Assembly: GCF_024298845.1 (NCBI RefSeq)
Contig: NZ_CP101156.1
Location: 1,984,001-2,048,000 of the forward strand
Direction of reading: 5' to 3'
Source: Natronosalvus amylolyticus
Lineage (GTDB): Archaea; Halobacteriota; Halobacteria; Halobacteriales; Natrialbaceae
Length of the DNA: 64,000 nt
Of the stretch, positions 1 through 64,000 are shown one piece after another. The notes under the pieces were generated by a model. It was not told the DNA's origin, searched no databases, and saw only the letters and a program-made list of their open reading frames with translations. Within the stretch, counting starts at the first letter, position 1, and each line of letters opens with the position of its first letter. Position numbers and translations under genes: made by a program.

Positions 1-368
1 GCCGCGTCTTCGAATCCGAGGGCGAACGTCTGAGCGACCGGAATCGGCTCGGAGATACCCGACGATTCCACGAGCAAGTAATCGAAATCGCGTTGTTCCG
101 CCAGTCGACCGACCTCCTCGAGCATATCTCCACGGAGACGGCAGCAGATACACCCGTTCGAGAGTTCGATAATCTCTTCGTCACCCCCAAGGTCCGTTTG
201 TTGGGTGACGGCTTCGGCATCGATGTTTATCGAACCCATGTCGTTGACCACGACCGCCACCTCGTACCCGTGGTCAGCGGTCAGCACGTGGTTCAACGTC
301 GTCGTCTTTCCCGCTCCGAGACTGCCACTGAGCACGGTGACCGGAATACGATTGTCACTTGCAACCAT
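1..368 (-). CDS. COG0523 (CobW/G3E) GTPase, metal chaperone, 3' part outside window
   Basis: Only the first ~122 residues lie in the window; the gene runs off the left edge. Translating the minus strand from ATG at 368 gives a P-loop GSLGAGKT at residues 15-22 and the family hallmark GCICC at 72-76, followed by CRLRGDM. These define the G3E GTPases (CobW, YeiR, ZNG1) that hand zinc, cobalt or nickel to target proteins in the cytoplasm. It is divergent from a NikR-like regulator 91 bp away, so shared metal control is likely. A TATA-like TTATTAAT (391-398) sits ~27 nt before the ATG, which fits a leaderless transcript. Which metal is handled cannot be read from this fragment. Confidence 0.9.
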   Translation of the reverse strand, partial: MVASDNRIPVTVLSGSLGAGKTTTLNHVLTADHGYEVAVVVNDMGSINIDAEAVTQQTDLGGDEEIIELSNGCICCRLRGDMLEEVGRLAEQRDFDYLLVESSGISEPIPVAQTFALGFEDA

Positions 369-459
369 ATTATGATGTTTACTGCAAGAGTTATTAATCC
401 TTGTTTCTTCTAAAGTTGAAAGTAACAACTATTACCCCACCACTACTGAGTCCGACCGT
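369..459. promoter_or_regulatory. Divergent promoter region with candidate operator
   Basis: This is the 91-bp gap between the COG0523 GTPase and the NikR-like gene. TTATTAAT at 391-398 is placed as a TATA box for the minus-strand gene. CTATTA at 429-434 is placed as one for the plus-strand gene; both are about 27 nt before their ATG. An inverted repeat AGTTG-N7-CAACT (414-430) abuts the second box, where a dimeric repressor could block TFB/TBP. The operator role is inference. Confidence 0.5.
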
Positions 460-882
460 ATGCCCGTCGTCAGCATCTCCATGCCCGACGAGTTGCTCGA
501 GCAACTCGATACGTTCGCCGACCGCCACGAGTACACCGGCCGGAGCGAAGTCGTCCGAGAAGGAGCACGCTCATTGCTCGAAGAGTTCGAAGACGACCAC
601 CCTACTTCTGAACCGCTCGCCGCCGTCATCACGATCCTGTACGAGTTTGGGTGCCAGTCCGTCGAGCACGAAGTCACTGGACTCCGACACGAGTACGAAG
701 CCGCGATTGCGTCGAACACCCACAGTCACGTCGGCACCTACTGCCTCGAACTGTTCGTCCTCGAAACGAACCTCGAGAACATCGCACGGTTCGTCAACGA
801 AGCGCGAGGCTACAGCGGTGTCGAAACAGTCGACTACTCCGTTCTCGAACTCGAAGAGGAGACAGCCATCGGTTTCCAGTGA
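460..882 (+). CDS. NikR-like ribbon-helix-helix metal-responsive repressor
   Basis: The 140-aa protein has an N-terminal ribbon-helix-helix segment (about residues 2-45, VSISMPDELLEQL then GRSEVVREG) and a C-terminal ACT-like metal-sensing domain as in NikR. Candidate metal ligands are His77, His88, His90 and Cys95, matching E. coli NikR His76, His87, His89 and Cys95. The loop between the last His and the Cys is one residue shorter here (HSHVGTYC). NikR-type proteins bind DNA as metal-loaded tetramers and repress uptake genes. The divergent COG0523 GTPase supports a metal-homeostasis role, but the altered loop means nickel is not assured; zinc or cobalt are alternatives. Confidence 0.85.
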   Translation: MPVVSISMPDELLEQLDTFADRHEYTGRSEVVREGARSLLEEFEDDHPTSEPLAAVITILYEFGCQSVEHEVTGLRHEYEAAIASNTHSHVGTYCLELFVLETNLENIARFVNEARGYSGVETVDYSVLELEEETAIGFQ

Positions 883-1060
883 CGGCGCTTTTTCGGCTGC
901 CGTGTGTCGCTGAATGCGGGCAGTTTCATCGGCGAGGGCGGATGTACCTCCGGTAACGAGTGGAGCGCCACCGGTAACAGACGAATATATCGAAGGCTCC
1001 CGGCTCGAGTTCACACTCGCTGGCGGAGCCATCGCTTCGTGGGCAACGATACGAGAAAGG
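883..1060. other. Intergenic, no gene recognised
   Basis: The 178 bp between the NikR-like stop and tRNA-Asn carry several overlapping short reading frames, none with a recognisable motif or a plausible promoter. I see no gene here. Confidence 0.5.
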
Positions 1061-1133
1061 CGCCGAAGCCAGGACTCGAACCTGGGACCGCCTCGTTAAC
1101 AGCGAGGTGCTCTACCAACTGAGCTACTTCGGC
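1061..1133 (-). tRNA. tRNA-Asn (anticodon GTT)
   Basis: On the minus strand a full cloverleaf reads out: acceptor GCCGAAG/CTTCGGC, D arm GCTC...GAGC, anticodon stem CCTCG/CGAGG with loop CTGTTAA (anticodon GTT), and T arm with GGTTCGAGTCC. The discriminator base is G. There is no intron, and CCA is not encoded, as is usual in haloarchaea; the CCA-adding enzyme happens to be the next gene. Confidence 0.97.
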
Positions 1134-1248
1134 TCATCTCCTCGTTGTCGGGTTGATTTGATAGGGCTTTCGTTTTTGCCCTCATGCTGTCATCGGTTCA
1201 CAGGCTGTGTCGACAGCCTTTCTATCACCCCTCGAGTACCATACGGAT

Positions 1249-2634
1249 ATGACCGAGGAGGGTGCCGACGAACCGGCCGAAGCCATGTCGTTCGAGGCCG
1301 TCACGGAGGCGATACGACGGGAGAGTACGCCTGATGCAACCGAACGCCAGCGTCTCGAGGAGGTGGCAACCACCCTCCGTGCACGAGCGACGGCTGCCGT
1401 CACCGAACGTATCCCCGACGCCGACGTCGTGCAGGTCGGCTCCACCGCCCGCAACACCTGGGTCAGTGGCGACCGAGACATCGACATCTTCGTTCGGTTT
1501 CCACCCGAAACCGACCGCGACACCCTCGAGCGCGTCGGCCTCGAGGTCGGCCACGAAACGCTCCCCTCGGGCCACGAGGAGTACGCCGAACACCCGTACG
1601 TCAAAGGCACCTACGACGGCTTCGACATCGACATTGTCCCCTGCTTTCGACTCGAGCGAGCGAGCGATATCCGCTCGGCCGTCGACCGCACACCGTTTCA
1701 CAACCGCTACCTCGATCGCCGACTGGACGAGACCCTGGCCGACGACAGCCGCGTCACCAAACAGTTCTTGAAAGGAATCGGCGTCTACGGCTCCAACCTC
1801 CGGACTGCGGGCTTTAGCGGGTATCTGACCGAACTGCTCGTCCTCGAATACGGCGGCTTCCGGCCGCTACTCGAGGCCGCCGCCGACTGGCACCCGCCGG
1901 TCGAACTCGACCCCGAAGATCACGGGTCGGTCAGCTTCGATGACCCACTGATCGTCATCGACCCAACAGACCCCACGCGAAACGTCGCTGCCGTCTGCTC
2001 ACCGGCGAATGTCGCCCGCTTGCAGCACTACGCACGAGCGCTCCTCTCCGAGCCAGCACTCGAGTACTTCAGACCTGCCGACCCCGACCCACTCGAGCCC
2101 GCCGAACTGGAAACGCACCTCGAGCGGCGGGGGGCAACGTCGCTCGCGATCAGGTTCGACATCCCCGACCTGGTCGATGATCAGCTGTATCCACAACTGC
2201 ACAAGTCCCTCGATGGAATCGCTCGTGCCCTCGACACCAGGGGCTTCGACGTCCTCCGCAAGACGACGATGGCAGCCGATACCGCCGTCTTGCTGTTCGA
2301 CGTCGGCGTTCGAACGCGGCCGAAAATCGAACGACACGAGGGACCACCTGTTCACATCCGAGACCACGCCGAAGGGTTTTTCGCCGCCTACGTCGACGAC
2401 GACAGCGTCTACGGGCCGTTCATCGATGGCGACCGATACGTGGTCGAGCGGGAGCGTACGTGTACCAGCGCGCTCGAGTTCCTCGAGAGCCCAAGCCTCT
2501 TCGACGTCAGCCTCGGTACGCACGTCGAAACGGCGCTCGAAGACGGCTACACGGTGCTCGTCGACGACGAACTGAGCGACCTGCTCGAAGACTTCGGTCC
2601 GGCGCTTCGGCGCTATTTCGAGCCGAGCCCGTAG
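1249..2634 (+). CDS. cca: CCA-adding enzyme (archaeal class I tRNA nucleotidyltransferase)
   Basis: Adds the 3' CCA to tRNAs using CTP and ATP. The 461-aa product shows the class I nucleotidyltransferase signature GSTARNTWVSGDRDIDIF with catalytic Asp77 and Asp79, and a third acidic cluster DGFDIDIVPCF near residue 130. The central domain (TKQFLKGIGVYG, GFSGYLTELL) and the C-terminal tail fit the archaeal form in order and length. ATG at 1249 is preferred. An in-frame ATG at 1207 would add 14 residues with no family resemblance, and a third at 1285 would trim the variable N-terminus. Confidence 0.93.
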   Translation: MTEEGADEPAEAMSFEAVTEAIRRESTPDATERQRLEEVATTLRARATAAVTERIPDADVVQVGSTARNTWVSGDRDIDIFVRFPPETDRDTLERVGLEVGHETLPSGHEEYAEHPYVKGTYDGFDIDIVPCFRLERASDIRSAVDRTPFHNRYLDRRLDETLADDSRVTKQFLKGIGVYGSNLRTAGFSGYLTELLVLEYGGFRPLLEAAADWHPPVELDPEDHGSVSFDDPLIVIDPTDPTRNVAAVCSPANVARLQHYARALLSEPALEYFRPADPDPLEPAELETHLERRGATSLAIRFDIPDLVDDQLYPQLHKSLDGIARALDTRGFDVLRKTTMAADTAVLLFDVGVRTRPKIERHEGPPVHIRDHAEGFFAAYVDDDSVYGPFIDGDRYVVERERTCTSALEFLESPSLFDVSLGTHVETALEDGYTVLVDDELSDLLEDFGPALRRYFEPSP

Positions 2635-2715
2635 ATATAGATTTACAATCTATTTGCTACAAATTCCGAATTGAGTCTCGGGTGTCGCTATACCACTCCG
2701 AATCGCGTCGGCCGA

Positions 2716-3375
2716 CTACTCGTGAGCGTCCCCGATAACACCCTCGGCCAGCGCGACGATATTGTCACTCTCGACGTCCTCGAGATCTTCGGGATAGACG
2801 CCGACGGTAAAGAGAAGATCGTCCTCGGTTTCGACGGCGGTGGTCACGTGCATGAGCACGTCGAGTTCGGTGCCGTCGAAGTCAGCCTGCGTACTGTATC
2901 GTGACATCGTCGTCGTCTCTCCGAAGACGGTGACCTCCTCCTCACCGACCGGCCTCGGGTCGCCGATATCGTCGTAATTGTCTGCAACGAGGTCGACCAG
3001 CTCTCGAGTCGACATCTCTCCGACAGGGTTGAGCTCACGACCGAGCACCGATACCTGCGGCGTCGTCAATACCACGAAGGTGGCCGCCCGCTGGCTTCCC
3101 ACTCCGGGAATCTCGACTTCCTTGTCGTGTTCGGTCATGTGGTTTGTCACACTGACCGATTCGCTGAAGAGGACGGCGTCGAACTCCTCCTGAATACTGA
3201 GCGGTTCGACTCCGGTCTGGTCGTACCCGGTATCGTCGAGCACCGACCGGTCGACCCCGGCCGGCTTCGATTCGTGTTCGTCGAGTCCAGCCAGGCCCAG
3301 ACAGCCAGACAGACCCGCGAGGCCGACGACACCGGTGCTAGCGAGAACGGCTCTTCGGTTCATTACCGGTTTCAT
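2716..3375 (-). CDS. Tat lipoprotein, probable DUF6517-type haloarchaeal protein
   Basis: 219 aa beginning with RR near residue 7, a hydrophobic stretch and a lipobox LAGLSGC (Cys at about 25), so it is likely Tat-exported, lipid-anchored and facing outward. The mature part has no catalytic motif I know; its layout resembles the haloarchaeal lipoprotein family I remember as DUF6517 (moderate recall only). It is monocistronic: the plus-strand cca gene converges on it from the left. The start could also be the ATG four codons inside (3363). Confidence 0.7.
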   Translation of the reverse strand: MKPVMNRRAVLASTGVVGLAGLSGCLGLAGLDEHESKPAGVDRSVLDDTGYDQTGVEPLSIQEEFDAVLFSESVSVTNHMTEHDKEVEIPGVGSQRAATFVVLTTPQVSVLGRELNPVGEMSTRELVDLVADNYDDIGDPRPVGEEEVTVFGETTTMSRYSTQADFDGTELDVLMHVTTAVETEDDLLFTVGVYPEDLEDVESDNIVALAEGVIGDAHE

Positions 3376-3512
3376 ATATCATCAGTCCTCATGAGTTTGT
3401 TGGCTAAGAGACGAAGTCCTGTGAATAAAAGAACACGATAGAGGATCCGTTGTCAGTTGCAACACCAGAACTGACGTCCGAGAAACACACCAGGGCGGAC
3501 GTCAGAGAAACG

Positions 3513-4526
3513 TCACTCGAGATCGTGAACCGCCAGAACTTCCTCGAGCAGCTCGGTCACCTTCTCGTCGACCTCGTCGTCCGGCCCAAGCGGGTCGCGC
3601 CCATCGAACGTCTCGTGGACCAGCGCGACGCACTCTGCGAGCACCTCGAGTCCGTATCCTCCCTCGAGGACGAAGGCGAGTCCGGCATCGACTGACGTGG
3701 TGAGCGACCTGATTCGGTCGGTCAACAGCGCGTAGGCTTCCGACGTGAGTCGGATCCGCGAAATCGGGTCGTGACGATGGGCGTCGAAGCCGGCACTGAC
3801 CAACACGAGGTCCGGGTTGTAGTCCTCGAGTGCGGGCACGATTGCGCGTTCGAACGCCGCGACGTAGCCGCTATCGGCCGCACCCGCCGGCATCGGGACG
3901 TTCATCGTCGTACCCTCGCCATCGCCAGCGCCGGTTTCTTCGACCGCACCCGTCCCGGGATACAGCCCCGCTTCGTGGACCGAAACCACGAACACGTCCT
4001 CGCGGTCGTAAAAGATGTCCTGGGTGCCGTTGCCGTGATGGACATCCCAATCAACGATGGCGACGCGGTCGACGTCGTAGGCGTCCGCATCGAGCGCCCA
4101 CTGGGCCGCAACCGCGACGTTGTTCACGAAGCAAAAGCCCATCGCGTCGTCGTAGATGGCGTGATGGCCCGGTGGCCGTCCGATCGAGAACGGCGTTTCG
4201 CGACCGTCATCGCCGTCGAGCGCTCGGTCCGCCGCCCAGCAGGCGAGTCCCGCACTCATCCGAACAGCATCCCAGGTTTCTTCGACCGCAGTCGTATCCG
4301 GGTCCCAGTTTCCGCCTCCATCCGCACAGAACTCCCGTACGTCCTCGAGATACGAGCGGTCGTGAACGCCCGAAATCGTCTCGAGCGACGCCGGATCGGC
4401 TTCGACGTATTCGACGCCGTGTTTCCGTTTGAGTCCCTCTCGAATCGCCCGCAACCGGTCCGGCGTCTCCGGGTGGCGCGGGCCAGGATCGTGTTCGAGA
4501 CAGGTGTTGCTATACCCAAAGCGCAT
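3513..4526 (-). CDS. Histone deacetylase family amidohydrolase (HDAC/AcuC-like)
   Basis: 337-aa arginase/deacetylase-fold zinc enzyme that removes acetyl groups from lysine or acetylated amines. Visible landmarks are GRPPGHHA with the charge-relay His121-His122, the zinc ligands Asp161 and His163 in DWDVHHGNGTQ, the third ligand Asp248 in SAGFDAH, and the transition-state Tyr291 in LEGGY. All active-site residues are present. It lies 3 bp downstream of the histone gene on the same strand, so the two are almost certainly co-transcribed, which favours protein lysine as substrate. Acetylpolyamine or acetoin-utilisation roles are the alternatives for this family. Confidence 0.92.
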   Translation of the reverse strand: MRFGYSNTCLEHDPGPRHPETPDRLRAIREGLKRKHGVEYVEADPASLETISGVHDRSYLEDVREFCADGGGNWDPDTTAVEETWDAVRMSAGLACWAADRALDGDDGRETPFSIGRPPGHHAIYDDAMGFCFVNNVAVAAQWALDADAYDVDRVAIVDWDVHHGNGTQDIFYDREDVFVVSVHEAGLYPGTGAVEETGAGDGEGTTMNVPMPAGAADSGYVAAFERAIVPALEDYNPDLVLVSAGFDAHRHDPISRIRLTSEAYALLTDRIRSLTTSVDAGLAFVLEGGYGLEVLAECVALVHETFDGRDPLGPDDEVDEKVTELLEEVLAVHDLE

Positions 4527-4529
4527 ACG

Positions 4530-4967
4530 TTATCGATGGTCGAAAAGCGCGAAGTAGGTCTCAATATCGTCCGCCGTGATCGTCCGACGGTCGGCGTGAC
4601 GCGCCAGTATCGCCGCAGCTCTGGCAACGTTATCGGCGTAATCCTCGAGGATGTCTGCGAGGGCGATCCGCGCATCCATCGACACGCGATAGTGATCTTC
4701 GATATCGATCCGTGCAATGCGGTCGACCGGGGCGACCGGTAACTCGAGAGCGTCAGCGTCGACGACGGTTTCGACCTCGAAATCACTCGCCATCAACGTC
4801 TTCCGGCCGTCTGCCGTCGCCCGCTCGGCCGCACCCACGGCCAATCGCGCACCGTGACGTTGGATCTCCTTTGCGAGTTCTTCGGCCGCCCCAGCACTCA
4901 CCCGAAGGTCCCCCGCGTTTCGCCGGATGATCGTGTCCACCGGAGCGAACGGGAGTTCGACGTTCAT
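4530..4967 (-). CDS. Fused double-histone-fold archaeal histone
   Basis: 145-aa protein with two histone folds in tandem, as in haloarchaeal histones. The first covers about residues 1-66 (LPFAPVDTIIRRN then VSAGAAEELAKEI) and the second about 75-145 (LPVAPVDRIARID then VSMDARIALADIL, TITADDIETYF). It should form a pseudo-dimer that wraps or bridges DNA. Both copies keep the conserved PVD opening. It is the upstream member of a two-gene unit with the deacetylase-family gene. The second fold is strongly acidic, which fits a high-salt cytoplasm. Confidence 0.95.
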   Translation of the reverse strand: MNVELPFAPVDTIIRRNAGDLRVSAGAAEELAKEIQRHGARLAVGAAERATADGRKTLMASDFEVETVVDADALELPVAPVDRIARIDIEDHYRVSMDARIALADILEDYADNVARAAAILARHADRRTITADDIETYFALFDHR

Positions 4968-5014
4968 ACACAGATAGCCGGAGTAAACCTTCTTAACGCT
5001 TTTCGTACAGGCGA

Positions 5015-5034
5015 CAGTTCGAACGGTCGAACTG
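5015..5034. repeat. Perfect 8-4-8 inverted repeat upstream of histone gene
   Basis: CAGTTCGA-ACGG-TCGAACTG lies about 50 bp before the histone start, between it and the right end of the IS element. It could be an operator for the histone-deacetylase unit or a remnant of the IS target. It has no T-run, so a terminator is less likely. Confidence 0.5.
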
Positions 5035-5048
5035 CGTTCGGATGCTTC

Positions 5049-5123
5049 TTGACCTCCTCCCGCGCCTAAAGTCGCGGGAATCCCACCATAGGGTTTCAGG
5101 CCGAGCGATTCGAACCTAAGGTT
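5049..5123 (-). ncRNA. Right end of IS with hairpin; probable 3' part of TnpB guide (omega/re) RNA
   Basis: The segment between the tnpB stop and the IS end carries TCCCGCG-N8-CGCGGGA (5058-5079). In characterised IS200/605 elements the guide RNA for TnpB starts inside the 3' end of tnpB and ends at this boundary, with the guide copied from the flank (here minus strand below 5049). No transcript evidence is available, so the RNA call is family-based inference. Confidence 0.45.
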
Positions 5124-6359
5124 TCAAGACGCATACGATCCAAGCGTCAATTGCTGGGCTTCAGCATCGGCTTGGCTGTCTTGTGGGCCGGTCAAACGGC
5201 CCCCTTCCTCAGCCGAGTCATCGCCACTCGTGTCTTCTCTTGAATGGCTCTCTCCGCTGAGGTAGCGGTCTGCAATATTGAGCGCGGCGTTGATGTCCGC
5301 GTGGTACTCCGAAACCCAACACGCCGAGTTGGAACACGTGAACGTCGCTTGATCGGGGCGGTAGCCCTGTTCTCCGCAACAGTGGCACGCCTTTGAGGTG
5401 TAGGCGGGATTCACCGTCTCCACGCGAATCCCTTTCTCGGCGGCTTTGTAGCGGAGTTGGGCGTGCATCTTCGCAAAGCCCCATCCGTGCAACCGACGGT
5501 TCATGAACGCGCCGTAGTCCATGTTCTCGCGGATATGCGTCAAGTCTTCCAGAACCAACACAGGGTTGTCGAATTGGTCTGCGTAGGCGACGACCTCCGA
5601 CGTGACCGTGTGGAGAATGTCGCCTATCTGTCGCCAGAGTGAATCGCCGTAGGATTCGGCGATACGTTCGCTTCCGCGTTGTTGAAGGCGTCGAGTCGCC
5701 GTGAAATACGTCTCACGGAGCTGTCGTACTCGCTTCCCTTCGTCGTTCCAAAGGTTGGATGTAGCCGGGGAGCCGCGCTCGTCACGGTGACACACCGTTA
5801 ACAAAGAGGCTTCCCCGATGTCTACCCCAATCGGCGTTTCGTCCGCCGAACTGGATCGTTCCTCCACGTCCCGTGTGGCGACGATGTGGAAGTACCACAC
5901 ACCATCGCGGTCGAACAGCCGACACTCGCCCATCTTTGCGTCCCCCGCGTGCAACGCTTCCAGCCACTCTCGCTGTTCGGGATTCGGTTGGGCAGGCAAC
6001 CAGAGATGGTAGTCGTTGTGATGCGGGATTTTGACGTACCACTCGATTGCGTTCTGTGGCTTGTGGTCGAGCTTCGGGCCTTCGTTCGTGAACCGAACAG
6101 GGTGGTCGTCGCGAAGCTCTTTGGCGTCGTAGCTTCCCCCGCACAATTGTGGAACGTACTTCTTGAGCGCGTTCTTCGCGTAACCGCTCAGGTCGTAGTT
6201 GACCACCACGTCGTTCGCTTCGGTCTGAGTGGTGCAGTTTGCGTTGAACGCGGCTTCGAGGGCGTCTTGATACGCTCGTTTTGTCTCGCAGAGCTTCCGG
6301 TGCTTGTGAGTGTTCGGTTCCACAAGCTTAAGTTCCAGCGTCTCGGTGAGTTCGGTCAC
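5124..6359 (-). CDS. tnpB: TnpB RNA-guided nuclease of IS605-type element
   Basis: 411 aa from a GTG that overlaps the tnpA stop (GTGA); an upstream in-frame ATG inside tnpA is unlikely to be used. The RuvC-like nuclease triad is intact: Asp180 in PIGVDIG, Glu271 in VLVLEDL and Asp355 in YHADINAALNIADRY. Between them is a zinc finger with Cys325, Cys328, Cys342 and Cys347; the second pair is spaced C-X4-C rather than C-X2-C. Family members cut DNA matched to an RNA guide and help retain the transposon after excision. The C-terminal ~40 residues are acidic and polar. It looks functional rather than decayed. Confidence 0.93.
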   Translation of the reverse strand: MTELTETLELKLVEPNTHKHRKLCETKRAYQDALEAAFNANCTTQTEANDVVVNYDLSGYAKNALKKYVPQLCGGSYDAKELRDDHPVRFTNEGPKLDHKPQNAIEWYVKIPHHNDYHLWLPAQPNPEQREWLEALHAGDAKMGECRLFDRDGVWYFHIVATRDVEERSSSADETPIGVDIGEASLLTVCHRDERGSPATSNLWNDEGKRVRQLRETYFTATRRLQQRGSERIAESYGDSLWRQIGDILHTVTSEVVAYADQFDNPVLVLEDLTHIRENMDYGAFMNRRLHGWGFAKMHAQLRYKAAEKGIRVETVNPAYTSKACHCCGEQGYRPDQATFTCSNSACWVSEYHADINAALNIADRYLSGESHSREDTSGDDSAEEGGRLTGPQDSQADAEAQQLTLGSYAS

Positions 6360-6745
6360 TGTTCGTCCTCCTCGTGACGCTGGATGTAGCCTTGAACCGT
6401 TTCGCTTGAGACGTGTCCTGCTGTTCCGGCGTAGTAGCCGCGCGCCCACTTGATTTTCTCACCGTCGTGGTCGGCGTAGCGGTGGTTGTATTTCCGCGAA
6501 CTGATCCCTTTGAACCAGTTAGCGAGAAGTGACGGGGCGTGTTTCGGTGGACTACTCACGAACAGGTGAACGTGATCGGATTGGACGGTGAGGTCGACAA
6601 TCTCCAATCCTTTTTCGTCGGCGATTTCGTGGAGGATTCGACGCACACGGTCTTCTACCTCGTTAACCAGCACCGAGTTGCGGTACTTCGGCAACCACAC
6701 TATGTGGTATTTGAGGTTGTAGGTCGCGTGTCGTGTGGTCTTCAT
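6356..6745 (-). CDS. tnpA: IS200/IS605 Y1-type HUH transposase TnpA
   Basis: 129 aa, the normal length for this family. It has the HUH metal-binding motif His58-Val-His60 in QSDHVHLFVS and the catalytic Tyr120 in ETVQGYIQRH. It cuts and joins single-stranded transposon ends as a dimer, recognising the terminal hairpins. Upstream of the ATG is the left end. The gene appears intact and is translationally coupled to tnpB. Confidence 0.96.
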   Translation of the reverse strand: MKTTRHATYNLKYHIVWLPKYRNSVLVNEVEDRVRRILHEIADEKGLEIVDLTVQSDHVHLFVSSPPKHAPSLLANWFKGISSRKYNHRYADHDGEKIKWARGYYAGTAGHVSSETVQGYIQRHEEDEQ

Positions 6746-6830
6746 CCGTACTACACACTATGGTGGACAACGGTCTTCAAACTACCGAGTTACGTGGGGA
6801 ATCCAACTGTTCGTAGCAACGTGAGCCGGA

Positions 6831-6888
6831 CGCACTATGCCTACCGCTCGACCCGCGCCTGAAGACGCGGGTATGCGCTCGCACTATG
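6831..6888 (-). repeat. Left-end hairpin and direct repeat of the IS element
   Basis: The hairpin ACCCGCG-N8-CGCGGGT (6851-6872) is bracketed by two copies of CGCACTATG. Stem and loop closely resemble the right-end hairpin at 5058-5079, as expected for TnpA recognition structures. Confidence 0.7.
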
Positions 6889-6931
6889 TATCAGCGGTCA
6901 CAAAAACGATCGTAGGCAGTGAAACGATTTA

Positions 6932-6967
6932 CACACCTATCACGACGGCGTCTGGCGATAGGGTGTG
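6932..6967 (-). terminator. Hairpin after the RPA gene
   Basis: CACACCTATC and GATAGGGTGTG (one bulged G) can form a 10-bp stem with a ~15-nt loop. It lies 23 nt past the RPA stop, and on the minus strand it is followed by a short A/T-rich stretch (TAAATCG). A terminator is the simplest reading. Confidence 0.5.
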
Positions 6968-6989
6968 CACTGGCTACTTTACCCCCCGG

Positions 6990-8429
6990 TCAGAACACGT
7001 CGTCAGCCTCGAGGCGGCCGTCACGAATCTGCCCTCGGGCGGTCACTTCCTCGCCGAGGCCAACGTCAGCGCTCGTCTCGACGCTCATCGTCTCCTCGCC
7101 GTTGTCCAGAACGACGGGGTCACCCGCCTGGACGACGACACCGGTAAATTCGACGGATTCGCCGTCGGACGGCCCCGTCGGCTCCGCTTTGTCCGCAGCG
7201 GATTCGGTGTCGACAGCTTCGGAATCTGTCGATTCGCCACCGCCGGCGTCGGCGTCGGCGAACGCCGAGAGGCCGGTGTCCGAACTGCCAGCAGCGTCCT
7301 CGTCGCCAACCGACCCGGCACCGTCCGCTCCACCGAGAACCGTCACCGTCGACCGCCAGCCGGCTGAGGCCTCGAGGTCGTCCTGCCAGCCGTCTTTGAT
7401 CTCGACGTCGGCGAACGCAACCTCGTCGCCCGGCCCCAGGTCGATGTCCGCCTTTTCGCCCCACATCGCCACGCGAATGTCGCCCGTTGCATCCTGGACG
7501 CGAACGTTTCTGACCTGCCCCTCCGAGCCATCGTCCCTGTCGAAGGTGCGTTTCGGGTCCGCCGAGCGGACCACACCGGCGATATCCGTCGTCTCACCCA
7601 GCTCGAGCGATTCGATGGCCGTGCTTTCGGGGACGTACTCGACGTCCTCGTCGACGGCTTCGACGGCACCGCGATTGCCGACGTGCAACTCCAGGGAGCC
7701 GTCCCGGTCACGAACGTAGCCGTCGACGACCTCGACCGTGTCGCCTGCCTCGAACTCGTCGACGACGTCAGCCTGGTCGTCCCAGAGGGTGACCCGCACG
7801 CGGCCGGTGGAGTCCCCCAGGGTGATGTTCGCCACTCGCCCTTCGGAGCCGTCGTCCCGGTCGAACGTTCGGATCGAGCCGGTGTCGAGCACCACCCCAA
7901 CGAGGTTCACGTCCGAGAGGCCGAGTGAGAGCGATTCGACCGTATGCGTGTCCGTCAGCTGGACGTCGATTTCGGTATCGTCATCCGGCTCCACATCGTC
8001 GACGCTGATTTCGACGCCGCTAAAGCCCTCTTTTGGCCGGCCCTTGATTTTGAGTACCTGCCCTTCCTCGAGTTCGTCAACGGCTGCCTGGGCGTGTTCG
8101 TCCCAGAAGGCAGCCCGTACGCTGCCAGTTTCGTCGGCGACTTCAACGTTGACGACCCGGCCATCTTCGTCCTCGCCGTCGCGTTCGAAGGTGCGGAGTT
8201 CGCCGATTTTCAGGACTTTCGCGACGAACTTCGCTTCCTCCATCCCCGGTTCGATGTCGGCAACGCCGTTGACCTCGCTCTCGCCGAGTTCGTGGGCGAT
8301 GAGCATCGCCGCCGTCTCCTCGTCGGCGAGACCGCCCATCTGCTCGACTTTGGCCTCGACAGCCTCCCGAAACTCCTCGAGGGAGACGTCAGCCTCGAGG
8401 TCCTCATAAATCCCCTCGATGTCACTCAT
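6990..8429 (-). CDS. Replication protein A, four-OB-fold ssDNA-binding protein (RPA2-like)
   Basis: 479 aa from ATG at 8429; the longer frame to 8465 adds residues unlike the family. After an N-terminal helical segment starting MSDIEGIYEDLE, three OB folds repeat a near-identical core: RTFDRDDGSEG followed by a strand and a TG-x2-RV-x3-W element. A linker rich in Gly, Ser and Asp leads to a fourth, shorter OB fold at the C-terminus. It coats single-stranded DNA in replication and repair. No RPA-associated small gene follows it, unlike the RPA1/RPA3 operons of haloarchaea, so it matches the stand-alone RPA2 type. No C-terminal zinc finger is seen. Confidence 0.9.
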   Translation of the reverse strand: MSDIEGIYEDLEADVSLEEFREAVEAKVEQMGGLADEETAAMLIAHELGESEVNGVADIEPGMEEAKFVAKVLKIGELRTFERDGEDEDGRVVNVEVADETGSVRAAFWDEHAQAAVDELEEGQVLKIKGRPKEGFSGVEISVDDVEPDDDTEIDVQLTDTHTVESLSLGLSDVNLVGVVLDTGSIRTFDRDDGSEGRVANITLGDSTGRVRVTLWDDQADVVDEFEAGDTVEVVDGYVRDRDGSLELHVGNRGAVEAVDEDVEYVPESTAIESLELGETTDIAGVVRSADPKRTFDRDDGSEGQVRNVRVQDATGDIRVAMWGEKADIDLGPGDEVAFADVEIKDGWQDDLEASAGWRSTVTVLGGADGAGSVGDEDAAGSSDTGLSAFADADAGGGESTDSEAVDTESAADKAEPTGPSDGESVEFTGVVVQAGDPVVLDNGEETMSVETSADVGLGEEVTARGQIRDGRLEADDVF

Positions 8430-8530
8430 TCTATGCTCGTGCATGGGTAGCCCGCGCATAAGCATTGTCCATTTGGTGTGACCGTCGGTGCGTTCCCGGT
8501 TTCTCCATGCTGTCGCTGGAGTCGGGATGG

Positions 8531-8538
8531 TATTTAAA
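8531..8538 (-). promoter_or_regulatory. TATA-like box for the RPA gene
   Basis: TATTTAAA, read on the minus strand as TTTAAATA, lies ~100 nt before the RPA start codon. This would give a 5' leader of about 75 nt, unusual among the mostly leaderless genes here. Confidence 0.4.
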
Positions 8539-8556
8539 CTCGAGGGGCAGTGGGAC

Positions 8557-8568
8557 CAAAAATAAAAG
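8557..8568 (-). terminator. Oligo-T stretch after the acidic lipoprotein gene
   Basis: On the minus strand CTTTTATTTTTG lies about 46 nt past the lipoprotein stop. Haloarchaeal transcripts often end at such U-runs. Confidence 0.4.
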
Positions 8569-8613
8569 CCGCAAGTGGTGGGGAAACGAAGCGATTACTA
8601 CCCGTATGCGTGA

Positions 8614-8931
8614 TTAGTCAGTGGTGTCCGTGTCATTCGTGTCGTCTTCTTCATCAGCAGTCTCCTCGCCATCATCGTCCGTATCGGTATCGTTCGTTTC
8701 GTCATCGATACCGTCGTCATCGTCTTCACCGTCGTCGTCGAGTTCGTCTTCCTCGCCGTCGTCGTCGATACCATCTTCACCGTCGTCGAATCCATCTTCG
8801 CCATCGTCCCCGATACCGTCGTCGTCCTCGATCGGTGCTTCCTCGTCATCGGTACAACCCGCGAGCGCGACCGCTCCGGCTGCGCCCGCAACGGTCACGA
8901 ATCGTCGTCTGCTGAGAGTCGTTCGTGGCAT
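8614..8931 (-). CDS. Tat lipoprotein with long Asp/Glu low-complexity tail
   Basis: 105 aa. It begins with SRRRF, a short hydrophobic core and a lipobox VALAGC (Cys at about 26). After that come some 80 residues that are almost entirely Asp, Glu, Gly and Thr, with no hydrophobic core, so the mature protein must be disordered. No function is known to me; ion-binding or a surface polyanion are guesses. The region is transcribed by itself and has a second, unlinked analogue at 21769-22044. Confidence 0.75.
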   Translation of the reverse strand: MPRTTLSRRRFVTVAGAAGAVALAGCTDDEEAPIEDDDGIGDDGEDGFDDGEDGIDDDGEEDELDDDGEDDDDGIDDETNDTDTDDDGEETADEEDDTNDTDTTD

Positions 8932-9387
8932 AGTGCCAGTTTCGTGGCCACCGGATATCGATATAAGCGGCCGTCACCGTCCCCGAACTTCGGACTGAAT
9001 TACCGCCAATTCAGACAGTCACAACGATGCAACGGTTCGAAAAAACAGTTACATGCCAGTTCGCCTCGAGCAACTGTCTGCTGATACTGTCGACCGACCC
9101 GCCAGGTAAAACCGGTGTCTCTACACGGTGACTGGTCGGTCCACGGTACCGTTTCACCTCTCAAACAACCGAAAGAGGTCCGTTCCATCGTTTCGCCGAT
9201 TACTCGAGTCGGTCCGCGAGTCGGTTCTCAACGTCCAAGTTCGATCTCGAGAACGTTCATCGGCCGGTTAGCACCAAACTAACCGAGACACTAGTCGGCC
9301 GTGACAGGCACCATGGCTGCCACTGACACCCATCACGCCCATCCCTTTCGAAAGGGCTTTAACTGTTTCCGGGTAACGAATAGATGA
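8932..9387. other. 456-bp intergenic region; one inverted repeat
   Basis: No credible coding region is seen. An inverted repeat CGGTTAG-N7-CTAACCG occupies 9265-9285, about 100 bp before tRNA-Arg. The remaining sequence holds only short frames without motifs. Confidence 0.5.
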
Positions 9388-9460
9388 GTCCTGGTAGGGT
9401 AGTGGACTATCCTCTTGGCTTGCGGAGCCAGGGACCGGAGTTCAAATCTCCGTCAGGACG
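9388..9460 (+). tRNA. tRNA-Arg (anticodon GCG)
   Basis: Cloverleaf: acceptor GTCCTGG/TCAGGAC (last pair G-T), anticodon stem TTGGC/GCCAG with loop TTGCGGA (anticodon GCG, reads CGC), T arm GGAG-TTCAAAT-CTCC, discriminator G. There is no intron and no encoded CCA. Its T-arm sequence is duplicated just downstream (see the repeat entry). Confidence 0.96.
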
Positions 9461-9582
9461 TTTCTGTCGACACCAACCCGCGAGCAACGCAAGCGGCAGG
9501 TGTCGGCGAAACGTACCCGGAGATTTGAGCAGACAAGCCACAGCCCGTACGCCCGGAACGTCTTGGCGAGTTCAAATCTCCG
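9438..9582. repeat. tRNA-derived att-like repeats beside tRNA-Arg
   Basis: The 15-mer GAGTTCAAATCTCCG from the tRNA T arm (9438-9452) recurs exactly at 9568-9582. Its inner 11-mer also occurs inverted at 9518-9528. A direct copy of a tRNA 3' part is the usual footprint of an integrase-mediated insertion; only ~115 bp without an integrase remain between the copies. Confidence 0.6.
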
Positions 9583-9740
9583 GATCTCACCGAGGCACCG
9601 TGCTTTACAGACCTTCGTTCCTGTCAGAGTCCGCCAGAACGCTTTCGCCCCAAACACCGTTTATGGCACTCGAGTCGGCCAAATCCCGGCTGTCGAAAAC
9701 CGGCGAAACAAACACCCCCTTCGCGAACAAACGATGGGGC

Positions 9741-10169
9741 ATGGCAGACCAATCCGACGCCGTATCGTGGTACACACTCGAGGGAATCAGAATCAGTCCC
9801 AAACGGATGACCGTCGACACGGGCGACGCCGAGTTCGAAATCGGCCGTGACGTCAACCCGGTCGAGTACATGCTTGGCTCGGTTGCCGGCTGTCTCAACT
9901 CGACGGGCACGATGGTTGCTCGAGACATGGACATCGATATCGACTCCCTGACGGTCACCGTCGAGGGTGGTGTCGACTACGCCGCCTACAAGGGCGAGGA
10001 GACCGACGCGAGACCGGGTTTCCAGGGACTGGAGGTCGACCTCGAGGTCGAAGCCGACGCGACGGACGCCGAACTCGAGGCCTGGGTCGAGGGCGTCAAG
10101 TCGCGCTGTCCAATTACCGACAACGTCGAGAACGAGACCGGTATCGACGTGTCGCTGACGAGTATCTGA
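9741..10169 (+). CDS. OsmC/Ohr-family peroxiredoxin-like protein
   Basis: 142 aa. It shows the two redox cysteines of the OsmC fold: Cys51 in SVAGCLNST and Cys123 in KSRCPITDNV. The family reduces organic hydroperoxides or other thiol-reactive compounds, usually as homodimers in the cytoplasm. ATG at 9741 (MADQSDAVSW) is chosen; an upstream frame reaches back through the tRNA gene and is not real. A 14-bp tandem duplication spans its stop codon, and a T5 run at about 10189-10193 probably ends the transcript. Confidence 0.88.
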   Translation: MADQSDAVSWYTLEGIRISPKRMTVDTGDAEFEIGRDVNPVEYMLGSVAGCLNSTGTMVARDMDIDIDSLTVTVEGGVDYAAYKGEETDARPGFQGLEVDLEVEADATDAELEAWVEGVKSRCPITDNVENETGIDVSLTSI

Positions 10170-10183
10170 TGACGAGTATCTGA
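10156..10183 (+). repeat. 14-bp perfect tandem duplication over a stop codon
   Basis: TGACGAGTATCTGA occurs twice head-to-tail. The first copy ends in the OsmC stop codon, so the second copy is untranslated. This looks like a recent replication-slippage event. Confidence 0.8.
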
Positions 10184-10314
10184 GACGGTTTTTGTCCTCT
10201 CTTCCCGGAGATTGCCGACCCGGTATGACAATCATCGGTAAAAAGGTACAGCGGACCGTATGAGACGACTGCTGTGGGCGGCGCTACAAGCGCGGCCGCT
10301 CTGAAGATAGTGTA

Positions 10315-10717
10315 GGTGAGAGGAGTAAGCCCCCTTCTGTTCATCCCGGCATTCGGCTAAGCATCCATCCCGCCCGCGAAAGCGGCGTTGTCGGGTTACC
10401 AACGGAATAGACTTGCACCGGTGAGGATTCGCCGTTCCATCGATCCTCGGTCGTCTAACGGCCAACTGGCCGACCCTCGGCGGGGTCTCCCCGTCCTTGC
10501 GGTTGGGTTCGCGCGCCTCATCGGTCGGACCGAGACGTGTCGTTTCTGTTCCAGAGCCAGCGGTCTCCCGCTCCGGGCTTGCACCCGGTCACCGACCCGA
10601 ACGGTGGGGGGACTTTCCTCGCGGGCGCGGCCGCCCCGATGGAGCGACCGCGTGTGGTAGTCGGGCCGTTTCCGACCCGACTATCGCGGCAGCCAGGCTC
10701 TCTCTCCCACTCACCGT
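10315..10717 (-). ncRNA. rnpB: RNase P RNA
   Basis: The catalytic RNA that trims tRNA 5' leaders. On the minus strand the universal block GAGGAAAGTCC (conserved region I) is at 10610-10620, an ACAGAAAC element follows at about 10540-10548, and the 3' block ACAGAAGGGGGCTTA (region V) is at 10326-10340; the two outer blocks form P4. The ends pair as P1 (GGTGAG near 10715 with CTCACC at 10315-10320). The length of ~400 nt fits archaeal type A RNAs. The exact ends are set from P1 and may be off by a few bases. Confidence 0.94.
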
Positions 10718-10823
10718 AGGCCCGTCGCTCGGTTAAGTCTCTCGGTCGTCGTCGTCAACGGGCTTAAATCGAAGCGTGAGTGAATGGAAGCGTTTTTGAG
10801 AAACTAGGCCCTTGTGTTGGAGT

Positions 10824-11426
10824 ATGTCCCAGCGACAGGGCGCTGACCTTTCCTACGAAGACGGCGCACGAGCGGTCGAACTCGCACGTGAGTCCGTCGA
10901 ATCGTACGTACAAAACGGGCAACGAGAACATCCGGGCAGTATGCGCGAAACGTTCTACGAGCGCAGCGGCGCGTTCGTCCGCCTCGAGTCCACGCGCGGC
11001 CGTGGCAGCCTGCGCGGCTGTGCCGGTGGCTATCGCTCGGGCGAACAGCTCGGTCACGTCATCGTCGACGCGGCAATCGAAGCCGCGAGCGGAGATTCCT
11101 GTGGCTCGGAAGTAACCCCCTCAGAACTCTCGAATCTTACCGTCTCGGTCTGTACGGTCCGCAACGTAGTGCTCACCGACGACCCGCTGGCAGACCTCGA
11201 GCTCGGCACCCACGGCGTCGCCATCGACGGTGGCGGCAAAACCGGCTGGCTCTACCCGACGGTTCCCGTCGAAAACGGCTGGAGCGAACACGAGTACCTG
11301 GACCGAACCTGCCGCAAGGCCGGACTCGCCCCAAACGCCTGGCAAGATGACGACGTCGTCGTGACGCTGTTCGAAGGACAGGTCTTCCGCGAGCGCTCGA
11401 GCGACGGCAGCATCGAACAATTGTAA
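10824..11426 (+). CDS. AMMECR1-domain protein
   Basis: 200 aa with the AMMECR1 signature LRGCAG (residues 63-68) and a downstream CTVRNVVL / GTHGVAIDGGG core. The family is universal in archaea and eukaryotes, and no enzymatic activity is agreed. Often it sits beside MEMO1-like or radical-SAM genes, but here it stands alone after rnpB. ATG at 10824 is preferred to an upstream TTG. Confidence 0.9.
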   Translation: MSQRQGADLSYEDGARAVELARESVESYVQNGQREHPGSMRETFYERSGAFVRLESTRGRGSLRGCAGGYRSGEQLGHVIVDAAIEAASGDSCGSEVTPSELSNLTVSVCTVRNVVLTDDPLADLELGTHGVAIDGGGKTGWLYPTVPVENGWSEHEYLDRTCRKAGLAPNAWQDDDVVVTLFEGQVFRERSSDGSIEQL

Positions 11427-11492
11427 TCGCGGTTTTCCGAAATCCGCATCAGCGGCACCGCCTCCTCGAGAGTGGAACGAACGCGTCTTGTA

Positions 11493-12365
11493 TCATGGCT
11501 CGAGGCAAGCGAGATCCGGATGAGACCCTCGGCCGGAGCCCGTGAGGACCACTCGGTCACGACGACGCTGCCAGCGCTCTTGACGAACGTAGACGTGGAC
11601 GGGTATCGACCGAACCCCGAGGAGACGTGCGACGGCCAGCCGCCCGTGGCCGCTGTGAACGAGCAAGCGCCCATCGCGGCCGACGGTGACGCGAACCTCG
11701 CTTTTTGCCGGCGGTAATTGTGGATGTGGGTCGAGTATCGATGGTTCCGTTGGATCGCGACGCCGATTGCGCCGTTCGGCAACCGACCGGTAGCCGCCGG
11801 TTGCGATATCGGCGAGTAGCCACTCGAGCCGTGCTATCGAGCCCTCGGCCGGAGCCTCCAGCTTGTCCGCTTCATCGAGTTCTATCTCGCGCTGTGACCC
11901 AAGCACGTCGGCCACCGTTCGGTAGGGGGTGCTCTCGAGAAATCGCGTCCCCGTCCGGTCCCAGTCACCGCCGGTCACCGCCTGTACGTGTCCCGGCGTC
12001 GACGCCTCGAGACGCCGTCGCCACGAGGGGTCGAGCGTATGCGTGATCGCTTCCGGGGGGATCTCGAGGGTCGCCGTCGGATCTATCGGGGCGACACACT
12101 GGCGGCCGCAGGCCCGCCAGGTCTGGAAGCGAAGTCGCTGGCGGTGATACCACCGCACCTGTTCGGGGACGAAAAACGGCCGATCAGAAACCGGCGGCCG
12201 CTGCGTAGTGAGCGTCTCCAAGATGCGAGTCACGGCTGTCGAGTCGTCTGCTGGCGACGGGTTGCGTGCGACCGCTCGAGAACGTCCTGAAGACACGATA
12301 GCGTCCCTCGGAAGAGCGGCCACCTGCTCGGTAGTAAGTAATCGGCCAGTAGCCATCCGTAACAT
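11493..12365 (-). CDS. ParB/sulfiredoxin-like domain protein, function unknown
   Basis: About 290 aa and rich in Arg. Near the C-terminus is a ParB/Srx-like strand-turn: VTVGRDGRLLVHSGHGRLA then LLGVRSIPVHV (the G-x-H-R-type box is GHGR here). Haloarchaeal relatives of this type exist, and a nuclease or phosphotransfer role is unproven. The frame extends to 12455 but would then overlap the divergent phosphatase gene; ATG at 12365, or 12356, leaves room for a promoter (GTTAAACC at about 12408-12415). Its basic composition is unlike its acidic neighbours. Confidence 0.65.
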   Translation of the reverse strand: MLRMATGRLLTTEQVAALPRDAIVSSGRSRAVARNPSPADDSTAVTRILETLTTQRPPVSDRPFFVPEQVRWYHRQRLRFQTWRACGRQCVAPIDPTATLEIPPEAITHTLDPSWRRRLEASTPGHVQAVTGGDWDRTGTRFLESTPYRTVADVLGSQREIELDEADKLEAPAEGSIARLEWLLADIATGGYRSVAERRNRRRDPTEPSILDPHPQLPPAKSEVRVTVGRDGRLLVHSGHGRLAVARLLGVRSIPVHVYVRQERWQRRRDRVVLTGSGRGSHPDLACLEP

Positions 12366-12439
12366 CCTCGAGGGGAGACACTGCTCGAGATTCGCACGAA
12401 CCTGAAGGGGTTTAACCGACCGCTGATAATCCTCGGTCG

Positions 12440-13084
12440 ATGACTGTCGTCGCATTCGACTTCGACGGAACGCTCTCCGATTCGGAGATGACGGTCTTGC
12501 TCGGCGAACGGATCGACGTCGCCGACGAGATGGCCGACATCACCGAACGCGCGATGAACGACGAGATTGGCTACGCCGAAAGCCTTCGCTCGAGAGCAGC
12601 CCTGCTCGAGGGACTACCGAAAGCCGAGGTAACGGCCGCCTACGACGAGGTGAGACTCCGTGATGGAGCCGCCGACCTGCTCGAGACGCTCAGCGACGCC
12701 GGCGTGACGACGGCGATTCTCACCGGCGGCTTCGAACGCGGGGTCCAGGCGGCACTCGAACGCGAAGGTGTCACCGTCGATCACATCGTCTCGAACCGAC
12801 TCCCCTTCGATAGCGACGGCGAGGCGCTGACCGGCGATGCAGAGGGCCCCCTCATCGAGGGGACCAAAGACGACGCACTCGAAGACCTCGCGACCGCAGT
12901 CGGCGTGACGCTCGAGGAAACCGTCGCGGTGGGCGACGGGGCAAACGACCTCCCGATGCTCCGCGTTGCGGGGCTGGCGATCGGATTCGAGCCGAAACCG
13001 GCCGTCGAGCCACACTGTGACGTCGTCGTCACGTCGATGGCTGGCGTTCGCGACGAACTCGAACGGGCTGGCGTCCTGAAATAG
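12440..13084 (+). CDS. serB: HAD phosphatase, phosphoserine phosphatase-like (SerB)
   Basis: 214 aa. HAD motif I is DFDGT with nucleophile Asp7 and acid/base Asp9, motif II is ILTGGF (Thr/Ser role), a Lys precedes DDALEDL, and motif IV is GDGANDLPML. This matches SerB, which makes serine from phosphoserine in the cytoplasm. A related HAD substrate cannot be excluded. It is divergent from the ParB-like gene. Confidence 0.88.
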   Translation: MTVVAFDFDGTLSDSEMTVLLGERIDVADEMADITERAMNDEIGYAESLRSRAALLEGLPKAEVTAAYDEVRLRDGAADLLETLSDAGVTTAILTGGFERGVQAALEREGVTVDHIVSNRLPFDSDGEALTGDAEGPLIEGTKDDALEDLATAVGVTLEETVAVGDGANDLPMLRVAGLAIGFEPKPAVEPHCDVVVTSMAGVRDELERAGVLK

Positions 13085-13125
13085 CGGCGGGCGTTCTCGA
13101 GTACTGGTTCAGTTTTTATAATCGG

Positions 13126-13175
13126 TTTGCGTCAGCGGTCCGATGGCCGATTTGCGTCAGCGGTCCGATGGCCGA
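13126..13175. repeat. 25-bp perfect tandem duplication over a stop codon
   Basis: Two exact head-to-tail 25-bp copies (13126-13150, 13151-13175). The stop codon of the minus-strand membrane protein gene lies in the second; the first carries the same TGA just beyond it. Confidence 0.9.
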
Positions 13176-14077
13176 TAGCGCTCGTGGTCGTCGACCGATC
13201 CCGTCTCGGTCGACATCCCGACAGATTCATCAGGCGAACGAGGCGTCGGTTCTGGCGTCTCTCTCGAGCCAGACTGCCGTGTCTCGCCTGTATCCGCGGT
13301 TCGACGATGGTTCGAATCGGTCTTCCTCGCGGTGTGGTCACCTGTTCCTTCAGCATCCGACGACTGAGAGGCGACGGCAATTCCCGGACCGGTTGGTTGC
13401 GTTCGACCACCGTTCGATCCGAACACCACGCCACGATTGGCGATCACGGCTCCCAGGCAGATGAACGCGAACGAAAAGACGGCACTCGTCACGAGCAACG
13501 TGCTGTCGAGGGTGACCGCAACCGAGTCGAACTCCCCCCACGGTACGTCTTCCCCCTCCGGCGTGTACGAGAACAGTTGTGTCGCGAGCGCGAGCACTAG
13601 TAGATAGCTCGGAACGACGGCCGCTGCCGCCTGAACCGTCGATCGTAGATCCTGTGGTTCGGTGAGACGAACGATGAGCCCACCGGCACTCAGAAAGAGA
13701 ACGGCGAGTACGGGCACGAAAATCATCGACCCGAACAGAAACAACACATCGGCCGGGTACAACAGCCGTTCGATGTCCTGGGTGAACGTCCCGCCGTTAA
13801 CCAAAAGCAGGAGAAAACCAGCGAGGGTCCACCGGGCGGGGCCTTCCCCGCCGTCGGTGACGCCACCGTCGGCGATACCTCCACCGGAGGCGATGACGAA
13901 CTGATAACTGACGAGATACGCAATCGTGAAAATCCCCAGTCCGACGGCAGCGCCAGGTTTCAGCACCGAGAGGTCGTAGCCGTCGCTCGAGTCACTCGCT
14001 TCCTGTTCGGATTCCGCTGTCGTATCCGCCGCGCTGGAGGGCGCTGGCTCGTACTCGAGCCGTCTGTCGAGGGACAT
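13157..14077 (-). CDS. Haloarchaeal membrane protein, ~5 TM segments, unknown function
   Basis: 306 aa. An acidic N-terminal 40 residues is followed by about five hydrophobic segments (roughly 43-64, 84-98, 112-138, 148-170, 190-215) and a polar, disordered C-terminal ~90 residues rich in Arg, Ser, Thr and Asp. No transport or enzyme motif is seen. It follows 87 bp after a gene of similar layout on the same strand, suggesting related subunits or a duplication. Its last codons lie in a 25-bp tandem repeat. Confidence 0.7.
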   Translation of the reverse strand: MSLDRRLEYEPAPSSAADTTAESEQEASDSSDGYDLSVLKPGAAVGLGIFTIAYLVSYQFVIASGGGIADGGVTDGGEGPARWTLAGFLLLLVNGGTFTQDIERLLYPADVLFLFGSMIFVPVLAVLFLSAGGLIVRLTEPQDLRSTVQAAAAVVPSYLLVLALATQLFSYTPEGEDVPWGEFDSVAVTLDSTLLVTSAVFSFAFICLGAVIANRGVVFGSNGGRTQPTGPGIAVASQSSDAEGTGDHTARKTDSNHRRTADTGETRQSGSRETPEPTPRSPDESVGMSTETGSVDDHERYRPSDR

Positions 14078-14164
14078 ACCTGTAGGTCCAGATAGGCGGT
14101 CGTTATTCTTTCGGTTCGTTGACCTGTGTGCGACTCGAATCGCGAAAAAAGCGCGTGGCTGCGG

Positions 14165-14815
14165 TTAGCCGTCGATTTTCTCCATCGCCTTCTCGACCGG
14201 ATCCGGCCAGCTGTAAAGCAGACCGCCAGCGATGGCGAACAGCGCCGGGATCAGGACGCCAGCGTAGAGGACGGCGTCGCCGGTTGCGACGCCCATCGTG
14301 ACTTCGGCGTCGGTTTCGTACTCCGCAACGACCGAGAAGATGACGGCAAGCACGAGCCAGCCGGGGACGATGAGCGCGCCCGCCTTGGCTGCCTCACCGG
14401 CATCCGTCGCGTCGGTGTACTTTGCCATGCTGTAGCCGGCGGCGAGCAACACGACGAGGGGAACGAGGATGAACACGATTGCGACGTTACCGAATCCTCC
14501 TCCAGCACTGACGAGTGAGGCGACCTCACCGTCTACCTCGAACGTCGCCCCGAGTCCGGAAAGCAGCCCCCATGCGGCGAACTCCCAGGAAGCAGCCATG
14601 TCGTCAGCGTCGACGCCACCCAGGGCGAACGTCCCGATGACGACTGCCAACGACGTCAGATAACTCAGCAAGAACGCGCCAACGCCGAATACGGCCCCTT
14701 CCTTGACTGGCAGCTCAGACCCCGCGTCCGATGCTGCCTGTGGTTGCTCACCGGCCCCCTGTACTGGCTGTCCAGCCCCCGATTCGTCATATTCCATTTG
14801 ATTTTCGTCTGCCAT
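14165..14815 (-). CDS. Haloarchaeal membrane protein, ~5 TM segments, paired with downstream gene
   Basis: 216 aa from ATG at 14815 (MADENQMEYD). A Glu/Gln-rich cytoplasmic-looking tail is followed by about five TM segments (GVGAFLLSYLTSL, FGNVAIVFILVPLVVLL, GALIVPGWLVLAVIF and others). The general plan matches the 306-aa neighbour, with an acidic tail, a first helix near a Tyr-Leu-Thr/Val-Ser element, and similar loop sizes. I do not recognise the function. The frame continues upstream to 14869 but without family-like sequence. Confidence 0.7.
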   Translation of the reverse strand: MADENQMEYDESGAGQPVQGAGEQPQAASDAGSELPVKEGAVFGVGAFLLSYLTSLAVVIGTFALGGVDADDMAASWEFAAWGLLSGLGATFEVDGEVASLVSAGGGFGNVAIVFILVPLVVLLAAGYSMAKYTDATDAGEAAKAGALIVPGWLVLAVIFSVVAEYETDAEVTMGVATGDAVLYAGVLIPALFAIAGGLLYSWPDPVEKAMEKIDG

Positions 14816-14957
14816 CACCGAAGGTATCTCACAGATAAGTTTTATAATTTTCGGCATATGTGTCCACAACTGATTCGAGATGAAGGCCAGTGAGCCACTG
14901 CACAGGTGTTTTGACTGTCTCGAACGAATTTGAAAACCGCGTTCACTACCGAACTCG

Positions 14958-16202
14958 TCAGTTCGAAAACAGGCTCGTGTGCACCGGGGCGAACGAATCC
15001 GATTGGTCCCGTTCGACCGTATCCGTGATCGAGCGGCCGGCTAACCCCGACTCGAGCATATCTGACAGCGGTGGACCGACGTTTTCGGGTTCGACGAGAA
15101 ACGCGTCGTGGCCGTGATCGGACTCGACGACGTGGTGGGCAACGTCGATACCCGTCCCGCGACAGACCTCGGCCAGCGTCTCCGCCTGTTCGACGGTAAA
15201 GTGCCAGTCGCCGGTAAACGAGAGCAACAGCAACTCGCCCTCGTAGGCCGCCAGGGCATCACCGTCGGATTCGTAGCCCGCCGCGAGGTCGAAATCGTCC
15301 ATCGCCCGGGTCAGATACAGGTAGCTGTTGGCGTCGAATCGGTCGACGAACTGTTCGGCCTGATAATCCAGATACGACTCCACTTCACGATACGGGAAGA
15401 AGGCTCCAGCCGGGTCGGTCGGCGTCTCTCTGGTCGCTTCACGGCCGGCCGCTCGACGGCCGAACTTGTGGTCCATCGAGGACTTCGAGAGGTACATGAT
15501 GTGACCGATCTGTCTGGCTCGGGCGAGGCCATCGCTCGGTCCGTTCGCCGCCGTATTTGGTGCCTGGCCGTTCCCGTCCGGAGACGCATCTCCGTAGTAG
15601 TGGCCGCCGTTCCAGGCAGGGTCACTCGTGATCGCTCGCCGGGCGACCGTGTCGAGGGCCAGACACTGCGGATCGAGTCTCGGGGCCGTGGCGACGGCGC
15701 CCGCACACTCGACGTCGTCGGGATAGCGCCGCAGCCAGTCGAGGACGTTCATCCCACCGACAGAGCCGCCAATAACCCCGCGAAGGCGACCGACACCGAG
15801 TTCGTCGAGCAGGCGTCGCTGAGCGCGCGTCCAGTCGCCGATGGTCACCGGCGGGAAGTCGGTGCCGTAGTACTCGCCCGTTTCGGGGTTCACACTCGAG
15901 GGACCGGTCGTGCCGTAACACGAACCGGGTACGTTCGCACAGACGACGTAGTACTCGGTCGTGTCGATAGCCTTGCCGGGGCCGACGACGTCTCCCCACC
16001 AGGCGCGGGCCTGGCCGGCCGTCTGGTCACCCGCATCGGGGCGTCGGGCGACGTGGGCGCTACCAGTCAGTGCGTGGCAGATGAGGACAGCGTTCGAGCC
16101 GGTAAACTCGCCGTAGGTCTCGTAGGCCACCTCGAGGCGTGGAATAGACTCGCCACACTCGAAGGTAAACGAGCCGAGATCGATGGTGTCTTTCGTAGTC
16201 AT
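14958..16202 (-). CDS. metX: Homoserine O-acetyltransferase
   Basis: 414 aa alpha/beta hydrolase that transfers acetyl from acetyl-CoA to homoserine, the first committed step of methionine synthesis. Landmarks are the oxyanion region CYGTTGPSS, nucleophile Ser147 in GGSVGGM (usual form GGSMGGM), the acid in [12 protein letters not shown] and the His in DHGHDAFL. Its ATG overlaps the stop of the upstream O-acetylhomoserine sulfhydrylase gene (ATGA), so the pair is translationally coupled. An insert of ~50 residues rich in Gly/Asn sits between strands in the lid. Confidence 0.93.
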
Positions 16203-17530
16203 TGGTCACCTCGATCGGTCGCCGTCGAAATTCCCGCTTCGAGGTCTGCGAGGATATCTGCCGGATCTTCGATACCGACCGAGAGTCGAACGAGGTCAGG
16301 CGTGACGCCGGCGTCAACCTGTTCGTCCGGCGTCAACTGGCCGTGGGTCGTGCTCGCTGGGTGGATGATGAGCGTCTTCGCGTCGCCAATGTTCGCGAGG
16401 AACTGGGCGAGGTCGACCGATTCACAGAGGCGTTTCCCCGCCTCGTAGCCGCCGCGTGGTTCGTCCCCGCCCTCGAGGCCAAAGGCGATCATGCCGCCGT
16501 AGTCCTCGAGGTACCGGGAGGCGTTGTCGTGTGTCGGATGGGATTCGAGGCCGGGATAGGTCACCCACGCGACGTCCTCGTGGTCGGCGAGGTAGTCGGC
16601 GACGATAGCCGCGTTCTCACAGTGTTTTTCGATGCGAAGCGCGAGTGTCTCGAGGCCTTGCATGGTCTGCCAGGCGTCAAACGGGGATTGCTGGTTTCCG
16701 AGGCTCCGAGTCGACCGATAGCGAATCGCGGCCGCGAGCGGGGCGTCCGAAAAGTCGCGACTGAAATCGACGTCGTGGTAGGCGTCGTTCTGTCCGGCGA
16801 GTTCGCTGTAGCCGTGTTCGCCCCAGTCGAAGGTGCCGCCGTCGACGACAATTCCGCCGACGGTCGTCCCCGAGCCGTGAATCCATTTGGTCGTCGACTC
16901 CCAGACGACGTCAGCGCCACACTCCAGTGGCCGACACAGCGCGGGCGTCGCGAACGTGTTGTCGACGACCAGTGGAACGCCCCTGTCGTGGGCGAGTTCA
17001 GCCAGTCGTTCGAAGTCGGGCGTAACGAGCGAGGGGTTGCCGACCGTTTCGACGTGAACGAACGCCGTGTCCTCGTCGATAGCCTCGGCGTAGGCGTCGT
17101 AGTCGAGGGTGGGAACGAGTCGCGTTTCGATTCCCCGACGGCTGGCCGTCTTCGAGAAATACGCCGTCGTGCCGCCGTAGGTGTCCGTCGAGCAGACGAC
17201 GTTGTCACCAACGCCGGCCAGGACGAGGACGATCGAGTCGAGAGCAGCCATACCGCTGGCGGTGGCGACGGCACCCGCCCCACGCTCGAGGGTCGCCAGA
17301 CGGTCCTCGAGAACGTTCGTCGTCGGATTGGAGATGCGAGAGTAGATGTGTCCCTCGCGCTCGAGGGCGTACATGGCAGCGGCGCTGTCGGCATCATCGA
17401 AGACGTAGGAGGTAGTTTGATAGAGCGGGACCGCGGCCGCGTCGGTTGCCGGATCGCCGTCGTAGCCCGCGTGGATACACCCTGTCCCGAATTCGGCGGT
17501 CGATGGGGGGCCGCTCGAGTCGTCGCTCAT
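16199..17530 (-). CDS. metY: O-acetylhomoserine sulfhydrylase (PLP-dependent)
   Basis: 443 aa Cys/Met-metabolism PLP enzyme. The PLP lysine is Lys215 in [13 protein letters not shown], with TYGGTT and VVDNTFATP around the cofactor pocket and SRISNPT near residue 64. It makes homocysteine from O-acetylhomoserine and sulfide. As the first gene of the metY-metX unit, it supplies the step after MetX. The lengthy loop typical of MetY (as opposed to MetB/MetC) supports the name. Confidence 0.93.
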
Positions 17531-17686
17531 GTTTTGTATGCATACTTTTGGAGGAACTTATGCACGCCAGTAACGGCAAAAACCGACAAATACAGAGAAG
17601 TGCTAACACAGACCATTATCTGTCGTCGGGAAGAAACTCGAATCCGAAGACAAACGCCTTCATACGCGCAGTACTAACGGAGAGTC

Positions 17687-18913
17687 GTGCACTCGAGCGG
17701 CCGTGACCGAATCGTCCTCGCAAGCGTGGTCTTTGCAGTGTTGTTCTCCCAGCTCTTGTTGTATCCAGGTATCGCGGAACTGGTCGGAGTTCTGGGTGCC
17801 GATGAGCCGACCTCGCCGTTGACGGAGACGACCCTCGATGCGAGTATGTGGTTTCTCGTCGCCGAATTCGCCGCGTACGTCGCTTTCGTCGGCGTCTGGG
17901 GTGTCGCCAGCGACGTAACCGGCCGACGAACACCGTTTATCGTCCTCGGTGCGCTCGCGGGGGCCGGTGGCTACTTCGCCCTCGCCGTCATCGCGACGGC
18001 CGGCACCATCCCGTTCGAGGGCGTCTTGCTCGTGCGGATATTTCAGGGCGCGATGACCGTCGGCGCGTTCTCGCTCACGATGACGATGCTGATGGACCTC
18101 GAGGGTGGGCACGGCCGAAACATGGGCGCAGCGGGCATCGCCATCGGACTTGGGGCGGCAACGGGCGCTCCCGTCGGCGGCCAGCTCACCACCCTCGACC
18201 CGCGTGCCCCCCTCGTTGCGGCCGCCGTTTTGCTGGCCGTCGTGAGCGTGCTGGTAACCCTCGCTGAAGATAGGGCCCCCAGCCATCGACGTCGAGTGAA
18301 GGCTATTCTCTCGAGCGTCTCCCGGAGGCCGGTGCTGTCGATTCCGTACGCGTTCGGCTTCGTCGACCGGCTTACCGCCGGCTTTTTCGCCCTCGTCGGA
18401 ACGTTGTACTTTCAGGACGCGTTCGGGGTCGACGCCGCCATGACTGGCCTGTTGCTGGCGTGTTTTTTCGCTCCCTTCGCCCTCCTGCAGTACCCCCTGG
18501 GAAAACTGTCCGATCGAATCGGGCGCACTATTCCTATCGTCGTCGGATCGCTCAGTTACGGCCTCGGCATCCTCGCCGTCGGCGTAGCCCCAACGGTACC
18601 TGTCGCTGCCGCAGCGATGATACTCGTCGGCGTGCTGGGCGCGCTCATCTCCCCGGCCACGATGGCCCTCGTCACCGATATCGCCGACGAAAGCGGCCGC
18701 GGCGTCGCGATGGCCGGGTTCAATCTCGCCGGAAGCCTGGGGTTCCTCGGCGGCTTTCTCATCGGCGGCACCGTCGCCAGTGCCTGGGGATACGGTCACG
18801 CGTTCCTCATCGTCGGCGGCCTCGAGATTCTCATCGCACTCGTCGCGGTGCCCGCGTTTTTGCACCTCTCGATCGGGAAGACACGGTTTTCGCTCGAGGG
18901 GCGAGACGCCTGA
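17687..18913 (+). CDS. Major facilitator superfamily transporter
   Basis: 408 aa with about twelve hydrophobic segments. The family loop between helices 2 and 3 reads GVASDVTGRRTPF, and a matching LGKLSDRIGRTIPI lies in the second half. Substrate unknown; drug or small-metabolite efflux is common for this length. The start is a GTG at 17687, the best available since the first helix begins 10 codons later. Confidence 0.85.
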   Translation: MHSSGRDRIVLASVVFAVLFSQLLLYPGIAELVGVLGADEPTSPLTETTLDASMWFLVAEFAAYVAFVGVWGVASDVTGRRTPFIVLGALAGAGGYFALAVIATAGTIPFEGVLLVRIFQGAMTVGAFSLTMTMLMDLEGGHGRNMGAAGIAIGLGAATGAPVGGQLTTLDPRAPLVAAAVLLAVVSVLVTLAEDRAPSHRRRVKAILSSVSRRPVLSIPYAFGFVDRLTAGFFALVGTLYFQDAFGVDAAMTGLLLACFFAPFALLQYPLGKLSDRIGRTIPIVVGSLSYGLGILAVGVAPTVPVAAAAMILVGVLGALISPATMALVTDIADESGRGVAMAGFNLAGSLGFLGGFLIGGTVASAWGYGHAFLIVGGLEILIALVAVPAFLHLSIGKTRFSLEGRDA

Positions 18914-18978
18914 GACGGGTTGGCGACCCAACGAGAGCACGGCGAGACGATTATTGTATGCCAACCCGTATCATGGCC

Positions 18979-19779
18979 ATGGATGCGACACGCGAAGACA
19001 TCGAGTTCCTCATCAGGTCGAATCATCGCGTTGGAGTGCTCGAGGCTCTGGCCGACGATCCGTGTACGCGGAACGATCTCCGTTCTGCAACGGGAGCGTC
19101 TTCCCCGACGCTGGGTCGAATTCTTGCGGGCTTTCAGGATCGCCACTGGATCGAACGGAACGGGAACGTGTACCGGCTGACCGAGCTGGGGACATTCGTC
19201 GCCACTCGCTTCGAAGCGTTCAGAGACGAGATGAGTTATCAACGGCGTCTCCGCGAGATCTGGCCGTGGCTCCCCCACGAAACCGACGGTTTCAGCATCG
19301 AGTTGTTCACTGACGTGGTGATCTCTCAGCCGGGGCCCGGCTACCCCTACCAGCCTCTCGAGCGTCTCACGGAGTGTCTCACGGCGACGGAATCGATGAC
19401 CGGATTCGGCATGGCGCTGCTCAAGTCCGGGAATCTCGAGCCGTTTTTCGACCACGTCCGAAACGGATTGGAATGTGAATACATCTACCCGCCAGCCGTT
19501 TTCGAGGAACTACTCTCGTGGGACGAAGAAACCGTCCTCGAGATGGCGACACGGGACAACTATACGGTTCTGGTACACGATGGGCTTCCACTGGACGACC
19601 GGTGTGGGGTCTGCCTGTTCGATGACCGTGTCAGTATCTGCTGCTACGACCCGGAAACGGGGGCGTTGCAGTCACTCGTCGACACCGGAAGCGACGAGAT
19701 GCGTGCCTGGGCAACGTCGCACTACGAACGGTTCCGGGACGAGGCCCGACCGCTCGAGGACGCTATCGACCGGTTTTGA
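18979..19779 (+). CDS. HTH transcriptional regulator with FilR1-like sensor domain
   Basis: About 266 aa. An N-terminal winged helix (residues ~1-65, RVGVLEALADDP then LRSATGASSPTLGRILAGF) is followed by a long C-terminal domain like those in the haloarchaeal MarR/FilR1-type regulators. Ligand unknown. In-frame ATGs exist at 18958, 18973 and 18979; a TATA-like ATTATT at about 18950 favours the last two. Two palindromes in the next intergenic region may be its operators. Confidence 0.8.
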   Translation: MDATREDIEFLIRSNHRVGVLEALADDPCTRNDLRSATGASSPTLGRILAGFQDRHWIERNGNVYRLTELGTFVATRFEAFRDEMSYQRRLREIWPWLPHETDGFSIELFTDVVISQPGPGYPYQPLERLTECLTATESMTGFGMALLKSGNLEPFFDHVRNGLECEYIYPPAVFEELLSWDEETVLEMATRDNYTVLVHDGLPLDDRCGVCLFDDRVSICCYDPETGALQSLVDTGSDEMRAWATSHYERFRDEARPLEDAIDRF

Positions 19780-19805
19780 CACCCTCCCAGAGGCCGAATC
19801 CTTCG

Positions 19806-19872
19806 CGTGATCGATCACGTTGATATCGAATGGGTACCCGAAGGCGTGCTTTCACGGCGTGAAATATTTCAC
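19806..19872. promoter_or_regulatory. Palindrome cluster between regulator and methyltransferase genes
   Basis: CGTGATCGATCACG (19806-19819) is a 14-bp perfect palindrome. A second one, GTGAAATATTTCAC (19859-19872), is preceded by another TTTCAC half-site (19850-19855), giving three TTTCAC/GTGAAA sites in 23 bp. The cluster lies between the HTH gene and the methyltransferase gene, so operators are likely. Confidence 0.6.
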
Positions 19873-19923
19873 TAGACATCTACACATACGTTCGCGGAGT
19901 AGCCGAGTTCGTGGTGAGTACGT

Positions 19924-20757
19924 ATGAGCGATCACACACGTCGATCGACTGGCTGGCAACTCGAACAGAACGCCCCCGAGGCCTATGAACGCTACCTGGT
20001 ACCACCGATATTCGCGTCGTGGGCCGACCGACTCGTCGAGACTGGCGATATCAGGGAAGGTGATCGAGTCCTGGACGTTGGTTGTGGAACCGGCATCGTG
20101 GCCCGACGGGTCGCGACCAGCGTCGGGACCAGCGGAGACGTCGTGGGGCTTGACACCAACCAGGGAATGCTCGCCGTCGCGGCAGAAACCGCTGGCGACA
20201 ACCAACACACACCCGAGTGGCGACAGGGTGACGCGGAAGCGCTCCCGTTCGACGACGAGGATTTCGACGTCGTCTGCAGTCAACAGTCGGTGCAGTTCTT
20301 CGACGACCCAACCGCCGCACTCGAAGAGATGCAACGGGTCCTCACACCGGGTGGCCACGTTGCCCTGAGCGTCTGGCGACCGCTCGAGTACCACCCTGCC
20401 TACGTAGTTTTGGCCGAAGCGCTGGAACACCACGTCGGTGCCAACGCCGGGAAAATGATGCGGTCTCCGTTCCCAGATTGGGACACACGAGACCTACGAA
20501 CCCTCGTTCAGGATGCGGGCTTCGATGACGTATTGGTCACCATCGAGGTCGGGTCTGTACGCTATCCTTCGGTCGAGGAGTTCGTTCGCCGTGAAGTGGC
20601 AAGTTCACCGCTCGCCGAACCAATCGCGGCCGTCGGACGAACGGTTCGAAACGAACTGGTGAAAGCGGTCGAGGAAGAATTACACGCCTACAGTGACGAT
20701 CATGGGGTCGTCTCGCCAATGGAGTCCTACGTCATCACAGCAGACCGGCCCCAATAG
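19924..20757 (+). CDS. SAM-dependent class I methyltransferase (UbiE-like)
   Basis: 277 aa. Motif I is VLDVGCGTG (residues 49-57), motif II region ends in VVGLDTN, and post-motif EALPFDDEDFDVV is typical of small-molecule methyltransferases. The C-terminal ~100 residues are the variable substrate part. The substrate cannot be told from sequence. Position after the HTH gene and palindromes suggests regulated expression. Confidence 0.87.
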   Translation: MSDHTRRSTGWQLEQNAPEAYERYLVPPIFASWADRLVETGDIREGDRVLDVGCGTGIVARRVATSVGTSGDVVGLDTNQGMLAVAAETAGDNQHTPEWRQGDAEALPFDDEDFDVVCSQQSVQFFDDPTAALEEMQRVLTPGGHVALSVWRPLEYHPAYVVLAEALEHHVGANAGKMMRSPFPDWDTRDLRTLVQDAGFDDVLVTIEVGSVRYPSVEEFVRREVASSPLAEPIAAVGRTVRNELVKAVEEELHAYSDDHGVVSPMESYVITADRPQ

Positions 20758-21144
20758 CGAACGGGGTTCCAGATACACACCTCCTCTGTCGAATTCTGTC
20801 ACTGATACCCCAAATCACCGATGCGAACGAGTGAGATGATCACCAACACTGTCGACAGCGATTCCCATGAGACGGCGGCCGGTTCCGTTGTGAAAACACC
20901 GAACGCGTTATCCCCGTCTCTAAACTGCTCGATATATCCGTCTCCACCCTCGAGTGGGATCGAAAGCTTCCACCCCCTGCCAACCGAAAGTTGCCGTCGC
21001 CAGGCGGGCAATTGGAGCGAATCGCAGGGTAATGGACACAGCCACACATGCATGACAGTAACGAACGTGTGACATGCTGTGGAATCGCAAGAGGAGAATC
21101 CACTCGTAGGCCATCCATTTATCAGCGTTCACCACTAAATTGAG
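20758..21144. other. 387-bp intergenic region, no confident gene
   Basis: Less G+C-rich than its surroundings. The best frame is 84 codons on the minus strand (20799-21053), ending in a hydrophobic patch (LSTVLVIISLV); no family is recognised and no promoter is obvious, so it may be a decayed fragment. The halocyanin promoter is probably near CATTTATC at 21116-21123. Confidence 0.45.
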
Positions 21145-21591
21145 ATGATGACAGGAGATAATGCGGTCTCACGACGGACGACCCTCAAACTCGCTGGACT
21201 AAGCGTCGCCACGGCCGGCCTCGCTGGCTGTCTCGGTAACGGCGACGACGGCGACACCGACCCGGATGCCTGGGAGGGCGTCGACACCATCGAACTGAAC
21301 GGGCACACGAACCAGTGGACCGGTATCGCTCCCGATCCCATCGACGACGTCGAAAACCCCACGCTGGTTCTCACCGCTGGCCAGGAGTACACACTGACGT
21401 GGTACAACGAAGACGGCGCAGAGCACAACATCGCGTTCGTCGACGACGCCGGTAGCGTCATCGTCGAAACCGAGTGGACTAACGACGACGAGCAAACGCT
21501 CGAGTTCGAAGCCACCGAGGATATGGTCGAGTATCACTGTGAACCACACCAGGGGACGATGGTTGGTGACGTCGAAGTCCACTCCGACTGA
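21145..21591 (+). CDS. Halocyanin-like blue copper lipoprotein
   Basis: 148 aa. RR at 10-11 and lipobox GLAGC (Cys29) give Tat export and membrane anchoring on the outer face. The cupredoxin domain carries type I copper ligands His94 (GAEHNIAF), Cys132 and His135 (YHCEPHQG) and Met139. Such proteins shuttle electrons between membrane complexes. It is a single-domain form with a very short acidic linker, and no oxidase gene is beside it. Confidence 0.92.
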   Translation: MMTGDNAVSRRTTLKLAGLSVATAGLAGCLGNGDDGDTDPDAWEGVDTIELNGHTNQWTGIAPDPIDDVENPTLVLTAGQEYTLTWYNEDGAEHNIAFVDDAGSVIVETEWTNDDEQTLEFEATEDMVEYHCEPHQGTMVGDVEVHSD

Positions 21592-21768
21592 ACCGTTTCG
21601 GGAACCGGGAGTACGGATCAAGTTTTTGGGTTCCTCAATAACGACCATCGAAGGCGGTTCCCGCGCGCAATTTTCCCGACTCGAGTGTCTGAAACCTTCA
21701 TCGATAAGCGAATAATGCCGGCAGGTGCAAGTCATCGCTATATTGAGCGGCTTGATAAAGGTCGGGCT

Positions 21769-22044
21769 ATGGTCCAAGACGGAGACCTCTCGAGACGACG
21801 AGTACTCGGAATCGCTGGCCTCACCTTGTCGGTTGCCGTTGCCGGTTGTGGCGGCCCAGGTGAGGACGAAGGTGCGGACGATTCCATGGACGATGACCTC
21901 GTTGACGAAGAGCCGGAAGACGAGGAAGAAGAGCCAGAAGATGAGGAGGAGGAGCCGGAAGACGAGGAAGAAGAGCCAGAAGATGAGGAAGAAGAGCCGG
22001 AAGATGAAGAGGAGGAGCCGGAAGACGAAGAAGAAGAAAACTGA
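21769..22044 (+). CDS. Tat lipoprotein with EEPEDEE repeats
   Basis: 91 aa from ATG at 21769. SRRRVL, a hydrophobic core and a lipobox VAVAGC give an anchored, exported protein. After a short linker, six exact EEPEDEE heptads make up nearly half of the protein and should form a highly charged, extended or helical rod. Function unknown. An earlier in-frame ATG at 21685 would disrupt the signal peptide. It resembles the acidic lipoprotein at 8614-8931 in plan only. Confidence 0.72.
   Translation: MVQDGDLSRRRVLGIAGLTLSVAVAGCGGPGEDEGADDSMDDDLVDEEPEDEEEEPEDEEEEPEDEEEEPEDEEEEPEDEEEEPEDEEEEN
21907..22032 (+). repeat. Six-copy 21-bp coding minisatellite
   Basis: Six tandem 21-bp units differ only at synonymous third positions, each coding EEPEDEE. 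Copy number is likely to vary between strains by slippage. It is in frame inside the lipoprotein gene and is not a CRISPR array. Confidence 0.9.
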
Positions 22045-22339
22045 ACGGAAAAGCCGCGAAGCAACGCTCCTTTTGTGGCGCTCGAGGCTGAGCTTGCGGT
22101 ACCGTTCGGTTTTCGAACCGGTTTGCTCCGCTGAGCACCAGTCAGTCTACCCTCGAGTGCATCGTTGATAGTTGACAACAAGACGAACGTTCTCCCTCCG
22201 AACGATATATCAGGTGAAAGAGTAGCACACCCAAACTAGGGAATGGCGTGTGCCAACACATGACGCCAGCATCATGGATTAGAGCCGCTCTAAACCCAGA
22301 ATAACAACATAGAAATAGTGCAAACACTTCCAGGAGATA

Positions 22340-23374
22340 ATGACTGGAAAAAGAGATATCCTCCTCTTCCTCGGCCTTGCATTCGTCTGGGGAACGTCGT
22401 TCGCCGCTATCGAGGTTGGCCTGGCCTCGCTCCCGCCAATTCTCTTTGCGGCTCTTCGATTCGATATCGCAGCTATTGTCTTCGCACTGGCAGTCGCCCT
22501 CACCGGCGCACACTGGCGACCACGGACAGGAGCCGACTGGGCGCTCATCGGCGTCGGCGGTGGCTTGCTCATCGGCACTCACTTCGCATTGCTCTTTCTC
22601 GGACAGTCGTACGTCTCGAGCGGGGTCGCAGCCATCGTCCTTAGTCTAACCCCCATCGTGACGCCGCCGCTGGCGCTCGCATTGCTCCCTCGGGAACGAA
22701 TCCGACCCCCGGCAGTCGTCGGCCTGATTCTCGGACTCCTCGGCGTCGTCGTCATCGCACTCGGTGGCGGCTCACTCGACGGTCAGGCCGTCGGCGTCGG
22801 CCTCCTCGTCGCCTCCACCATCGCGTTCGCGCTCGGCTCAGTCCTGACCGAACGAACCGAGGGAACGCTGCCAATCGTCTCGCTACAAGCCTGGTCGATG
22901 GCGCTTGGGGCTGCCATCTTACACACCCTCAGCGCGGCCCACCCCGCAGAATCCGCGACCGGCCTCGAGGTCGGTCTCCCCGCACTCGGCGCGCTCGCAT
23001 ACCTTGCGCTCGTCGCGACTGGCGGCGGCTTTTTCGTCTACTTCGTCCTGCTCGAGCGAATCGGTGCGACCGAGTTGAGCCTGGTCAACTACGCCGTCCC
23101 CGTCGTCGCCGCCGTCGTCGGCTGGCTCGCTCTCGGCGAGTCGCTCACCCCCGCGACAGTCGTCGGTTTCTCCCTGATTCTGGTCGGCTTTGCCCTGTGT
23201 AAACTCGGCGCCCTCTGGCAGACGGCCGCACCCGCCGTGGGCTACGGCCCCTACCGTCCGAGCGACCCCGACGGTGTCGTGGTGAGCGGGAACGTGTATC
23301 TCCCACTAGATGCGGATCGATCCCACAGTGCAGCGAAAAGTGAGTACGGTACGCCTGGCGTGAGCGCTGACTGA
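22340..23374 (+). CDS. EamA/DMT-family transporter
   Basis: 344 aa with ten predicted TM helices in two EamA halves. Hallmarks include FVWGTSFAAIEVGL in helix 1, an early PPILFAALRF, and ALGESLTPATVVGFSLILVGF in the last helices. Probably a metabolite or amino-acid exporter. The C-terminal ~60 residues are polar and go beyond the usual EamA length. A good ribosome site AGGAG (22332-22336) 3 nt before the ATG fixes the start, which is unusual in a window of mostly leaderless genes. Confidence 0.88.
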   Translation: MTGKRDILLFLGLAFVWGTSFAAIEVGLASLPPILFAALRFDIAAIVFALAVALTGAHWRPRTGADWALIGVGGGLLIGTHFALLFLGQSYVSSGVAAIVLSLTPIVTPPLALALLPRERIRPPAVVGLILGLLGVVVIALGGGSLDGQAVGVGLLVASTIAFALGSVLTERTEGTLPIVSLQAWSMALGAAILHTLSAAHPAESATGLEVGLPALGALAYLALVATGGGFFVYFVLLERIGATELSLVNYAVPVVAAVVGWLALGESLTPATVVGFSLILVGFALCKLGALWQTAAPAVGYGPYRPSDPDGVVVSGNVYLPLDADRSHSAAKSEYGTPGVSAD

Positions 23375-23448
23375 CGCTCGAATCGAAACAGCAAAAACGA
23401 CGTTTTTGAAACGGACACCGACGCACTGTCAGGCGGTGAGAGAACAGG

Positions 23449-26292
23449 TTACTCGAGATGAATCGCCGGGCGGAACGGTCTTGCCTGACTGGCTTTGTCG
23501 GCCGGGTCGACCGGATCTGCATCCTCGTCGTATACCTCGATGTCGGCATCGAACTCACGTTCGAGGAACGTCGTCGCCTCCTCGTAGACTGCCGTTTCCT
23601 CGATGCCTGCCAGCGTCTCGAGCGTGTCCTCGTCGCGCTCGCGAACGAACGAAACCAGGTCGCCCACGAGGTCGTTAACTGCGTTTCCTTTCTCTCGAAG
23701 TGACTCGTTTTGCATGACCTTTCCCATGACCGCACCCTGGTTCGGCCCGGTCTGGACGACGGTGTCGAACACCTGTCGCTTCCAGTCCGCGCCGACGTAC
23801 ACCCGAATCGTCTCCGGGTCAGTGTCGGTCACGTCGACGATGTCGCGAACGTCCTCGACCAGATTTTCGATCAGCGCTTCTTCGGCCAGCACACCCGCAT
23901 CCTCGAACTCGGGAACCGGTTCCGGCCACGGCACGTCTTCGGCGGGCTCTCCGGTCAGGCGCTCGTGGAGTTCGTTTGTCATGAACGGCACGAACGGTGC
24001 GAGGAGCCGCAGTCGCGTCTCGAGCACGGTTCGCAGCGTCCACTTCGCTCCGGGGCGCTCGAGGTCGGCCCGGCGACGGTACCACTTAAGGTGTTCTTCG
24101 AAGCGGTAAAACGCGGTCTGGCTGGCAGTCCGCGTCTCGAACCGCTCCATCGCCTCAGTGACGTCCCTGACGGTCTCCTGAAGCCGAGCGAGCAGCCAGC
24201 GGTCGACCTGCTCGAGGTCGCGCTCGCCAGCATCACCGTCGATCAGTTCTGTTGCACGGTTCCAGAAGCGCTCGAGTTGATCGCGTGTCGAGCCGACCTC
24301 TTCGGCCCGCCAGTCGTAATCCTGCCACGGTTCGGAGCTGTTGAGCAGGAAGAACCGAACGGTGTCGGCCCCGTAGGTATCGATGGCCTCGCCGGGAAGG
24401 ACGACGTGCCCCTTCGAGGAACTCATCTTCTCGCCCTCGAGCAGGCCCATCCCCATGATGGTGATCCCTTCGGGCCACTTGGGCTGGTCGAACAGTTCGG
24501 CGTGGTGATAGAGGAAAAAGGTCAGGTGGTTCGAAATGAGGTCGTTGGCCGAACAGCGGTAGTCGATGGGATACCAGTAGTCCCACTCCTCGCGCAGTTC
24601 AGCCGCCTTTTCGTGGTCTCCTTCACCCAACAACAGGGTGTCGAAGAACTCCCGCGTGAGTTCGTCTTCGGGGATGTTCTGTAGCCGGTGAGCAACCGTG
24701 TAGTAGGACATGTAAATCGTCGAGTCACTCAAGGGCTCGATAATGAAGTCGTCGTCCCACGGCAGCGGCGTCCCAAGACCGTAGTTACGGATACAGGGCC
24801 ACTCCTGCAGCCAGTCGACCGTGTGATCGTACTGCTCGCGGGTATTCTCCGGAATCGCGTCCAGGTTGGCGACCGCCTCGCTCGCTTTCGCTTTCCAGTC
24901 GTCGTCGTTGTAGCGCAGGAACCAGGTATCCTGATACGAGACGACGACTTTCCCGCCCGCACGGGAGATGACCGGTTCGGGGAAGTCGTACATCGCGCCG
25001 AAGGCCCCCTGTGACTGGAAGTGGGCTTTGAGTTCGTCGCGAACGGCCTCGACGACTTCGCCGCCGTACTCGCCGTACTCGTCACTGAGTTCACCCTGGT
25101 GGAACTCACGGTTGTACACCTGCTGGGTCACGTCTTTCAGTTCGGGGTCGTCCGAAGAATCGATCCCTGCGGATTCGACGGCGTCCTTCGCCGGAATTTC
25201 GCCATAACCCTCGACCGTCAGGATCGGAATCGGTTCGATCGCGGCGACGACCCCGGGGTCGATCCCGTAGGCTTCGAGTCGCTCGGTGTCTGCTTTGGCC
25301 TCCTGCAAGGCCAGGTAGTCGTCTGGACTGTGCGCCGGTACGGACATGACGACACCGCTCCCGCTATCGGTGTCGACGAATCCCGCAGGGAGGATGAGAA
25401 CGTCGTCACCGGTGACGGGGTTCGTAACGGTTTCTCCAACGAATGCGTCGCCGGTTACCTGCCGGTCTATCTCGACCTCGTGGTCCTGATATTCGAGTTT
25501 CTCGGCGGCTTCGACGGAGACGACCCACTCCTGCCCGTCGACACTGGCCTCGACGTACTCGCCCGCTGGATCGATGTAGGCGTTCGTTACCCCCCGAACG
25601 GTTTCCGGGCGAAGCGTCGCCATCGGGAAGGTTGCGTCGTCGCCCTCGAATTTGACGAGCGTGTACTCCTGGTATTCGACGTCCTCACCCTCGAGCAAGT
25701 CGTGGGTCGTGACCGGGTTTTCCTGTTCGGTACAGAACTTGACCGGGTGCAACCCTTTCTCGAGCAGGCCGCGGTCTTTCAGCGTCTCGTACTGCCAGGT
25801 GATAAATCGCTGGTAGCGCTCGTCGGTCGTCGTAAACTCGCGTCGCCAATCGATCGAGAGGCCGAGCTGGCGCATCCCCGTTTTGTAACTGCACGCAGCC
25901 TCCTCGATGAAATACCGGGCGTATCCCATCGGCGTTTCGAGGTTTTTGAGGTCTGCCTCGGGGACACCGAACGCATTTTGGAGGCTGTCGATCTGGCTCT
26001 CGTCGCCTTTTTTCAGGCGTTCGACCGCGCCGACGATCGGTGTGCCGGTAACGTGCCAGGCGATCGGGAACAGCACGTTGTCACCTTGTTGGCGGCGATA
26101 CCGGGCGTAAACGTCCGGGACGGTGTACGTACGAGCGTGTCCGATGTGCATCCCACCACTCGGGTACGGGTACGGAACGGTCACAAACGTCGCGTCCTCG
26201 GGGTCACGGCCATCAGGATCGGCTTCGTACCGACCCGACGCGGCCCAGCGCTCGCGCCACTGGGACTCGAGTTCCTGTGGGTCGTAGCTCAT
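23449..26292 (-). CDS. leuS: Leucyl-tRNA synthetase
   Basis: 947 aa class I synthetase. The ATP-binding HIGH box is at 49-52 (GGMHIGHART) and the KMSKS loop reads EGEKMSSSKGH. Between them are the zinc-like and editing (CP1) regions expected of the archaeal form, followed by the anticodon-binding and C-terminal domains. The N-terminus MSYDPQELESQWRERW is typical of the family. An upstream in-frame extension to 26451 is out of family. Confidence 0.97.
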   Translation of the reverse strand: MSYDPQELESQWRERWAASGRYEADPDGRDPEDATFVTVPYPYPSGGMHIGHARTYTVPDVYARYRRQQGDNVLFPIAWHVTGTPIVGAVERLKKGDESQIDSLQNAFGVPEADLKNLETPMGYARYFIEEAACSYKTGMRQLGLSIDWRREFTTTDERYQRFITWQYETLKDRGLLEKGLHPVKFCTEQENPVTTHDLLEGEDVEYQEYTLVKFEGDDATFPMATLRPETVRGVTNAYIDPAGEYVEASVDGQEWVVSVEAAEKLEYQDHEVEIDRQVTGDAFVGETVTNPVTGDDVLILPAGFVDTDSGSGVVMSVPAHSPDDYLALQEAKADTERLEAYGIDPGVVAAIEPIPILTVEGYGEIPAKDAVESAGIDSSDDPELKDVTQQVYNREFHQGELSDEYGEYGGEVVEAVRDELKAHFQSQGAFGAMYDFPEPVISRAGGKVVVSYQDTWFLRYNDDDWKAKASEAVANLDAIPENTREQYDHTVDWLQEWPCIRNYGLGTPLPWDDDFIIEPLSDSTIYMSYYTVAHRLQNIPEDELTREFFDTLLLGEGDHEKAAELREEWDYWYPIDYRCSANDLISNHLTFFLYHHAELFDQPKWPEGITIMGMGLLEGEKMSSSKGHVVLPGEAIDTYGADTVRFFLLNSSEPWQDYDWRAEEVGSTRDQLERFWNRATELIDGDAGERDLEQVDRWLLARLQETVRDVTEAMERFETRTASQTAFYRFEEHLKWYRRRADLERPGAKWTLRTVLETRLRLLAPFVPFMTNELHERLTGEPAEDVPWPEPVPEFEDAGVLAEEALIENLVEDVRDIVDVTDTDPETIRVYVGADWKRQVFDTVVQTGPNQGAVMGKVMQNESLREKGNAVNDLVGDLVSFVRERDEDTLETLAGIEETAVYEEATTFLEREFDADIEVYDEDADPVDPADKASQARPFRPAIHLE

Positions 26293-26550
26293 ACGCGCCT
26301 CTTTTCGTGGCGAGGGTAAAAGGACTCCCACATCGACCGGAAGTGAGGGGTGCGGGGACAGCTGGTTCGATTCAAACCGTTTCGAATGAAAAACAATGTG
26401 AAACCGAGCCGCCGAACCGGTGGTACCCACAGTCGGGCGACCTGAGATCACAGACGCCGCTCTAAACAGTCACAAACGGTCCAAACGATTACAAACGGGA
26501 GTGGACGGCTACCGACCTATATGTGGCCCTCGCGGAGACGAACGGACGCA

Positions 26551-27291
26551 ATGAGCGCACTCGATACCCTCCGACGACGCACGTATCTCCAACTCAGTGG
26601 CGGCCTCGCAGCGGCGGGGCTTGCAGGCTGTCTCGGCGATGAGTCCACTGACGCGACGGGCACGCTCGAAACGAGCGTTACCGACCAGCCCGGCGACATC
26701 GCTGACTTCGAGTCGTGTGTCGTGACGATCGACGGCGTCTGGATCAAGCCTCGAGACGAAGAGTCTGGCGACGATACCGATGACCAAATGGACGACGAAA
26801 CCGATGACGAGGCCGAAAGCGACGACGGCGTCGAAACACAGGACGAAGACGACGTCGACCAGGGCGACGGACGCGAGTACCTCGAGTTCGACGAACCGCA
26901 GGAAGCGGACCTCGTCGAGTTACAGGGAGAGAACACACAACTCATCGACGAGCGCGAACTCGCGGTTGGCACGTACGAGTACCTCCAGCTCGACGTGTCC
27001 GACGTCGACGGCCAACTCGAGGATGGCGGCCAGGCCGAAGTGTCTACGCCGGGCAACGCGCCGCTCCAGTTCAACCGCAAGTTCGAGATTCGAGCGGACG
27101 AACGCACTGGATTCATCGGCGACTTCACGCCCGTTCGTCGGGGGCAGACCGAACGGTACCTCCTCCAGCCGGTCGCTCGCGGCACGCGGGTGATTTACGA
27201 AGACGACGAAACCCAGGACGACGATGGCACCGAAGACGATAACGAAACGACAGATGATGCCGACGACAGTGCCGGTGAGACCGACGAATGA
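26551..27291 (+). CDS. DUF4382-type Tat lipoprotein
   Basis: 246 aa. An RRR motif, hydrophobic core and lipobox GLAGC mark a Tat lipoprotein. The mature part begins with TGTLETSVTDQPGDI and VTIDGVWI, as in DUF4382 proteins, then an acidic insert, a conserved LLEL/VELQG region, LPVGTYEYLQLDV-like strand and a polyacidic tail. A TATA-like CTATAT at about 26515-26520 supports ATG 26551 over 26521. It overlaps the next gene by 4 nt (ATGA), so they form an operon. Confidence 0.82.
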   Translation: MSALDTLRRRTYLQLSGGLAAAGLAGCLGDESTDATGTLETSVTDQPGDIADFESCVVTIDGVWIKPRDEESGDDTDDQMDDETDDEAESDDGVETQDEDDVDQGDGREYLEFDEPQEADLVELQGENTQLIDERELAVGTYEYLQLDVSDVDGQLEDGGQAEVSTPGNAPLQFNRKFEIRADERTGFIGDFTPVRRGQTERYLLQPVARGTRVIYEDDETQDDDGTEDDNETTDDADDSAGETDE

Positions 27292-27638
27292 TTCCCATCG
27301 TCGGCTCCCTGGTCACGTTCATCGTCACGCTCGCCATCGGCGCCCTGGCCATCTATCTCGCCGCTAGCTTCACCGTCAACGCCGACAGTTACACACAGGC
27401 GATCATCACCGCTCTCCTGGGGGCGTTCGCCTGGGCGCTGACTTCGTGGATTCCGCTTGTCGGGCCGCTTATCGCCCTCGTCGTCTGGATCGGCGTTATC
27501 AACTGGCGCTACCCCGGCGGCTGGACCACGGCGGCCCTCATCGGCGTCCTCGCGTGGCTATCGGCGCTGTTCATCCTCTTCATCGTCGACGCGGCACTCG
27601 GCCTGAACCTCGGCGCGTTCGGCGTGCCCGGCGCCTAA
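27288..27638 (+). CDS. Small 3-4 TM membrane protein
   Basis: 116 aa, nearly all hydrophobic: segments at about 6-28, 35-55, 58-72 and 80-105. Starts inside the stop codon of the DUF4382 lipoprotein gene. A conserved-looking LVVWIGVINWRYPGGW loop joins the helices. No family name is recalled. Given the overlap, a membrane partner of the lipoprotein is a reasonable guess. Confidence 0.75.
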   Translation: MIPIVGSLVTFIVTLAIGALAIYLAASFTVNADSYTQAIITALLGAFAWALTSWIPLVGPLIALVVWIGVINWRYPGGWTTAALIGVLAWLSALFILFIVDAALGLNLGAFGVPGA

Positions 27639-27682
27639 CTTTCCGGCGAATCTTCCGTTCTGTTGTCTCCGGATGGGCAGAT

Positions 27683-27690
27683 TTTATCTC
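27683..27690 (+). promoter_or_regulatory. TATA-like box of the Hsp20 gene
   Basis: TTTTATCT lies ~27 nt before the ATG at 27713, which fits a leaderless or nearly leaderless transcript. Confidence 0.5.
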
Positions 27691-27712
27691 CCTCGAGCGC
27701 GTACCACCGCGT

Positions 27713-28132
27713 ATGCGACGAAATCCGTTCGAAGACCTCGAAGAGATGCTCGATCGCCTGAGCGAACAGTTCGACGGCGGCGTCGGAACGGACGGCCTCC
27801 CCGTTCCGAGTTCTGTCCCCGTCGACGTCGTCGACAGGGTCGACGAGTACGTCGTGACGGCGGACCTCCCGGGATTCGAAACGGAGGACATCGACCTCAC
27901 GCTCGCTGACGGCACCCTGCGCCTCGACGCCGAGGATACGGACGAGGACGAAACCCTGGACGAACATTACATTCGCCGCGAACGCACGCAACGCTCGATC
28001 AGTCGACGGATTCGACTCCCAGAGCCGGTCGACGAGGAAGGAGTGAGCGCAGGGTACAACAACGGCGTCCTGACGGTAACGCTGCCCAAGCTCGAGGAAG
28101 GAGACGACTCGAAACAGATCGACATCGAATAG
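27713..28132 (+). CDS. Hsp20/alpha-crystallin small heat shock protein
   Basis: 139 aa. A short N-terminal helix (MRRNPFEDLEEMLDRL) precedes the alpha-crystallin core from PVDVVDRVDEYVVTADLPGF to GVLTVTLPK, the conserved A-x-x-NGVL-type signature being YNNGVLTV. These ATP-independent chaperones hold unfolded proteins. A T5 run at about 28143-28147 likely ends the transcript. The start is set by the TATA-like box. Confidence 0.93.
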   Translation: MRRNPFEDLEEMLDRLSEQFDGGVGTDGLPVPSSVPVDVVDRVDEYVVTADLPGFETEDIDLTLADGTLRLDAEDTDEDETLDEHYIRRERTQRSISRRIRLPEPVDEEGVSAGYNNGVLTVTLPKLEEGDDSKQIDIE

Positions 28133-28177
28133 CGCAGTTGGCTTTTTCAGCGTGGCACAGCGACGGCCACACGGGAC

Positions 28178-28984
28178 TCACTCGATGACGTGTTGAATAT
28201 CGTACGAGCCGAGTCGCCGCACCCAGCCCCGTTCGGCCAGTTCCTCGAGGTCGCCGATCGCCTCCTGCGTTCGGTCCTCGTACAGGCCTGCGGCGACGTC
28301 GATGTGGAAGACGTAATCACCCAGCCGTTCGCCGCTCGGGCGAGATTCGACGCGCGTCAAGTTGATATCCCGGTCGGCAAACGGTTCGAGCAACTCGAGC
28401 AACAGGCCAGGATAGTTCGCGTTGGGGTAGACGACCAGCGAGGTTTTGCCGCCCGCCTGTGACCGGTTCGTCACCGGTGCCAGGACGAAAAACCGGGTCG
28501 CGTTCGAGGTCTGGTCCTGGATATCTTGGGCCAGAATCTCCAGATCGTCGTCAGCGTTATCCGGGTGGGCAATGCCGGCCACCGTCGGGTCGTTTCGCGC
28601 GTACTCGACACCACGGGCCGTGCTCGCGACCGCCTCGAGTTGTGCATCCGGATACGATGACTCGAGGTAGGAACGACACTGAGCCAGCGCCTGCGAGTGG
28701 CTGGCGACCGTCTCGAAGTTGGGACCCTGTGCAAGCAGGGCGTGTCGAATCGGCGTCACGATCTCACTCACGACGGCGACGTCGTATTCGGCCAGCGCGT
28801 CGAGGCTCTCGGTGACGCTACCCTCGATACTGTTTTCGATGGGGATGACCCCATAGTCGAACTCCGTCTGTGCAACGGCAGCGACGATGTCCGTCACCGA
28901 CTGGCGAAAGACGATATCCTCATCGACGGCCTGCGTGGCCCGGTGGGAGTAGGTCCCTTCCGGTCCGAGTGTCACAGCTGTCAT
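28178..28984 (-). CDS. pheA: Prephenate dehydratase
   Basis: 268 aa. The N-terminal PDT domain contains LGPEGTYSH, PIENSIEGSV and the catalytic TRF triad in NATRFFVL. The C-terminal ACT domain has the GAL-like and ESRP motifs (NLTRVESRP) used for phenylalanine feedback control. It converts prephenate to phenylpyruvate in phenylalanine synthesis. It is a stand-alone form without chorismate mutase. Confidence 0.95.
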   Translation of the reverse strand: MTAVTLGPEGTYSHRATQAVDEDIVFRQSVTDIVAAVAQTEFDYGVIPIENSIEGSVTESLDALAEYDVAVVSEIVTPIRHALLAQGPNFETVASHSQALAQCRSYLESSYPDAQLEAVASTARGVEYARNDPTVAGIAHPDNADDDLEILAQDIQDQTSNATRFFVLAPVTNRSQAGGKTSLVVYPNANYPGLLLELLEPFADRDINLTRVESRPSGERLGDYVFHIDVAAGLYEDRTQEAIGDLEELAERGWVRRLGSYDIQHVIE

Positions 28985-29163
28985 ACCCGTCTAACGGTGA
29001 CGGGGCCGGAAAAACGTACCGAGAGGCGCAACTCGAGGGTGCCGGACAGAGATTGAGTCGACACTCCCCCCACCCAGGGTAAGTACAGAGACGAACACCC
29101 GTCACTCGAGGGCGTAAAATACGTTGGTCGGACAACCGACCACAGGATGTTTGGGGGACGACC

Positions 29164-29472
29164 TCACTCGTCGAGGTGTTCGATACCCTTCTTCGAGACG
29201 TTCGCTTCGGTGATCTCGGAAGGCATCCAGTCCGGCTTGTCGTCAGGAGCTTCTTCTTCCCAGGCCCAGCCGTCGTAGATGTGGACTTTCTCCGTTCCTT
29301 TCTCTCGGAGTCGGAGTTCGACGCGGTCGGCCGCATCTTCGCTGGAGCCGGGGTCGAGTCGTCGAGCCGCTTTCAGTGCCGCCTGTCGAGGCGTGTTCCC
29401 GGAGAACACACTCGATTCGTCGCCGCCCGATTCGCGCAGTGCAAAGTTTCGCTTACCATCTTCACGTACCAT
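29164..29472 (-). CDS. MC1-family chromosomal protein
   Basis: 102 aa monomeric DNA-bending protein. The sequence RNFALRESGG, then TPRQAALKAARRL, RLREKGTEKVHIYDGW and DKPDWMPSEI follow the MC1 family closely. It has no histone fold and bends DNA sharply. ATG at 29472 is chosen; an upstream in-frame extension to 29574 does not match the family. Together with the double histone at 4530 the organism thus has both chromatin protein types. Confidence 0.93.
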   Translation of the reverse strand: MVREDGKRNFALRESGGDESSVFSGNTPRQAALKAARRLDPGSSEDAADRVELRLREKGTEKVHIYDGWAWEEEAPDDKPDWMPSEITEANVSKKGIEHLDE

Positions 29473-29712
29473 GGTTTTGTACCTCCGTGTCAACCGAGAG
29501 CATGATTTACCATAAAGATATCCCCGAAAACCGAGTGACAGCGCCGGTATGTTTAAGTAGTTGGCGGTCACCATCTTTCTGCAATATCGATAGACGACGC
29601 CATCGTCTCGAATCTGATACGTTCCAGGAAAATGTGTGAGTAAGAGTCATTCGCTGTGTCGTAGAAAACACTTAAGTATATCCTACGGCGAAGTGCGTGG
29701 TAGATACCCGCG

Positions 29713-29910
29713 ATGGTACGGAAAAAGAAGCTGAGTCCAAGCGGTGCCAAAGACGACGAGGGCAACTATCACAACGTTCACCTCAACCTGCACGAGGACG
29801 AACTTGCAGTCGCGGGCATGGATATCGGCGACGAGGTGTTCGTCCGCGTCCGAGACGGCAAAATCATCATCCAGAAAGCCGACGAAGACGAGGTCGAACA
29901 CGAGTTCTAG
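29713..29910 (+). CDS. Small AbrB/SpoVT-like protein
   Basis: 65 aa with a strand-turn-strand swapped-hairpin pattern (DIGDEVFVRVRDGKIIIQKA) like AbrB/MazE DNA-binding domains, preceded by a basic N-terminus MVRKKKLSPSG. It may be a small DNA-binding regulator or an antitoxin-like protein, but no toxin is beside it. A T5 run (29921-29925) follows. Confidence 0.72.
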   Translation: MVRKKKLSPSGAKDDEGNYHNVHLNLHEDELAVAGMDIGDEVFVRVRDGKIIIQKADEDEVEHEF

Positions 29911-30101
29911 CCGTTCACCGTTTTTGCACCTGAAGTAACCCCTCGAGAGAGCGTGAGCGCTGCCTCTCTGGACGATACAACCGGCCCATCGACGGTCGGC
30001 CCGGATATCTCGACCGTGCGGTCGGGGTTGCTGGCTACCGCCTGTACCACCGGAAGTTGCGACCCGTTCTCGAAAGAACACCTCGCAACCGCGTCTCTCG
30101 C

Positions 30102-31922
30102 TTACCGTAAGGCCTCGAGGTCGAACTCGAAGCCGGCGACGGGGACCTCGAGATCGTGTTCGACGAGGACTTTCGGGTGGACTTCACCGATAACACCGAC
30201 TTCCACACCGTCGATGACGACGGCCGCAGTGCGACCGTCGATGTAGGCGGGATGATCGGTTGGCGGCGTCTCGAGGTCGCCCCCGAAGCTCTTGACCAGC
30301 GCCTGCAAGCGCGCTTTCGCGTCCTCGAAGGCGGCATCGTGGCGGGCGAGGACGGCAGCGACCGCACGACCCTCGCTGACGCCCGTGTTCTCGCCGTCGT
30401 CGACTTCGGCGTGGAAGCCGATTTCGGCCAGGTCCTGCGGGTAGCGTCGGTGGGTATTGTTCTCAAGAACCATCAACAGTGACGGGGTAACCCAGGTCCG
30501 GAGCATGGTGTAATCCTCGCTGTAGGGGCCTTTGATGGTCGCTGGCTCGCCTGCACCGTAGACGGTTTCCGCTGACCCGGTGGTGTCGTCGCTGTCAGCC
30601 TTACCGGCCCCCGAACCGCCCCGTTCGAGGTTCATTCGCTCGAAGTTCTCGGCCTCGCTGATCATGTGGAAATTGAGCAGGTCCTGAAAGCCAAGGCCGA
30701 CCAGCCGGGTGCGCACGGCGTTCTCGAGTCGAGAGCGTTCGTGACGTCCACCAATCGTACCCACGTCGGGATACCGTGGTTCGAGGTCGTTGAACCCGTA
30801 AGCGCGCCCGAGGTCGTCGATCACGTCCAGCGGATGGAGGACGTCGACGCGGTACGGCGGGATGGTGACTTCGTACGCGCGGTCTTCGGCCGCCCCATCG
30901 CCGTCGCCAACGAGCGTCGCCTCGAGGCCCGAGCGTTCGGCCAGATCGATGACCTCCTCGCTCGACAGTTCGATGCCGAGGATGGTCTCGATTCGGTCGT
31001 GGGTAACGGTCTTGGTCTTCGTCGAGAAGTCCGGGCGAACCAGTTCGCGGCCGCCAGCTACACGCCGGCTTCCGTTCGAGTCCGCGTTTGCGGACTCGTC
31101 ATCACCGTACTCAATGGTGACCTCCTCGATAGTCGCCCCGCGGGCAGCCAGTGCATAACAGACGATGTTCAGCATGCGGTCGATGGTCCACTGGTCCGTG
31201 CCGGTCATCTCGACGAACAGGTCCCGCGAGTCGGTCGAGACCTCCGTTCGGCGGCCGTTGATCACCGGCGGGAACGAGAACAGCCCGATATCGTCGTAGA
31301 TGGCGGGGTATCGGTCGTACGCGCTCACCAGGTCCGCGTAGGTTTTCCCCGTCTGGTGGTCCTCGAGGACGTCGGCCGGCGTCATCTCCCGGTCGGCGTC
31401 GAGGGGAACGAACCGGTCGCCGTCGGGTTCGACGCCGACGTACTCGATGGTAGGGTTGCCTTCGGTTGCGGGCGCACCCCGAAGCATCGTCAGGTCGTGA
31501 ATACCGATAGCGCCCTTCGCACGCTTTCGTCCCATCGTCGCGTGCAGTTTCTCCTGCAGTTGAATCAACGAGTCGAGCGCGTCGTCGTCGAGGTCGACGC
31601 CGCGAATCACCGCGCCCGTGACGTACGGTCGTTCGTCGGGCACCGAGGAATCGACCGCTATCGTCCAGTCCGGACTGTTCGTCGACGGGACGGATACGCC
31701 TCGCGCGTCACCGTACTGATACCGAAGCGAGCGAGCGACACCTTCGACCGAGAGTCGATCCAGGCGGTCCGGCGCGAACTCGAGTTCGAACTCCCCATCT
31801 TCGGTCTCGCCTTCGTACTCGAGGCCGAGGCCGAACAGGTCGGTCTTGAGGTCGTCGTCGCTTTTGTCCTCGTGACCGGTCAACTCGCGCAGTTCGTCCG
31901 GGTCGATTTCGACGGTTGGCAT
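30102..31922 (-). CDS. pheT: Phenylalanyl-tRNA synthetase beta subunit
   Basis: 606 aa archaeal/eukaryal-type beta subunit beginning MPTVEIDPDELRELTG. It has B3/B4 editing, B5 and the catalytic-like domain with a conserved FNDLEPRYPDV and PQDLAEIGFHAEV. It pairs with PheS to charge tRNA-Phe. The start ATG overlaps the pheS stop by 1 nt (TGATG), so the subunits are translationally coupled. Confidence 0.96.
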   Translation of the reverse strand: MPTVEIDPDELRELTGHEDKSDDDLKTDLFGLGLEYEGETEDGEFELEFAPDRLDRLSVEGVARSLRYQYGDARGVSVPSTNSPDWTIAVDSSVPDERPYVTGAVIRGVDLDDDALDSLIQLQEKLHATMGRKRAKGAIGIHDLTMLRGAPATEGNPTIEYVGVEPDGDRFVPLDADREMTPADVLEDHQTGKTYADLVSAYDRYPAIYDDIGLFSFPPVINGRRTEVSTDSRDLFVEMTGTDQWTIDRMLNIVCYALAARGATIEEVTIEYGDDESANADSNGSRRVAGGRELVRPDFSTKTKTVTHDRIETILGIELSSEEVIDLAERSGLEATLVGDGDGAAEDRAYEVTIPPYRVDVLHPLDVIDDLGRAYGFNDLEPRYPDVGTIGGRHERSRLENAVRTRLVGLGFQDLLNFHMISEAENFERMNLERGGSGAGKADSDDTTGSAETVYGAGEPATIKGPYSEDYTMLRTWVTPSLLMVLENNTHRRYPQDLAEIGFHAEVDDGENTGVSEGRAVAAVLARHDAAFEDAKARLQALVKSFGGDLETPPTDHPAYIDGRTAAVVIDGVEVGVIGEVHPKVLVEHDLEVPVAGFEFDLEALR

Positions 31923-33451
31923 CAGTAGGTCACCTCCGTATCCCGCAGCAGTTCCAGGTCACACAGCGTGCCGTGGATGTCGCGAATGTCCTCGAAACCG
32001 TACATCAACATGAGCAGGCGCTCTAAGGCCAGCCCCCAGGCCATCACGTCACACTCGACGCCGAGTGGCTCGAGCATCTCCTCGCGGAAGATACCCGAGT
32101 TGCCGATTTCGACGAGTTCACCGGTCGTCGGATGGGTGCCGAACAGTTCGAAACTCGGCTCCGTATACGGGTTGTAGTGGGGTTTGAACTCGATATCGTG
32201 GATACCGAACTGGGCGTAGAACTCCTCGAAGGTGCCCATCAGGTCCCGCACCGAGAGGTCCTCGGCCATCACCCAGCCTTCGATCTGGAAGAACTCGAGC
32301 AAGTGCGTCGGGTCCAGCGTGTCGTTTCGGTACACCTTCTCGACGCTGAAATACCGCTGTGGAGGCTCGAGGTCGCCGATCTGTTCGCCGGAGAGATAGC
32401 GTGCCGAGAGCGACGTCGTGTGCCCGCGAAGGGCAATCGCGCGGGCGAAGTCCTCGTCCCACGGCGAGTTGTACCCTTCGCCGTCCGGTCCGACACCCTC
32501 GCGATGAGCGCGCTCGACGCGTTCGACGAGGTCCCCCGGCAAGTGCTCGATGTGGGTCGGACGCTCGAGGGCGAACCGGTCCCAGTGAGTCCGCGCCGGG
32601 TGGTCCTGTGGCATGAACAGACAGTCGTTGATCCAGAAGTCCGCGTCGGCGTGTGGCCCTTCCATCTCCTGAAAGCCCATGCCGACGAGCGTGTCTTTGA
32701 CGCGTTCTGCGGTCTGGCGCAGAATGTGGACGTTGCCGCCGTCGACGACCTCCGCGTCCGCTTCGACGTTGTACTCGGTGAACTCGGCCTCGCGCCAGTC
32801 GCCGCTCGTGAGCAGGTCGGGCGTGACCTGCCCGACCGTTTCGGCGGCCGAGACGCCGGCCATCAGTTCCGTCACGCCGGCCTCGGTGAGCGTCACCGAG
32901 CGGACCGTCGTCTCACGGCGCTCGAGCAAGCCACGGCGCTCGAGTTGCTCGAGCACGCCGTCGTCGGCCTCGAGGGAATCTGCATCGACCTCCTCGTCGC
33001 GCTCGGCCAGCGTCTCCAGTGCGGCCCGTTCGGCGTCCGCCGTCGGGTCCGCGTCGGGGTTAGCGGTCACCTCACCGCTGTCGATGACGCCGTAGCCCTT
33101 GCGGGCGTAGTTCGAGAGCGCGATGTTGACCTGTGGTCCCTCGAGTCCCGAGCGGCCGATGACCGGCCCCATCTCGACGGGGTCGTCGTCGGCACCCGCC
33201 TCGAGCGCGGCCTCGTAGAAACGCGTCTCGGGGAGGCCATCGGCGGCGTACTCGGCTCCCTCCTCGGTGAGCGTGATCGTTTCGTCGACCGCCTCGCTGA
33301 TAGCGACCAGACCGGCCTCCTCGAGTTCGAACACCGCGCCGGTGACCGTCTCGGGTGGCAGGTCGGTCGCGCTCGCGAGGGCATCGACGGACTGTGCCTC
33401 GTCTGCGCTCGCGGTCTCGAGGACCGCGACCTGTGCTGATGGAAGTTGCAT
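31922..33451 (-). CDS. pheS: Phenylalanyl-tRNA synthetase alpha subunit
   Basis: 509 aa class II synthetase subunit. Winged-helix DNA/tRNA-binding repeats fill the first ~200 residues, then motif 1 near FQEMEGPHADADFW, motif 2 around LLEFFQIEGWVM, and motif 3 GLALERLLMLMYG. It is upstream of pheT in the same operon. The ATG at 33451 is followed by MQLPSAQVAVLE, as expected of the archaeal form. Confidence 0.96.
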   Translation of the reverse strand: MQLPSAQVAVLETASADEAQSVDALASATDLPPETVTGAVFELEEAGLVAISEAVDETITLTEEGAEYAADGLPETRFYEAALEAGADDDPVEMGPVIGRSGLEGPQVNIALSNYARKGYGVIDSGEVTANPDADPTADAERAALETLAERDEEVDADSLEADDGVLEQLERRGLLERRETTVRSVTLTEAGVTELMAGVSAAETVGQVTPDLLTSGDWREAEFTEYNVEADAEVVDGGNVHILRQTAERVKDTLVGMGFQEMEGPHADADFWINDCLFMPQDHPARTHWDRFALERPTHIEHLPGDLVERVERAHREGVGPDGEGYNSPWDEDFARAIALRGHTTSLSARYLSGEQIGDLEPPQRYFSVEKVYRNDTLDPTHLLEFFQIEGWVMAEDLSVRDLMGTFEEFYAQFGIHDIEFKPHYNPYTEPSFELFGTHPTTGELVEIGNSGIFREEMLEPLGVECDVMAWGLALERLLMLMYGFEDIRDIHGTLCDLELLRDTEVTY

Positions 33452-33734
33452 TCGCTTGTTCGTATGGCTGCGTGTCGGTCAGTTAGCGGTTCCGATGTTC
33501 CGCGACTCGAGGCCGTCGGGTCGCGATGGAACGGCCGGTTTCGTCGTGACGGGCCTTTCGGCGCGTCAGGAGTCCGCCGGTCGGCTTACAGGTGGGCGAA
33601 AAAGGCGGCCGGTTTCGGCGGCCGAAAGCCGAATCCCGACGGGAAAAGCCGTAGCTGTGAGACGATTCCAGCACGACATCGGGATTGTGGTGCCATACTT
33701 CGACGGTCGCCCGGTATCTCGAAAAACGTTGTGG
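33452..33734. other. Intergenic region upstream of pheS, no gene
   Basis: 283 bp between the stop of the large unknown protein gene and the start of pheS, both on the minus strand. A GC-rich imperfect stem CGGTTTCGG-CGG-CCGAAAGCCG lies at about 33613-33635 and could terminate or attenuate transcription. No reading frame with a motif is seen. Confidence 0.45.
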
Positions 33735-35309
33735 TCATCCGTTCGAGACTCGCGTCGTCTCGAGGCCACCGGACTGCACCCAGACGAACCCCGACTGCTC
33801 GGCGGCGGCCTTCGCTTTCGGCAACGCGGCGGGGTCGAACGTCTCCTCGAACGTCATCCGCGTCTCCGTTGGTTCAACCGCTGGTAACTCGGGCAGGAAC
33901 GAATCGTCCTCGAGCAGGCCGCTAACGGAGACGTTCTGACCGGTTCCCATCGCCGCACCCAGCGCGAGATACTGTTCGTCTTCGTCCTGCGTTTCGCCCG
34001 TTCCGAACGACTCGTTCGAGACGCGCGTGGTACTCACGCTCCCCGACAACGAACCGAAGCCGTCATCGTCTGCCGTGGCCGCCCGGTCCGAAGCGGCCTC
34101 TCTCGAACGCGCAGCGTCGAACGCGTCGTTGGTTCCCGCGGTCTCGCTCGTGGTGTGAGCCCCTGTGAACTCGTTCGCGGAATCGGAACGTCCCGTCTCG
34201 CTCGCGAGCCCCGTACGCTCGTTCGAGTCACCCCTCCTCGAGTCCCCGGTGTGCGACCTGTTCGTCCCTCCAGAGCACGAACGCTCCGCCCCGCCAGAGC
34301 GCGATACTGTCGGCGAACCGCCAGATAGCACGTAGCCATCGCGTTCACGAGTCGTCTCCGCGGACGACGTCGACTCTTCGTTCCACAACGAAGCTCCATC
34401 GTCTCGGGCCCAGACCGGTTTCTCTGTCGTCGATTCGTCGCTTTTGCCCCCCTCATCCCTACATTCGTCGCTTTTGTCTCGCCCGTCGCTCGATTCGGCC
34501 TCCTCGATCAGCGACACCTCGGGTGTCGTTTCTGGAGCGCCGGTGTTGCCCCCGACGCCAGTCGAGTCCGTCGTCGCCCCTCTCGAGGGACCAGCCGTCC
34601 CGCTGCGGACGCGCCGTTGAGAACGCTCGAGTGCCCACTCGGGCCAGTGGCTATCGCCGTCGACTGACACCACAGCGTCAGAGGAGTCCGACGTATACGT
34701 CTCGAGCGAGGCCGCTGGTAACAGCGGGCGGTCGAACGCCGCAATTCGATCACCGTAGTCTGCACACACTGCCTCGAGTGCCGTCTCGTCGACCAGTGCG
34801 GCCCGCCAGCGGTCGACGCCCCGAGAGAGCAAGACGAACCCCGCGTCGGTTCCGTACAGGATATCTGACTCGAGTTGGTGGAGGATCGCCGGCAGATTGT
34901 CCCGCTCGAGCGGTGTCTTCGGATACGAGAGCGTCGTCTCCCGACTTCGACCAGCGGGATCGGTTGCCCGCAGTCGCCACTCGAAGCCGCTTCGTTCGAA
35001 CGTCACCGTCCACTCGATCGACTCGAACGCGGCCGTCAGTTCCCGTTCGAGGGTCTCCTGACTGTATCTGGCCGAACAGTCGATACCGCGGGGAGACCCG
35101 GAAATCGTCCGACGAAGGAACGTCGTCCGGTCGCGGGCGTCGTCCAGCGCCGTCTCCAGGACGGTCTCGAGTTCGGCAGATTCCTCGCCCGGCAGTCGCT
35201 CGCTATCGTGTTGGGCACGCAGATCACCCCCCTCGACGCCGAACCGACCGAGGACGTCGGCACAGACGATGGAGTCGCCATCGACCGCACTCGAGCGCCG
35301 CCGGATCAT
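33735..35309 (-). CDS. Large uncharacterised haloarchaeal protein with disordered centre
   Basis: 524 aa. The N-terminal ~200 residues look folded (TVTFERSGFEWRLRA, LPAILHQLESDILYG, DAGFVLLSRGVDRWRAALV). The middle ~230 are Ser/Thr/Gly/Glu-rich and disordered. The last ~90 (ALGAAMGTGQNVSVSG, FDPAALPKAKAAAEQSGFVWVQ) look folded again. No family is recognised. A TATA-like box GGTATAAACC near 35336 supports ATG 35309 over 35321. It lies 75 bp downstream of nothing on its strand but trpS, with 75 bp between them. Confidence 0.7.
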   Translation of the reverse strand: MIRRRSSAVDGDSIVCADVLGRFGVEGGDLRAQHDSERLPGEESAELETVLETALDDARDRTTFLRRTISGSPRGIDCSARYSQETLERELTAAFESIEWTVTFERSGFEWRLRATDPAGRSRETTLSYPKTPLERDNLPAILHQLESDILYGTDAGFVLLSRGVDRWRAALVDETALEAVCADYGDRIAAFDRPLLPAASLETYTSDSSDAVVSVDGDSHWPEWALERSQRRVRSGTAGPSRGATTDSTGVGGNTGAPETTPEVSLIEEAESSDGRDKSDECRDEGGKSDESTTEKPVWARDDGASLWNEESTSSAETTRERDGYVLSGGSPTVSRSGGAERSCSGGTNRSHTGDSRRGDSNERTGLASETGRSDSANEFTGAHTTSETAGTNDAFDAARSREAASDRAATADDDGFGSLSGSVSTTRVSNESFGTGETQDEDEQYLALGAAMGTGQNVSVSGLLEDDSFLPELPAVEPTETRMTFEETFDPAALPKAKAAAEQSGFVWVQSGGLETTRVSNG

Positions 35310-35384
35310 ATCGACACACACGTCCTCGACCGGTTTATACCTTCGTCAGACACCGAAAAATAACGACGATAACCGGGCAGACGC

Positions 35385-36971
35385 TCACCCGCGTCGCGGC
35401 GACTCGAGTTCGATATCGGCGTCCTCGAGCAACTCGGCGACCTCCTCGCGTTTCTCCTGGTGGTCGGCGAGGAACTCCTTCATGAGATCGGCGGCCTCCT
35501 CTTTGCAGTCACCACAGAGGCGCTCGCCGCCGACACACTCGTCGTAGACCTGTTTGGCGAAGTCGTCATCGTCGCCCGCAAGCAGGTAGGCGTACAGTTC
35601 GTACACCGGGCACTTGTCCGCCTCGCCGCCGAGTTCACGCTGTTGCTCGGCCGTCTCGCGTCCGCCCGTCGTCGCCGACTTCACTTTGTCGTAGCCGTCT
35701 TCGGGGTCGTCGAGCAGCGAGATGTGACTCGCCGGAATCGACGAGGACATCTTGCCGCCCGTGAGGCCGGTCATAAACCGGTGATAGATCGACGACGGCG
35801 GACGGAAGCCGTACCCGCCGTTATCGAGTTCGACCTCGCGGGCGAGCTCCTCGGCCGCGTCCCGCTCGAGGTCGAAGGCGTCGATGTGTTCGTCGAACAC
35901 GCGCTTTTCACCGTCGATGGCGTCGATGAGCGCCTCGAAGGCCTCCTCCGTCCCGCGACGGTTCAGGAACCGGATTCGCGGTCGAAGCGGCTCCATGCCG
36001 GCGTTCTCGAGTTTCGATACCGCCGCCTCGAGGACGGCAGGTGAGATAGCGTCGGGCGAATCACTATCGCCAGTCAGGTTGCCCGCGTTCGCCTCGAGCC
36101 AGTCGGCGGCCTCGGTACATCGCGGGGTTTCCGGCTCCTCCGCGTACGCCTCGCGGGCGTCGTAGGCGTCGCCGATGGCCGTCAGTTCGGCTTCCGTCGC
36201 CTCGAAACTCGCGTAGGCAGTCGTCACGCCGAAGAATCGGGTCCTGGCGGCCAGGTCTCGCGCCAGCCTGACGTGTGGGTCCTGATCCGGGCCGACGGGA
36301 ATGACCGTCGGTTTTGGCCCCTCGAGTTGTGGGTAGAGGATGTCGGCCATCTGCGTGACGACCGACTGCATGTGGGAGACGTCGGTCTCGCCGTCGAAGC
36401 CGTAGATAGCCTGCAGTTCGGAGTAGTTGGCGTCGATACCCAGTTCGAACGCCAGGTCCTGGACGTCCCGGTTGGTCGACTGTCGGTAGATGGTCCCCTC
36501 CTCGAGGTCGAACCCGAGTGCGAGCAACGAGAGCAGGTAGCTCCGTGCGTGCTCGTCGATTTCGTCCCAGGTCAGCCCGCGGGCCGCGTGGGCCTCGAGG
36601 TCGGCGATCAGCGCGTAGGCGTCCCCGCCCCGTTCCTGGTGCCAGATGATTTCGTCGAAGACGAGTTTGTGGCCGATGTGTGGATCGCCCGTCGGCATGA
36701 ACCCCGAGAGAACGGCAAACGGATCGTCGTTACCCATCGCCTCGAGCACCGGTCGGTAATCGCGGTGGCCGAAGATGACGCCCCGTCGCATCAGATAATG
36801 CGGGTGCGGGACGGACTCGAGCAACGCGTCGAACTCCTCGATACCGAACGTTTCGAAGAGCTTGCGGTAGTCGGAGACGCTCGAGGAGCCCCACGGGTCG
36901 AGGGCGACGTCGTCTGCACCTGCTGCCCCACCGTCAGTCATCGGTTCCTCGCGAGCGTGGTCGTCGGTCAT
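35385..36971 (-). CDS. trpS: Tryptophanyl-tRNA synthetase
   Basis: 528 aa class I synthetase, the long archaeal type. The HIGH box is PTGDPHIGHK and the KMSKS loop reads GGKMSSSIPAS. The central RQSTNRDVQDLAFELG and VIPVGPDQDPHVRLARD segments bind tryptophan and ATP. The start could be the ATG at 36971 or 36941; an upstream frame to 37088 runs into non-family sequence. A Cys cluster CVGGERLCGDC near the end may bind zinc. Confidence 0.96.
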   Translation of the reverse strand: MTDDHAREEPMTDGGAAGADDVALDPWGSSSVSDYRKLFETFGIEEFDALLESVPHPHYLMRRGVIFGHRDYRPVLEAMGNDDPFAVLSGFMPTGDPHIGHKLVFDEIIWHQERGGDAYALIADLEAHAARGLTWDEIDEHARSYLLSLLALGFDLEEGTIYRQSTNRDVQDLAFELGIDANYSELQAIYGFDGETDVSHMQSVVTQMADILYPQLEGPKPTVIPVGPDQDPHVRLARDLAARTRFFGVTTAYASFEATEAELTAIGDAYDAREAYAEEPETPRCTEAADWLEANAGNLTGDSDSPDAISPAVLEAAVSKLENAGMEPLRPRIRFLNRRGTEEAFEALIDAIDGEKRVFDEHIDAFDLERDAAEELAREVELDNGGYGFRPPSSIYHRFMTGLTGGKMSSSIPASHISLLDDPEDGYDKVKSATTGGRETAEQQRELGGEADKCPVYELYAYLLAGDDDDFAKQVYDECVGGERLCGDCKEEAADLMKEFLADHQEKREEVAELLEDADIELESPRRG

Positions 36972-37053
36972 TAGTCCGGCATGGCCGCCGTGTGCGCAAA
37001 AATCTTCGCTTCCCGTGTGGTCGATCACCACGGTCGCGGCGACACCGGCCCCA

Positions 37054-38196
37054 TCACTCCCTGCTCGAGTCGACGACGTGTGCCCCATCGGGCTCGAACC
37101 CGACCGTTACGGCTCCCGAAAGTGGGTCGGTCGTCCGCAGTCGGATCGAACGATCCTGCCACTCGAGGGTGACGCGCGTGGTCTCACCCAGGAACTCCGC
37201 GCTTTCGACGGTGCCCGTGAACGTGTTCGTCGTGGCTTCCCGCGAGAAGTGTTCAGGGCGAACACAGAAGGTGAGGGTGTCGCCGGGCTCGAGGGACGTT
37301 CCTTTCTCGACCTCGAGGTCGAAGGGCTGGTCAGTAACGTGAACCTGGACACGGGCGGCCCCGCCATCGCCCCGTTCGACGCGTTCGACTTCGCCGTCGA
37401 ACACGTTGTTGTCACCGATGAAGTCGGCGACGAATCGGGTCGCCGGCTGGCGATAAATCGTCTGCGGCGGGGCCACCTGCTCGGGCGCACCGTCTCGCAT
37501 GACTGCGACCCGGTCGGAGATCGCCAGCGCCTCCTCCTGGTCGTGGGTCACGTACACCGTCGTAATCCCCAGTTCGCGCTGGATCTGTTTTACCTGCACC
37601 CGAAGCCGCTCTCGGAGCTGGGCGTCGAGCGCGCTCATCGGCTCGTCGAGCAAGAGGATGTCCGGTCCCGGTGCCAGCGCGCGGGCGATGGCTACCCGCT
37701 GTTGTTGGCCGCCGGAAAGTTGGTCCGGGTCGCGCGCTTCCATCCCCTCGAGGTCGACCAACTCGAGCAGGTCGGCGACCCGCTGATCGCTCGAAATCCC
37801 ACCCGGTGGGTCGGCAAAGTTGAGGCCGTAGGCGACGTTCTCACCGACGGTCATGTGCGGGAACAGCGCGTAGTTCTGGAAGACGACGCCGATGTCCCGG
37901 TCTTCGGGTGGGACGCCGGTAACGTCGTTCCCGCCGAAACGGATCCCTCCCGTCGTCGGTGCCTCGAAACCAGCGATGAGACGCAGCGTCGTCGTCTTCC
38001 CACAGCCCGAAGGGCCGACGAGCGTGAAAAACTCGCCCTCTCGAACGCGCAAATTCACGTCGTCGACCGCAGTCGTCTCGGCGTACTGTTTGCTCACTCC
38101 CTCGAGTGAGAGCGCGACTGGCGCATCGACGAACTCGTCGCCAACGTGCTCGAGTTCTACCGGAGTTCGCGAGCGCTCAGAGCCCAAAGCTCTCAC
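37054..38196 (-). CDS. ABC transporter ATPase with TOBE domain (thiamine-type cluster)
   Basis: 380 aa. Walker A is GPSGCGKTTT, Q-loop VVFQNYALF, signature LSGGQQQR, Walker B ILLLDEPMSALD and H-loop YVTHDQEEA. The C-terminal ~100 residues are a TOBE regulatory domain, which ThiQ proteins of E. coli lack; this is the CysA/PotA-like architecture. A GTG at 38196 overlaps the end of the permease gene by 20 nt, so it is chosen over an ATG further upstream. Substrate thiamine is inferred from the neighbours. Confidence 0.88.
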   Translation of the reverse strand: MRALGSERSRTPVELEHVGDEFVDAPVALSLEGVSKQYAETTAVDDVNLRVREGEFFTLVGPSGCGKTTTLRLIAGFEAPTTGGIRFGGNDVTGVPPEDRDIGVVFQNYALFPHMTVGENVAYGLNFADPPGGISSDQRVADLLELVDLEGMEARDPDQLSGGQQQRVAIARALAPGPDILLLDEPMSALDAQLRERLRVQVKQIQRELGITTVYVTHDQEEALAISDRVAVMRDGAPEQVAPPQTIYRQPATRFVADFIGDNNVFDGEVERVERGDGGAARVQVHVTDQPFDLEVEKGTSLEPGDTLTFCVRPEHFSREATTNTFTGTVESAEFLGETTRVTLEWQDRSIRLRTTDPLSGAVTVGFEPDGAHVVDSSRE

Positions 38197-39976
38197 CCCC
38201 GAGTCGGTCGATGATAACGAAACTGATCGACGTGACGACGAGCAAGACGACACCCATAGCGGTTGCCGGTCCGAGGCGACGACCGATGAAGCGTTCGATC
38301 GCGACCGGCATCGTGTACTCGTTGGTCCCCGTCGCCAGAATCACCGTCGAGGAGAACTCGCCCATCGAAATCGCGAGTGCGAACGCGGCCCCGGCGACCA
38401 CGCCCGGCCAGACCAGCGGCAGTTCGATGTCGATCAGGGCGCGGGTCCTCGAGGCGCCGAGCGCACGCGCCGACTCGAGGAGACTGCGGTCGATGGCCTC
38501 GAAACCGGGGGCCACCGTCCGGACCACGAACGGGTAACAGGCCACTGCGTGGGCGGCGATGATGGCGAGCGCACCGGTAATCGTGAGTCGGTAGCTCCCG
38601 AGTTCGAAGCCGAAGACGGGACCCCGGAGCAGACCGATGCCGACGATGATGCCGGAGACCGCCAGCGGTGCCATGGCGACGACGTCGATGAGCTTGCGGC
38701 CGCGATAGCGCCGCGTCGTCAACACCGAGATGACGACCCCCATAGGAAGCGAGACGGCGAGCGCGGCCGCGGCAAAAAACAGTGAGTTGCGAATCGCCGG
38801 CCACGGTCGCACCTGGTAGGCCGTCCCCGTCGCCTGGCGGTCGATGAGGAACTGATAGTGGGCGGTCGTAAACCCGCCAGTCGGGCCGGCGACGCTGCGA
38901 TACAGCAGGCTGAGAATCGGGGCGACGAAGACGAACAGCGCGATCACGCCGTAAATCGCCAGTCCAACTCGAGGTGTCAACTCTCGAGCCGAGAACGTCG
39001 GTGGCCTGAGCGATTTTCGAGGGAGCGGGCGCGCGCCGCGCGAGCGGACCGTGTGTTTGGCCTCATACCGGAGATAGGCGTAGAGCACGCCGAGGGAGAT
39101 GACGAGCTCGACGATCGCCAGCGCGGCCGCCTCCGCGTAGTTCAGGTCCTGAATCAACTGATAGACGAACACCTCGACCGTCGCCAGCTGAATCCCGCCG
39201 AGCGCGAGAACGATGGGAAACGTGCCGAACGTAAAGACGAACGTCAGCGCGCCGCCCATCAACACGGCCGGATACAGCTGTGGGGCGACCACGTCGCGAA
39301 ACGCTCGGAACGGACTCGCACCCAGACTGCGCGCGGTCTCGATAGCACTCGCATCGACGGACTCCCAGGCCGCCGTCGTCACCCGTGCGACCAGCGGCGC
39401 GTTATAAAAGGCGTGGGCGATGAGGATCGCCTCGAGACTGAACATGAGCGAGACGGGGCCGAGACCGAGCAGGCCGAGCACACCATTGAGCGTCCCCGTC
39501 TGGCCGAAGGTGGCGACGAAGCCGACGGCGACCATGATCGACGGGAGGACGAACGGAAGAATCGTCAGCGACCGCAGCGTCCGGCGGCCTCTGAACTCGT
39601 ATCTGGCGAGTAAGTAGGCCATCGGCAACCCAAGCGCCAGCGACAGCACCATTGAGAGGATCGCCTGGTAGGTCGTGAAGCCGACGATGCCGAGTTTGCG
39701 GTCACTCGAGAGGAAATCCTCCATTACCGTGATCGGTGATTCCCCCGCGAACACGCGTGCGAGGTCACCGAAATAAAACGGGTCGCGCAACAAGTCGAGA
39801 AAGATAGCCAGCGTGACGGCCCCTTCGACCACGACCGACTCGACGAACACGGTCGCCACCGGGTAATAGAACATGAGGACCAGCAAGATCGTCGTCCCGA
39901 GAGCGCCCAGAGCGAGTGCCCGTCGCTCGAGGGAGTCGCGAACGCGTCGGCCGGCAGTAGGCTCCGTTTCAGTCAT
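38177..39976 (-). CDS. ABC permease, two fused halves (ThiP-like)
   Basis: 599 aa with about twelve TM helices arranged as two binding-protein-dependent permease domains in one chain. Each half carries an EAA loop (ETARSLGASPFRAF near residue 210; ESARALGASRTRAL near 510). Fused permeases of this size are typical of ThiP and iron (FbpB) systems. It lies between the binding-protein gene and the ATPase gene on the same strand. Confidence 0.88.
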   Translation of the reverse strand: MTETEPTAGRRVRDSLERRALALGALGTTILLVLMFYYPVATVFVESVVVEGAVTLAIFLDLLRDPFYFGDLARVFAGESPITVMEDFLSSDRKLGIVGFTTYQAILSMVLSLALGLPMAYLLARYEFRGRRTLRSLTILPFVLPSIMVAVGFVATFGQTGTLNGVLGLLGLGPVSLMFSLEAILIAHAFYNAPLVARVTTAAWESVDASAIETARSLGASPFRAFRDVVAPQLYPAVLMGGALTFVFTFGTFPIVLALGGIQLATVEVFVYQLIQDLNYAEAAALAIVELVISLGVLYAYLRYEAKHTVRSRGARPLPRKSLRPPTFSARELTPRVGLAIYGVIALFVFVAPILSLLYRSVAGPTGGFTTAHYQFLIDRQATGTAYQVRPWPAIRNSLFFAAAALAVSLPMGVVISVLTTRRYRGRKLIDVVAMAPLAVSGIIVGIGLLRGPVFGFELGSYRLTITGALAIIAAHAVACYPFVVRTVAPGFEAIDRSLLESARALGASRTRALIDIELPLVWPGVVAGAAFALAISMGEFSSTVILATGTNEYTMPVAIERFIGRRLGPATAMGVVLLVVTSISFVIIDRLGGESFGL

Positions 39977-40165
39977 GGTTAGGAGGCGTCATCAGTCGGT
40001 AACTGTTGGCTGCCGGGTGGCATCGTCGCCTGGCAGATAGTCGGTCGTTGGTTCGTGACCGGCTCTTGTCTCGAGCGGCGTGGCCCTCGTGGCGCGGTTT
40101 CGACGGAAGCCGGTAGCTCCACCGTCAGTCGAAACAATCAGGTCGCCTCGAGGACACGGCATCGT

Positions 40166-40483
40166 ATGACCGTCTTTGCACTGCTCCGCGTTTCGCCGAT
40201 CACCGACGACGACATCACCGACGACGTCGCCGCCGCCATCGAGGCCCTCGAGGACTTCGACGTCGCCTACGAGACGACGCCCATGGCGACGACGCTCGAG
40301 GCCGATGACGTCCACGAACTGTTCGCCGCGTGTGCGGCCGCCCACGAGGCGGTCGACCACGGACACGTCCAGACACTCGTTCAGGTCGACGACAAGCGCG
40401 ACGTCGAGATGACCGCGAGCGACAAAGTCGACGCCGTCGAGGGCACACTCGGCCGGGAAGCCAGCAGCGACCGCGACGCGTGA
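40166..40483 (+). CDS. MTH1187/YkoF-family thiamine-binding protein
   Basis: 105 aa. The sequence MTVFALLRVSPI, YETTPMATTLEAD and a short acidic end fit the MTH1187/YkoF (DUF77) family, small cytoplasmic proteins that bind thiamine or related pyrimidines. It lies between the permease and binding-protein genes of the importer but on the opposite strand, so it has its own promoter. An upstream frame to 40055 is out of family. Its neighbours support naming the importer as thiamine-type. Confidence 0.85.
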   Translation: MTVFALLRVSPITDDDITDDVAAAIEALEDFDVAYETTPMATTLEADDVHELFAACAAAHEAVDHGHVQTLVQVDDKRDVEMTASDKVDAVEGTLGREASSDRDA

Positions 40484-40630
40484 TCGGCTTCGAACGCTCG
40501 AGTTCCTAACCGTTCGCGAAGACGGCACTCGTGCGCTCGAGCCAGCCACTGGTAAACAATCGGGCTCGAGCGGTCGCTCGAAGCCCGCTTTCGCTCCCCT
40601 TCGCAGTGCACGGGTCGCGGACACGACCGA

Positions 40631-41701
40631 TCAGTTGTCGACGACCGTTCGGCCCCAGTCGTCGAGCCAGGTCGAGAGGTTGCCCTGTAGATCCTCGTAA
40701 TCGAAGAAGACCGCTTCCTCGGGTTCCTGGGCGTACTCCTCGAAGACTTCGGGGAGCTCCGTCGTGTCGTTCGTCGGGCCGGTCACGTTGCGCTCGGCGA
40801 CGACGGCCTGGACCTCAGGCTCGAGGACGAAATCCATGAATTCGTGGGCGAGGTCGTCGTTGGTGCTCTCGGCGAATCGAACGATGCCCGAGTAATTGGC
40901 GTAGGCCTGGTCGTTGAGCAACGCGACGCGGTGTTTCTCGAGGTCGTTGTCGAAGCGCTTGGCGTAGACGCGGTCGTTGGCGTAGGAGACGATGACGGGA
41001 ATGTCGTCGTTCTCGAAGTTGGTATACACGTCGCTCCAGGAGTCGAGCACGCGAGTGTCGTTGTCCAGCAGGTCCTGCCAGTAATCGAGGTACGTGTACT
41101 CGCCCTCGTCGCCGAACTCGTTTATGCTCCAGAGCATGAACAGCTGGCCCGTCGTCCCGCGCTGCGGATTCGAAACGGCGAATTTGCCCTCGTAGGCAGG
41201 GTCGAGCAGGTCTTCGAACGTTTCGGGTTTCTCGACGTTGCGGCCGTCGTAGACGATGGCACACAGGCTCCGGTAGGTCGGGATGACCCGCCCCTGTGGG
41301 TCGAACTCGTGGTGCTCGCCGATGTCCTCGGCGTTCGAGAGGACCGAGCGATCCGTTTCGACGAAGAGGTCGTCGTCAGTGTTCTCGTCCGCTCGAAGCA
41401 GTTCGTGCGGGCTCAGCCCGTAGTACAGGTCGGGTTCGATGTCGACGCCCTCGTTGTGACGCTCGATGAAGTAGTTGAGTTCCTGCTCGGGCGTGTGCCA
41501 CTCGAGAGTGGCGTCGTAGCGTTCTTCGAACTCGTCTTTGATCCAGACGCCCGGACTGTCACTGGGCGCGTCGATAAAGGAGTTGTACGTGGCGACGTGG
41601 AGCGTGTCGTCGTCACTGTCGCCCGTGATACTCCCGAGACAGCCAGCCAGGCCCGCGAGGCCCCCGGCAGCCATTCCACTGAGGTACGTTCGTCGCTTCA
41701 T
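40631..41701 (-). CDS. thiB: Thiamine-type ABC substrate-binding lipoprotein
   Basis: 356 aa from ATG at 41701. RR motif, hydrophobic core and lipobox LAGLAGC give a Tat lipoprotein on the outer membrane face. The mature part has the ThiB/TbpA pattern (LHVATYNSF, DLYYGLSPHEL, RSLCAIVYDGRN, FAVSNPQRGTTGQ). An iron or sulfate binder of the same class is possible, but the MTH1187 gene argues for thiamine. A perfect inverted repeat lies 12-27 nt before the start. Confidence 0.88.
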   Translation of the reverse strand: MKRRTYLSGMAAGGLAGLAGCLGSITGDSDDDTLHVATYNSFIDAPSDSPGVWIKDEFEERYDATLEWHTPEQELNYFIERHNEGVDIEPDLYYGLSPHELLRADENTDDDLFVETDRSVLSNAEDIGEHHEFDPQGRVIPTYRSLCAIVYDGRNVEKPETFEDLLDPAYEGKFAVSNPQRGTTGQLFMLWSINEFGDEGEYTYLDYWQDLLDNDTRVLDSWSDVYTNFENDDIPVIVSYANDRVYAKRFDNDLEKHRVALLNDQAYANYSGIVRFAESTNDDLAHEFMDFVLEPEVQAVVAERNVTGPTNDTTELPEVFEEYAQEPEEAVFFDYEDLQGNLSTWLDDWGRTVVDN

Positions 41702-41712
41702 TACTCTGTGGT

Positions 41713-41728
41713 CGTACCTGGTGGTACG
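41713..41728. promoter_or_regulatory. Inverted repeat upstream of thiB
   Basis: CGTACC-TGGT-GGTACG, a perfect 6-4-6 repeat, covers -27 to -12 relative to thiB, where the TATA box of a leaderless gene would lie. Candidate operator for a thiamine repressor (ThiR-type); this is inference. Confidence 0.5.
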
Positions 41729-41808
41729 TAAGGGACTCGGTCCTGACTCGAAGGAGACTATCTCGGCGGGTGACACGACGGAGCAGGCTCACAGGGATTG
41801 TCGTCACA

Positions 41809-41853
41809 ACGTACCGCAGAGCACCGACCCGTGGCGAGCACCCGGCGGTACGT
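41809..41853. repeat. Long inverted repeat between asparagine-synthase-like gene and thiB
   Basis: ACGTACCGC (41809-41817) and GCGGTACGT (41845-41853) are a perfect 9-bp pair with a 27-nt loop. It lies just past the stop of the asparagine-synthase-like gene and shares the GTACC/GGTAC core with the repeat by thiB. Terminator or paired operators are both possible. Confidence 0.5.
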
Positions 41854-41870
41854 GACTCGAGTAGATCCTG

Positions 41871-43724
41871 TCACTGGCTCAGCGACTCGAGCGTGGGGAG
41901 CGAAAGCCCACTCGAGCACACCGTGGGGTCCGGGTCGTCGAGGTCGAGTCGCCCGGTTTCGGCCAGCGTTCGAAGCGCGTAGAAGTTTCGCGCCTGTTCA
42001 GGAAGCGCCTCGAGTAACCGCGTCTCGACGGCACCGTCCCACGCCAGCGGATGGGTTCCCGGCTCGCGCCAGGCCGACCGCGGGGCGAGAAACGGCGGGA
42101 GCCAGTCGCCGTCGCGTTCGGTCCACTGCCGTTCCGGCGTGTGTCGCACCAGCGAAAGAACACGATCGGCCGGCTCGAGCGTCCGGTCGGTCAGCCGTGA
42201 GCGATCAACCGAGACACCGGTGACACGACGGTAGACCCTCGCGGCCAGTTCGGCGTGGAGCCCTTTCGCCCGCCGACGAGCCAGCGGCACCTGTGCCCAG
42301 GCGCGGACGTACGCCGGGTCCCAGAGCGGCAGCCACCACTCGAGGCCGGCGTCTTCGTAGGCCCGACAGTCCCCGTTCGTGAACGTCGACATCCGGCCGC
42401 GCCACTCCCAGCGTTCGTAGGCCGCACCAGCCGTTTCCGGCGAATCGATCGCTTCCGGTGACCTCTCGCCGAGCAACCCCTCGCGAATGCGCGCTCGCGC
42501 AGCCGTCCGGAAGACCTCGTCGTCGTACCCCCAGAGCGTGTAGTGTGTCTCGAGGACGTACTCGACGAGCGCCTCGAGGGTCGGCTCGATCAGCGGGGTC
42601 CCGTCCGTCCCCCCGTCGGCGTCGACCGCCGGCCCACAGCCGACGGTCGTCTCGTCGTCCGGCCGCCCTTCGCCGACGAATCGCGGCAATCGTTCGCTCG
42701 GCGTCGCCACGGTGTGTCCGGGGCAGTACAGTGCGTCTTCGGGGAGTCGTCCGGCCTCGAGCAAGCCCCGCAGAGCGGGCCACTCGGCCAGAAACGGGAG
42801 CGCGTCGCCCCCGAACGCCCACTCGCGGTAGCGACGGCCGGCGGTACCGTGATACCACCCGTGCCAGTCAGCCTGGCTGTAGGGGTAGAACTCCCAGCGA
42901 ATCCCCAGTCGGGCGGCGACCTCGCGACTCATCTCGACGTCCGGGTGGCCCGAGCGACCGAAGGTGAACCCGATGACCTCGCGCCCGCGCTCGACCAGCG
43001 CCGACGCGAGCAGCCGGGAGTCGAACCCGCCCGACAGCGGGAGGACGATGGGGCGGTCCCCGGCAACCATCTCGAGTCGGTTCAGTGCGATCTCGAGGGC
43101 TGTCTCGAGGCGGTCGGCGTCCGCAGTCGGTCCGGCATCGCGTGACTCGGGTGTACTGTCGCGCCTCGGGGTCGTCCCACGACCGCCTCCCGCAGGCCAG
43201 TACTCCCGGTACGTGTGTCGACGGATGCCGTCGGCCTCGAGGGCGACGACCTCGCCGGGTTGAACGGCGTACACGCCGTCCCAGATCGTTTCTGGACCGG
43301 TAACGTACCGGGTCACCAGGAACTCGCGTTCGGTGATTGGGTCCCGTGGCGCATCGGTAGCGTCGCGGACGACGTTCCCGCGGTCGCTGACGAACCGGGC
43401 CGACTCGGCGTAGTACAGCGGAATCGACCGCGCCCCGTCGGCAACGAGATACGACCCGTCCTCACTCTCGAGGTCGACGACGGCGGCGAAAAAACCCTCG
43501 AGGGAGCCAGCACAGTCGGCGATGGCCTCGAGGGTGGCGTCGGCTTTGGCCGCCCCGTTCGGTTCGTCACCGTCGCCAGCAGCGGACGCGACGTCGGCCA
43601 GCACACGGCCAAACCGTTCGGCCAGCGCCACCCCCTCGAGAAGCCGATTGCCGTCGAACGCCCGGCCACGAACGGCCACTCCACGGGCTCGGACCCAGCC
43701 GTCGTCGTGGAGCGTCAGGTACAT
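41871..43724 (-). CDS. Asparagine-synthase-like protein without N-terminal cysteine
   Basis: 617 aa from ATG at 43724. The synthetase domain has the PP-loop SGGFDSR (about 231-237) and a YPYSQADWHGW acceptor region. The first ~190 residues look like the glutaminase (Ntn) half, but the protein begins MYLTLHDDG: the Met-Cys start needed for glutamine hydrolysis is absent, and the frame has no Cys near residue 2 with any start. It may use ammonia or make a different amide or acyl-adenylate. Haloarchaeal paralogues occur in glycan clusters; no such genes are adjacent. Confidence 0.75.
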   Translation of the reverse strand: MYLTLHDDGWVRARGVAVRGRAFDGNRLLEGVALAERFGRVLADVASAAGDGDEPNGAAKADATLEAIADCAGSLEGFFAAVVDLESEDGSYLVADGARSIPLYYAESARFVSDRGNVVRDATDAPRDPITEREFLVTRYVTGPETIWDGVYAVQPGEVVALEADGIRRHTYREYWPAGGGRGTTPRRDSTPESRDAGPTADADRLETALEIALNRLEMVAGDRPIVLPLSGGFDSRLLASALVERGREVIGFTFGRSGHPDVEMSREVAARLGIRWEFYPYSQADWHGWYHGTAGRRYREWAFGGDALPFLAEWPALRGLLEAGRLPEDALYCPGHTVATPSERLPRFVGEGRPDDETTVGCGPAVDADGGTDGTPLIEPTLEALVEYVLETHYTLWGYDDEVFRTAARARIREGLLGERSPEAIDSPETAGAAYERWEWRGRMSTFTNGDCRAYEDAGLEWWLPLWDPAYVRAWAQVPLARRRAKGLHAELAARVYRRVTGVSVDRSRLTDRTLEPADRVLSLVRHTPERQWTERDGDWLPPFLAPRSAWREPGTHPLAWDGAVETRLLEALPEQARNFYALRTLAETGRLDLDDPDPTVCSSGLSLPTLESLSQ

Positions 43725-43839
43725 ATCCAGCAACTCACCGGCGATCAAATAAATAGCCTCGGCTCGAGGTACCACTCGAGCGGCGACCGTCGCATCCCTC
43801 TGGTTTTGGTAGTCCTTTCAAAGTATTTGATAGTGATAT

Positions 43840-43877
43840 TGTACCAAGTGCTTCTCATTCAATATTGTTTTGGTACA
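43840..43877. repeat. AT-rich inverted repeat upstream of asparagine-synthase-like gene
   Basis: TGTACCAA (43840-43847) and TTGGTACA (43870-43877) pair perfectly around a 22-nt AT-rich loop, ~115 bp before the asparagine-synthase-like start and after the acyl-CoA synthetase stop. The core GTACC/GGTAC is shared with the two repeats beyond the other end of the gene. Confidence 0.5.
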
Positions 43878-43955
43878 GCAGAAATAGTAGATCGGGAAGT
43901 GCGGTGTAACCACCGCGAGAAAGCGACTTCGAATCGAGTGTCCGAGCGCTCGCGT

Positions 43956-45923
43956 TCAGTCGGCCGCTTCGGCTGCATCGGCCGAACGTTCGGGATAGAT
44001 ATCCGCGACTTCCTCGTTGAATTTCTCGAGGATGACGCGACGTTTCTTCTTCATCGTGGGCGTCAACATCTCGTTTTCTTCGGTGAACTCCTCGGTGACC
44101 AGCTGGAACTGTTTGATGCGCTCGTGTTTCGCGAAGTTTTCGTTGACGGCGTCGACTTCTTCCTGAATCAGTGCGTTTGCCTGTTCGTTTTCGGTGACGC
44201 TCTCGTCGTCCTCGAGGTCGAGTTCCTCGCGCAGATACGCGAAGTTGGGAACGATGAGCGCGCCGACGAACTTCTCGCCGTCGCCGACGACCATACACTG
44301 CTCGACGACCTGACTCTGGGCGAACGAATCTTCGATGGGGGCCGGCGCGACGTTTTTCCCCGTCGAGAGCACCATGATCTGCTTCGAGCGTTCGTGGAAG
44401 ACGAGATAGCCGTCAGGGCGGATCGTCACGATATCGCCGGTCCGGAACCAGCGACCCTCGTCGTCCTCGAAGAACGCCTCTGCAGTCTTACCCGGCTTGT
44501 TCCAGTAGCCTCGAGCGACGTTCGGCCCGTTGACGAGGAGTTCTCCTGTTTCGCCCTCGACGGAACCTGTCCCCTCCTTCGGGGCGACGCTCTCGTCGAC
44601 TTTGACGCTGCAGCCTTCGACCGGAACGCCGATGGTCCCGATTTTCGGTTCCTCGGGCGGATTGGTCGTCACGACGGGCGAGGTTTCGGTGAGTCCGTAC
44701 CCCTCGTAAATCGGGAGCCCCATGCCGTGATACAGCGTACAGAGGTCAGGCGAGAGCGTACCGCCGCCGCTGACGAGGAACTGGACGTTGCCGCCGAGTG
44801 CCTCTTTGACCTGGGAGAACACCAGCGAGTCGGCAATCTTCATTTTTATCCCGAGGAGGCCGCCAGGGCTGTCGGCCCGATAATAGTCCCGGCTGACGCC
44901 GGTCGCCCAGTTGAATATTCGCTCTTTGATCGGCGATTCGCTCGCCTGCTCGCGGATGGCGTCGTAAATTTTCTCGTAGACGCGTGGGACGCTGGTCGCC
45001 GTCGTCGGCCCGACCAGTTGAAAGTCCTCTTTGAGCGTGTCGGAGCTCTCCGCGTACGCGACACAGCCGCCGGCAGCGAACATCAGGAAGTGTCCCGCCG
45101 TCCGTTCGAATACGTGCGCTAGCGGCAGGAACGACACCGTCTGCGTGTCGGTATCGATGGACGGCGACCCCTCGGGTTTCCCCGGCCGCGGACCGTATCG
45201 TCGATACACCTGGTTGACGTTCTCGCGGAAGTTTCGATGGGTCAACTCGACACCCTTGGGCTGGCCCGTCGTCCCGCTCGTATAGATCAGGCTCGCCAGG
45301 TCGTCCGGCGTCCGTTTCTCGAGCCAGTCCGTAAACGCTTCCTCGTCGTACGCCTCGAGGCCGCGGTCGTAGACCTCCCGAAGCGTCATGACGTCCTCTC
45401 GCTCGCTCGCCGCCGAAGAGAGGGTGTCCATGCTGACGATGAACTCGAGTGCAAGCTCGTCTTCGACCTCGAGGACGCGCTCGAGGGCGGCCTCGTTTTC
45501 GACGACGACGCCGGTTGCGTCGGGATCGTCGAGTAGGTACTGCACCTGTGCGGGCGAGGAACTGCTGTAGACGGTGGTGATGACCGCGCCCGCGCTCAAC
45601 AGGGCGAAGTCACACTGGGCCCACTCCATACGCGTACTCGCGAACATCCCAACGCGGTCACCAGCTTTGACACCCAGGTCACGAAACCCAGCGGCTAACA
45701 CGCCGACGATTTCGCCCATCTCATCGTAGGTGAGCATCGCGAACTCGCCGTCTGGGGCGGGTTCGAACGCCGTTCTGGCAAGCGAGCGGTCGTAGATGCC
45801 ACCCTTGTACCGCTGGGCCGGTTGCCCCTCGTTTCGCTCGACCGTCTTCGCGAACATCTGTGCGAGCGTATCCACCTCGAGTACCTCGTTGTCGAACTGC
45901 CGTTCGGATTCCCTCCAGTCCAT
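43956..45923 (-). CDS. Long-chain acyl-CoA synthetase (AMP-dependent), copy 2
   Basis: 655 aa adenylate-forming enzyme. The AMP-binding signature is YTSGTTGQPKGVELTH, with the YGLTETSPVVT region, the RTGDIVTIRPDG hinge and the KNVAPAPIEDSF lysine region. It activates fatty acids with ATP and CoA, probably at the membrane. It is closely related to the gene immediately upstream on the same strand (identical stretches throughout), a tandem duplication. ATG at 45923 (MDWRESERQ) matches the paralogue start. Confidence 0.92.
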   Translation of the reverse strand: MDWRESERQFDNEVLEVDTLAQMFAKTVERNEGQPAQRYKGGIYDRSLARTAFEPAPDGEFAMLTYDEMGEIVGVLAAGFRDLGVKAGDRVGMFASTRMEWAQCDFALLSAGAVITTVYSSSSPAQVQYLLDDPDATGVVVENEAALERVLEVEDELALEFIVSMDTLSSAASEREDVMTLREVYDRGLEAYDEEAFTDWLEKRTPDDLASLIYTSGTTGQPKGVELTHRNFRENVNQVYRRYGPRPGKPEGSPSIDTDTQTVSFLPLAHVFERTAGHFLMFAAGGCVAYAESSDTLKEDFQLVGPTTATSVPRVYEKIYDAIREQASESPIKERIFNWATGVSRDYYRADSPGGLLGIKMKIADSLVFSQVKEALGGNVQFLVSGGGTLSPDLCTLYHGMGLPIYEGYGLTETSPVVTTNPPEEPKIGTIGVPVEGCSVKVDESVAPKEGTGSVEGETGELLVNGPNVARGYWNKPGKTAEAFFEDDEGRWFRTGDIVTIRPDGYLVFHERSKQIMVLSTGKNVAPAPIEDSFAQSQVVEQCMVVGDGEKFVGALIVPNFAYLREELDLEDDESVTENEQANALIQEEVDAVNENFAKHERIKQFQLVTEEFTEENEMLTPTMKKKRRVILEKFNEEVADIYPERSADAAEAAD

Positions 45924-46094
45924 GATATACATTATCAATTCTCACATTCCCTCTTGAACTATTCGGTCGTTCAGAGTGTTTTGGCCGCTCGAAGGTGATT
46001 TCACGCTCGAAAACTCGGAAAGGATCGTACGTGAGCAGCCGGGAAGGAACCGCGCCTGGAATCGGAACGGGACCGCCCGATTCGAAATGTGGGA

Positions 46095-48050
46095 TTACGC
46101 GTCCGCGTAAATATCCTCGACTCGATCCTCGAATCGCTCGAGAATCACTCGACGCTTCTTTTTCATCGTCGGCGTCAACATCTCGTTATCCTCGGTGAAC
46201 TCGACCGGCACGAGGCGGAACTGCTTGATCGTCTCGTGGCGTTCGAAGTTCTCGTTGACGCGGTCGACTTCCTTGCGAACGTAGTCGTGGACCCGGTCGT
46301 CAGTACAGATGGCCTCGCTATCGTCCGGCAGGTCGATCCCTTCGCGCTCGGCCCAGTCGCGGATGTGCTCGAGGTTGGGGACGATGAGCGCGCCGATGAA
46401 CTTCTCGCCGTCGCCGACGACCATCGCCTGCTCGACGATCTCACTCGCGGCGAAGGCGTCCTCGATAGGTGCCGGGGCGACGTTTTTACCCGTCGAGAGG
46501 ACGAGAATCTGTTTGACTCGCTCGCGGAACTCGAGGTAGCCGTCCGGTCGGAGATGGACGATATCGCCGGTACGGAACCAGCGCCCGTCCTCGTCCTCGA
46601 GGAACGCGCGTTCCGTAGCGGCAGGTTTCTCCCAGTAGCCCTCGGTGACGTTCGGCCCCTGGACGAGGAGTTCGCCGACCTCGCCGGGGTCGTCGAACAC
46701 GTCCTGGTCGGCCACCGACTCGTCGATTCGCAACTCGACGTCCGGCAGCGCCGGCCCGATAGTGCCGATGATGGGCGCTTCGGGCGGGTTGACGCTGACG
46801 ACGGGTGCGGTTTCGGTCAGGCCGTAGCCCTCGTAAATCGGCAACCCCATGCCGTGATACAGCGTACAGAGGTCGGCCGAGAGGCTGCCGCCGCCGCTGA
46901 TGAGTAGTTCGATGTTGCCGCCCAGGGCCTCCTTGACCTGGGAAAACACGAGTCGATCCGCGAGAGCGTGTTTTGCCGACAGCACGGGACCGGGGTCATC
47001 CGCGCTGGCGTAGTCGACGCCAACGTCGGTTGCCCAGTTGAATATCCGCTCTTTGACCGGCGATTCGCTCGCCTGCTCGCGGATGGCGTCGTAAATTTTC
47101 TCGTAGACACGCGGCACGCTGGTCGCCGTCGACGGCCCCACCGCACCGAAGTCGTCTTTGAGCGTGTCCGGGCTCTCGGCGTAGGCCACGCAGGCCCCGC
47201 TGGCAAACATCAGGAAATGCCCGGCGGTCCGTTCGAAGACGTGCGCCAACGGCAGGAACGACACCGTCTGCGCCCGCTCGTCGATCACGGGCACGTCAGC
47301 CGGTTTGTCCGGCCGAGGACCGTAGCGCTTGCGGATCTGATTGACGTTCGACCGGAAATTGCCGTGGGTCAACTGGACCCCCTTTGGCTGGCCCGTCGTC
47401 CCGCTCGTGTAGATCAGACTCGCCAGGTCGTCTTGCCCGGGTTCGTCGACCCACGTCTGGTAGGTCTCGAGGTCGAACACGTCCTTCCCGCGGGCATACA
47501 CTGCATCCAGGGTATAGACGTCCTCGCGTTCGGCGACCTCACCCGACAGTTCGTCCATGCTGACGATACACTCGAGGTCCAGCTGGTCTTCGACCTCGAG
47601 CACGCGCTCGAAGAGCGCCTGATTCTCGACGACGACGGCGTCGGCACCGGGGTCCTCGAGCAGGTACCGAATCTGATCCGGCGACGAGCTTTTGTAGACC
47701 GTCGTGACGACCGCACCGGCGCTCAACAGGGCGAAGTCACACTGGGCCCACTCCATCCGCGTGCTCGAGAACATGCCGACGCGGTCGCCGCGCTCGATAC
47801 CGAGGTCGCGAAAGCCGGCGGCCAGCGACCGGACGATGTCGCGCATATCGGTATACGAGATTGCGCGAAACTCGCCCGCCGGTGCGGCAGCGAGCACGTC
47901 GTTCGTCAGCGACCGATCGTAGACGCCTCCCTTGTATCGCTGGGCCGGCCGATTCGGGTGTCGTTCGGCAGCGTCCTCGAACAGCCGCCCGAGGCTGGTC
48001 GTCCCGATCACCTCGTCGTCGTACTCGCGTTCTGCATCCCGCCAGTTCAT
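46095..48050 (-). CDS. Long-chain acyl-CoA synthetase (AMP-dependent), copy 1
   Basis: 651 aa. It has the same motifs as its paralogue: YTSGTTGQPKGVQLTH, YGLTETAPVVS, RTGDIVHLRPDG and KNVAPAPIEDAF. Differences cluster in the middle and in the C-terminal ~100 residues, so substrate range may differ. The start MNWRDAERE aligns with the downstream copy, ruling out the longer frame to 48287. The 171-bp gap between the two copies contains no gene. Confidence 0.92.
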   Translation of the reverse strand: MNWRDAEREYDDEVIGTTSLGRLFEDAAERHPNRPAQRYKGGVYDRSLTNDVLAAAPAGEFRAISYTDMRDIVRSLAAGFRDLGIERGDRVGMFSSTRMEWAQCDFALLSAGAVVTTVYKSSSPDQIRYLLEDPGADAVVVENQALFERVLEVEDQLDLECIVSMDELSGEVAEREDVYTLDAVYARGKDVFDLETYQTWVDEPGQDDLASLIYTSGTTGQPKGVQLTHGNFRSNVNQIRKRYGPRPDKPADVPVIDERAQTVSFLPLAHVFERTAGHFLMFASGACVAYAESPDTLKDDFGAVGPSTATSVPRVYEKIYDAIREQASESPVKERIFNWATDVGVDYASADDPGPVLSAKHALADRLVFSQVKEALGGNIELLISGGGSLSADLCTLYHGMGLPIYEGYGLTETAPVVSVNPPEAPIIGTIGPALPDVELRIDESVADQDVFDDPGEVGELLVQGPNVTEGYWEKPAATERAFLEDEDGRWFRTGDIVHLRPDGYLEFRERVKQILVLSTGKNVAPAPIEDAFAASEIVEQAMVVGDGEKFIGALIVPNLEHIRDWAEREGIDLPDDSEAICTDDRVHDYVRKEVDRVNENFERHETIKQFRLVPVEFTEDNEMLTPTMKKKRRVILERFEDRVEDIYADA

Positions 48051-48175
48051 ACCCGTGTGACAGAACCTCCCGGGCGATAAAACGTGAGGGAACGGTTTGC
48101 ACGACGTTTCCGGTTTATTACTGAGTGTTTGTCTCAGACCGGCCCAGTCCGTCGCTGTCGGATGAGACGACAACC

Positions 48176-48976
48176 CTACGGTGGAGCGGACGCCCATCGG
48201 ACGTAGACGTTCGTTACCTGCATCGTGTCGGCGTGGTACGTCTCCGTTGCCTCCTCGAGCCACTCGAGATCGGTCGGGAGACAACACAGGCAGATCGTCT
48301 CGTATCCTCGTTCGTCCGCGATCGAAGCAACGTCAGCAGCCAGCAACTGGACTCGTTTCTCCGGGATCCAGCGGGCGATGTACCCCGGTGTGAGGTAGCC
48401 GGTCACGAGAAACGCAACGGCCACGGGGAAAACGGCGAGGCTGACGAACACCGTTCCGCCCAGAACGACGCCCCAGCCCACGAACCCGGTCACGACGCGC
48501 AGCCGTAGACCCAGTCTCCAGTTCTCGAGTGATCGCCAGAGTGCACTCGAGACCGGAACGATCGTTGCCACCGCACCGACGAGCACGAGTGCACTCGGAG
48601 CAACCACAGCCATCGAGAGCAAGACGAGCCAGTTGGCCACCATTGAAACGAGCGAGCGGGCGGCCAAAACCGAATCAGCGACGTACCCAACGCGGTGGAT
48701 CGGACGGTCGTCGTTCGCCTGCTTTAGAGCACCATAGAAGTCGGCTGTTGCTCCCAGTTCACGCCTGACGACACGTTCCATCGTATCGACCATCGTCATA
48801 TACAGACACATCGCCATCCAGAAAACGGGCGTCCGAAGGGCGAACACGAGATACTCCCGCGGAAATCGACCGAACACCGGGTCGTACAGCATAATGGCGT
48901 CGGATCCCTGTGTGAATTCCCAGAAGTCGTCTTCGAAGGCCGCTGGGTCTGACCCGAACAACCGAAGGGATTTCAT
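48176..48976 (-). CDS. Membrane protein of unknown function
   Basis: 266 aa with about four to five hydrophobic segments (48-66, 110-128, 130-148, 163-195). A soluble C-terminal ~75 residues follows after an EKRVQLLAAD element, containing ICLCCLPTDLEW. I do not recognise the family. It is divergent from the nosL region and not in an obvious operon. Confidence 0.65.
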   Translation of the reverse strand: MKSLRLFGSDPAAFEDDFWEFTQGSDAIMLYDPVFGRFPREYLVFALRTPVFWMAMCLYMTMVDTMERVVRRELGATADFYGALKQANDDRPIHRVGYVADSVLAARSLVSMVANWLVLLSMAVVAPSALVLVGAVATIVPVSSALWRSLENWRLGLRLRVVTGFVGWGVVLGGTVFVSLAVFPVAVAFLVTGYLTPGYIARWIPEKRVQLLAADVASIADERGYETICLCCLPTDLEWLEEATETYHADTMQVTNVYVRWASAPP

Positions 48977-49033
48977 AATCGCAACGTTCGTTGATTACAA
49001 CAAATACCTACCGGAATAAGACGCCAGAAGCGA

Positions 49034-49185
49034 TCAGGCCGTCCGGAACTCGTCGTCGACGATGATCGGTTCGACGGTCGCGTGTACTTCCCAGTCGCTC
49101 GCGAAGACCCTCCACGTTCACGATATCTTTGATTTTGCCGAACCGACGGGGAATAGCCTCGAGTGCTTTCGGCGAAAGTACCAGA
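49034..49185 (-). pseudogene. Decayed 3' end of an SDR dehydrogenase gene
   Basis: Reading the minus strand toward 49034 gives ALEAIPRRFGKIKD, then after a frame change ASDWEVHATVEPIIV and a stop after EFRTA. The intact SDR at 49895-50674 ends ALEAIPLRRFGQPED ... ASDWAAHVTAESIVV ... EFRTA. The DNA is likewise alignable over ~145 bp. The remnant has lost a codon, gained a frameshift and lacks the first ~200 codons. It marks an old duplication flanking nosL. Confidence 0.85.
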
Positions 49186-49218
49186 ACGCGTTTACAGGCT
49201 ATTCGCCTCACTCAGGGT

Positions 49219-49812
49219 ATGGAATCCAACGGAGCGTGTAACCGCCGCCACATGTTAGGCATTCTCGGAACGGGAACGGTAGTTGGTGTCGCCGGCTGTC
49301 TCGGCACGAACGATGACGACGGCCCCGGGGACGACGCCGATATCGAAGAAGCAGTCGAGTTCCCCGCCGAACGAGCGTGTGCCGTCTGTAGCATGGTCAC
49401 CGAAGAGTATCCAGACTGGAACGCCCAGCTGGTCCACGAGGACGGCACCCGTGAGTTCTTCTGCTCTGCGGGCTGTATGGCCGCATACTACGCCGCTCCA
49501 GAGGCGTTCGACGGACCGGATGTTGCCGTGGCAAACGTCTGGGTGACCGAATACGAGACGGGCGAACTCATCGACGCCTCGGAGGCGGTCTTCGTCCGCG
49601 TAAGCCATTCGGACCACGTCGACGACATCATGATGAAGAACCCAACGCCGTTCGCCGAGCGTAGCGACGCCGAGGCATTCATCGACGAGTTCGACGAGTA
49701 CGACGAAGACGACATTATCACCCTCGAGGACTTCGACATGGACCTCGCGACGTTCTATCGCGGTCGGTTCTTCGAGTCGTCGGACGATGGAGATACCGGC
49801 CACGACCATTGA
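49219..49812 (+). CDS. nosL: NosL-family copper lipoprotein
   Basis: 197 aa from ATG at 49219. Tat-type RR, hydrophobic core and lipobox GVAGC (Cys27). The NosL copper site appears as CAVCSM (Cys54, Cys57, Met59), and a second Cys pair lies in FFCSAGCM (Cys82, Cys86). NosL delivers Cu(I) to nitrous oxide reductase, but no nosZ or nos genes are nearby, so this copy may serve another copper protein, e.g. the halocyanin. The His/Asp tail GHDH may bind metal. An upstream in-frame start at 49129 is rejected. Confidence 0.88.
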   Translation: MESNGACNRRHMLGILGTGTVVGVAGCLGTNDDDGPGDDADIEEAVEFPAERACAVCSMVTEEYPDWNAQLVHEDGTREFFCSAGCMAAYYAAPEAFDGPDVAVANVWVTEYETGELIDASEAVFVRVSHSDHVDDIMMKNPTPFAERSDAEAFIDEFDEYDEDDIITLEDFDMDLATFYRGRFFESSDDGDTGHDH

Positions 49813-49894
49813 AAGAACGTATCGTTTCCCGACGAAAGGCCGGAGTCAGAGTCCTCGTGCGATTGGGCGTGCGCTGACTTCCGGACGCGCGAGA

Positions 49895-50674
49895 CTATGC
49901 CGTCCGGAACTCGCCGCCGTCGACGACGATCGATTCGGCGGTCACGTGTGCTGCCCAGTCGCTCGCGAGGAACGTCGCCACGTTCGCGACGTCCTCGGGT
50001 TGCCCGAATCGACGGAGTGGAATAGCCTCGAGGGCTGCATCCTCGTCCTCGCCACCGATGATGGGGAAGTCGGTCGTCGTCATTTCGGTCTCGATAACGC
50101 CGGGGTGAATCGAGTTGACCCGAATTCCGTGTGGGCCGACCTCACCCGCCAGGCCGTACGTGAGCATCCGCACCCCGCCTTTGGCGAGGCTGTAGGGTGT
50201 GATGTTCGGATAGCCGACCAGTCCCGCAACGCTCGACATGTTGATAATGGAGCCGCCCACTTCACGCTCGAGCATCGTTTCGGTCGCGACCTGACAGCCG
50301 GTGAAGACCCCCTCGACGTTGACCGCGAGTAACTGCTGGAAATCGGCCGGGTCGACGTCCTGAATCGGCCCGACTGGGCCGACCATCCCGGCGTTGTTCA
50401 CCATAATATCGAGGCCACCAAGGTCGGTAGCCGCCTCGACGGCCGCCTCGAGGTCGCCGCGTTCGGTGACGTCACACTCGACGAACGTCGCCGTCGAGTC
50501 GGTTTCGTCGTCGATTATTTCGTGAATCGGTTCGCCGCCCTCTCTGGGTTCTGGCTGCAAGTCGGCGACGACGACCGACGCACCCTGTTTCGCGTAGGTG
50601 TGTGCAATTTCGCGACCGATCCCGCTGGCACCGCCAGTGATCACGGCAGTTTTGTTCGCAAGGAGTGGTTCCAT
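49895..50674 (-). CDS. Short-chain dehydrogenase/reductase
   Basis: 259 aa classical SDR. The NAD(P) motif is TGGASGIG (residues 13-20), NNAG follows at 93-96, and the catalytic residues Ser148, Tyr161 and Lys165 (NMSSVAG, PYSLAK) are all present. Substrate unknown; FabG- or glucose-dehydrogenase-like enzymes look the same at this level. A truncated copy of its 3' end lies beyond nosL. Confidence 0.92.
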   Translation of the reverse strand: MEPLLANKTAVITGGASGIGREIAHTYAKQGASVVVADLQPEPREGGEPIHEIIDDETDSTATFVECDVTERGDLEAAVEAATDLGGLDIMVNNAGMVGPVGPIQDVDPADFQQLLAVNVEGVFTGCQVATETMLEREVGGSIINMSSVAGLVGYPNITPYSLAKGGVRMLTYGLAGEVGPHGIRVNSIHPGVIETEMTTTDFPIIGGEDEDAALEAIPLRRFGQPEDVANVATFLASDWAAHVTAESIVVDGGEFRTA

Positions 50675-50774
50675 ACCGTGATGTCAACGCAGATGGGAAT
50701 AAAGCTACAGTCTGTTCCCGACAGCTGGGACGGAGCGATAGGAGACCCGATGATTCGGCACTCGAAAGTGTGTC

Positions 50775-51743
50775 CTACGTCGATAGCCACTCTGCGTCGA
50801 GGTCAATCGCGTCCGGCGGGCGTTCGCCCTCGAGCGCTGCAGCCACGTTCCTCGCTGCCGTTTCGTTCAGTTCTCGCTTGGACGCCTCGGAGTACCACGC
50901 CGTATGCGGGGTACAGATGACGTCGTTTCGCTCGAGCAACGGCGACCCGTTCGGCGGTTCCGCCGCAAAGACGTCCAGACCAGCACCGGCGAGTTCGTCG
51001 GCCTCGAGCGCCGAAAGCAGGGCATCCTCGTCGATGATCCCGCCCCGGCCGACGTTGACGATGACCGCGTGCTCGGGGAGTCGGGAGAACGCCGCGGCGT
51101 CGAACATACCCGCTGTCTCCGGCGTGAGCGGAGCGTGAACCGAAACGGCATCGCTCGAGTCGAGTAGCGTCTCGAAGTCGACGCTGGTGGCATCGCAGTC
51201 GGCAACCGTTTCGTCGTCCACGTATGGGTCGTAGACGAGCACGTCGACGTCGAGTCCGGACAGGAGTTCGACGAACCGCTGGGCGATGGAGCCAAAGGAA
51301 ACGACACCTACCGTCGACCCAACCAGCCGCGGTGCTGGAGCCCCGACCGTCCAGTCCCACGCGCCCTCACTCATCGCCCGGTTGTGAGCGACCAGCCCCC
51401 GGCGGGCACCGAGCAGCAACGACAGCGCGTGTGTCGCTACCTCGTCCACCGAGTACAGTGGCACGTTCGTGACCCAGACGTCGTCTTCGGCGGCCGCCTC
51501 GTGGTCGATGTTGTCGACGCCGGTGCCGAGTCTCGCGACTATCTCGAGCGACGGATGGCCCCTGAAAACCTCGGCAGGAACGGGTATGTCGGTGTGAGCG
51601 ACGATGCCATCGGCCGCCGGTGCGTTCGCGAGCGCACTCGGTTCATCCCCTTCGATGAAATGAAAGGTCGCGTCGGTGAGAAGTCGTTCGAAAACGGCCG
51701 GTTCCACGTTCGGTTTGTCGGGAAGCAAGACAGTGTGAGTCAT
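50775..51743 (-). CDS. D-2-hydroxyacid dehydrogenase family protein
   Basis: 322 aa from ATG at 51743 (MTHTVLLPDKP). Catalytic residues are Arg in NVGRGGIIDE, Glu in FAAEPP and His in CTPHTAWYS. The dinucleotide loop reads GVVSFGSIA where the family normally has a G-x-G-x-x-G core, so cofactor binding may be altered. Substrate unknown: 3-phosphoglycerate, glyoxylate or CtBP-like roles are possible. A neighbouring UspA gene starts 49 bp to the right, separately. Confidence 0.88.
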   Translation of the reverse strand: MTHTVLLPDKPNVEPAVFERLLTDATFHFIEGDEPSALANAPAADGIVAHTDIPVPAEVFRGHPSLEIVARLGTGVDNIDHEAAAEDDVWVTNVPLYSVDEVATHALSLLLGARRGLVAHNRAMSEGAWDWTVGAPAPRLVGSTVGVVSFGSIAQRFVELLSGLDVDVLVYDPYVDDETVADCDATSVDFETLLDSSDAVSVHAPLTPETAGMFDAAAFSRLPEHAVIVNVGRGGIIDEDALLSALEADELAGAGLDVFAAEPPNGSPLLERNDVICTPHTAWYSEASKRELNETAARNVAAALEGERPPDAIDLDAEWLST

Positions 51744-51791
51744 GGGCGTCGAGTGGTGTAACGAGCGCAACGAGTGGTCGGTTTGTACGAC

Positions 51792-52250
51792 CTATTCCGA
51801 TTCAGCACGGACGAACGTCACCGGACACGGCGACGACAGCAGGACTTCCTGTGCCGTCGAGCCGAAGACTGCCTTGCCGGTCGGGGAGCGTTTTCGACCG
51901 CCGACGATGACGCGGTCGGCGTCGACGTCCTCTGCGAGGTTGACGATGGTCTCGCCGTGTTCACCAACCGCACCACGGACGAGGTAACTGACGTCGGCCT
52001 CCTCGAGCGTCGAGGCTAGATCACGGATCGTCGCGTGTCGTCCAGCGACGTCGTTCGGGTCGACGGCTTCGTGGTCCGGGTCGAAGTCGAGTCTGTCGAG
52101 AACGTCGTCGTACTCATCGCGCGTGAACACGTGACCAAGTACGACCGTCGTCCCGGCCGGTTTAGCGACTTCGATAACCGTCTCTGCGAGTTCGTCGGTA
52201 CGTTCGGCGTCTCCGGGTCCGACAGCGAGCAAGACCGTTTTGAGTGTCAT
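51792..52250 (-). CDS. Universal stress protein (UspA family)
   Basis: 152 aa, single domain. ATP-binding loop GGRKRSPTGKAVFGSTAQEVLL follows the G-x2-G-x9-G-S/T rule, so it is likely an ATP-binding Usp. TLKTVLLAVGPG opens the domain. The longer frame upstream is out of family. Role in stress or dormancy is general to the family. Confidence 0.9.
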   Translation of the reverse strand: MTLKTVLLAVGPGDAERTDELAETVIEVAKPAGTTVVLGHVFTRDEYDDVLDRLDFDPDHEAVDPNDVAGRHATIRDLASTLEEADVSYLVRGAVGEHGETIVNLAEDVDADRVIVGGRKRSPTGKAVFGSTAQEVLLSSPCPVTFVRAESE

Positions 52251-52381
52251 ATCACTACAACAGACCCCTACTGACTTAAACGTTGATAATTTACTCAGTC
52301 TCGAGTAATTATTTGACCTTCCGAGAGTCGCCGGAAGCGTTCGTGGGTGACGGGGACCGTTATACGTTACGAGACCCAACG

Positions 52382-53131
52382 ATGGTACCGATGGACGGAC
52401 CCGACCTCAGCGGACAGACCGTGCTGGTCACCGGCAGTGCTCGCGGCGTCGGCCGCGAACTCCTCTTAGCGACCGCAAGACAGGGCGCGAAAACCGCGGT
52501 ACACTACCACTCGAGTGCCGACGAAGCGAACGCAGTCGCCGAGCTCGCTCGAAAAGCGGGTGCCCCCGCCGTGACGACCGTCCAGGGAGACGTCACCGAC
52601 CCCGATTCGGTCGACGCGCTCTTTGACGCCCTCGAGGCAGACCTCGGCAGCGTCGACTGTCTCGTCAACAACGTGGGCGATTTCGCCCCACAACACTGGG
52701 AGGCAATCGACTTCGAAAGCTGGAATCGGGTGCTCGAGACCAACCTCAATGGCACTTATCTCTGTTCGAAACGCGCACTACCTGGCATGCGCGAGCGTGG
52801 CTACGGCCGCATCGTCAACGTCGGCTACGCCTCGAGCGAGAAGGGACTCGTAAGTCCGAAGAACTTCCCGTACTTCGTCGCCAAAGCTGGCGTCATCATG
52901 TTCACACGAATGCTCGCTGCCGACACCAACGACGACGGGATTACGGTAAACGCCATCTCACCGTACGTCGTCGAGAACTCCGACGAGTTCCCCGAAACCC
53001 TCCCCCGTGGGCGACCCGCGAGTTTCGAGGACATGACTCGCCCCTTGCTCTGGTTTCTCGATCCCGAAGCGAACTACGTCAGCGGCCAGAACGTCGAAAT
53101 CGACGGAGGCTGGCTTCCGGAACAAGTATGA
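52382..53131 (+). CDS. Short-chain dehydrogenase/reductase (second, FabG-like)
   Basis: About 249 aa. TGSARGVG is the cofactor loop (residues ~17-24), NNVG replaces NNAG, and the active site Ser, Tyr and Lys appear in GYASSEKG and PYFVAK. It is not close to the other SDR. ATG at 52382 or 52391 both fit a TATA-like GTTATACG near 52355-52362. Its stop overlaps the next gene by 4 nt (ATGA). Confidence 0.88.
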   Translation: MVPMDGPDLSGQTVLVTGSARGVGRELLLATARQGAKTAVHYHSSADEANAVAELARKAGAPAVTTVQGDVTDPDSVDALFDALEADLGSVDCLVNNVGDFAPQHWEAIDFESWNRVLETNLNGTYLCSKRALPGMRERGYGRIVNVGYASSEKGLVSPKNFPYFVAKAGVIMFTRMLAADTNDDGITVNAISPYVVENSDEFPETLPRGRPASFEDMTRPLLWFLDPEANYVSGQNVEIDGGWLPEQV

Positions 53132-53394
53132 CAGACACATCCAAGCCCCTCGAGACCAAATCGGACCCTATGGAACCGAACGTCGGCGGCTTCGACCGAA
53201 CCGTCCGAATCACACTGGGCGTGCTCGCCCTGTCACTCGCACTCGCCATTGGCTCGAGTACGGCCTTCTCGGCTGACACGCGGGTACTCAGCGTCGTCGT
53301 GAGCCTCCTCCTCGGCGGCTTCCTGCTCACAAGCGCGCTAACCCGCCGCTGTCTCGGCAATCGGCTGCTGGGTATCGACACCTGTGAGCGATAG
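53128..53394 (+). CDS. DUF2892-type small membrane protein
   Basis: 88 aa with two TM segments (about 28-45 and 53-70) and the DUF2892-like NVGGFDRTVRI start and CLGNRLLGIDTC end. In many bacteria this domain is found in the YgaP/rhodanese sulfur-transfer group, but no rhodanese is present. Overlap with the SDR stop means translational coupling. Confidence 0.82.
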   Translation: MTDTSKPLETKSDPMEPNVGGFDRTVRITLGVLALSLALAIGSSTAFSADTRVLSVVVSLLLGGFLLTSALTRRCLGNRLLGIDTCER

Positions 53395-53415
53395 CGGCTT
53401 CCCAAGCCTGAACGG

Positions 53416-53443
53416 GTGAGCCGAACCGATGGATTCGGGTCAC
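53416..53443. repeat. Intergenic hairpin repeat, copy 1 (copy 2 at 60912-60949)
   Basis: GTGAGCCGAA-N8-TTCGGGTCAC pairs 9 of 10 positions. Upstream is CCTGAACGG. Copy 2 has CCTGAACGA, then GTGAGTCGAA and TTCGGCTCAC with a longer loop. The two sites share 21 of 24 bases in the left part, so this is a dispersed REP-like element. Confidence 0.6.
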
Positions 53444-53558
53444 AGGTCGACGGCTGGGAAGGGACTATGTCGTCACGTATCGACGACGACAATCCGTCCG
53501 CGTCGACAAAAGCGGAAAAGGACACCGGAGGCGAGACAGCCTCACCGCTAGCACCCGT

Positions 53559-54260
53559 ATGGACCGTATGGCCCTCCCAGTCGCGATGGGGTGGCGACAC
53601 CTCCTGTTTGCCAACTGGTCGATCGACCCGGTCCGCCTCGCCCCGCACCTGCCCGACGCTCTCGAGGTCGACACCCACGACGGGGAGGCCTGGCTTTCCG
53701 TCGTTCCGTTCTACAACGTCGACGTTCGGCCGCGAGGACTGCCCGCGTGGACCGGGTTCGAACTCCCCGAACTCAACCTCCGAACGTACGTTCGCCATCG
53801 CGGACGCCCCGGTGTGTACTTTTTCAGCCTCGATGCCGAGGGGCTCGTCGGTGTCCTGGGTGCACGCGTGCTCCATCACCTGCCGTATTACAATGCACGA
53901 ATGTCGATCCGAGAACGCGCCGGAGAGATCCACTTTCGAAGCCGGCGCGTACACCCCGGTGCTCGCCCAGTCACGTTCACCGCGTCGTACGAAGCGACCG
54001 GCGACCCCTTCGAGGCAACGAGCGACCCGCTCGCAAGCTTTCTCACCGAACGCTACCGGTATTTCACCGAAGACACCAACGGAGCCGTTCGCTCAGCCGA
54101 AATTCGACACGAACCCTGGAACCTCCAGGACGCTCGAGCCACCATCGAAGCCGACCAGTTGTTTCGAGCAAACGGCTTCGAACCGCCGGTCGAGGAGCCA
54201 CTGCTGTACTATTCTCGGGGGCTGGATATCACGGCGTCGCGAAATCGCCGTCTCGAGTGA
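53559..54260 (+). CDS. DUF2071/YqjF-family protein
   Basis: 233 aa. Starts MDRMALPVAMGWRHLLFANW and contains LPDALEVDTHDGEAWLSVVPF and LNLRTYVRHRGRPGVYFFSLDA, as in the DUF2071 family (YqjF of Bacillus). No enzymatic role is established. It lies convergent with the flavoprotein gene, separated by only 8 bp. Confidence 0.85.
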   Translation: MDRMALPVAMGWRHLLFANWSIDPVRLAPHLPDALEVDTHDGEAWLSVVPFYNVDVRPRGLPAWTGFELPELNLRTYVRHRGRPGVYFFSLDAEGLVGVLGARVLHHLPYYNARMSIRERAGEIHFRSRRVHPGARPVTFTASYEATGDPFEATSDPLASFLTERYRYFTEDTNGAVRSAEIRHEPWNLQDARATIEADQLFRANGFEPPVEEPLLYYSRGLDITASRNRRLE

Positions 54261-54268
54261 TCGAATCC

Positions 54269-55492
54269 CTACTTGTCACGCAGGACTTTCCAGACCAGCG
54301 AAAGGTCGCTCAGACCCAGGAGCTTCATGATCGCTCGTTTGTTGCCGTTGTTCGCCTTTGCGAGCGTTTCCTCGTCGTATCGGTTCAGGTCGGCCATCAG
54401 TTTGTCGTAGCGCTCGTTCGACGCCAGATACAACAGGTGGGTCATCAGCAGTCGCGAATCGATGTTCGGCGCGACATCGCGATGCCACAGCGTGTCGTAC
54501 ACCTCGAGGTTCGCCGCCGTCGGCTTTTGTCGGCCGTGTTTGAGACAGCGGTCGACCGCCGTCGCCGCCGCCCGTCCCGACTTCATACACGTGTGAATCC
54601 CCTCACCCCAGAGCGGGTCGACGGTCGGGACGGTGTCCCCGATAGCCATAAACCGGTCAGTGTGCATTTTGCCAGGTGGCTGGATGTGCGCCGAGCCACG
54701 GTGTTGGCGGCCCTCAATGCGTTCGGCGTCGGCAAAGCGCGGGTCGTTCTCGAGCCAGTAGCCGAGATAGTCGTCGATGCTGAAATCCGACCGGCCGTGT
54801 TCCTGGTGGCTCTCGTTTTGGATGTAACAGACGCCGACTTTGGCCGTATCCCCGCCCGTGTGGAAGATCCAGGAGTACCCACCGGGCGCGATGTCGTGAT
54901 CGAGACGCAACATCATCGCGTCGTGTAAATCGGCGAACTCCGGATGATCGATGTCGATCCCCTCGAGTTCGAACTCGATCCCGATGGCGTGGTTTTCACG
55001 TTTGAGGTCGCTCACACCGAGTTTCTTCGCCAGCGGCGCGGCCGGCCCCGTCGCGTCGATGACGACGTCGGCATACACCTCCTCGTCGCCGTTGTAGGTG
55101 ACGCCAACCGGTTCATCGTTCTCCACGATCGGAGCCGTCGCCCGCGATTCGAATCGGTATTCGGCCCCCTCTTCCTGGCCGTCCTCGACCAGAAATCGCT
55201 TGAATTTGGCGAAGTCGAGAACCGCACCGGGTTGTTCGCGAACGTAGTACTCGTTCGGCGACTCGAGGACGACCGTCTTCGTATACTGCTGGACGACGTC
55301 GTCCGGAATTGCGAACGAGGACATCATCGACGGAAACGTCCCGGCCGTCGACTTGTTCGATTGTTTTGGGAACTCATCCGCCGCTTCCGTCTCGAGGACG
55401 ACGACGTCATACCCCCGCGATGCGAGATCACGGGCACACTGTGCACCCGCGGGACCAGCACCCGCGATAACCACGTCGTAATCTTCGTTCAT
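54269..55492 (-). CDS. Geranylgeranyl-reductase-like FAD flavoprotein
   Basis: 407 aa from ATG at 55492 (MNEDYDVVIAGAGPAG). The FAD Rossmann motif GAGPAGAQCARDLA is at the N-terminus and the second FAD motif GDTVPTVDPLWGEG is near the middle. Close to digeranylgeranylglycerophospholipid reductases, which saturate isoprenoid chains of archaeal lipids. Other members of the group act on menaquinone or halogenated rings, so the substrate is inferred only. Confidence 0.85.
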   Translation of the reverse strand: MNEDYDVVIAGAGPAGAQCARDLASRGYDVVVLETEAADEFPKQSNKSTAGTFPSMMSSFAIPDDVVQQYTKTVVLESPNEYYVREQPGAVLDFAKFKRFLVEDGQEEGAEYRFESRATAPIVENDEPVGVTYNGDEEVYADVVIDATGPAAPLAKKLGVSDLKRENHAIGIEFELEGIDIDHPEFADLHDAMMLRLDHDIAPGGYSWIFHTGGDTAKVGVCYIQNESHQEHGRSDFSIDDYLGYWLENDPRFADAERIEGRQHRGSAHIQPPGKMHTDRFMAIGDTVPTVDPLWGEGIHTCMKSGRAAATAVDRCLKHGRQKPTAANLEVYDTLWHRDVAPNIDSRLLMTHLLYLASNERYDKLMADLNRYDEETLAKANNGNKRAIMKLLGLSDLSLVWKVLRDK

Positions 55493-55618
55493 AACCCACA
55501 GAGTGTACTCGAGCATTATGAGTATACCCAGTTGGCATCGAGCGGCCTGTTTTGTAGGAAGAAGCCTCGAGGAACGTAAAATAGGACGTTTCGCCGACAG
55601 TAGCCGCGACGACGGCCG

Positions 55619-56548
55619 TCAGTCTCGGCCAACACCATTGTCGGAACTGGACTTGGCCTCACCGACGAGCAACTGCCCAACCGCCTGGGTCCGCGTGGTC
55701 AACGTGGTCGTCGTCCTGGAACTCGCCTGCAGGGAGGCGTTGATCGTCCCGTACAGGTCGTCGAACCGAACCGACCCGTCGGAGTCGCGCCAGTCGTCCA
55801 TAACGGGGATCGTCCGATGACACGTCGAACACGTCGTTTCCGTTTGATCAGTCGGATCGAGAGGCGAAAAACACCCGTGACATCGGCCCAGACCGACGAT
55901 AACGAGTTCGGCTTGCTCGAGGACCTGTCGAAGTTGGTCCTGTAACGTCGACGCCGTCGTACAGAACGCCTCGAGCCGCGAAGCGAGGTCCGAACCAGCC
56001 GACGACGGAGCGATGGGGCCGATCGCGTCGCCGTCAGCCACATCCTCGACGTTCGCGAGCGTCGCGTCGACGGACTCGAGAACCACGAGCGCGTCCAGTC
56101 TCGCATCGACGTACTCGGGGTGCTCTCCATCCTCGAGCGACGCGGGAATCGTCGTCGCAAGCGAACCAACCGACGCGACAGCTGAAATCGCCTCGCTCTG
56201 GTGTTTCGTCACGTCCCGGATCGTCTCGAACAGCGCGGCCGATGAGTCGATCCCACTCTCGGGTCGTTTGATCGAGCCGTAACAGTCGTCACACAACGTT
56301 ACGAGGGAACTCTCGTGCACCGTCCCCTGAACGGGGATGTCGCCAACCGCCGCCACGCGGAGATCTCCCGGCTCCCGCCCGCCCCCACAGTGACGGCACG
56401 TATACTCGTCGCGTTCGAACACCGCCTCCCTGTCGGCGTGCCACTCTCGAGCGTCGGAATCCACGACGTATCGGTCACGCTGGTGGGTCAAAAACGCTCC
56501 GGCTGGCTGGACGGCCCCGGTACGTCCAGTACCGTCGAACCAGATCAC
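55619..56548 (-). CDS. Degenerate HNH-type zinc protein
   Basis: 309 aa from a GTG that overlaps the stop of the DUF547 gene (GTGA). An HNH-like zinc frame is clear: CRHCGGGREPGD and LCDDCYGS at about residues 50-100. The catalytic His residues are replaced: the usual HH pair is AV in RVAAVGD and the last CxxC-H becomes CDDCY. A coiled/helical middle follows, then a second zinc ribbon CHGCFSPLD ... CSTCHRT near 235-260. Likely a DNA-binding or structural protein rather than an active nuclease. The upstream frame to 56755 is the DUF547 antisense region and is rejected. Confidence 0.72.
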   Translation of the reverse strand: MIWFDGTGRTGAVQPAGAFLTHQRDRYVVDSDAREWHADREAVFERDEYTCRHCGGGREPGDLRVAAVGDIPVQGTVHESSLVTLCDDCYGSIKRPESGIDSSAALFETIRDVTKHQSEAISAVASVGSLATTIPASLEDGEHPEYVDARLDALVVLESVDATLANVEDVADGDAIGPIAPSSAGSDLASRLEAFCTTASTLQDQLRQVLEQAELVIVGLGRCHGCFSPLDPTDQTETTCSTCHRTIPVMDDWRDSDGSVRFDDLYGTINASLQASSRTTTTLTTRTQAVGQLLVGEAKSSSDNGVGRD

Positions 56549-57261
56549 CGACGCAGCGTCTCGAGATCCGCCGGCCAGTCGTACTCGCTGTAGGTGAGCG
56601 TCGGCGTCGCCCCAGGGGGTACCACGTCGTACCGTTCTAAAAACGCCAAAATTCCGCGCTTCCCGCCGAAGTCGCCACGGTACCATAGAAACAGTCGGGG
56701 CACCTCGAGTACGTCTCGACCACGGTCGTATCTGACGTTCTCCTCGAGGAACCACTCGGTTGCAATCTCGAGTTCACTATCGACGTCGGCGGGCGTGTAG
56801 ACCGTTACCGGCGGCGCGTGTTCGCTGCCGGAACTGAGGGCGAAGTGGATTCGTGGGTCGACATCCTCCAGACGGAACTGCCGCTCGAACGAGGAGGGAA
56901 ACGGGTCCGGCAGATACCCCATTCCCCAGGGGTGTTTCGAGCCACGAAGCAGCCCGTGTTCGATGGTATCGAGACTGAGCCAGATCCCGGCAACCGGCAC
57001 GCGATCGCCGGCAAAAAACCGCCACCGGTCGAGTAACCCTCCCTCGAGCAGCGACGGGTGTTCCTCGAGCAGGATCTGCACGTAGGCGTTGTAACAGTTG
57101 AGCCAGAACGCCAGCTTTCCCTCACGGCTCCCCAGGGCCCGCTCGAGACGCCGTCGCTCGAGTGCCGCCAGCTCCTCGCGCAACGCGACCGAGTCCCCAT
57201 CGGTTTTCACCGAATAGAGGAGATCAGCCGAGATCGTCAGCGGGTCGAGCTGTGTCGACAT
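56545..57261 (-). CDS. DUF547 protein
   Basis: 238 aa. It has the DUF547 signature FWLNCYNAYVQILL near residue 51-64 and the LRGSKHPWGMGYLPDPFP / DPRIHFALSSGS blocks. The domain may be thiol-protease-like, but no activity is proven. It is the first gene of a two-gene unit with the HNH-like protein. Two hairpins lie upstream at 57311-57376. Confidence 0.85.
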   Translation of the reverse strand: MSTQLDPLTISADLLYSVKTDGDSVALREELAALERRRLERALGSREGKLAFWLNCYNAYVQILLEEHPSLLEGGLLDRWRFFAGDRVPVAGIWLSLDTIEHGLLRGSKHPWGMGYLPDPFPSSFERQFRLEDVDPRIHFALSSGSEHAPPVTVYTPADVDSELEIATEWFLEENVRYDRGRDVLEVPRLFLWYRGDFGGKRGILAFLERYDVVPPGATPTLTYSEYDWPADLETLRR

Positions 57262-57310
57262 ACACCGACTCTAGGGCAACCACGGTCTTGAAGCCGTTTG
57301 ACCGACGAAG

Positions 57311-57376
57311 CCGACAGTCACAGGGATTGTTGTGACTGATTGTCGGTCAGCGACGGATCGAGTGGTCGCTGACCAC
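57311..57376. repeat. Two adjacent hairpins between surface protein and DUF547 genes
   Basis: CAGTCACA-N8-TGTGACTG (57315-57338, with flanking CCGA/TCGG) and GTGGTC-GCT-GACCAC (57362-57376). They lie after the stop of the surface-protein gene and before DUF547 and are likely terminator or regulatory structures. Confidence 0.5.
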
Positions 57377-57448
57377 GACAACGAACCCTCTCAGTGTTGG
57401 AAAAACGTCTGGCGGCCGATAATCGGTCAAAAAACCGAAACTGCAGCG

Positions 57449-59383
57449 TTAGGAGAACTTGCGGTAGGCGATGAACAGTCCGCCAACGATGGCGACACCG
57501 ACGAGCACCGTCGTCGTGTCGATGCCCGAGGACGACTCACTGTCCTGAACCTGCTCGAGGTACGACTGGACGGCTTCCTCGTCTATCGATGGGAAGTCAC
57601 GGTCCCACTCGCCCGGCAGGTGAACCTCGGTGTCCGGACCAACCTGGTCTTTCTCGCGGACCTCGGCTTCGTCTGCGTTCTCACCGACGTAATCCTCGAG
57701 CGTGATGTAGAACGTCGTCACGCCGTCTTCGGTCTCGGCGTGGACCCCGGTTATCGTCTCACCGTCGTCGGTTTCGAACGGGACACCGTCGAGTGCGGTC
57801 ATGTCATCGAAGGACATCGCCGCCTCGAACTCCATCTCCTCGTCCGTCGCCGACATGCTCATAGCCGCGATTTCGAAGTCGGCTTCACGGAAGTTCTCGA
57901 TCGCCGTGAGCATCTCGTCGTCAGCATACGGGTCGTTCTCGATAGCCGTCTCGAGTTCGGCGAGCGCCTGCTCGAGCATAGCCTCCTCACTGGATTCGAA
58001 GTCGTAGGTCAGTTGCAGTTCGTCACCCACGAGTTCGGCGTCCATGGTGAACTGCGTTTCAGCGGCGAACTGCTCGACGCCACGGTCCTCGAGTTCGCTG
58101 ACGTATGTACCCCAGTTCTGGGTATCCATCGACGCGCTGAACTCGACGAACGTTTCGTCGGGTCGTTCTCCGGCGTACAGGCTCATCTCGGTCGTCTGGA
58201 CGAGGTCAGCGGCCTGCTGGGCTTCGATCACCGCTTGCATCTCGTCGAACTGGTCGGCGAGTTCGTCGTCGACATCGTCGAGCGAGTCCGCGATTTCGAC
58301 GACACCCAGCACGACCTCGTCGTAGTTGCTGAATTCGACGTTCCACTCAGCGTTCACCTGCGTTCCGGAGGCCTCAGCGGAGAGGTACACTTCGTCGATC
58401 TCGAGGGAAGCGAGGCGGTCAGCGAGTGCCTGGGCCTCGTTCTGGTCGAGGTCGAGTTCGGGGTCGTTCTGGAGTTCCGCCGCGATCATCTCCTGGACCT
58501 GGGTCTGAATACCGTCGAACCGGACGGTGTACTCGAGATCGACCGTCGGCATCTGGCCGCTATCGTCGAACGAGTGTGACTCGAGCGTTACGTCAACCTG
58601 TCCGCCGAGCATAATCGCCTGCTGACGGTACTGGTCTTCCAGACTCTGTTTCGCTGCCTCCTCACTTTCCCACGCCTGTGGCTGGTAGACCGTCCGTTCC
58701 TCACTTACCTCCAGGTCGTAGGAGTCACCGTCCTGCGTAAGCCGCAGTTCCATGCCGCCAAACTCCTGAGCAGCCATCTCGTTCCCGGTTTCAGCGGTCA
58801 TCGTCCCGCTCGAGGAGAACGTCGTTGCCGTCGTCTCGGTCGTCGCCTCGAGGTCGACGGACTGTTCTTGCTCGACCCAGTTGTCGGTCGACTCGACGAA
58901 CGTGAAGTCGATGTTCGAACTGGCACTCGAGGACGTCTGTTCGATATCCGCGCTGAAGTCGAACGTCTCGAGATCCTCGGAGTCCTCCATATCGTAGAAG
59001 GTCAGATCGGCGGAACTCGCGACCACGTCGGGCGTCATGTGCATGGACATGTCACCGGTCATGCCGAGTTCTTCAGCCCCATCCTCGTCCATCTCCGAGA
59101 AGTCAGCGGTGTACAGCGCATGCATCAACCCGGTCTGGGTCTCGAGGCCGAACGAGCCGGCCAATGCCTGTGCGTCGGGGTCGTCACTGTGATCTTCCTC
59201 GTAAACGAGGACCGCGTCACCGCTCTCGTACACGTACACTTCGTCCGCCTGGTCAACGTCGCCAGGCGCCACTTCCTCCTGTGTCGACTCGAACGTCGAC
59301 GGACCGGCACCGAAGGCCGCTACGCCCATGCTCGCGACGACGAGCAGCGCAACGAGTACAGCACCGATTTTTGTAGTTCGCAT
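57449..59383 (-). CDS. Acidic surface-anchored protein
   Basis: 644 aa from ATG at 59383 (MRTTKIGAVLVALLVVASMG). A Sec-type signal peptide is followed by ~590 very acidic residues without cysteine motifs, then a C-terminal TM segment (TTTVLVGVAIVGGLFIAYR) and a short basic tail. Repeated Asp/Glu-rich strand-like blocks suggest a cell-surface or S-layer-associated role. No family is recognised. The longer frame to 59497 is rejected. Confidence 0.78.
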   Translation of the reverse strand: MRTTKIGAVLVALLVVASMGVAAFGAGPSTFESTQEEVAPGDVDQADEVYVYESGDAVLVYEEDHSDDPDAQALAGSFGLETQTGLMHALYTADFSEMDEDGAEELGMTGDMSMHMTPDVVASSADLTFYDMEDSEDLETFDFSADIEQTSSSASSNIDFTFVESTDNWVEQEQSVDLEATTETTATTFSSSGTMTAETGNEMAAQEFGGMELRLTQDGDSYDLEVSEERTVYQPQAWESEEAAKQSLEDQYRQQAIMLGGQVDVTLESHSFDDSGQMPTVDLEYTVRFDGIQTQVQEMIAAELQNDPELDLDQNEAQALADRLASLEIDEVYLSAEASGTQVNAEWNVEFSNYDEVVLGVVEIADSLDDVDDELADQFDEMQAVIEAQQAADLVQTTEMSLYAGERPDETFVEFSASMDTQNWGTYVSELEDRGVEQFAAETQFTMDAELVGDELQLTYDFESSEEAMLEQALAELETAIENDPYADDEMLTAIENFREADFEIAAMSMSATDEEMEFEAAMSFDDMTALDGVPFETDDGETITGVHAETEDGVTTFYITLEDYVGENADEAEVREKDQVGPDTEVHLPGEWDRDFPSIDEEAVQSYLEQVQDSESSSGIDTTTVLVGVAIVGGLFIAYRKFS

Positions 59384-59546
59384 GATACTGATAACTAGAA
59401 CACTTCGGAAGTATAATAGTTTCTGTGGCCACGAGTCGACATGTGACACACCAACAAGGCCATCTTGCGGGCGGTGGCCAGCGTCGTCGATTGGCACCGC
59501 AATTCGTCGCCCTTTTGCCCGCTGAACCCGCAGAACAGACCAGCCA

Positions 59547-60794
59547 ATGGCTCGCTACCACATCGAAACCTACGGCTGCACCTCGAATCGTGGCGAGAGC
59601 CGCGAAATAGAGCGACGCCTCCGTGATGCGGGCCACTACCGCGTCGACGGCCCGGAAGCCGCCGACGTCGCGATTCTCAACACTTGTACCGTCGTCGAAA
59701 AGACCGAACGGAACATGCTCGAGCGAGCGGCCGAACTCAGCGAGGAGACGGCAGACCTGCTCGTGACCGGTTGTATGGCTCTCGCCCAGGGCGAGTCCTT
59801 CGGCGACCTGGATGCGCAGGTACTCCACTGGGAAGCGGTCCCCGCCGCCGTCACGAACGGTGAGTGTCCGACGACGACCCCCGACGCGTCACCCGTTCTC
59901 GACGGGGTCGTCGGCATCTTGCCGATCGCCCGCGGCTGTATGTCGGACTGTTCGTACTGTATAACGAAACATGCGACCGGAAAAATCGAGTCGCCGCCGA
60001 TCGAGGAAAACGTCGAGAAGGCGCGTGCACTGATCCACGCCGGTGCGAAAGAGATTCGCATTACAGGCCAGGATACCGGCGTCTACGGCTGGGACACCGG
60101 CGAACGGAAACTGCACACGCTCCTCGAGCGAATCTGTGCCATCGAAGGCGAGTTCCGCGTGCGCGTCGGGATGGCCAACCCAAAAGGCGTCCACGGCATC
60201 CGCGAGGAACTGGCAGGAGTCTTTGCAGCCAACGACAAACTATACAACTTCCTGCACGCACCCGTCCAGTCCGGTAGCAACGACGTGCTCGGCGACATGC
60301 GCCGCCAACACCAGGTCGGAGAGTACCTCGAGATCGTCGACACGTTCGATTCGGCGCTCGAGGAGTGGACGCTGTCGACCGATTTCATCGTCGGCTTTCC
60401 GACCGAAACCGACGAGGACCACGAGCAGTCGATGGAACTCATTCGCCAGACTCGACCAGAAAAGCTCAACGTCACCCGGTTTTCGAAACGACCGGGCACG
60501 GATGCAGCCGATATGAAGGGACTCGGCGGAACGATCAAAAAGGAGCGCTCGAAAGCGATGTCGGCGCTCAAGATGGACGTCGTCGGAGACGCCTACGAGT
60601 CGATGGTCGGCGAACTTCGCGAAGACGCTCTCGTCGTCGAAGCGGGTACCGGCGATTCGGTCAAATGCCGAGATGGCGCCTATCGACAGCTGATCGTTCG
60701 CAACGCGGGCGAGTACGGCCTCGAGCCGGGGGAGTTCGTCGACCTCGAGGTGACGAGTGCGAACACAGTCTACGCCTTCGCCGAACCCAGATAA
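59547..60794 (+). CDS. tRNA threonylcarbamoyladenosine methylthiotransferase (MtaB type)
   Basis: 415 aa radical-SAM enzyme. The UPF0004 domain has the cluster-binding Cys11, Cys47 and Cys76, and the radical-SAM motif is CMSDCSYC (131, 135, 138). A C-terminal TRAM domain closes the protein. It adds a methylthio group to t6A37 (ms2t6A) in tRNAs that read ANN codons; the archaeal eMtaB form has this length. A very strong terminator-like hairpin follows. Confidence 0.92.
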   Translation: MARYHIETYGCTSNRGESREIERRLRDAGHYRVDGPEAADVAILNTCTVVEKTERNMLERAAELSEETADLLVTGCMALAQGESFGDLDAQVLHWEAVPAAVTNGECPTTTPDASPVLDGVVGILPIARGCMSDCSYCITKHATGKIESPPIEENVEKARALIHAGAKEIRITGQDTGVYGWDTGERKLHTLLERICAIEGEFRVRVGMANPKGVHGIREELAGVFAANDKLYNFLHAPVQSGSNDVLGDMRRQHQVGEYLEIVDTFDSALEEWTLSTDFIVGFPTETDEDHEQSMELIRQTRPEKLNVTRFSKRPGTDAADMKGLGGTIKKERSKAMSALKMDVVGDAYESMVGELREDALVVEAGTGDSVKCRDGAYRQLIVRNAGEYGLEPGEFVDLEVTSANTVYAFAEPR

Positions 60795-60825
60795 GTGTGG
60801 CTGCGTCCCCTCCCAACCGTCGACC

Positions 60826-60865
60826 GATGAGTGAAACCGGCAACCGTAATCCGGTTTCACCCATC
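60826..60865 (+). terminator. Strong hairpin after the methylthiotransferase gene
   Basis: GATGAGTGAAACCGG and CCGGTTTCACCCATC pair 14 of 15 positions with a 10-nt loop (60841-60850). It lies 31 nt past the stop. No clear T-run follows, but the position between convergent genes suits bidirectional termination. Confidence 0.6.
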
Positions 60866-60911
60866 AGTTCAGGCTCGAGACAGCACCGAGTGATGTGTCA
60901 CGCCTGAACGA

Positions 60912-60949
60912 GTGAGTCGAAGCGATAGCGATTGTCAGATTCGGCTCAC
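60912..60949. repeat. Intergenic hairpin repeat, copy 2
   Basis: GTGAGTCGAA and TTCGGCTCAC, preceded by CCTGAACGA, match the repeat at 53416-53443 but have an 18-nt loop. It lies between the methylthiotransferase terminator and the 3' end of the HIT gene. Confidence 0.55.
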
Positions 60950-60986
60950 CAGTCGGCGCTCGACCGAGCGCTGGCCGCTGGTCTGG

Positions 60987-61538
60987 CTACGTGTCTTCGA
61001 ATCGGAACTCGACCGCCTGTGCTTCGTCCGGAACGTGTGCGCCCTCGAGGTCGGCGAACGCATCGTGGAGAAGATCGTACGTTTCCTCGAGGGCCTCGAC
61101 GATCACCGAGGTGTCGCTCAAGACGGGCATGAAATTGGTGTCACCCTCCCAGCGCGGGACGATGTGCGTGTGCAGGTGATCGTCGATTGAGCCCCCCGCC
61201 CCATCACCCAGGTTCAAGCCCGCATTGAAGCCGTCTGGCCGGAGTCCAGCCTCGAGGGCCTCGAACGTCCGCTGCTTCAAGCGGCCGTGGTCGAGGAGTA
61301 CCTCGGCGTCAAGTTCGGCATAGTCACCGGTGTGGACGTGCGGAATAACCATGACATGCCCGGGGTTGTACGGGGCGTTGTTGAGGAGAACGAACGCATG
61401 TGTGCTCCGCGCGACGAGGAGATTTTCTCGGTCGGCCCCCCACTCTGGCAGCTCGCAGAAGACGCACGACTCGACCTTCGGGTTCTTGTCTTCGCGTCTG
61501 ATCCACTCGATACGCCACGGGGCGAACACCTGATCCAT
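60987..61538 (-). CDS. HIT-family hydrolase/nucleotidyltransferase
   Basis: 183 aa. The HIT triad is HLHTHIVPRW (His121, His123, His125). A zinc-binding-like Cys25-x2-Cys28 occurs near the N-terminus. Typical substrates are dinucleoside polyphosphates or nucleoside phosphoramidates. The TATA-like CTTATATA near 61562-61569 supports the ATG at 61538. Confidence 0.92.
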   Translation of the reverse strand: MDQVFAPWRIEWIRREDKNPKVESCVFCELPEWGADRENLLVARSTHAFVLLNNAPYNPGHVMVIPHVHTGDYAELDAEVLLDHGRLKQRTFEALEAGLRPDGFNAGLNLGDGAGGSIDDHLHTHIVPRWEGDTNFMPVLSDTSVIVEALEETYDLLHDAFADLEGAHVPDEAQAVEFRFEDT

Positions 61539-61644
61539 ACCGAGCGTTCTCGAGGCAGCGGCTTATATACTGTCGACTGCGATCGACCGCGACCGTCTCG
61601 AAAGAGCCACACGCAAAATGTAGTAAAACCAAATTAACACGCTG

Positions 61645-61667
61645 TCACGAAATTCAATTTTTCGTGA
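61645..61667. repeat. Inverted repeat in AT-rich gap
   Basis: TCACGAAA-N7-TTTCGTGA, perfect 8-bp arms, lies in an A/T-rich island (61610-61720) upstream of the small zinc-ribbon gene and the HIT gene, which diverge. Candidate operator. Confidence 0.45.
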
Positions 61668-61780
61668 AATAATCCAGCAGAAGCGATAATAAACAGTAAA
61701 AAACCCTTAGAGACGCCTATACGACCACCGCGGCCCCGTCTGGTGATTTTGTCAACTCATTGCTCGAAATGAAGCAGGGA

Positions 61781-61787
61781 TTTAATA
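61781..61787 (+). promoter_or_regulatory. TATA-like box of the small zinc-ribbon gene
   Basis: TTTAATA lies ~27 nt before the ATG at 61812, fitting a leaderless gene. Confidence 0.5.
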
Positions 61788-61811
61788 GCTACCTCGCTAG
61801 AAGACATATCA

Positions 61812-62012
61812 ATGGCAACGACAGACAACTCATTTAATGGTCTGACCGAGTACTGTGAAGACTGCGAACTGGATACCCTCCACGAAGTGAACGTGCAGAT
61901 CCGTACCGAGAGCCTGAAGAAAGAAAACGCCCAATTCTCCCGCGAGCCCTACCGCGTGACCGAATGTCAGCGCTGTGGCCACCGCTCGAGCCAGCGGATG
62001 AACAACGCGTAA
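61812..62012 (+). CDS. Small zinc-ribbon protein
   Basis: 66 aa with two CxxC pairs (CEDC at 15-18, CQRC at 52-55), a four-Cys zinc ribbon. Middle residues are charged and helical. Haloarchaeal small zinc-ribbon proteins of this size are common and mostly uncharacterised. Confidence 0.85.
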   Translation: MATTDNSFNGLTEYCEDCELDTLHEVNVQIRTESLKKENAQFSREPYRVTECQRCGHRSSQRMNNA

Positions 62013-62088
62013 TCCCCGCAATCGACCTGCGAGCTACCCCAGCTCGGTCGAGGCCGTTTGTTGCCCTCTCTTTCGATTCGTTCAGCGA

Positions 62089-62991
62089 CTACCGATCTCG
62101 AGTCGTCACTTCACAACCGTCTTCAGTGACGATGATCGTGTGTTCTTTCTGACTCACCAGACAGCCGTCGTCTTCTTTCAACACCGGATAGCCGTGGACG
62201 ACGTTCTTGCGTTTGAGTCGGCGTAGCGCCATCTCCGGCCGGTCGGTCTCGAGCCATCGCGTCGCAAACGGCAGCGTCCGAAACTCCTCGGTGATCTGGT
62301 CGAGAGCAGCCCGAGCCTGTCGGTTTCGTACCGAGGCCTCGCGCTCGAGCGAGTAAATCTCCTCGCTTGCACCCTCCGTGACCTTGCCGCCGCCGTCGGT
62401 GGCGAACGGTTCGATGGCAACGACGTCACCGACCTCGAGCGTTGCGCCCTGCGCGACGGCGCGGTTCGGAATGTTCGGCGTCGTGTGTTGTTCCCAGTGA
62501 CCCAGACCGTGACCGGTGAGGTTGACGACGGGGTTGTAACCGTAGCCGTCGATCACGTCTTCGATTTCCGCGCCGATATCGCCGGTGTTGACGCCCGGTT
62601 CGACGATGTCGATAGCCGCCTCGAGTGCCTGTTCGGAGGCCTCGGCGAGTTCCGGGTTGCCCGAGAGGTCGACGGTGATAGCTGTATCCGCGAGCCAGCC
62701 GTCGATGTGAACGCCGATATCGAGGTTGATCATCTCCTCGCCGAACACCGAGTCGTCGTCGACCGACGGCGTTCTGTGGGCGGCCTCTTCGTCGATCGAG
62801 ATATTGACCGGAAACGCCGGTTTCCCGCCGAGTTCCCGAATTCGGTTCTCGGCGTATTCGGCCACCTCGAGGTGGCTCACCCCGACCTCGACCCGGTCAG
62901 CGGTTTCCGCCCGAACCTGGGCCAGAATCTCACCGGCTTCGCGGTGTTTTTGATACTGTTCCGCCTCGAGGTCGATTTCCGTCTCGCTCAT
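62089..62991 (-). CDS. map: Type II methionine aminopeptidase
   Basis: 300 aa. It removes the start Met from proteins. Metal ligands are the two Asp in NLDIGVHIDGWLADTA, His in LTGHGLGH, Glu in AIEPFAT and Glu in QKEHTIIV. The insert between strand and the last Glu is the type II hallmark. Start MSETEIDLEAEQ fits. Confidence 0.94.
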   Translation of the reverse strand: MSETEIDLEAEQYQKHREAGEILAQVRAETADRVEVGVSHLEVAEYAENRIRELGGKPAFPVNISIDEEAAHRTPSVDDDSVFGEEMINLDIGVHIDGWLADTAITVDLSGNPELAEASEQALEAAIDIVEPGVNTGDIGAEIEDVIDGYGYNPVVNLTGHGLGHWEQHTTPNIPNRAVAQGATLEVGDVVAIEPFATDGGGKVTEGASEEIYSLEREASVRNRQARAALDQITEEFRTLPFATRWLETDRPEMALRRLKRKNVVHGYPVLKEDDGCLVSQKEHTIIVTEDGCEVTTRDR

Positions 62992-63074
62992 ACGTCCCCT
63001 TGTAGCGGTCGATAAAAAGAGATTGCGTCACGGTCTCGGGTCCGTCCGCGGAGGACCCGTTCGAACGACGTCGT

Positions 63075-64000
63075 TCACTCAGGGTCGAATCCGCCAGCCA
63101 GCACGTTCAACCCGAACAGCACGCCGGCACCGACTACGAGCCAGCCTGTCGCGACGAGGAAGGCTTCCGTCGACCAGGCCTGATCCTCGGCGATAGTGAA
63201 CATCGGTGCCGGCGTCGAACCGGCGATCAGGCTCACCAGAAAGACGAGCGTGAGGTTTCGCCGCCAGTCGAGTGCCCGACGAACCACTCGAGCGACCGTC
63301 AACAGGCCGACGACGCCACCGGCGATAAACACGACCACGGTGGTACCCGGACCGACCAGTGCCTCGAGCGAGCCACCGCTGGTGAGCGCGGCAAGTCCCG
63401 ACAGGAAGGCGCTCAGTTCGCCCGAGAGGTAGACGTACTGCCCGAGCAGTATCAGGAATAACGAGCCCGAGATGCCCGGCAGAATCATCGCGCTAATCGC
63501 CACGATTCCCGCCACGAACACCATCCACAGTCCAGTTGCCGGAAACTGGATGACGTTTGCCCCGACCAGCAAGGCGAACGAGATTGCGGACACCATCGCG
63601 AGTACCTCCACTCGAGTCGCGATTGAGACACTCCGGTAGAGGACGACTGCTGACGCGCCGATGAGCCCGCTGAAAAACGACGCGAGCGCCAGCGGGTGTG
63701 AGTTCGCTATTGCCGTCACAGCACTCGCGATGATGGCGACGGCTGTCACCATTCCGGCACCGAGCGGCAGCAGAAATCGGAGGTCCATCTCGAGCAGACT
63801 TTCGCGCGCCGTGCTGCGGTATGTCGGCTGTACACCCCGGAGAACGGCCCCCATCCGAGCCGGTGTCAACGCCGTGATCGCCGAGAGCAGCCGTCCGTAA
63901 AAGCCGAGCAACAGAGCAACGGTTCCGCCGGAGACCCCCGGCAAGGCATCCGCCGTCCCCATACAGAGCCCATATCCGTAGACGCGCAGGAGGGCCAACC
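63075..64000 (-). CDS. DUF368 membrane protein, 5' end outside the window
   Basis: About 308 residues are visible, with some eight TM helices. The DUF368 hallmark LCMGTADALPGVSGGT is near the visible start, and a second half repeats the motif as AMILPGISGS. The family is linked to undecaprenyl-phosphate or polyprenyl-phosphate flipping (DedA/PopT group) by recent work on bacteria; whether that holds here is inference. The start codon is probably just past 64000. Confidence 0.85.
   Translation of the reverse strand, partial: LALLRVYGYGLCMGTADALPGVSGGTVALLLGFYGRLLSAITALTPARMGAVLRGVQPTYRSTARESLLEMDLRFLLPLGAGMVTAVAIIASAVTAIANSHPLALASFFSGLIGASAVVLYRSVSIATRVEVLAMVSAISFALLVGANVIQFPATGLWMVFVAGIVAISAMILPGISGSLFLILLGQYVYLSGELSAFLSGLAALTSGGSLEALVGPGTTVVVFIAGGVVGLLTVARVVRRALDWRRNLTLVFLVSLIAGSTPAPMFTIAEDQAWSTEAFLVATGWLVVGAGVLFGLNVLAGGFDPE

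Follow-up and report, generated by a model that had tools for sequence, protein, structure and literature searches.

The closest described system is the hstA (HVO_0520) - hdaI (HVO_0522) gene pair of Haloferax volcanii, which is described as overlapping and cotranscribed in a review of the work of Altman-Price and Mevarech from 2009 (PMC2946573). Both the operon and the idea that its deacetylase acts on the histone have been in print for this species since 2009/2010. The review reports that hdaI is essential, which is repeated in PMC6267482, and haloarchaeal histone acetylation was unproven as of the review. Some caution about essentiality is warranted because the other genetic claim of the 2009 study, synthetic lethality of pat2/elp3, was revised in 2025 (PMC12323606). 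Both hstA and hpyA are nonessential, the hstA deletion could be complemented in trans and hence is not polar, and HstA/HpyA histones are expressed at transcription-factor levels (PMC10128011). The haloarchaeal histone is regarded as a low-abundance, transcription-factor-like protein rather than as bulk chromatin (PMC10128011, PMC11894787). The Alba-Sir2/Pat system of Sulfolobus is alike in concept, as it also joins a chromatin protein with a lysine deacetylase. However, Sir2 depends on NAD and is not related to the zinc-dependent HDAC fold of HdaI, and control of Alba by acetylation has been demonstrated experimentally, whereas the histone-HdaI counterpart studied here offers a named candidate site (K56) only. 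HdaI shares its fold and catalytic set, at 29-34% identity, with bacterial class II HDAC-like hydrolases (Pseudomonas HDAH, Acinetobacter Kdac1, DmhA, PrpH) and HDAC6, which act on substrates from acetyl-lysine to pesticides and, unlike HdaI, are not encoded with a histone.

We analyzed a window of 64 kb, meaning the whole stretch of DNA, from Natronosalvus amylolyticus. As shown in Table 1, it contains a Natronosalvus-type copy of the haloarchaeal hstA-hdaI operon, in which the histone gene is directly followed by hdaI on the same strand. Genes, order, families, and tight coupling are the same as in H. volcanii, although a gap replaces the overlap, an IS200/605 element lies upstream, and a DUF6517 gene lies between hdaI and cca. 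Among 80 named loci, that of the closest relative was the only other one with this DUF6517 gene. The RPA-histone-HDAC-cca order is also that of Haloferax profundi (locus L186). Cotranscription of the two genes is near certain judging from their spacing, because there is no room for an intergenic promoter, the gap is conserved throughout the class, and cotranscription of the pair has been reported in H. volcanii. A preliminary description of this DNA had given the coordinates, spacing, and shared direction of the two genes correctly, and its more cautious view that they are probably cotranscribed can be strengthened.

Table 1. Coordinates of the histone-deacetylase operon and of other features in the window
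Feature	Position	Strand	Remarks
tRNA gene	1061-1133	-	Rfam
cca, archaeal CCA tRNA nucleotidyltransferase	1207..2634	+	convergent neighbor
DUF6517 lipoprotein	2716..3375	-	between hdaI and cca
HdaI, class II-like Zn-dependent lysine deacetylase (predicted)	3513..4526	-	337 aa; complete catalytic set
Intergenic gap histone/hdaI	4527..4529	-	3 bp; translational-coupling distance
Doublet histone gene (HstA/HpyA ortholog), acidic	4530..4967	-	145 aa; ORF call, profile search, alignment A1, lysine survey
Putative promoter core CGAAAAGCGTTAAG, BRE/TATA-like	4992..5005	-	~25 nt upstream of histone ATG; leaderless type
Inverted repeat 8-4-8, CAGTTCGA-ACGG-TCGAACTG	5015..5034	.	not conserved, probably incidental
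IS200/605 element	5047..6900 (approximate ends)	-	between RPA and histone promoter
IS200/605 subterminal hairpin	5058-5079	-	
IS200/605 TnpB	5124-6449	-	
IS200/605 TnpA	6356-6745	-	
IS200/605 subterminal hairpin	6851-6872	-	
RPA, single-stranded DNA-binding protein (NF005551)	6990..8465	-	usual upstream neighbor of histone
tRNA gene	9388-9460	+	Rfam
Archaeal RNase P RNA	10314-10708	-	Rfam
MC1	29170-29454	-	only copy in genome

Comparison of upstream sequences revealed that the core CGAAAAGCGTTAAG is conserved in relatives, consistent with a promoter role. The inverted repeat and the IS element noted in the preliminary description are both present, but neither appears relevant to the operon. 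We rejected the repeat as an operator because a relative with a 99% identical histone has only a degenerate version, others of the genus lack it, and it is one of three perfect 8-4-8 inverted repeats in the window. The IS200/605 element is a local insertion, incidental to the operon rather than part of it, as no TnpB was found in the loci of any of the 80 named relatives and the promoter core beside the insertion is intact. Its TnpB is of the RNA-guided type. As the right end of the element points toward the histone promoter, an outward TnpB guide RNA would match sequence just upstream of the histone. A diverged relative of a short MITE-like element adjoins the IS (6900-6989); in Natronosalvus hydrolyticus, this MITE-like element has inverted ends TATAGTAGCCATTGAAA...TTTCAATGGCTACTATA and lies just after RPA (L113:4676-4760). 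The coexistence of MC1 with the histone was also confirmed, and H. volcanii likewise has a doublet histone together with MC1, for which there was a match in the control set.

Both proteins could be placed in known families. Acidic doublet histones are defined by two fused histone folds, a length of ~143 aa, and acidity. The histone here has two PF00808 stretches, its AlphaFold model (mean pLDDT 95) contains two complete histone folds with the fused histone of Methanopyrus as best solved match, and its net charge is -10. Hence, it belongs to the haloarchaeal acidic doublet histones (HstA/HpyA; cluster 3 of PMC13260811), in agreement with the original double-fold call. The enzyme matched nearly the entire PF00850 profile (1-296/298) with an E-value of 1.6e-88 and 297 bits, relative to a cut-off of 27.9 bits, while an NCBIfam search matched no named model. 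A catalytic His pair, Asp-His-Asp zinc ligands, and catalytic Tyr are all present, and the set H121, H122, D159, D161, H163, D248, and Y291 was invariant in 32 aligned haloarchaeal homologs (alignment A2) as well as in 40 aligned HDACs of the phylum. This bears out the earlier assignment of a catalytically complete HDAC-family gene. The nearest solved folds to the predicted model (pLDDT 90) were bacterial class II HDAC-like hydrolases and HDAC6/7, with the small-amide hydrolases DmhA and PrpH also among them. Polyamine deacetylases of the HDAC10 type carry a Glu at the gatekeeper position. Alignments placed an invariant Ile255 there in HdaI, facing the Leu of HDAC6 CD2 or the Lys of CD1, which makes a polyamine role less likely, and we rejected identity as a polyamine deacetylase because this residue does not fit. 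Specificity for protein lysine is predicted rather than observed. In one genus (L038, L041; G339, G303), HdaI is longer (363-379 aa) and has additional residues around position 150, in the region that separates the catalytic His pair from the metal ligands.

To quantify conservation, we drew 391 genomes evenly from the class Halobacteria. Histone and HDAC were each found in 389 of them, and the same two genomes lacked both. These two (G309 and G389) also lack RPA and are represented by assemblies that are 82-88% complete, making an assembly gap likelier than true loss. We read 170 loci, comprising 90 sampled genomes of many genera and the 80 named loci, and the histone-HDAC spacing was -4 to +16 bp in 160 of them. 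This range covered 83 of the 90 genomes (one of them split over two contigs); among the other seven, one had 605 bp between the genes and six had no adjacent HDAC. In 77 of the 80 named loci the genes were -4 to +13 bp apart, and the remainder were separated by 31, 137, and 144 bp. The order RPA > histone > HDAC > < cca recurred throughout the named loci, of which the closest is Natronosalvus hydrolyticus with a 99% identical histone. In contrast, the distance between RPA and histone ranged from 50 to 1671 bp, implying that tight spacing is specific to the histone-HDAC pair. The proposed synteny check thus came out in favor of a conserved gene pair, although what had been called an unusual archaeal unit is the standard haloarchaeal arrangement.

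The six exceptions (G001 and G007 of one genus, G021, G217, G285, and G382) keep the histone and have only a distant HDAC (~40% identity) elsewhere in the genome. The region in G007 reads RPA > histone > < cca, as though hdaI had been excised cleanly. The converse case, HdaI without the histone, was not found in any sampled genome. In G217, G285, and G021 (L208, L209, and L210) the histone adjoins neither RPA nor HDAC, and in the latter two a short ORF, UspA-family-like by sequence, lies directly upstream of the histone. The 605 bp that split the operon in G130 (L037) contain hairpin ends and a small ORF and resemble, by eye, an IS200/605-like remnant.

If HdaI acts on the histone, then the histone must offer lysines, and we therefore surveyed lysines across the class. 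The 156 distinct haloarchaeal histones are lysine-poor, with 396 Lys versus 2365 Arg. The sole invariant lysine was K56 (156/156), which lies in the R55-K56-T57 loop of fold 1 and is the only lysine of any kind in 36 of the 156. The corresponding loop of fold 2 is R127-R128-T129, and 155 of the 156 histones carry Arg there in the place of K56. RRT also occurs in this loop in some singlet histones from related lineages, which implies that the fold can accommodate Arg, although Arg never appears at this place in fold 1. In archaeal histones, the RKT loop is a site of DNA contact. In HMfB, the equivalent residue K53 pairs with E18 (PMC8775648). Our alignment places Tyr93 of fold 2 at the position of E18, so an equivalent salt bridge probably does not explain the conserved lysine. 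While the operon itself was already known, the result of this survey is new, and it makes K56 the only class-wide candidate acetylation site. We did not take invariance as proof of acetylation, however, because contact with DNA accounts for it and K56 is retained in the six genomes lacking adjacent hdaI. Any acetylation of K56 is hypothetical.

The reading that we favor takes in the observed gene pair, its conservation, the catalytic residues, and the lysine pattern. It is probable that HdaI is a broad lysine deacetylase with its essential target elsewhere and the histone as a possible extra substrate. One leaderless transcript would then yield both a doublet histone of low abundance with a gene-regulatory role and a class II lysine deacetylase that depends on zinc, and HdaI would most likely hydrolyze acetyl-lysine on several proteins of the cell. 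Since hdaI is reported to be essential and hstA is dispensable, the essential substrate is argued not to be the histone. The histone would be a plausible additional substrate, and K56 in its DNA-contact loop is the one site that all members of the class could have in common. Weighing against this reading are the small-amide hydrolases among the nearest folds, the revision of the other claim of the 2009 study, and the main texts of two H. volcanii acetylation papers, in which no acetylated histone is mentioned.

A possible, if doubtful, alternative is that the linkage is mainly inherited gene order, with HDAC descending from an old neighborhood with cca and histone whose proteins need not interact. 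Among sampled genomes of the phylum that lie outside Halobacteria, at least eight, belonging to four families, carried histone > ... HDAC > ... cca < on one contig (L193-L200), with the histone 0.8-4.5 kb from HDAC on the same strand and a convergent cca downstream. Two further families have HDAC > < cca without a histone nearby, and within Halobacteria RPA and cca are likewise conserved neighbors. The haloarchaeal HdaI proteins form one clade (support 100/100), although the deeper branches of the tree lack resolution. These observations are suggestive of a neighborhood that predates Halobacteria and may have been tightened into an operon there. However, inherited order does not readily account for a histone-HDAC spacing held at coupling distance while that of RPA and histone varies, a contrast that points to selection for co-expression in Halobacteria.

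It is unlikely that HdaI is a dedicated histone deacetylase, the idea put forward in the preliminary description and in the 2009/2010 work. Acetylation of K56 would in this case loosen DNA binding, and HdaI, made from the same transcript, would take the acetyl group off again. Class-wide coupling of the two genes fits this proposal, as does a strict lysine at K56 when halophile histones favor Arg and fold 2 and some related singlets carry Arg at that place. There is also precedent in Thermococcales, for which acetylated histones have been reported (K35 of HTkB, as cited in PMC8775648). Nevertheless, a dedicated chromatin-modifying unit is not favored, as the reported essentiality of hdaI is at odds with dispensable histones, and six genomes keep both the histone and its K56 without adjacent HdaI. 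Furthermore, 37 columns of the alignment are invariant, K56 among them, such that DNA contact alone can explain its conservation. The status of haloarchaeal histone acetylation given in PMC2946573 also weighs against the proposal. A narrower form, in which K56 acts as a one-site switch that is reversibly acetylated and reset by HdaI from the same transcript, within a neighborhood older than Halobacteria, is rather improbable. We consider it less probable still that HdaI is an amidohydrolase of small molecules (acetylpolyamine or another amide) rather than a protein deacetylase, since, although dimethoate and propanil hydrolases and bacterial HDAH are among its closest solved structures, it has Ile in place of the polyamine-type Glu and its phmmer scores are lower to acetylpolyamine amidohydrolases than to HDAC6/HDAH.

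Whether acetylation regulates haloarchaeal histones has been a question since the hstA-hdaI operon was described. With HdaI as a probable broad deacetylase and the histone as a possible extra substrate, the class-wide lysine survey narrows this question to a single residue, K56. The six genomes having a histone without adjacent hdaI provide natural controls. With a single candidate, one mutant together with one site followed by mass spectrometry would bring the matter most of the way to an answer.
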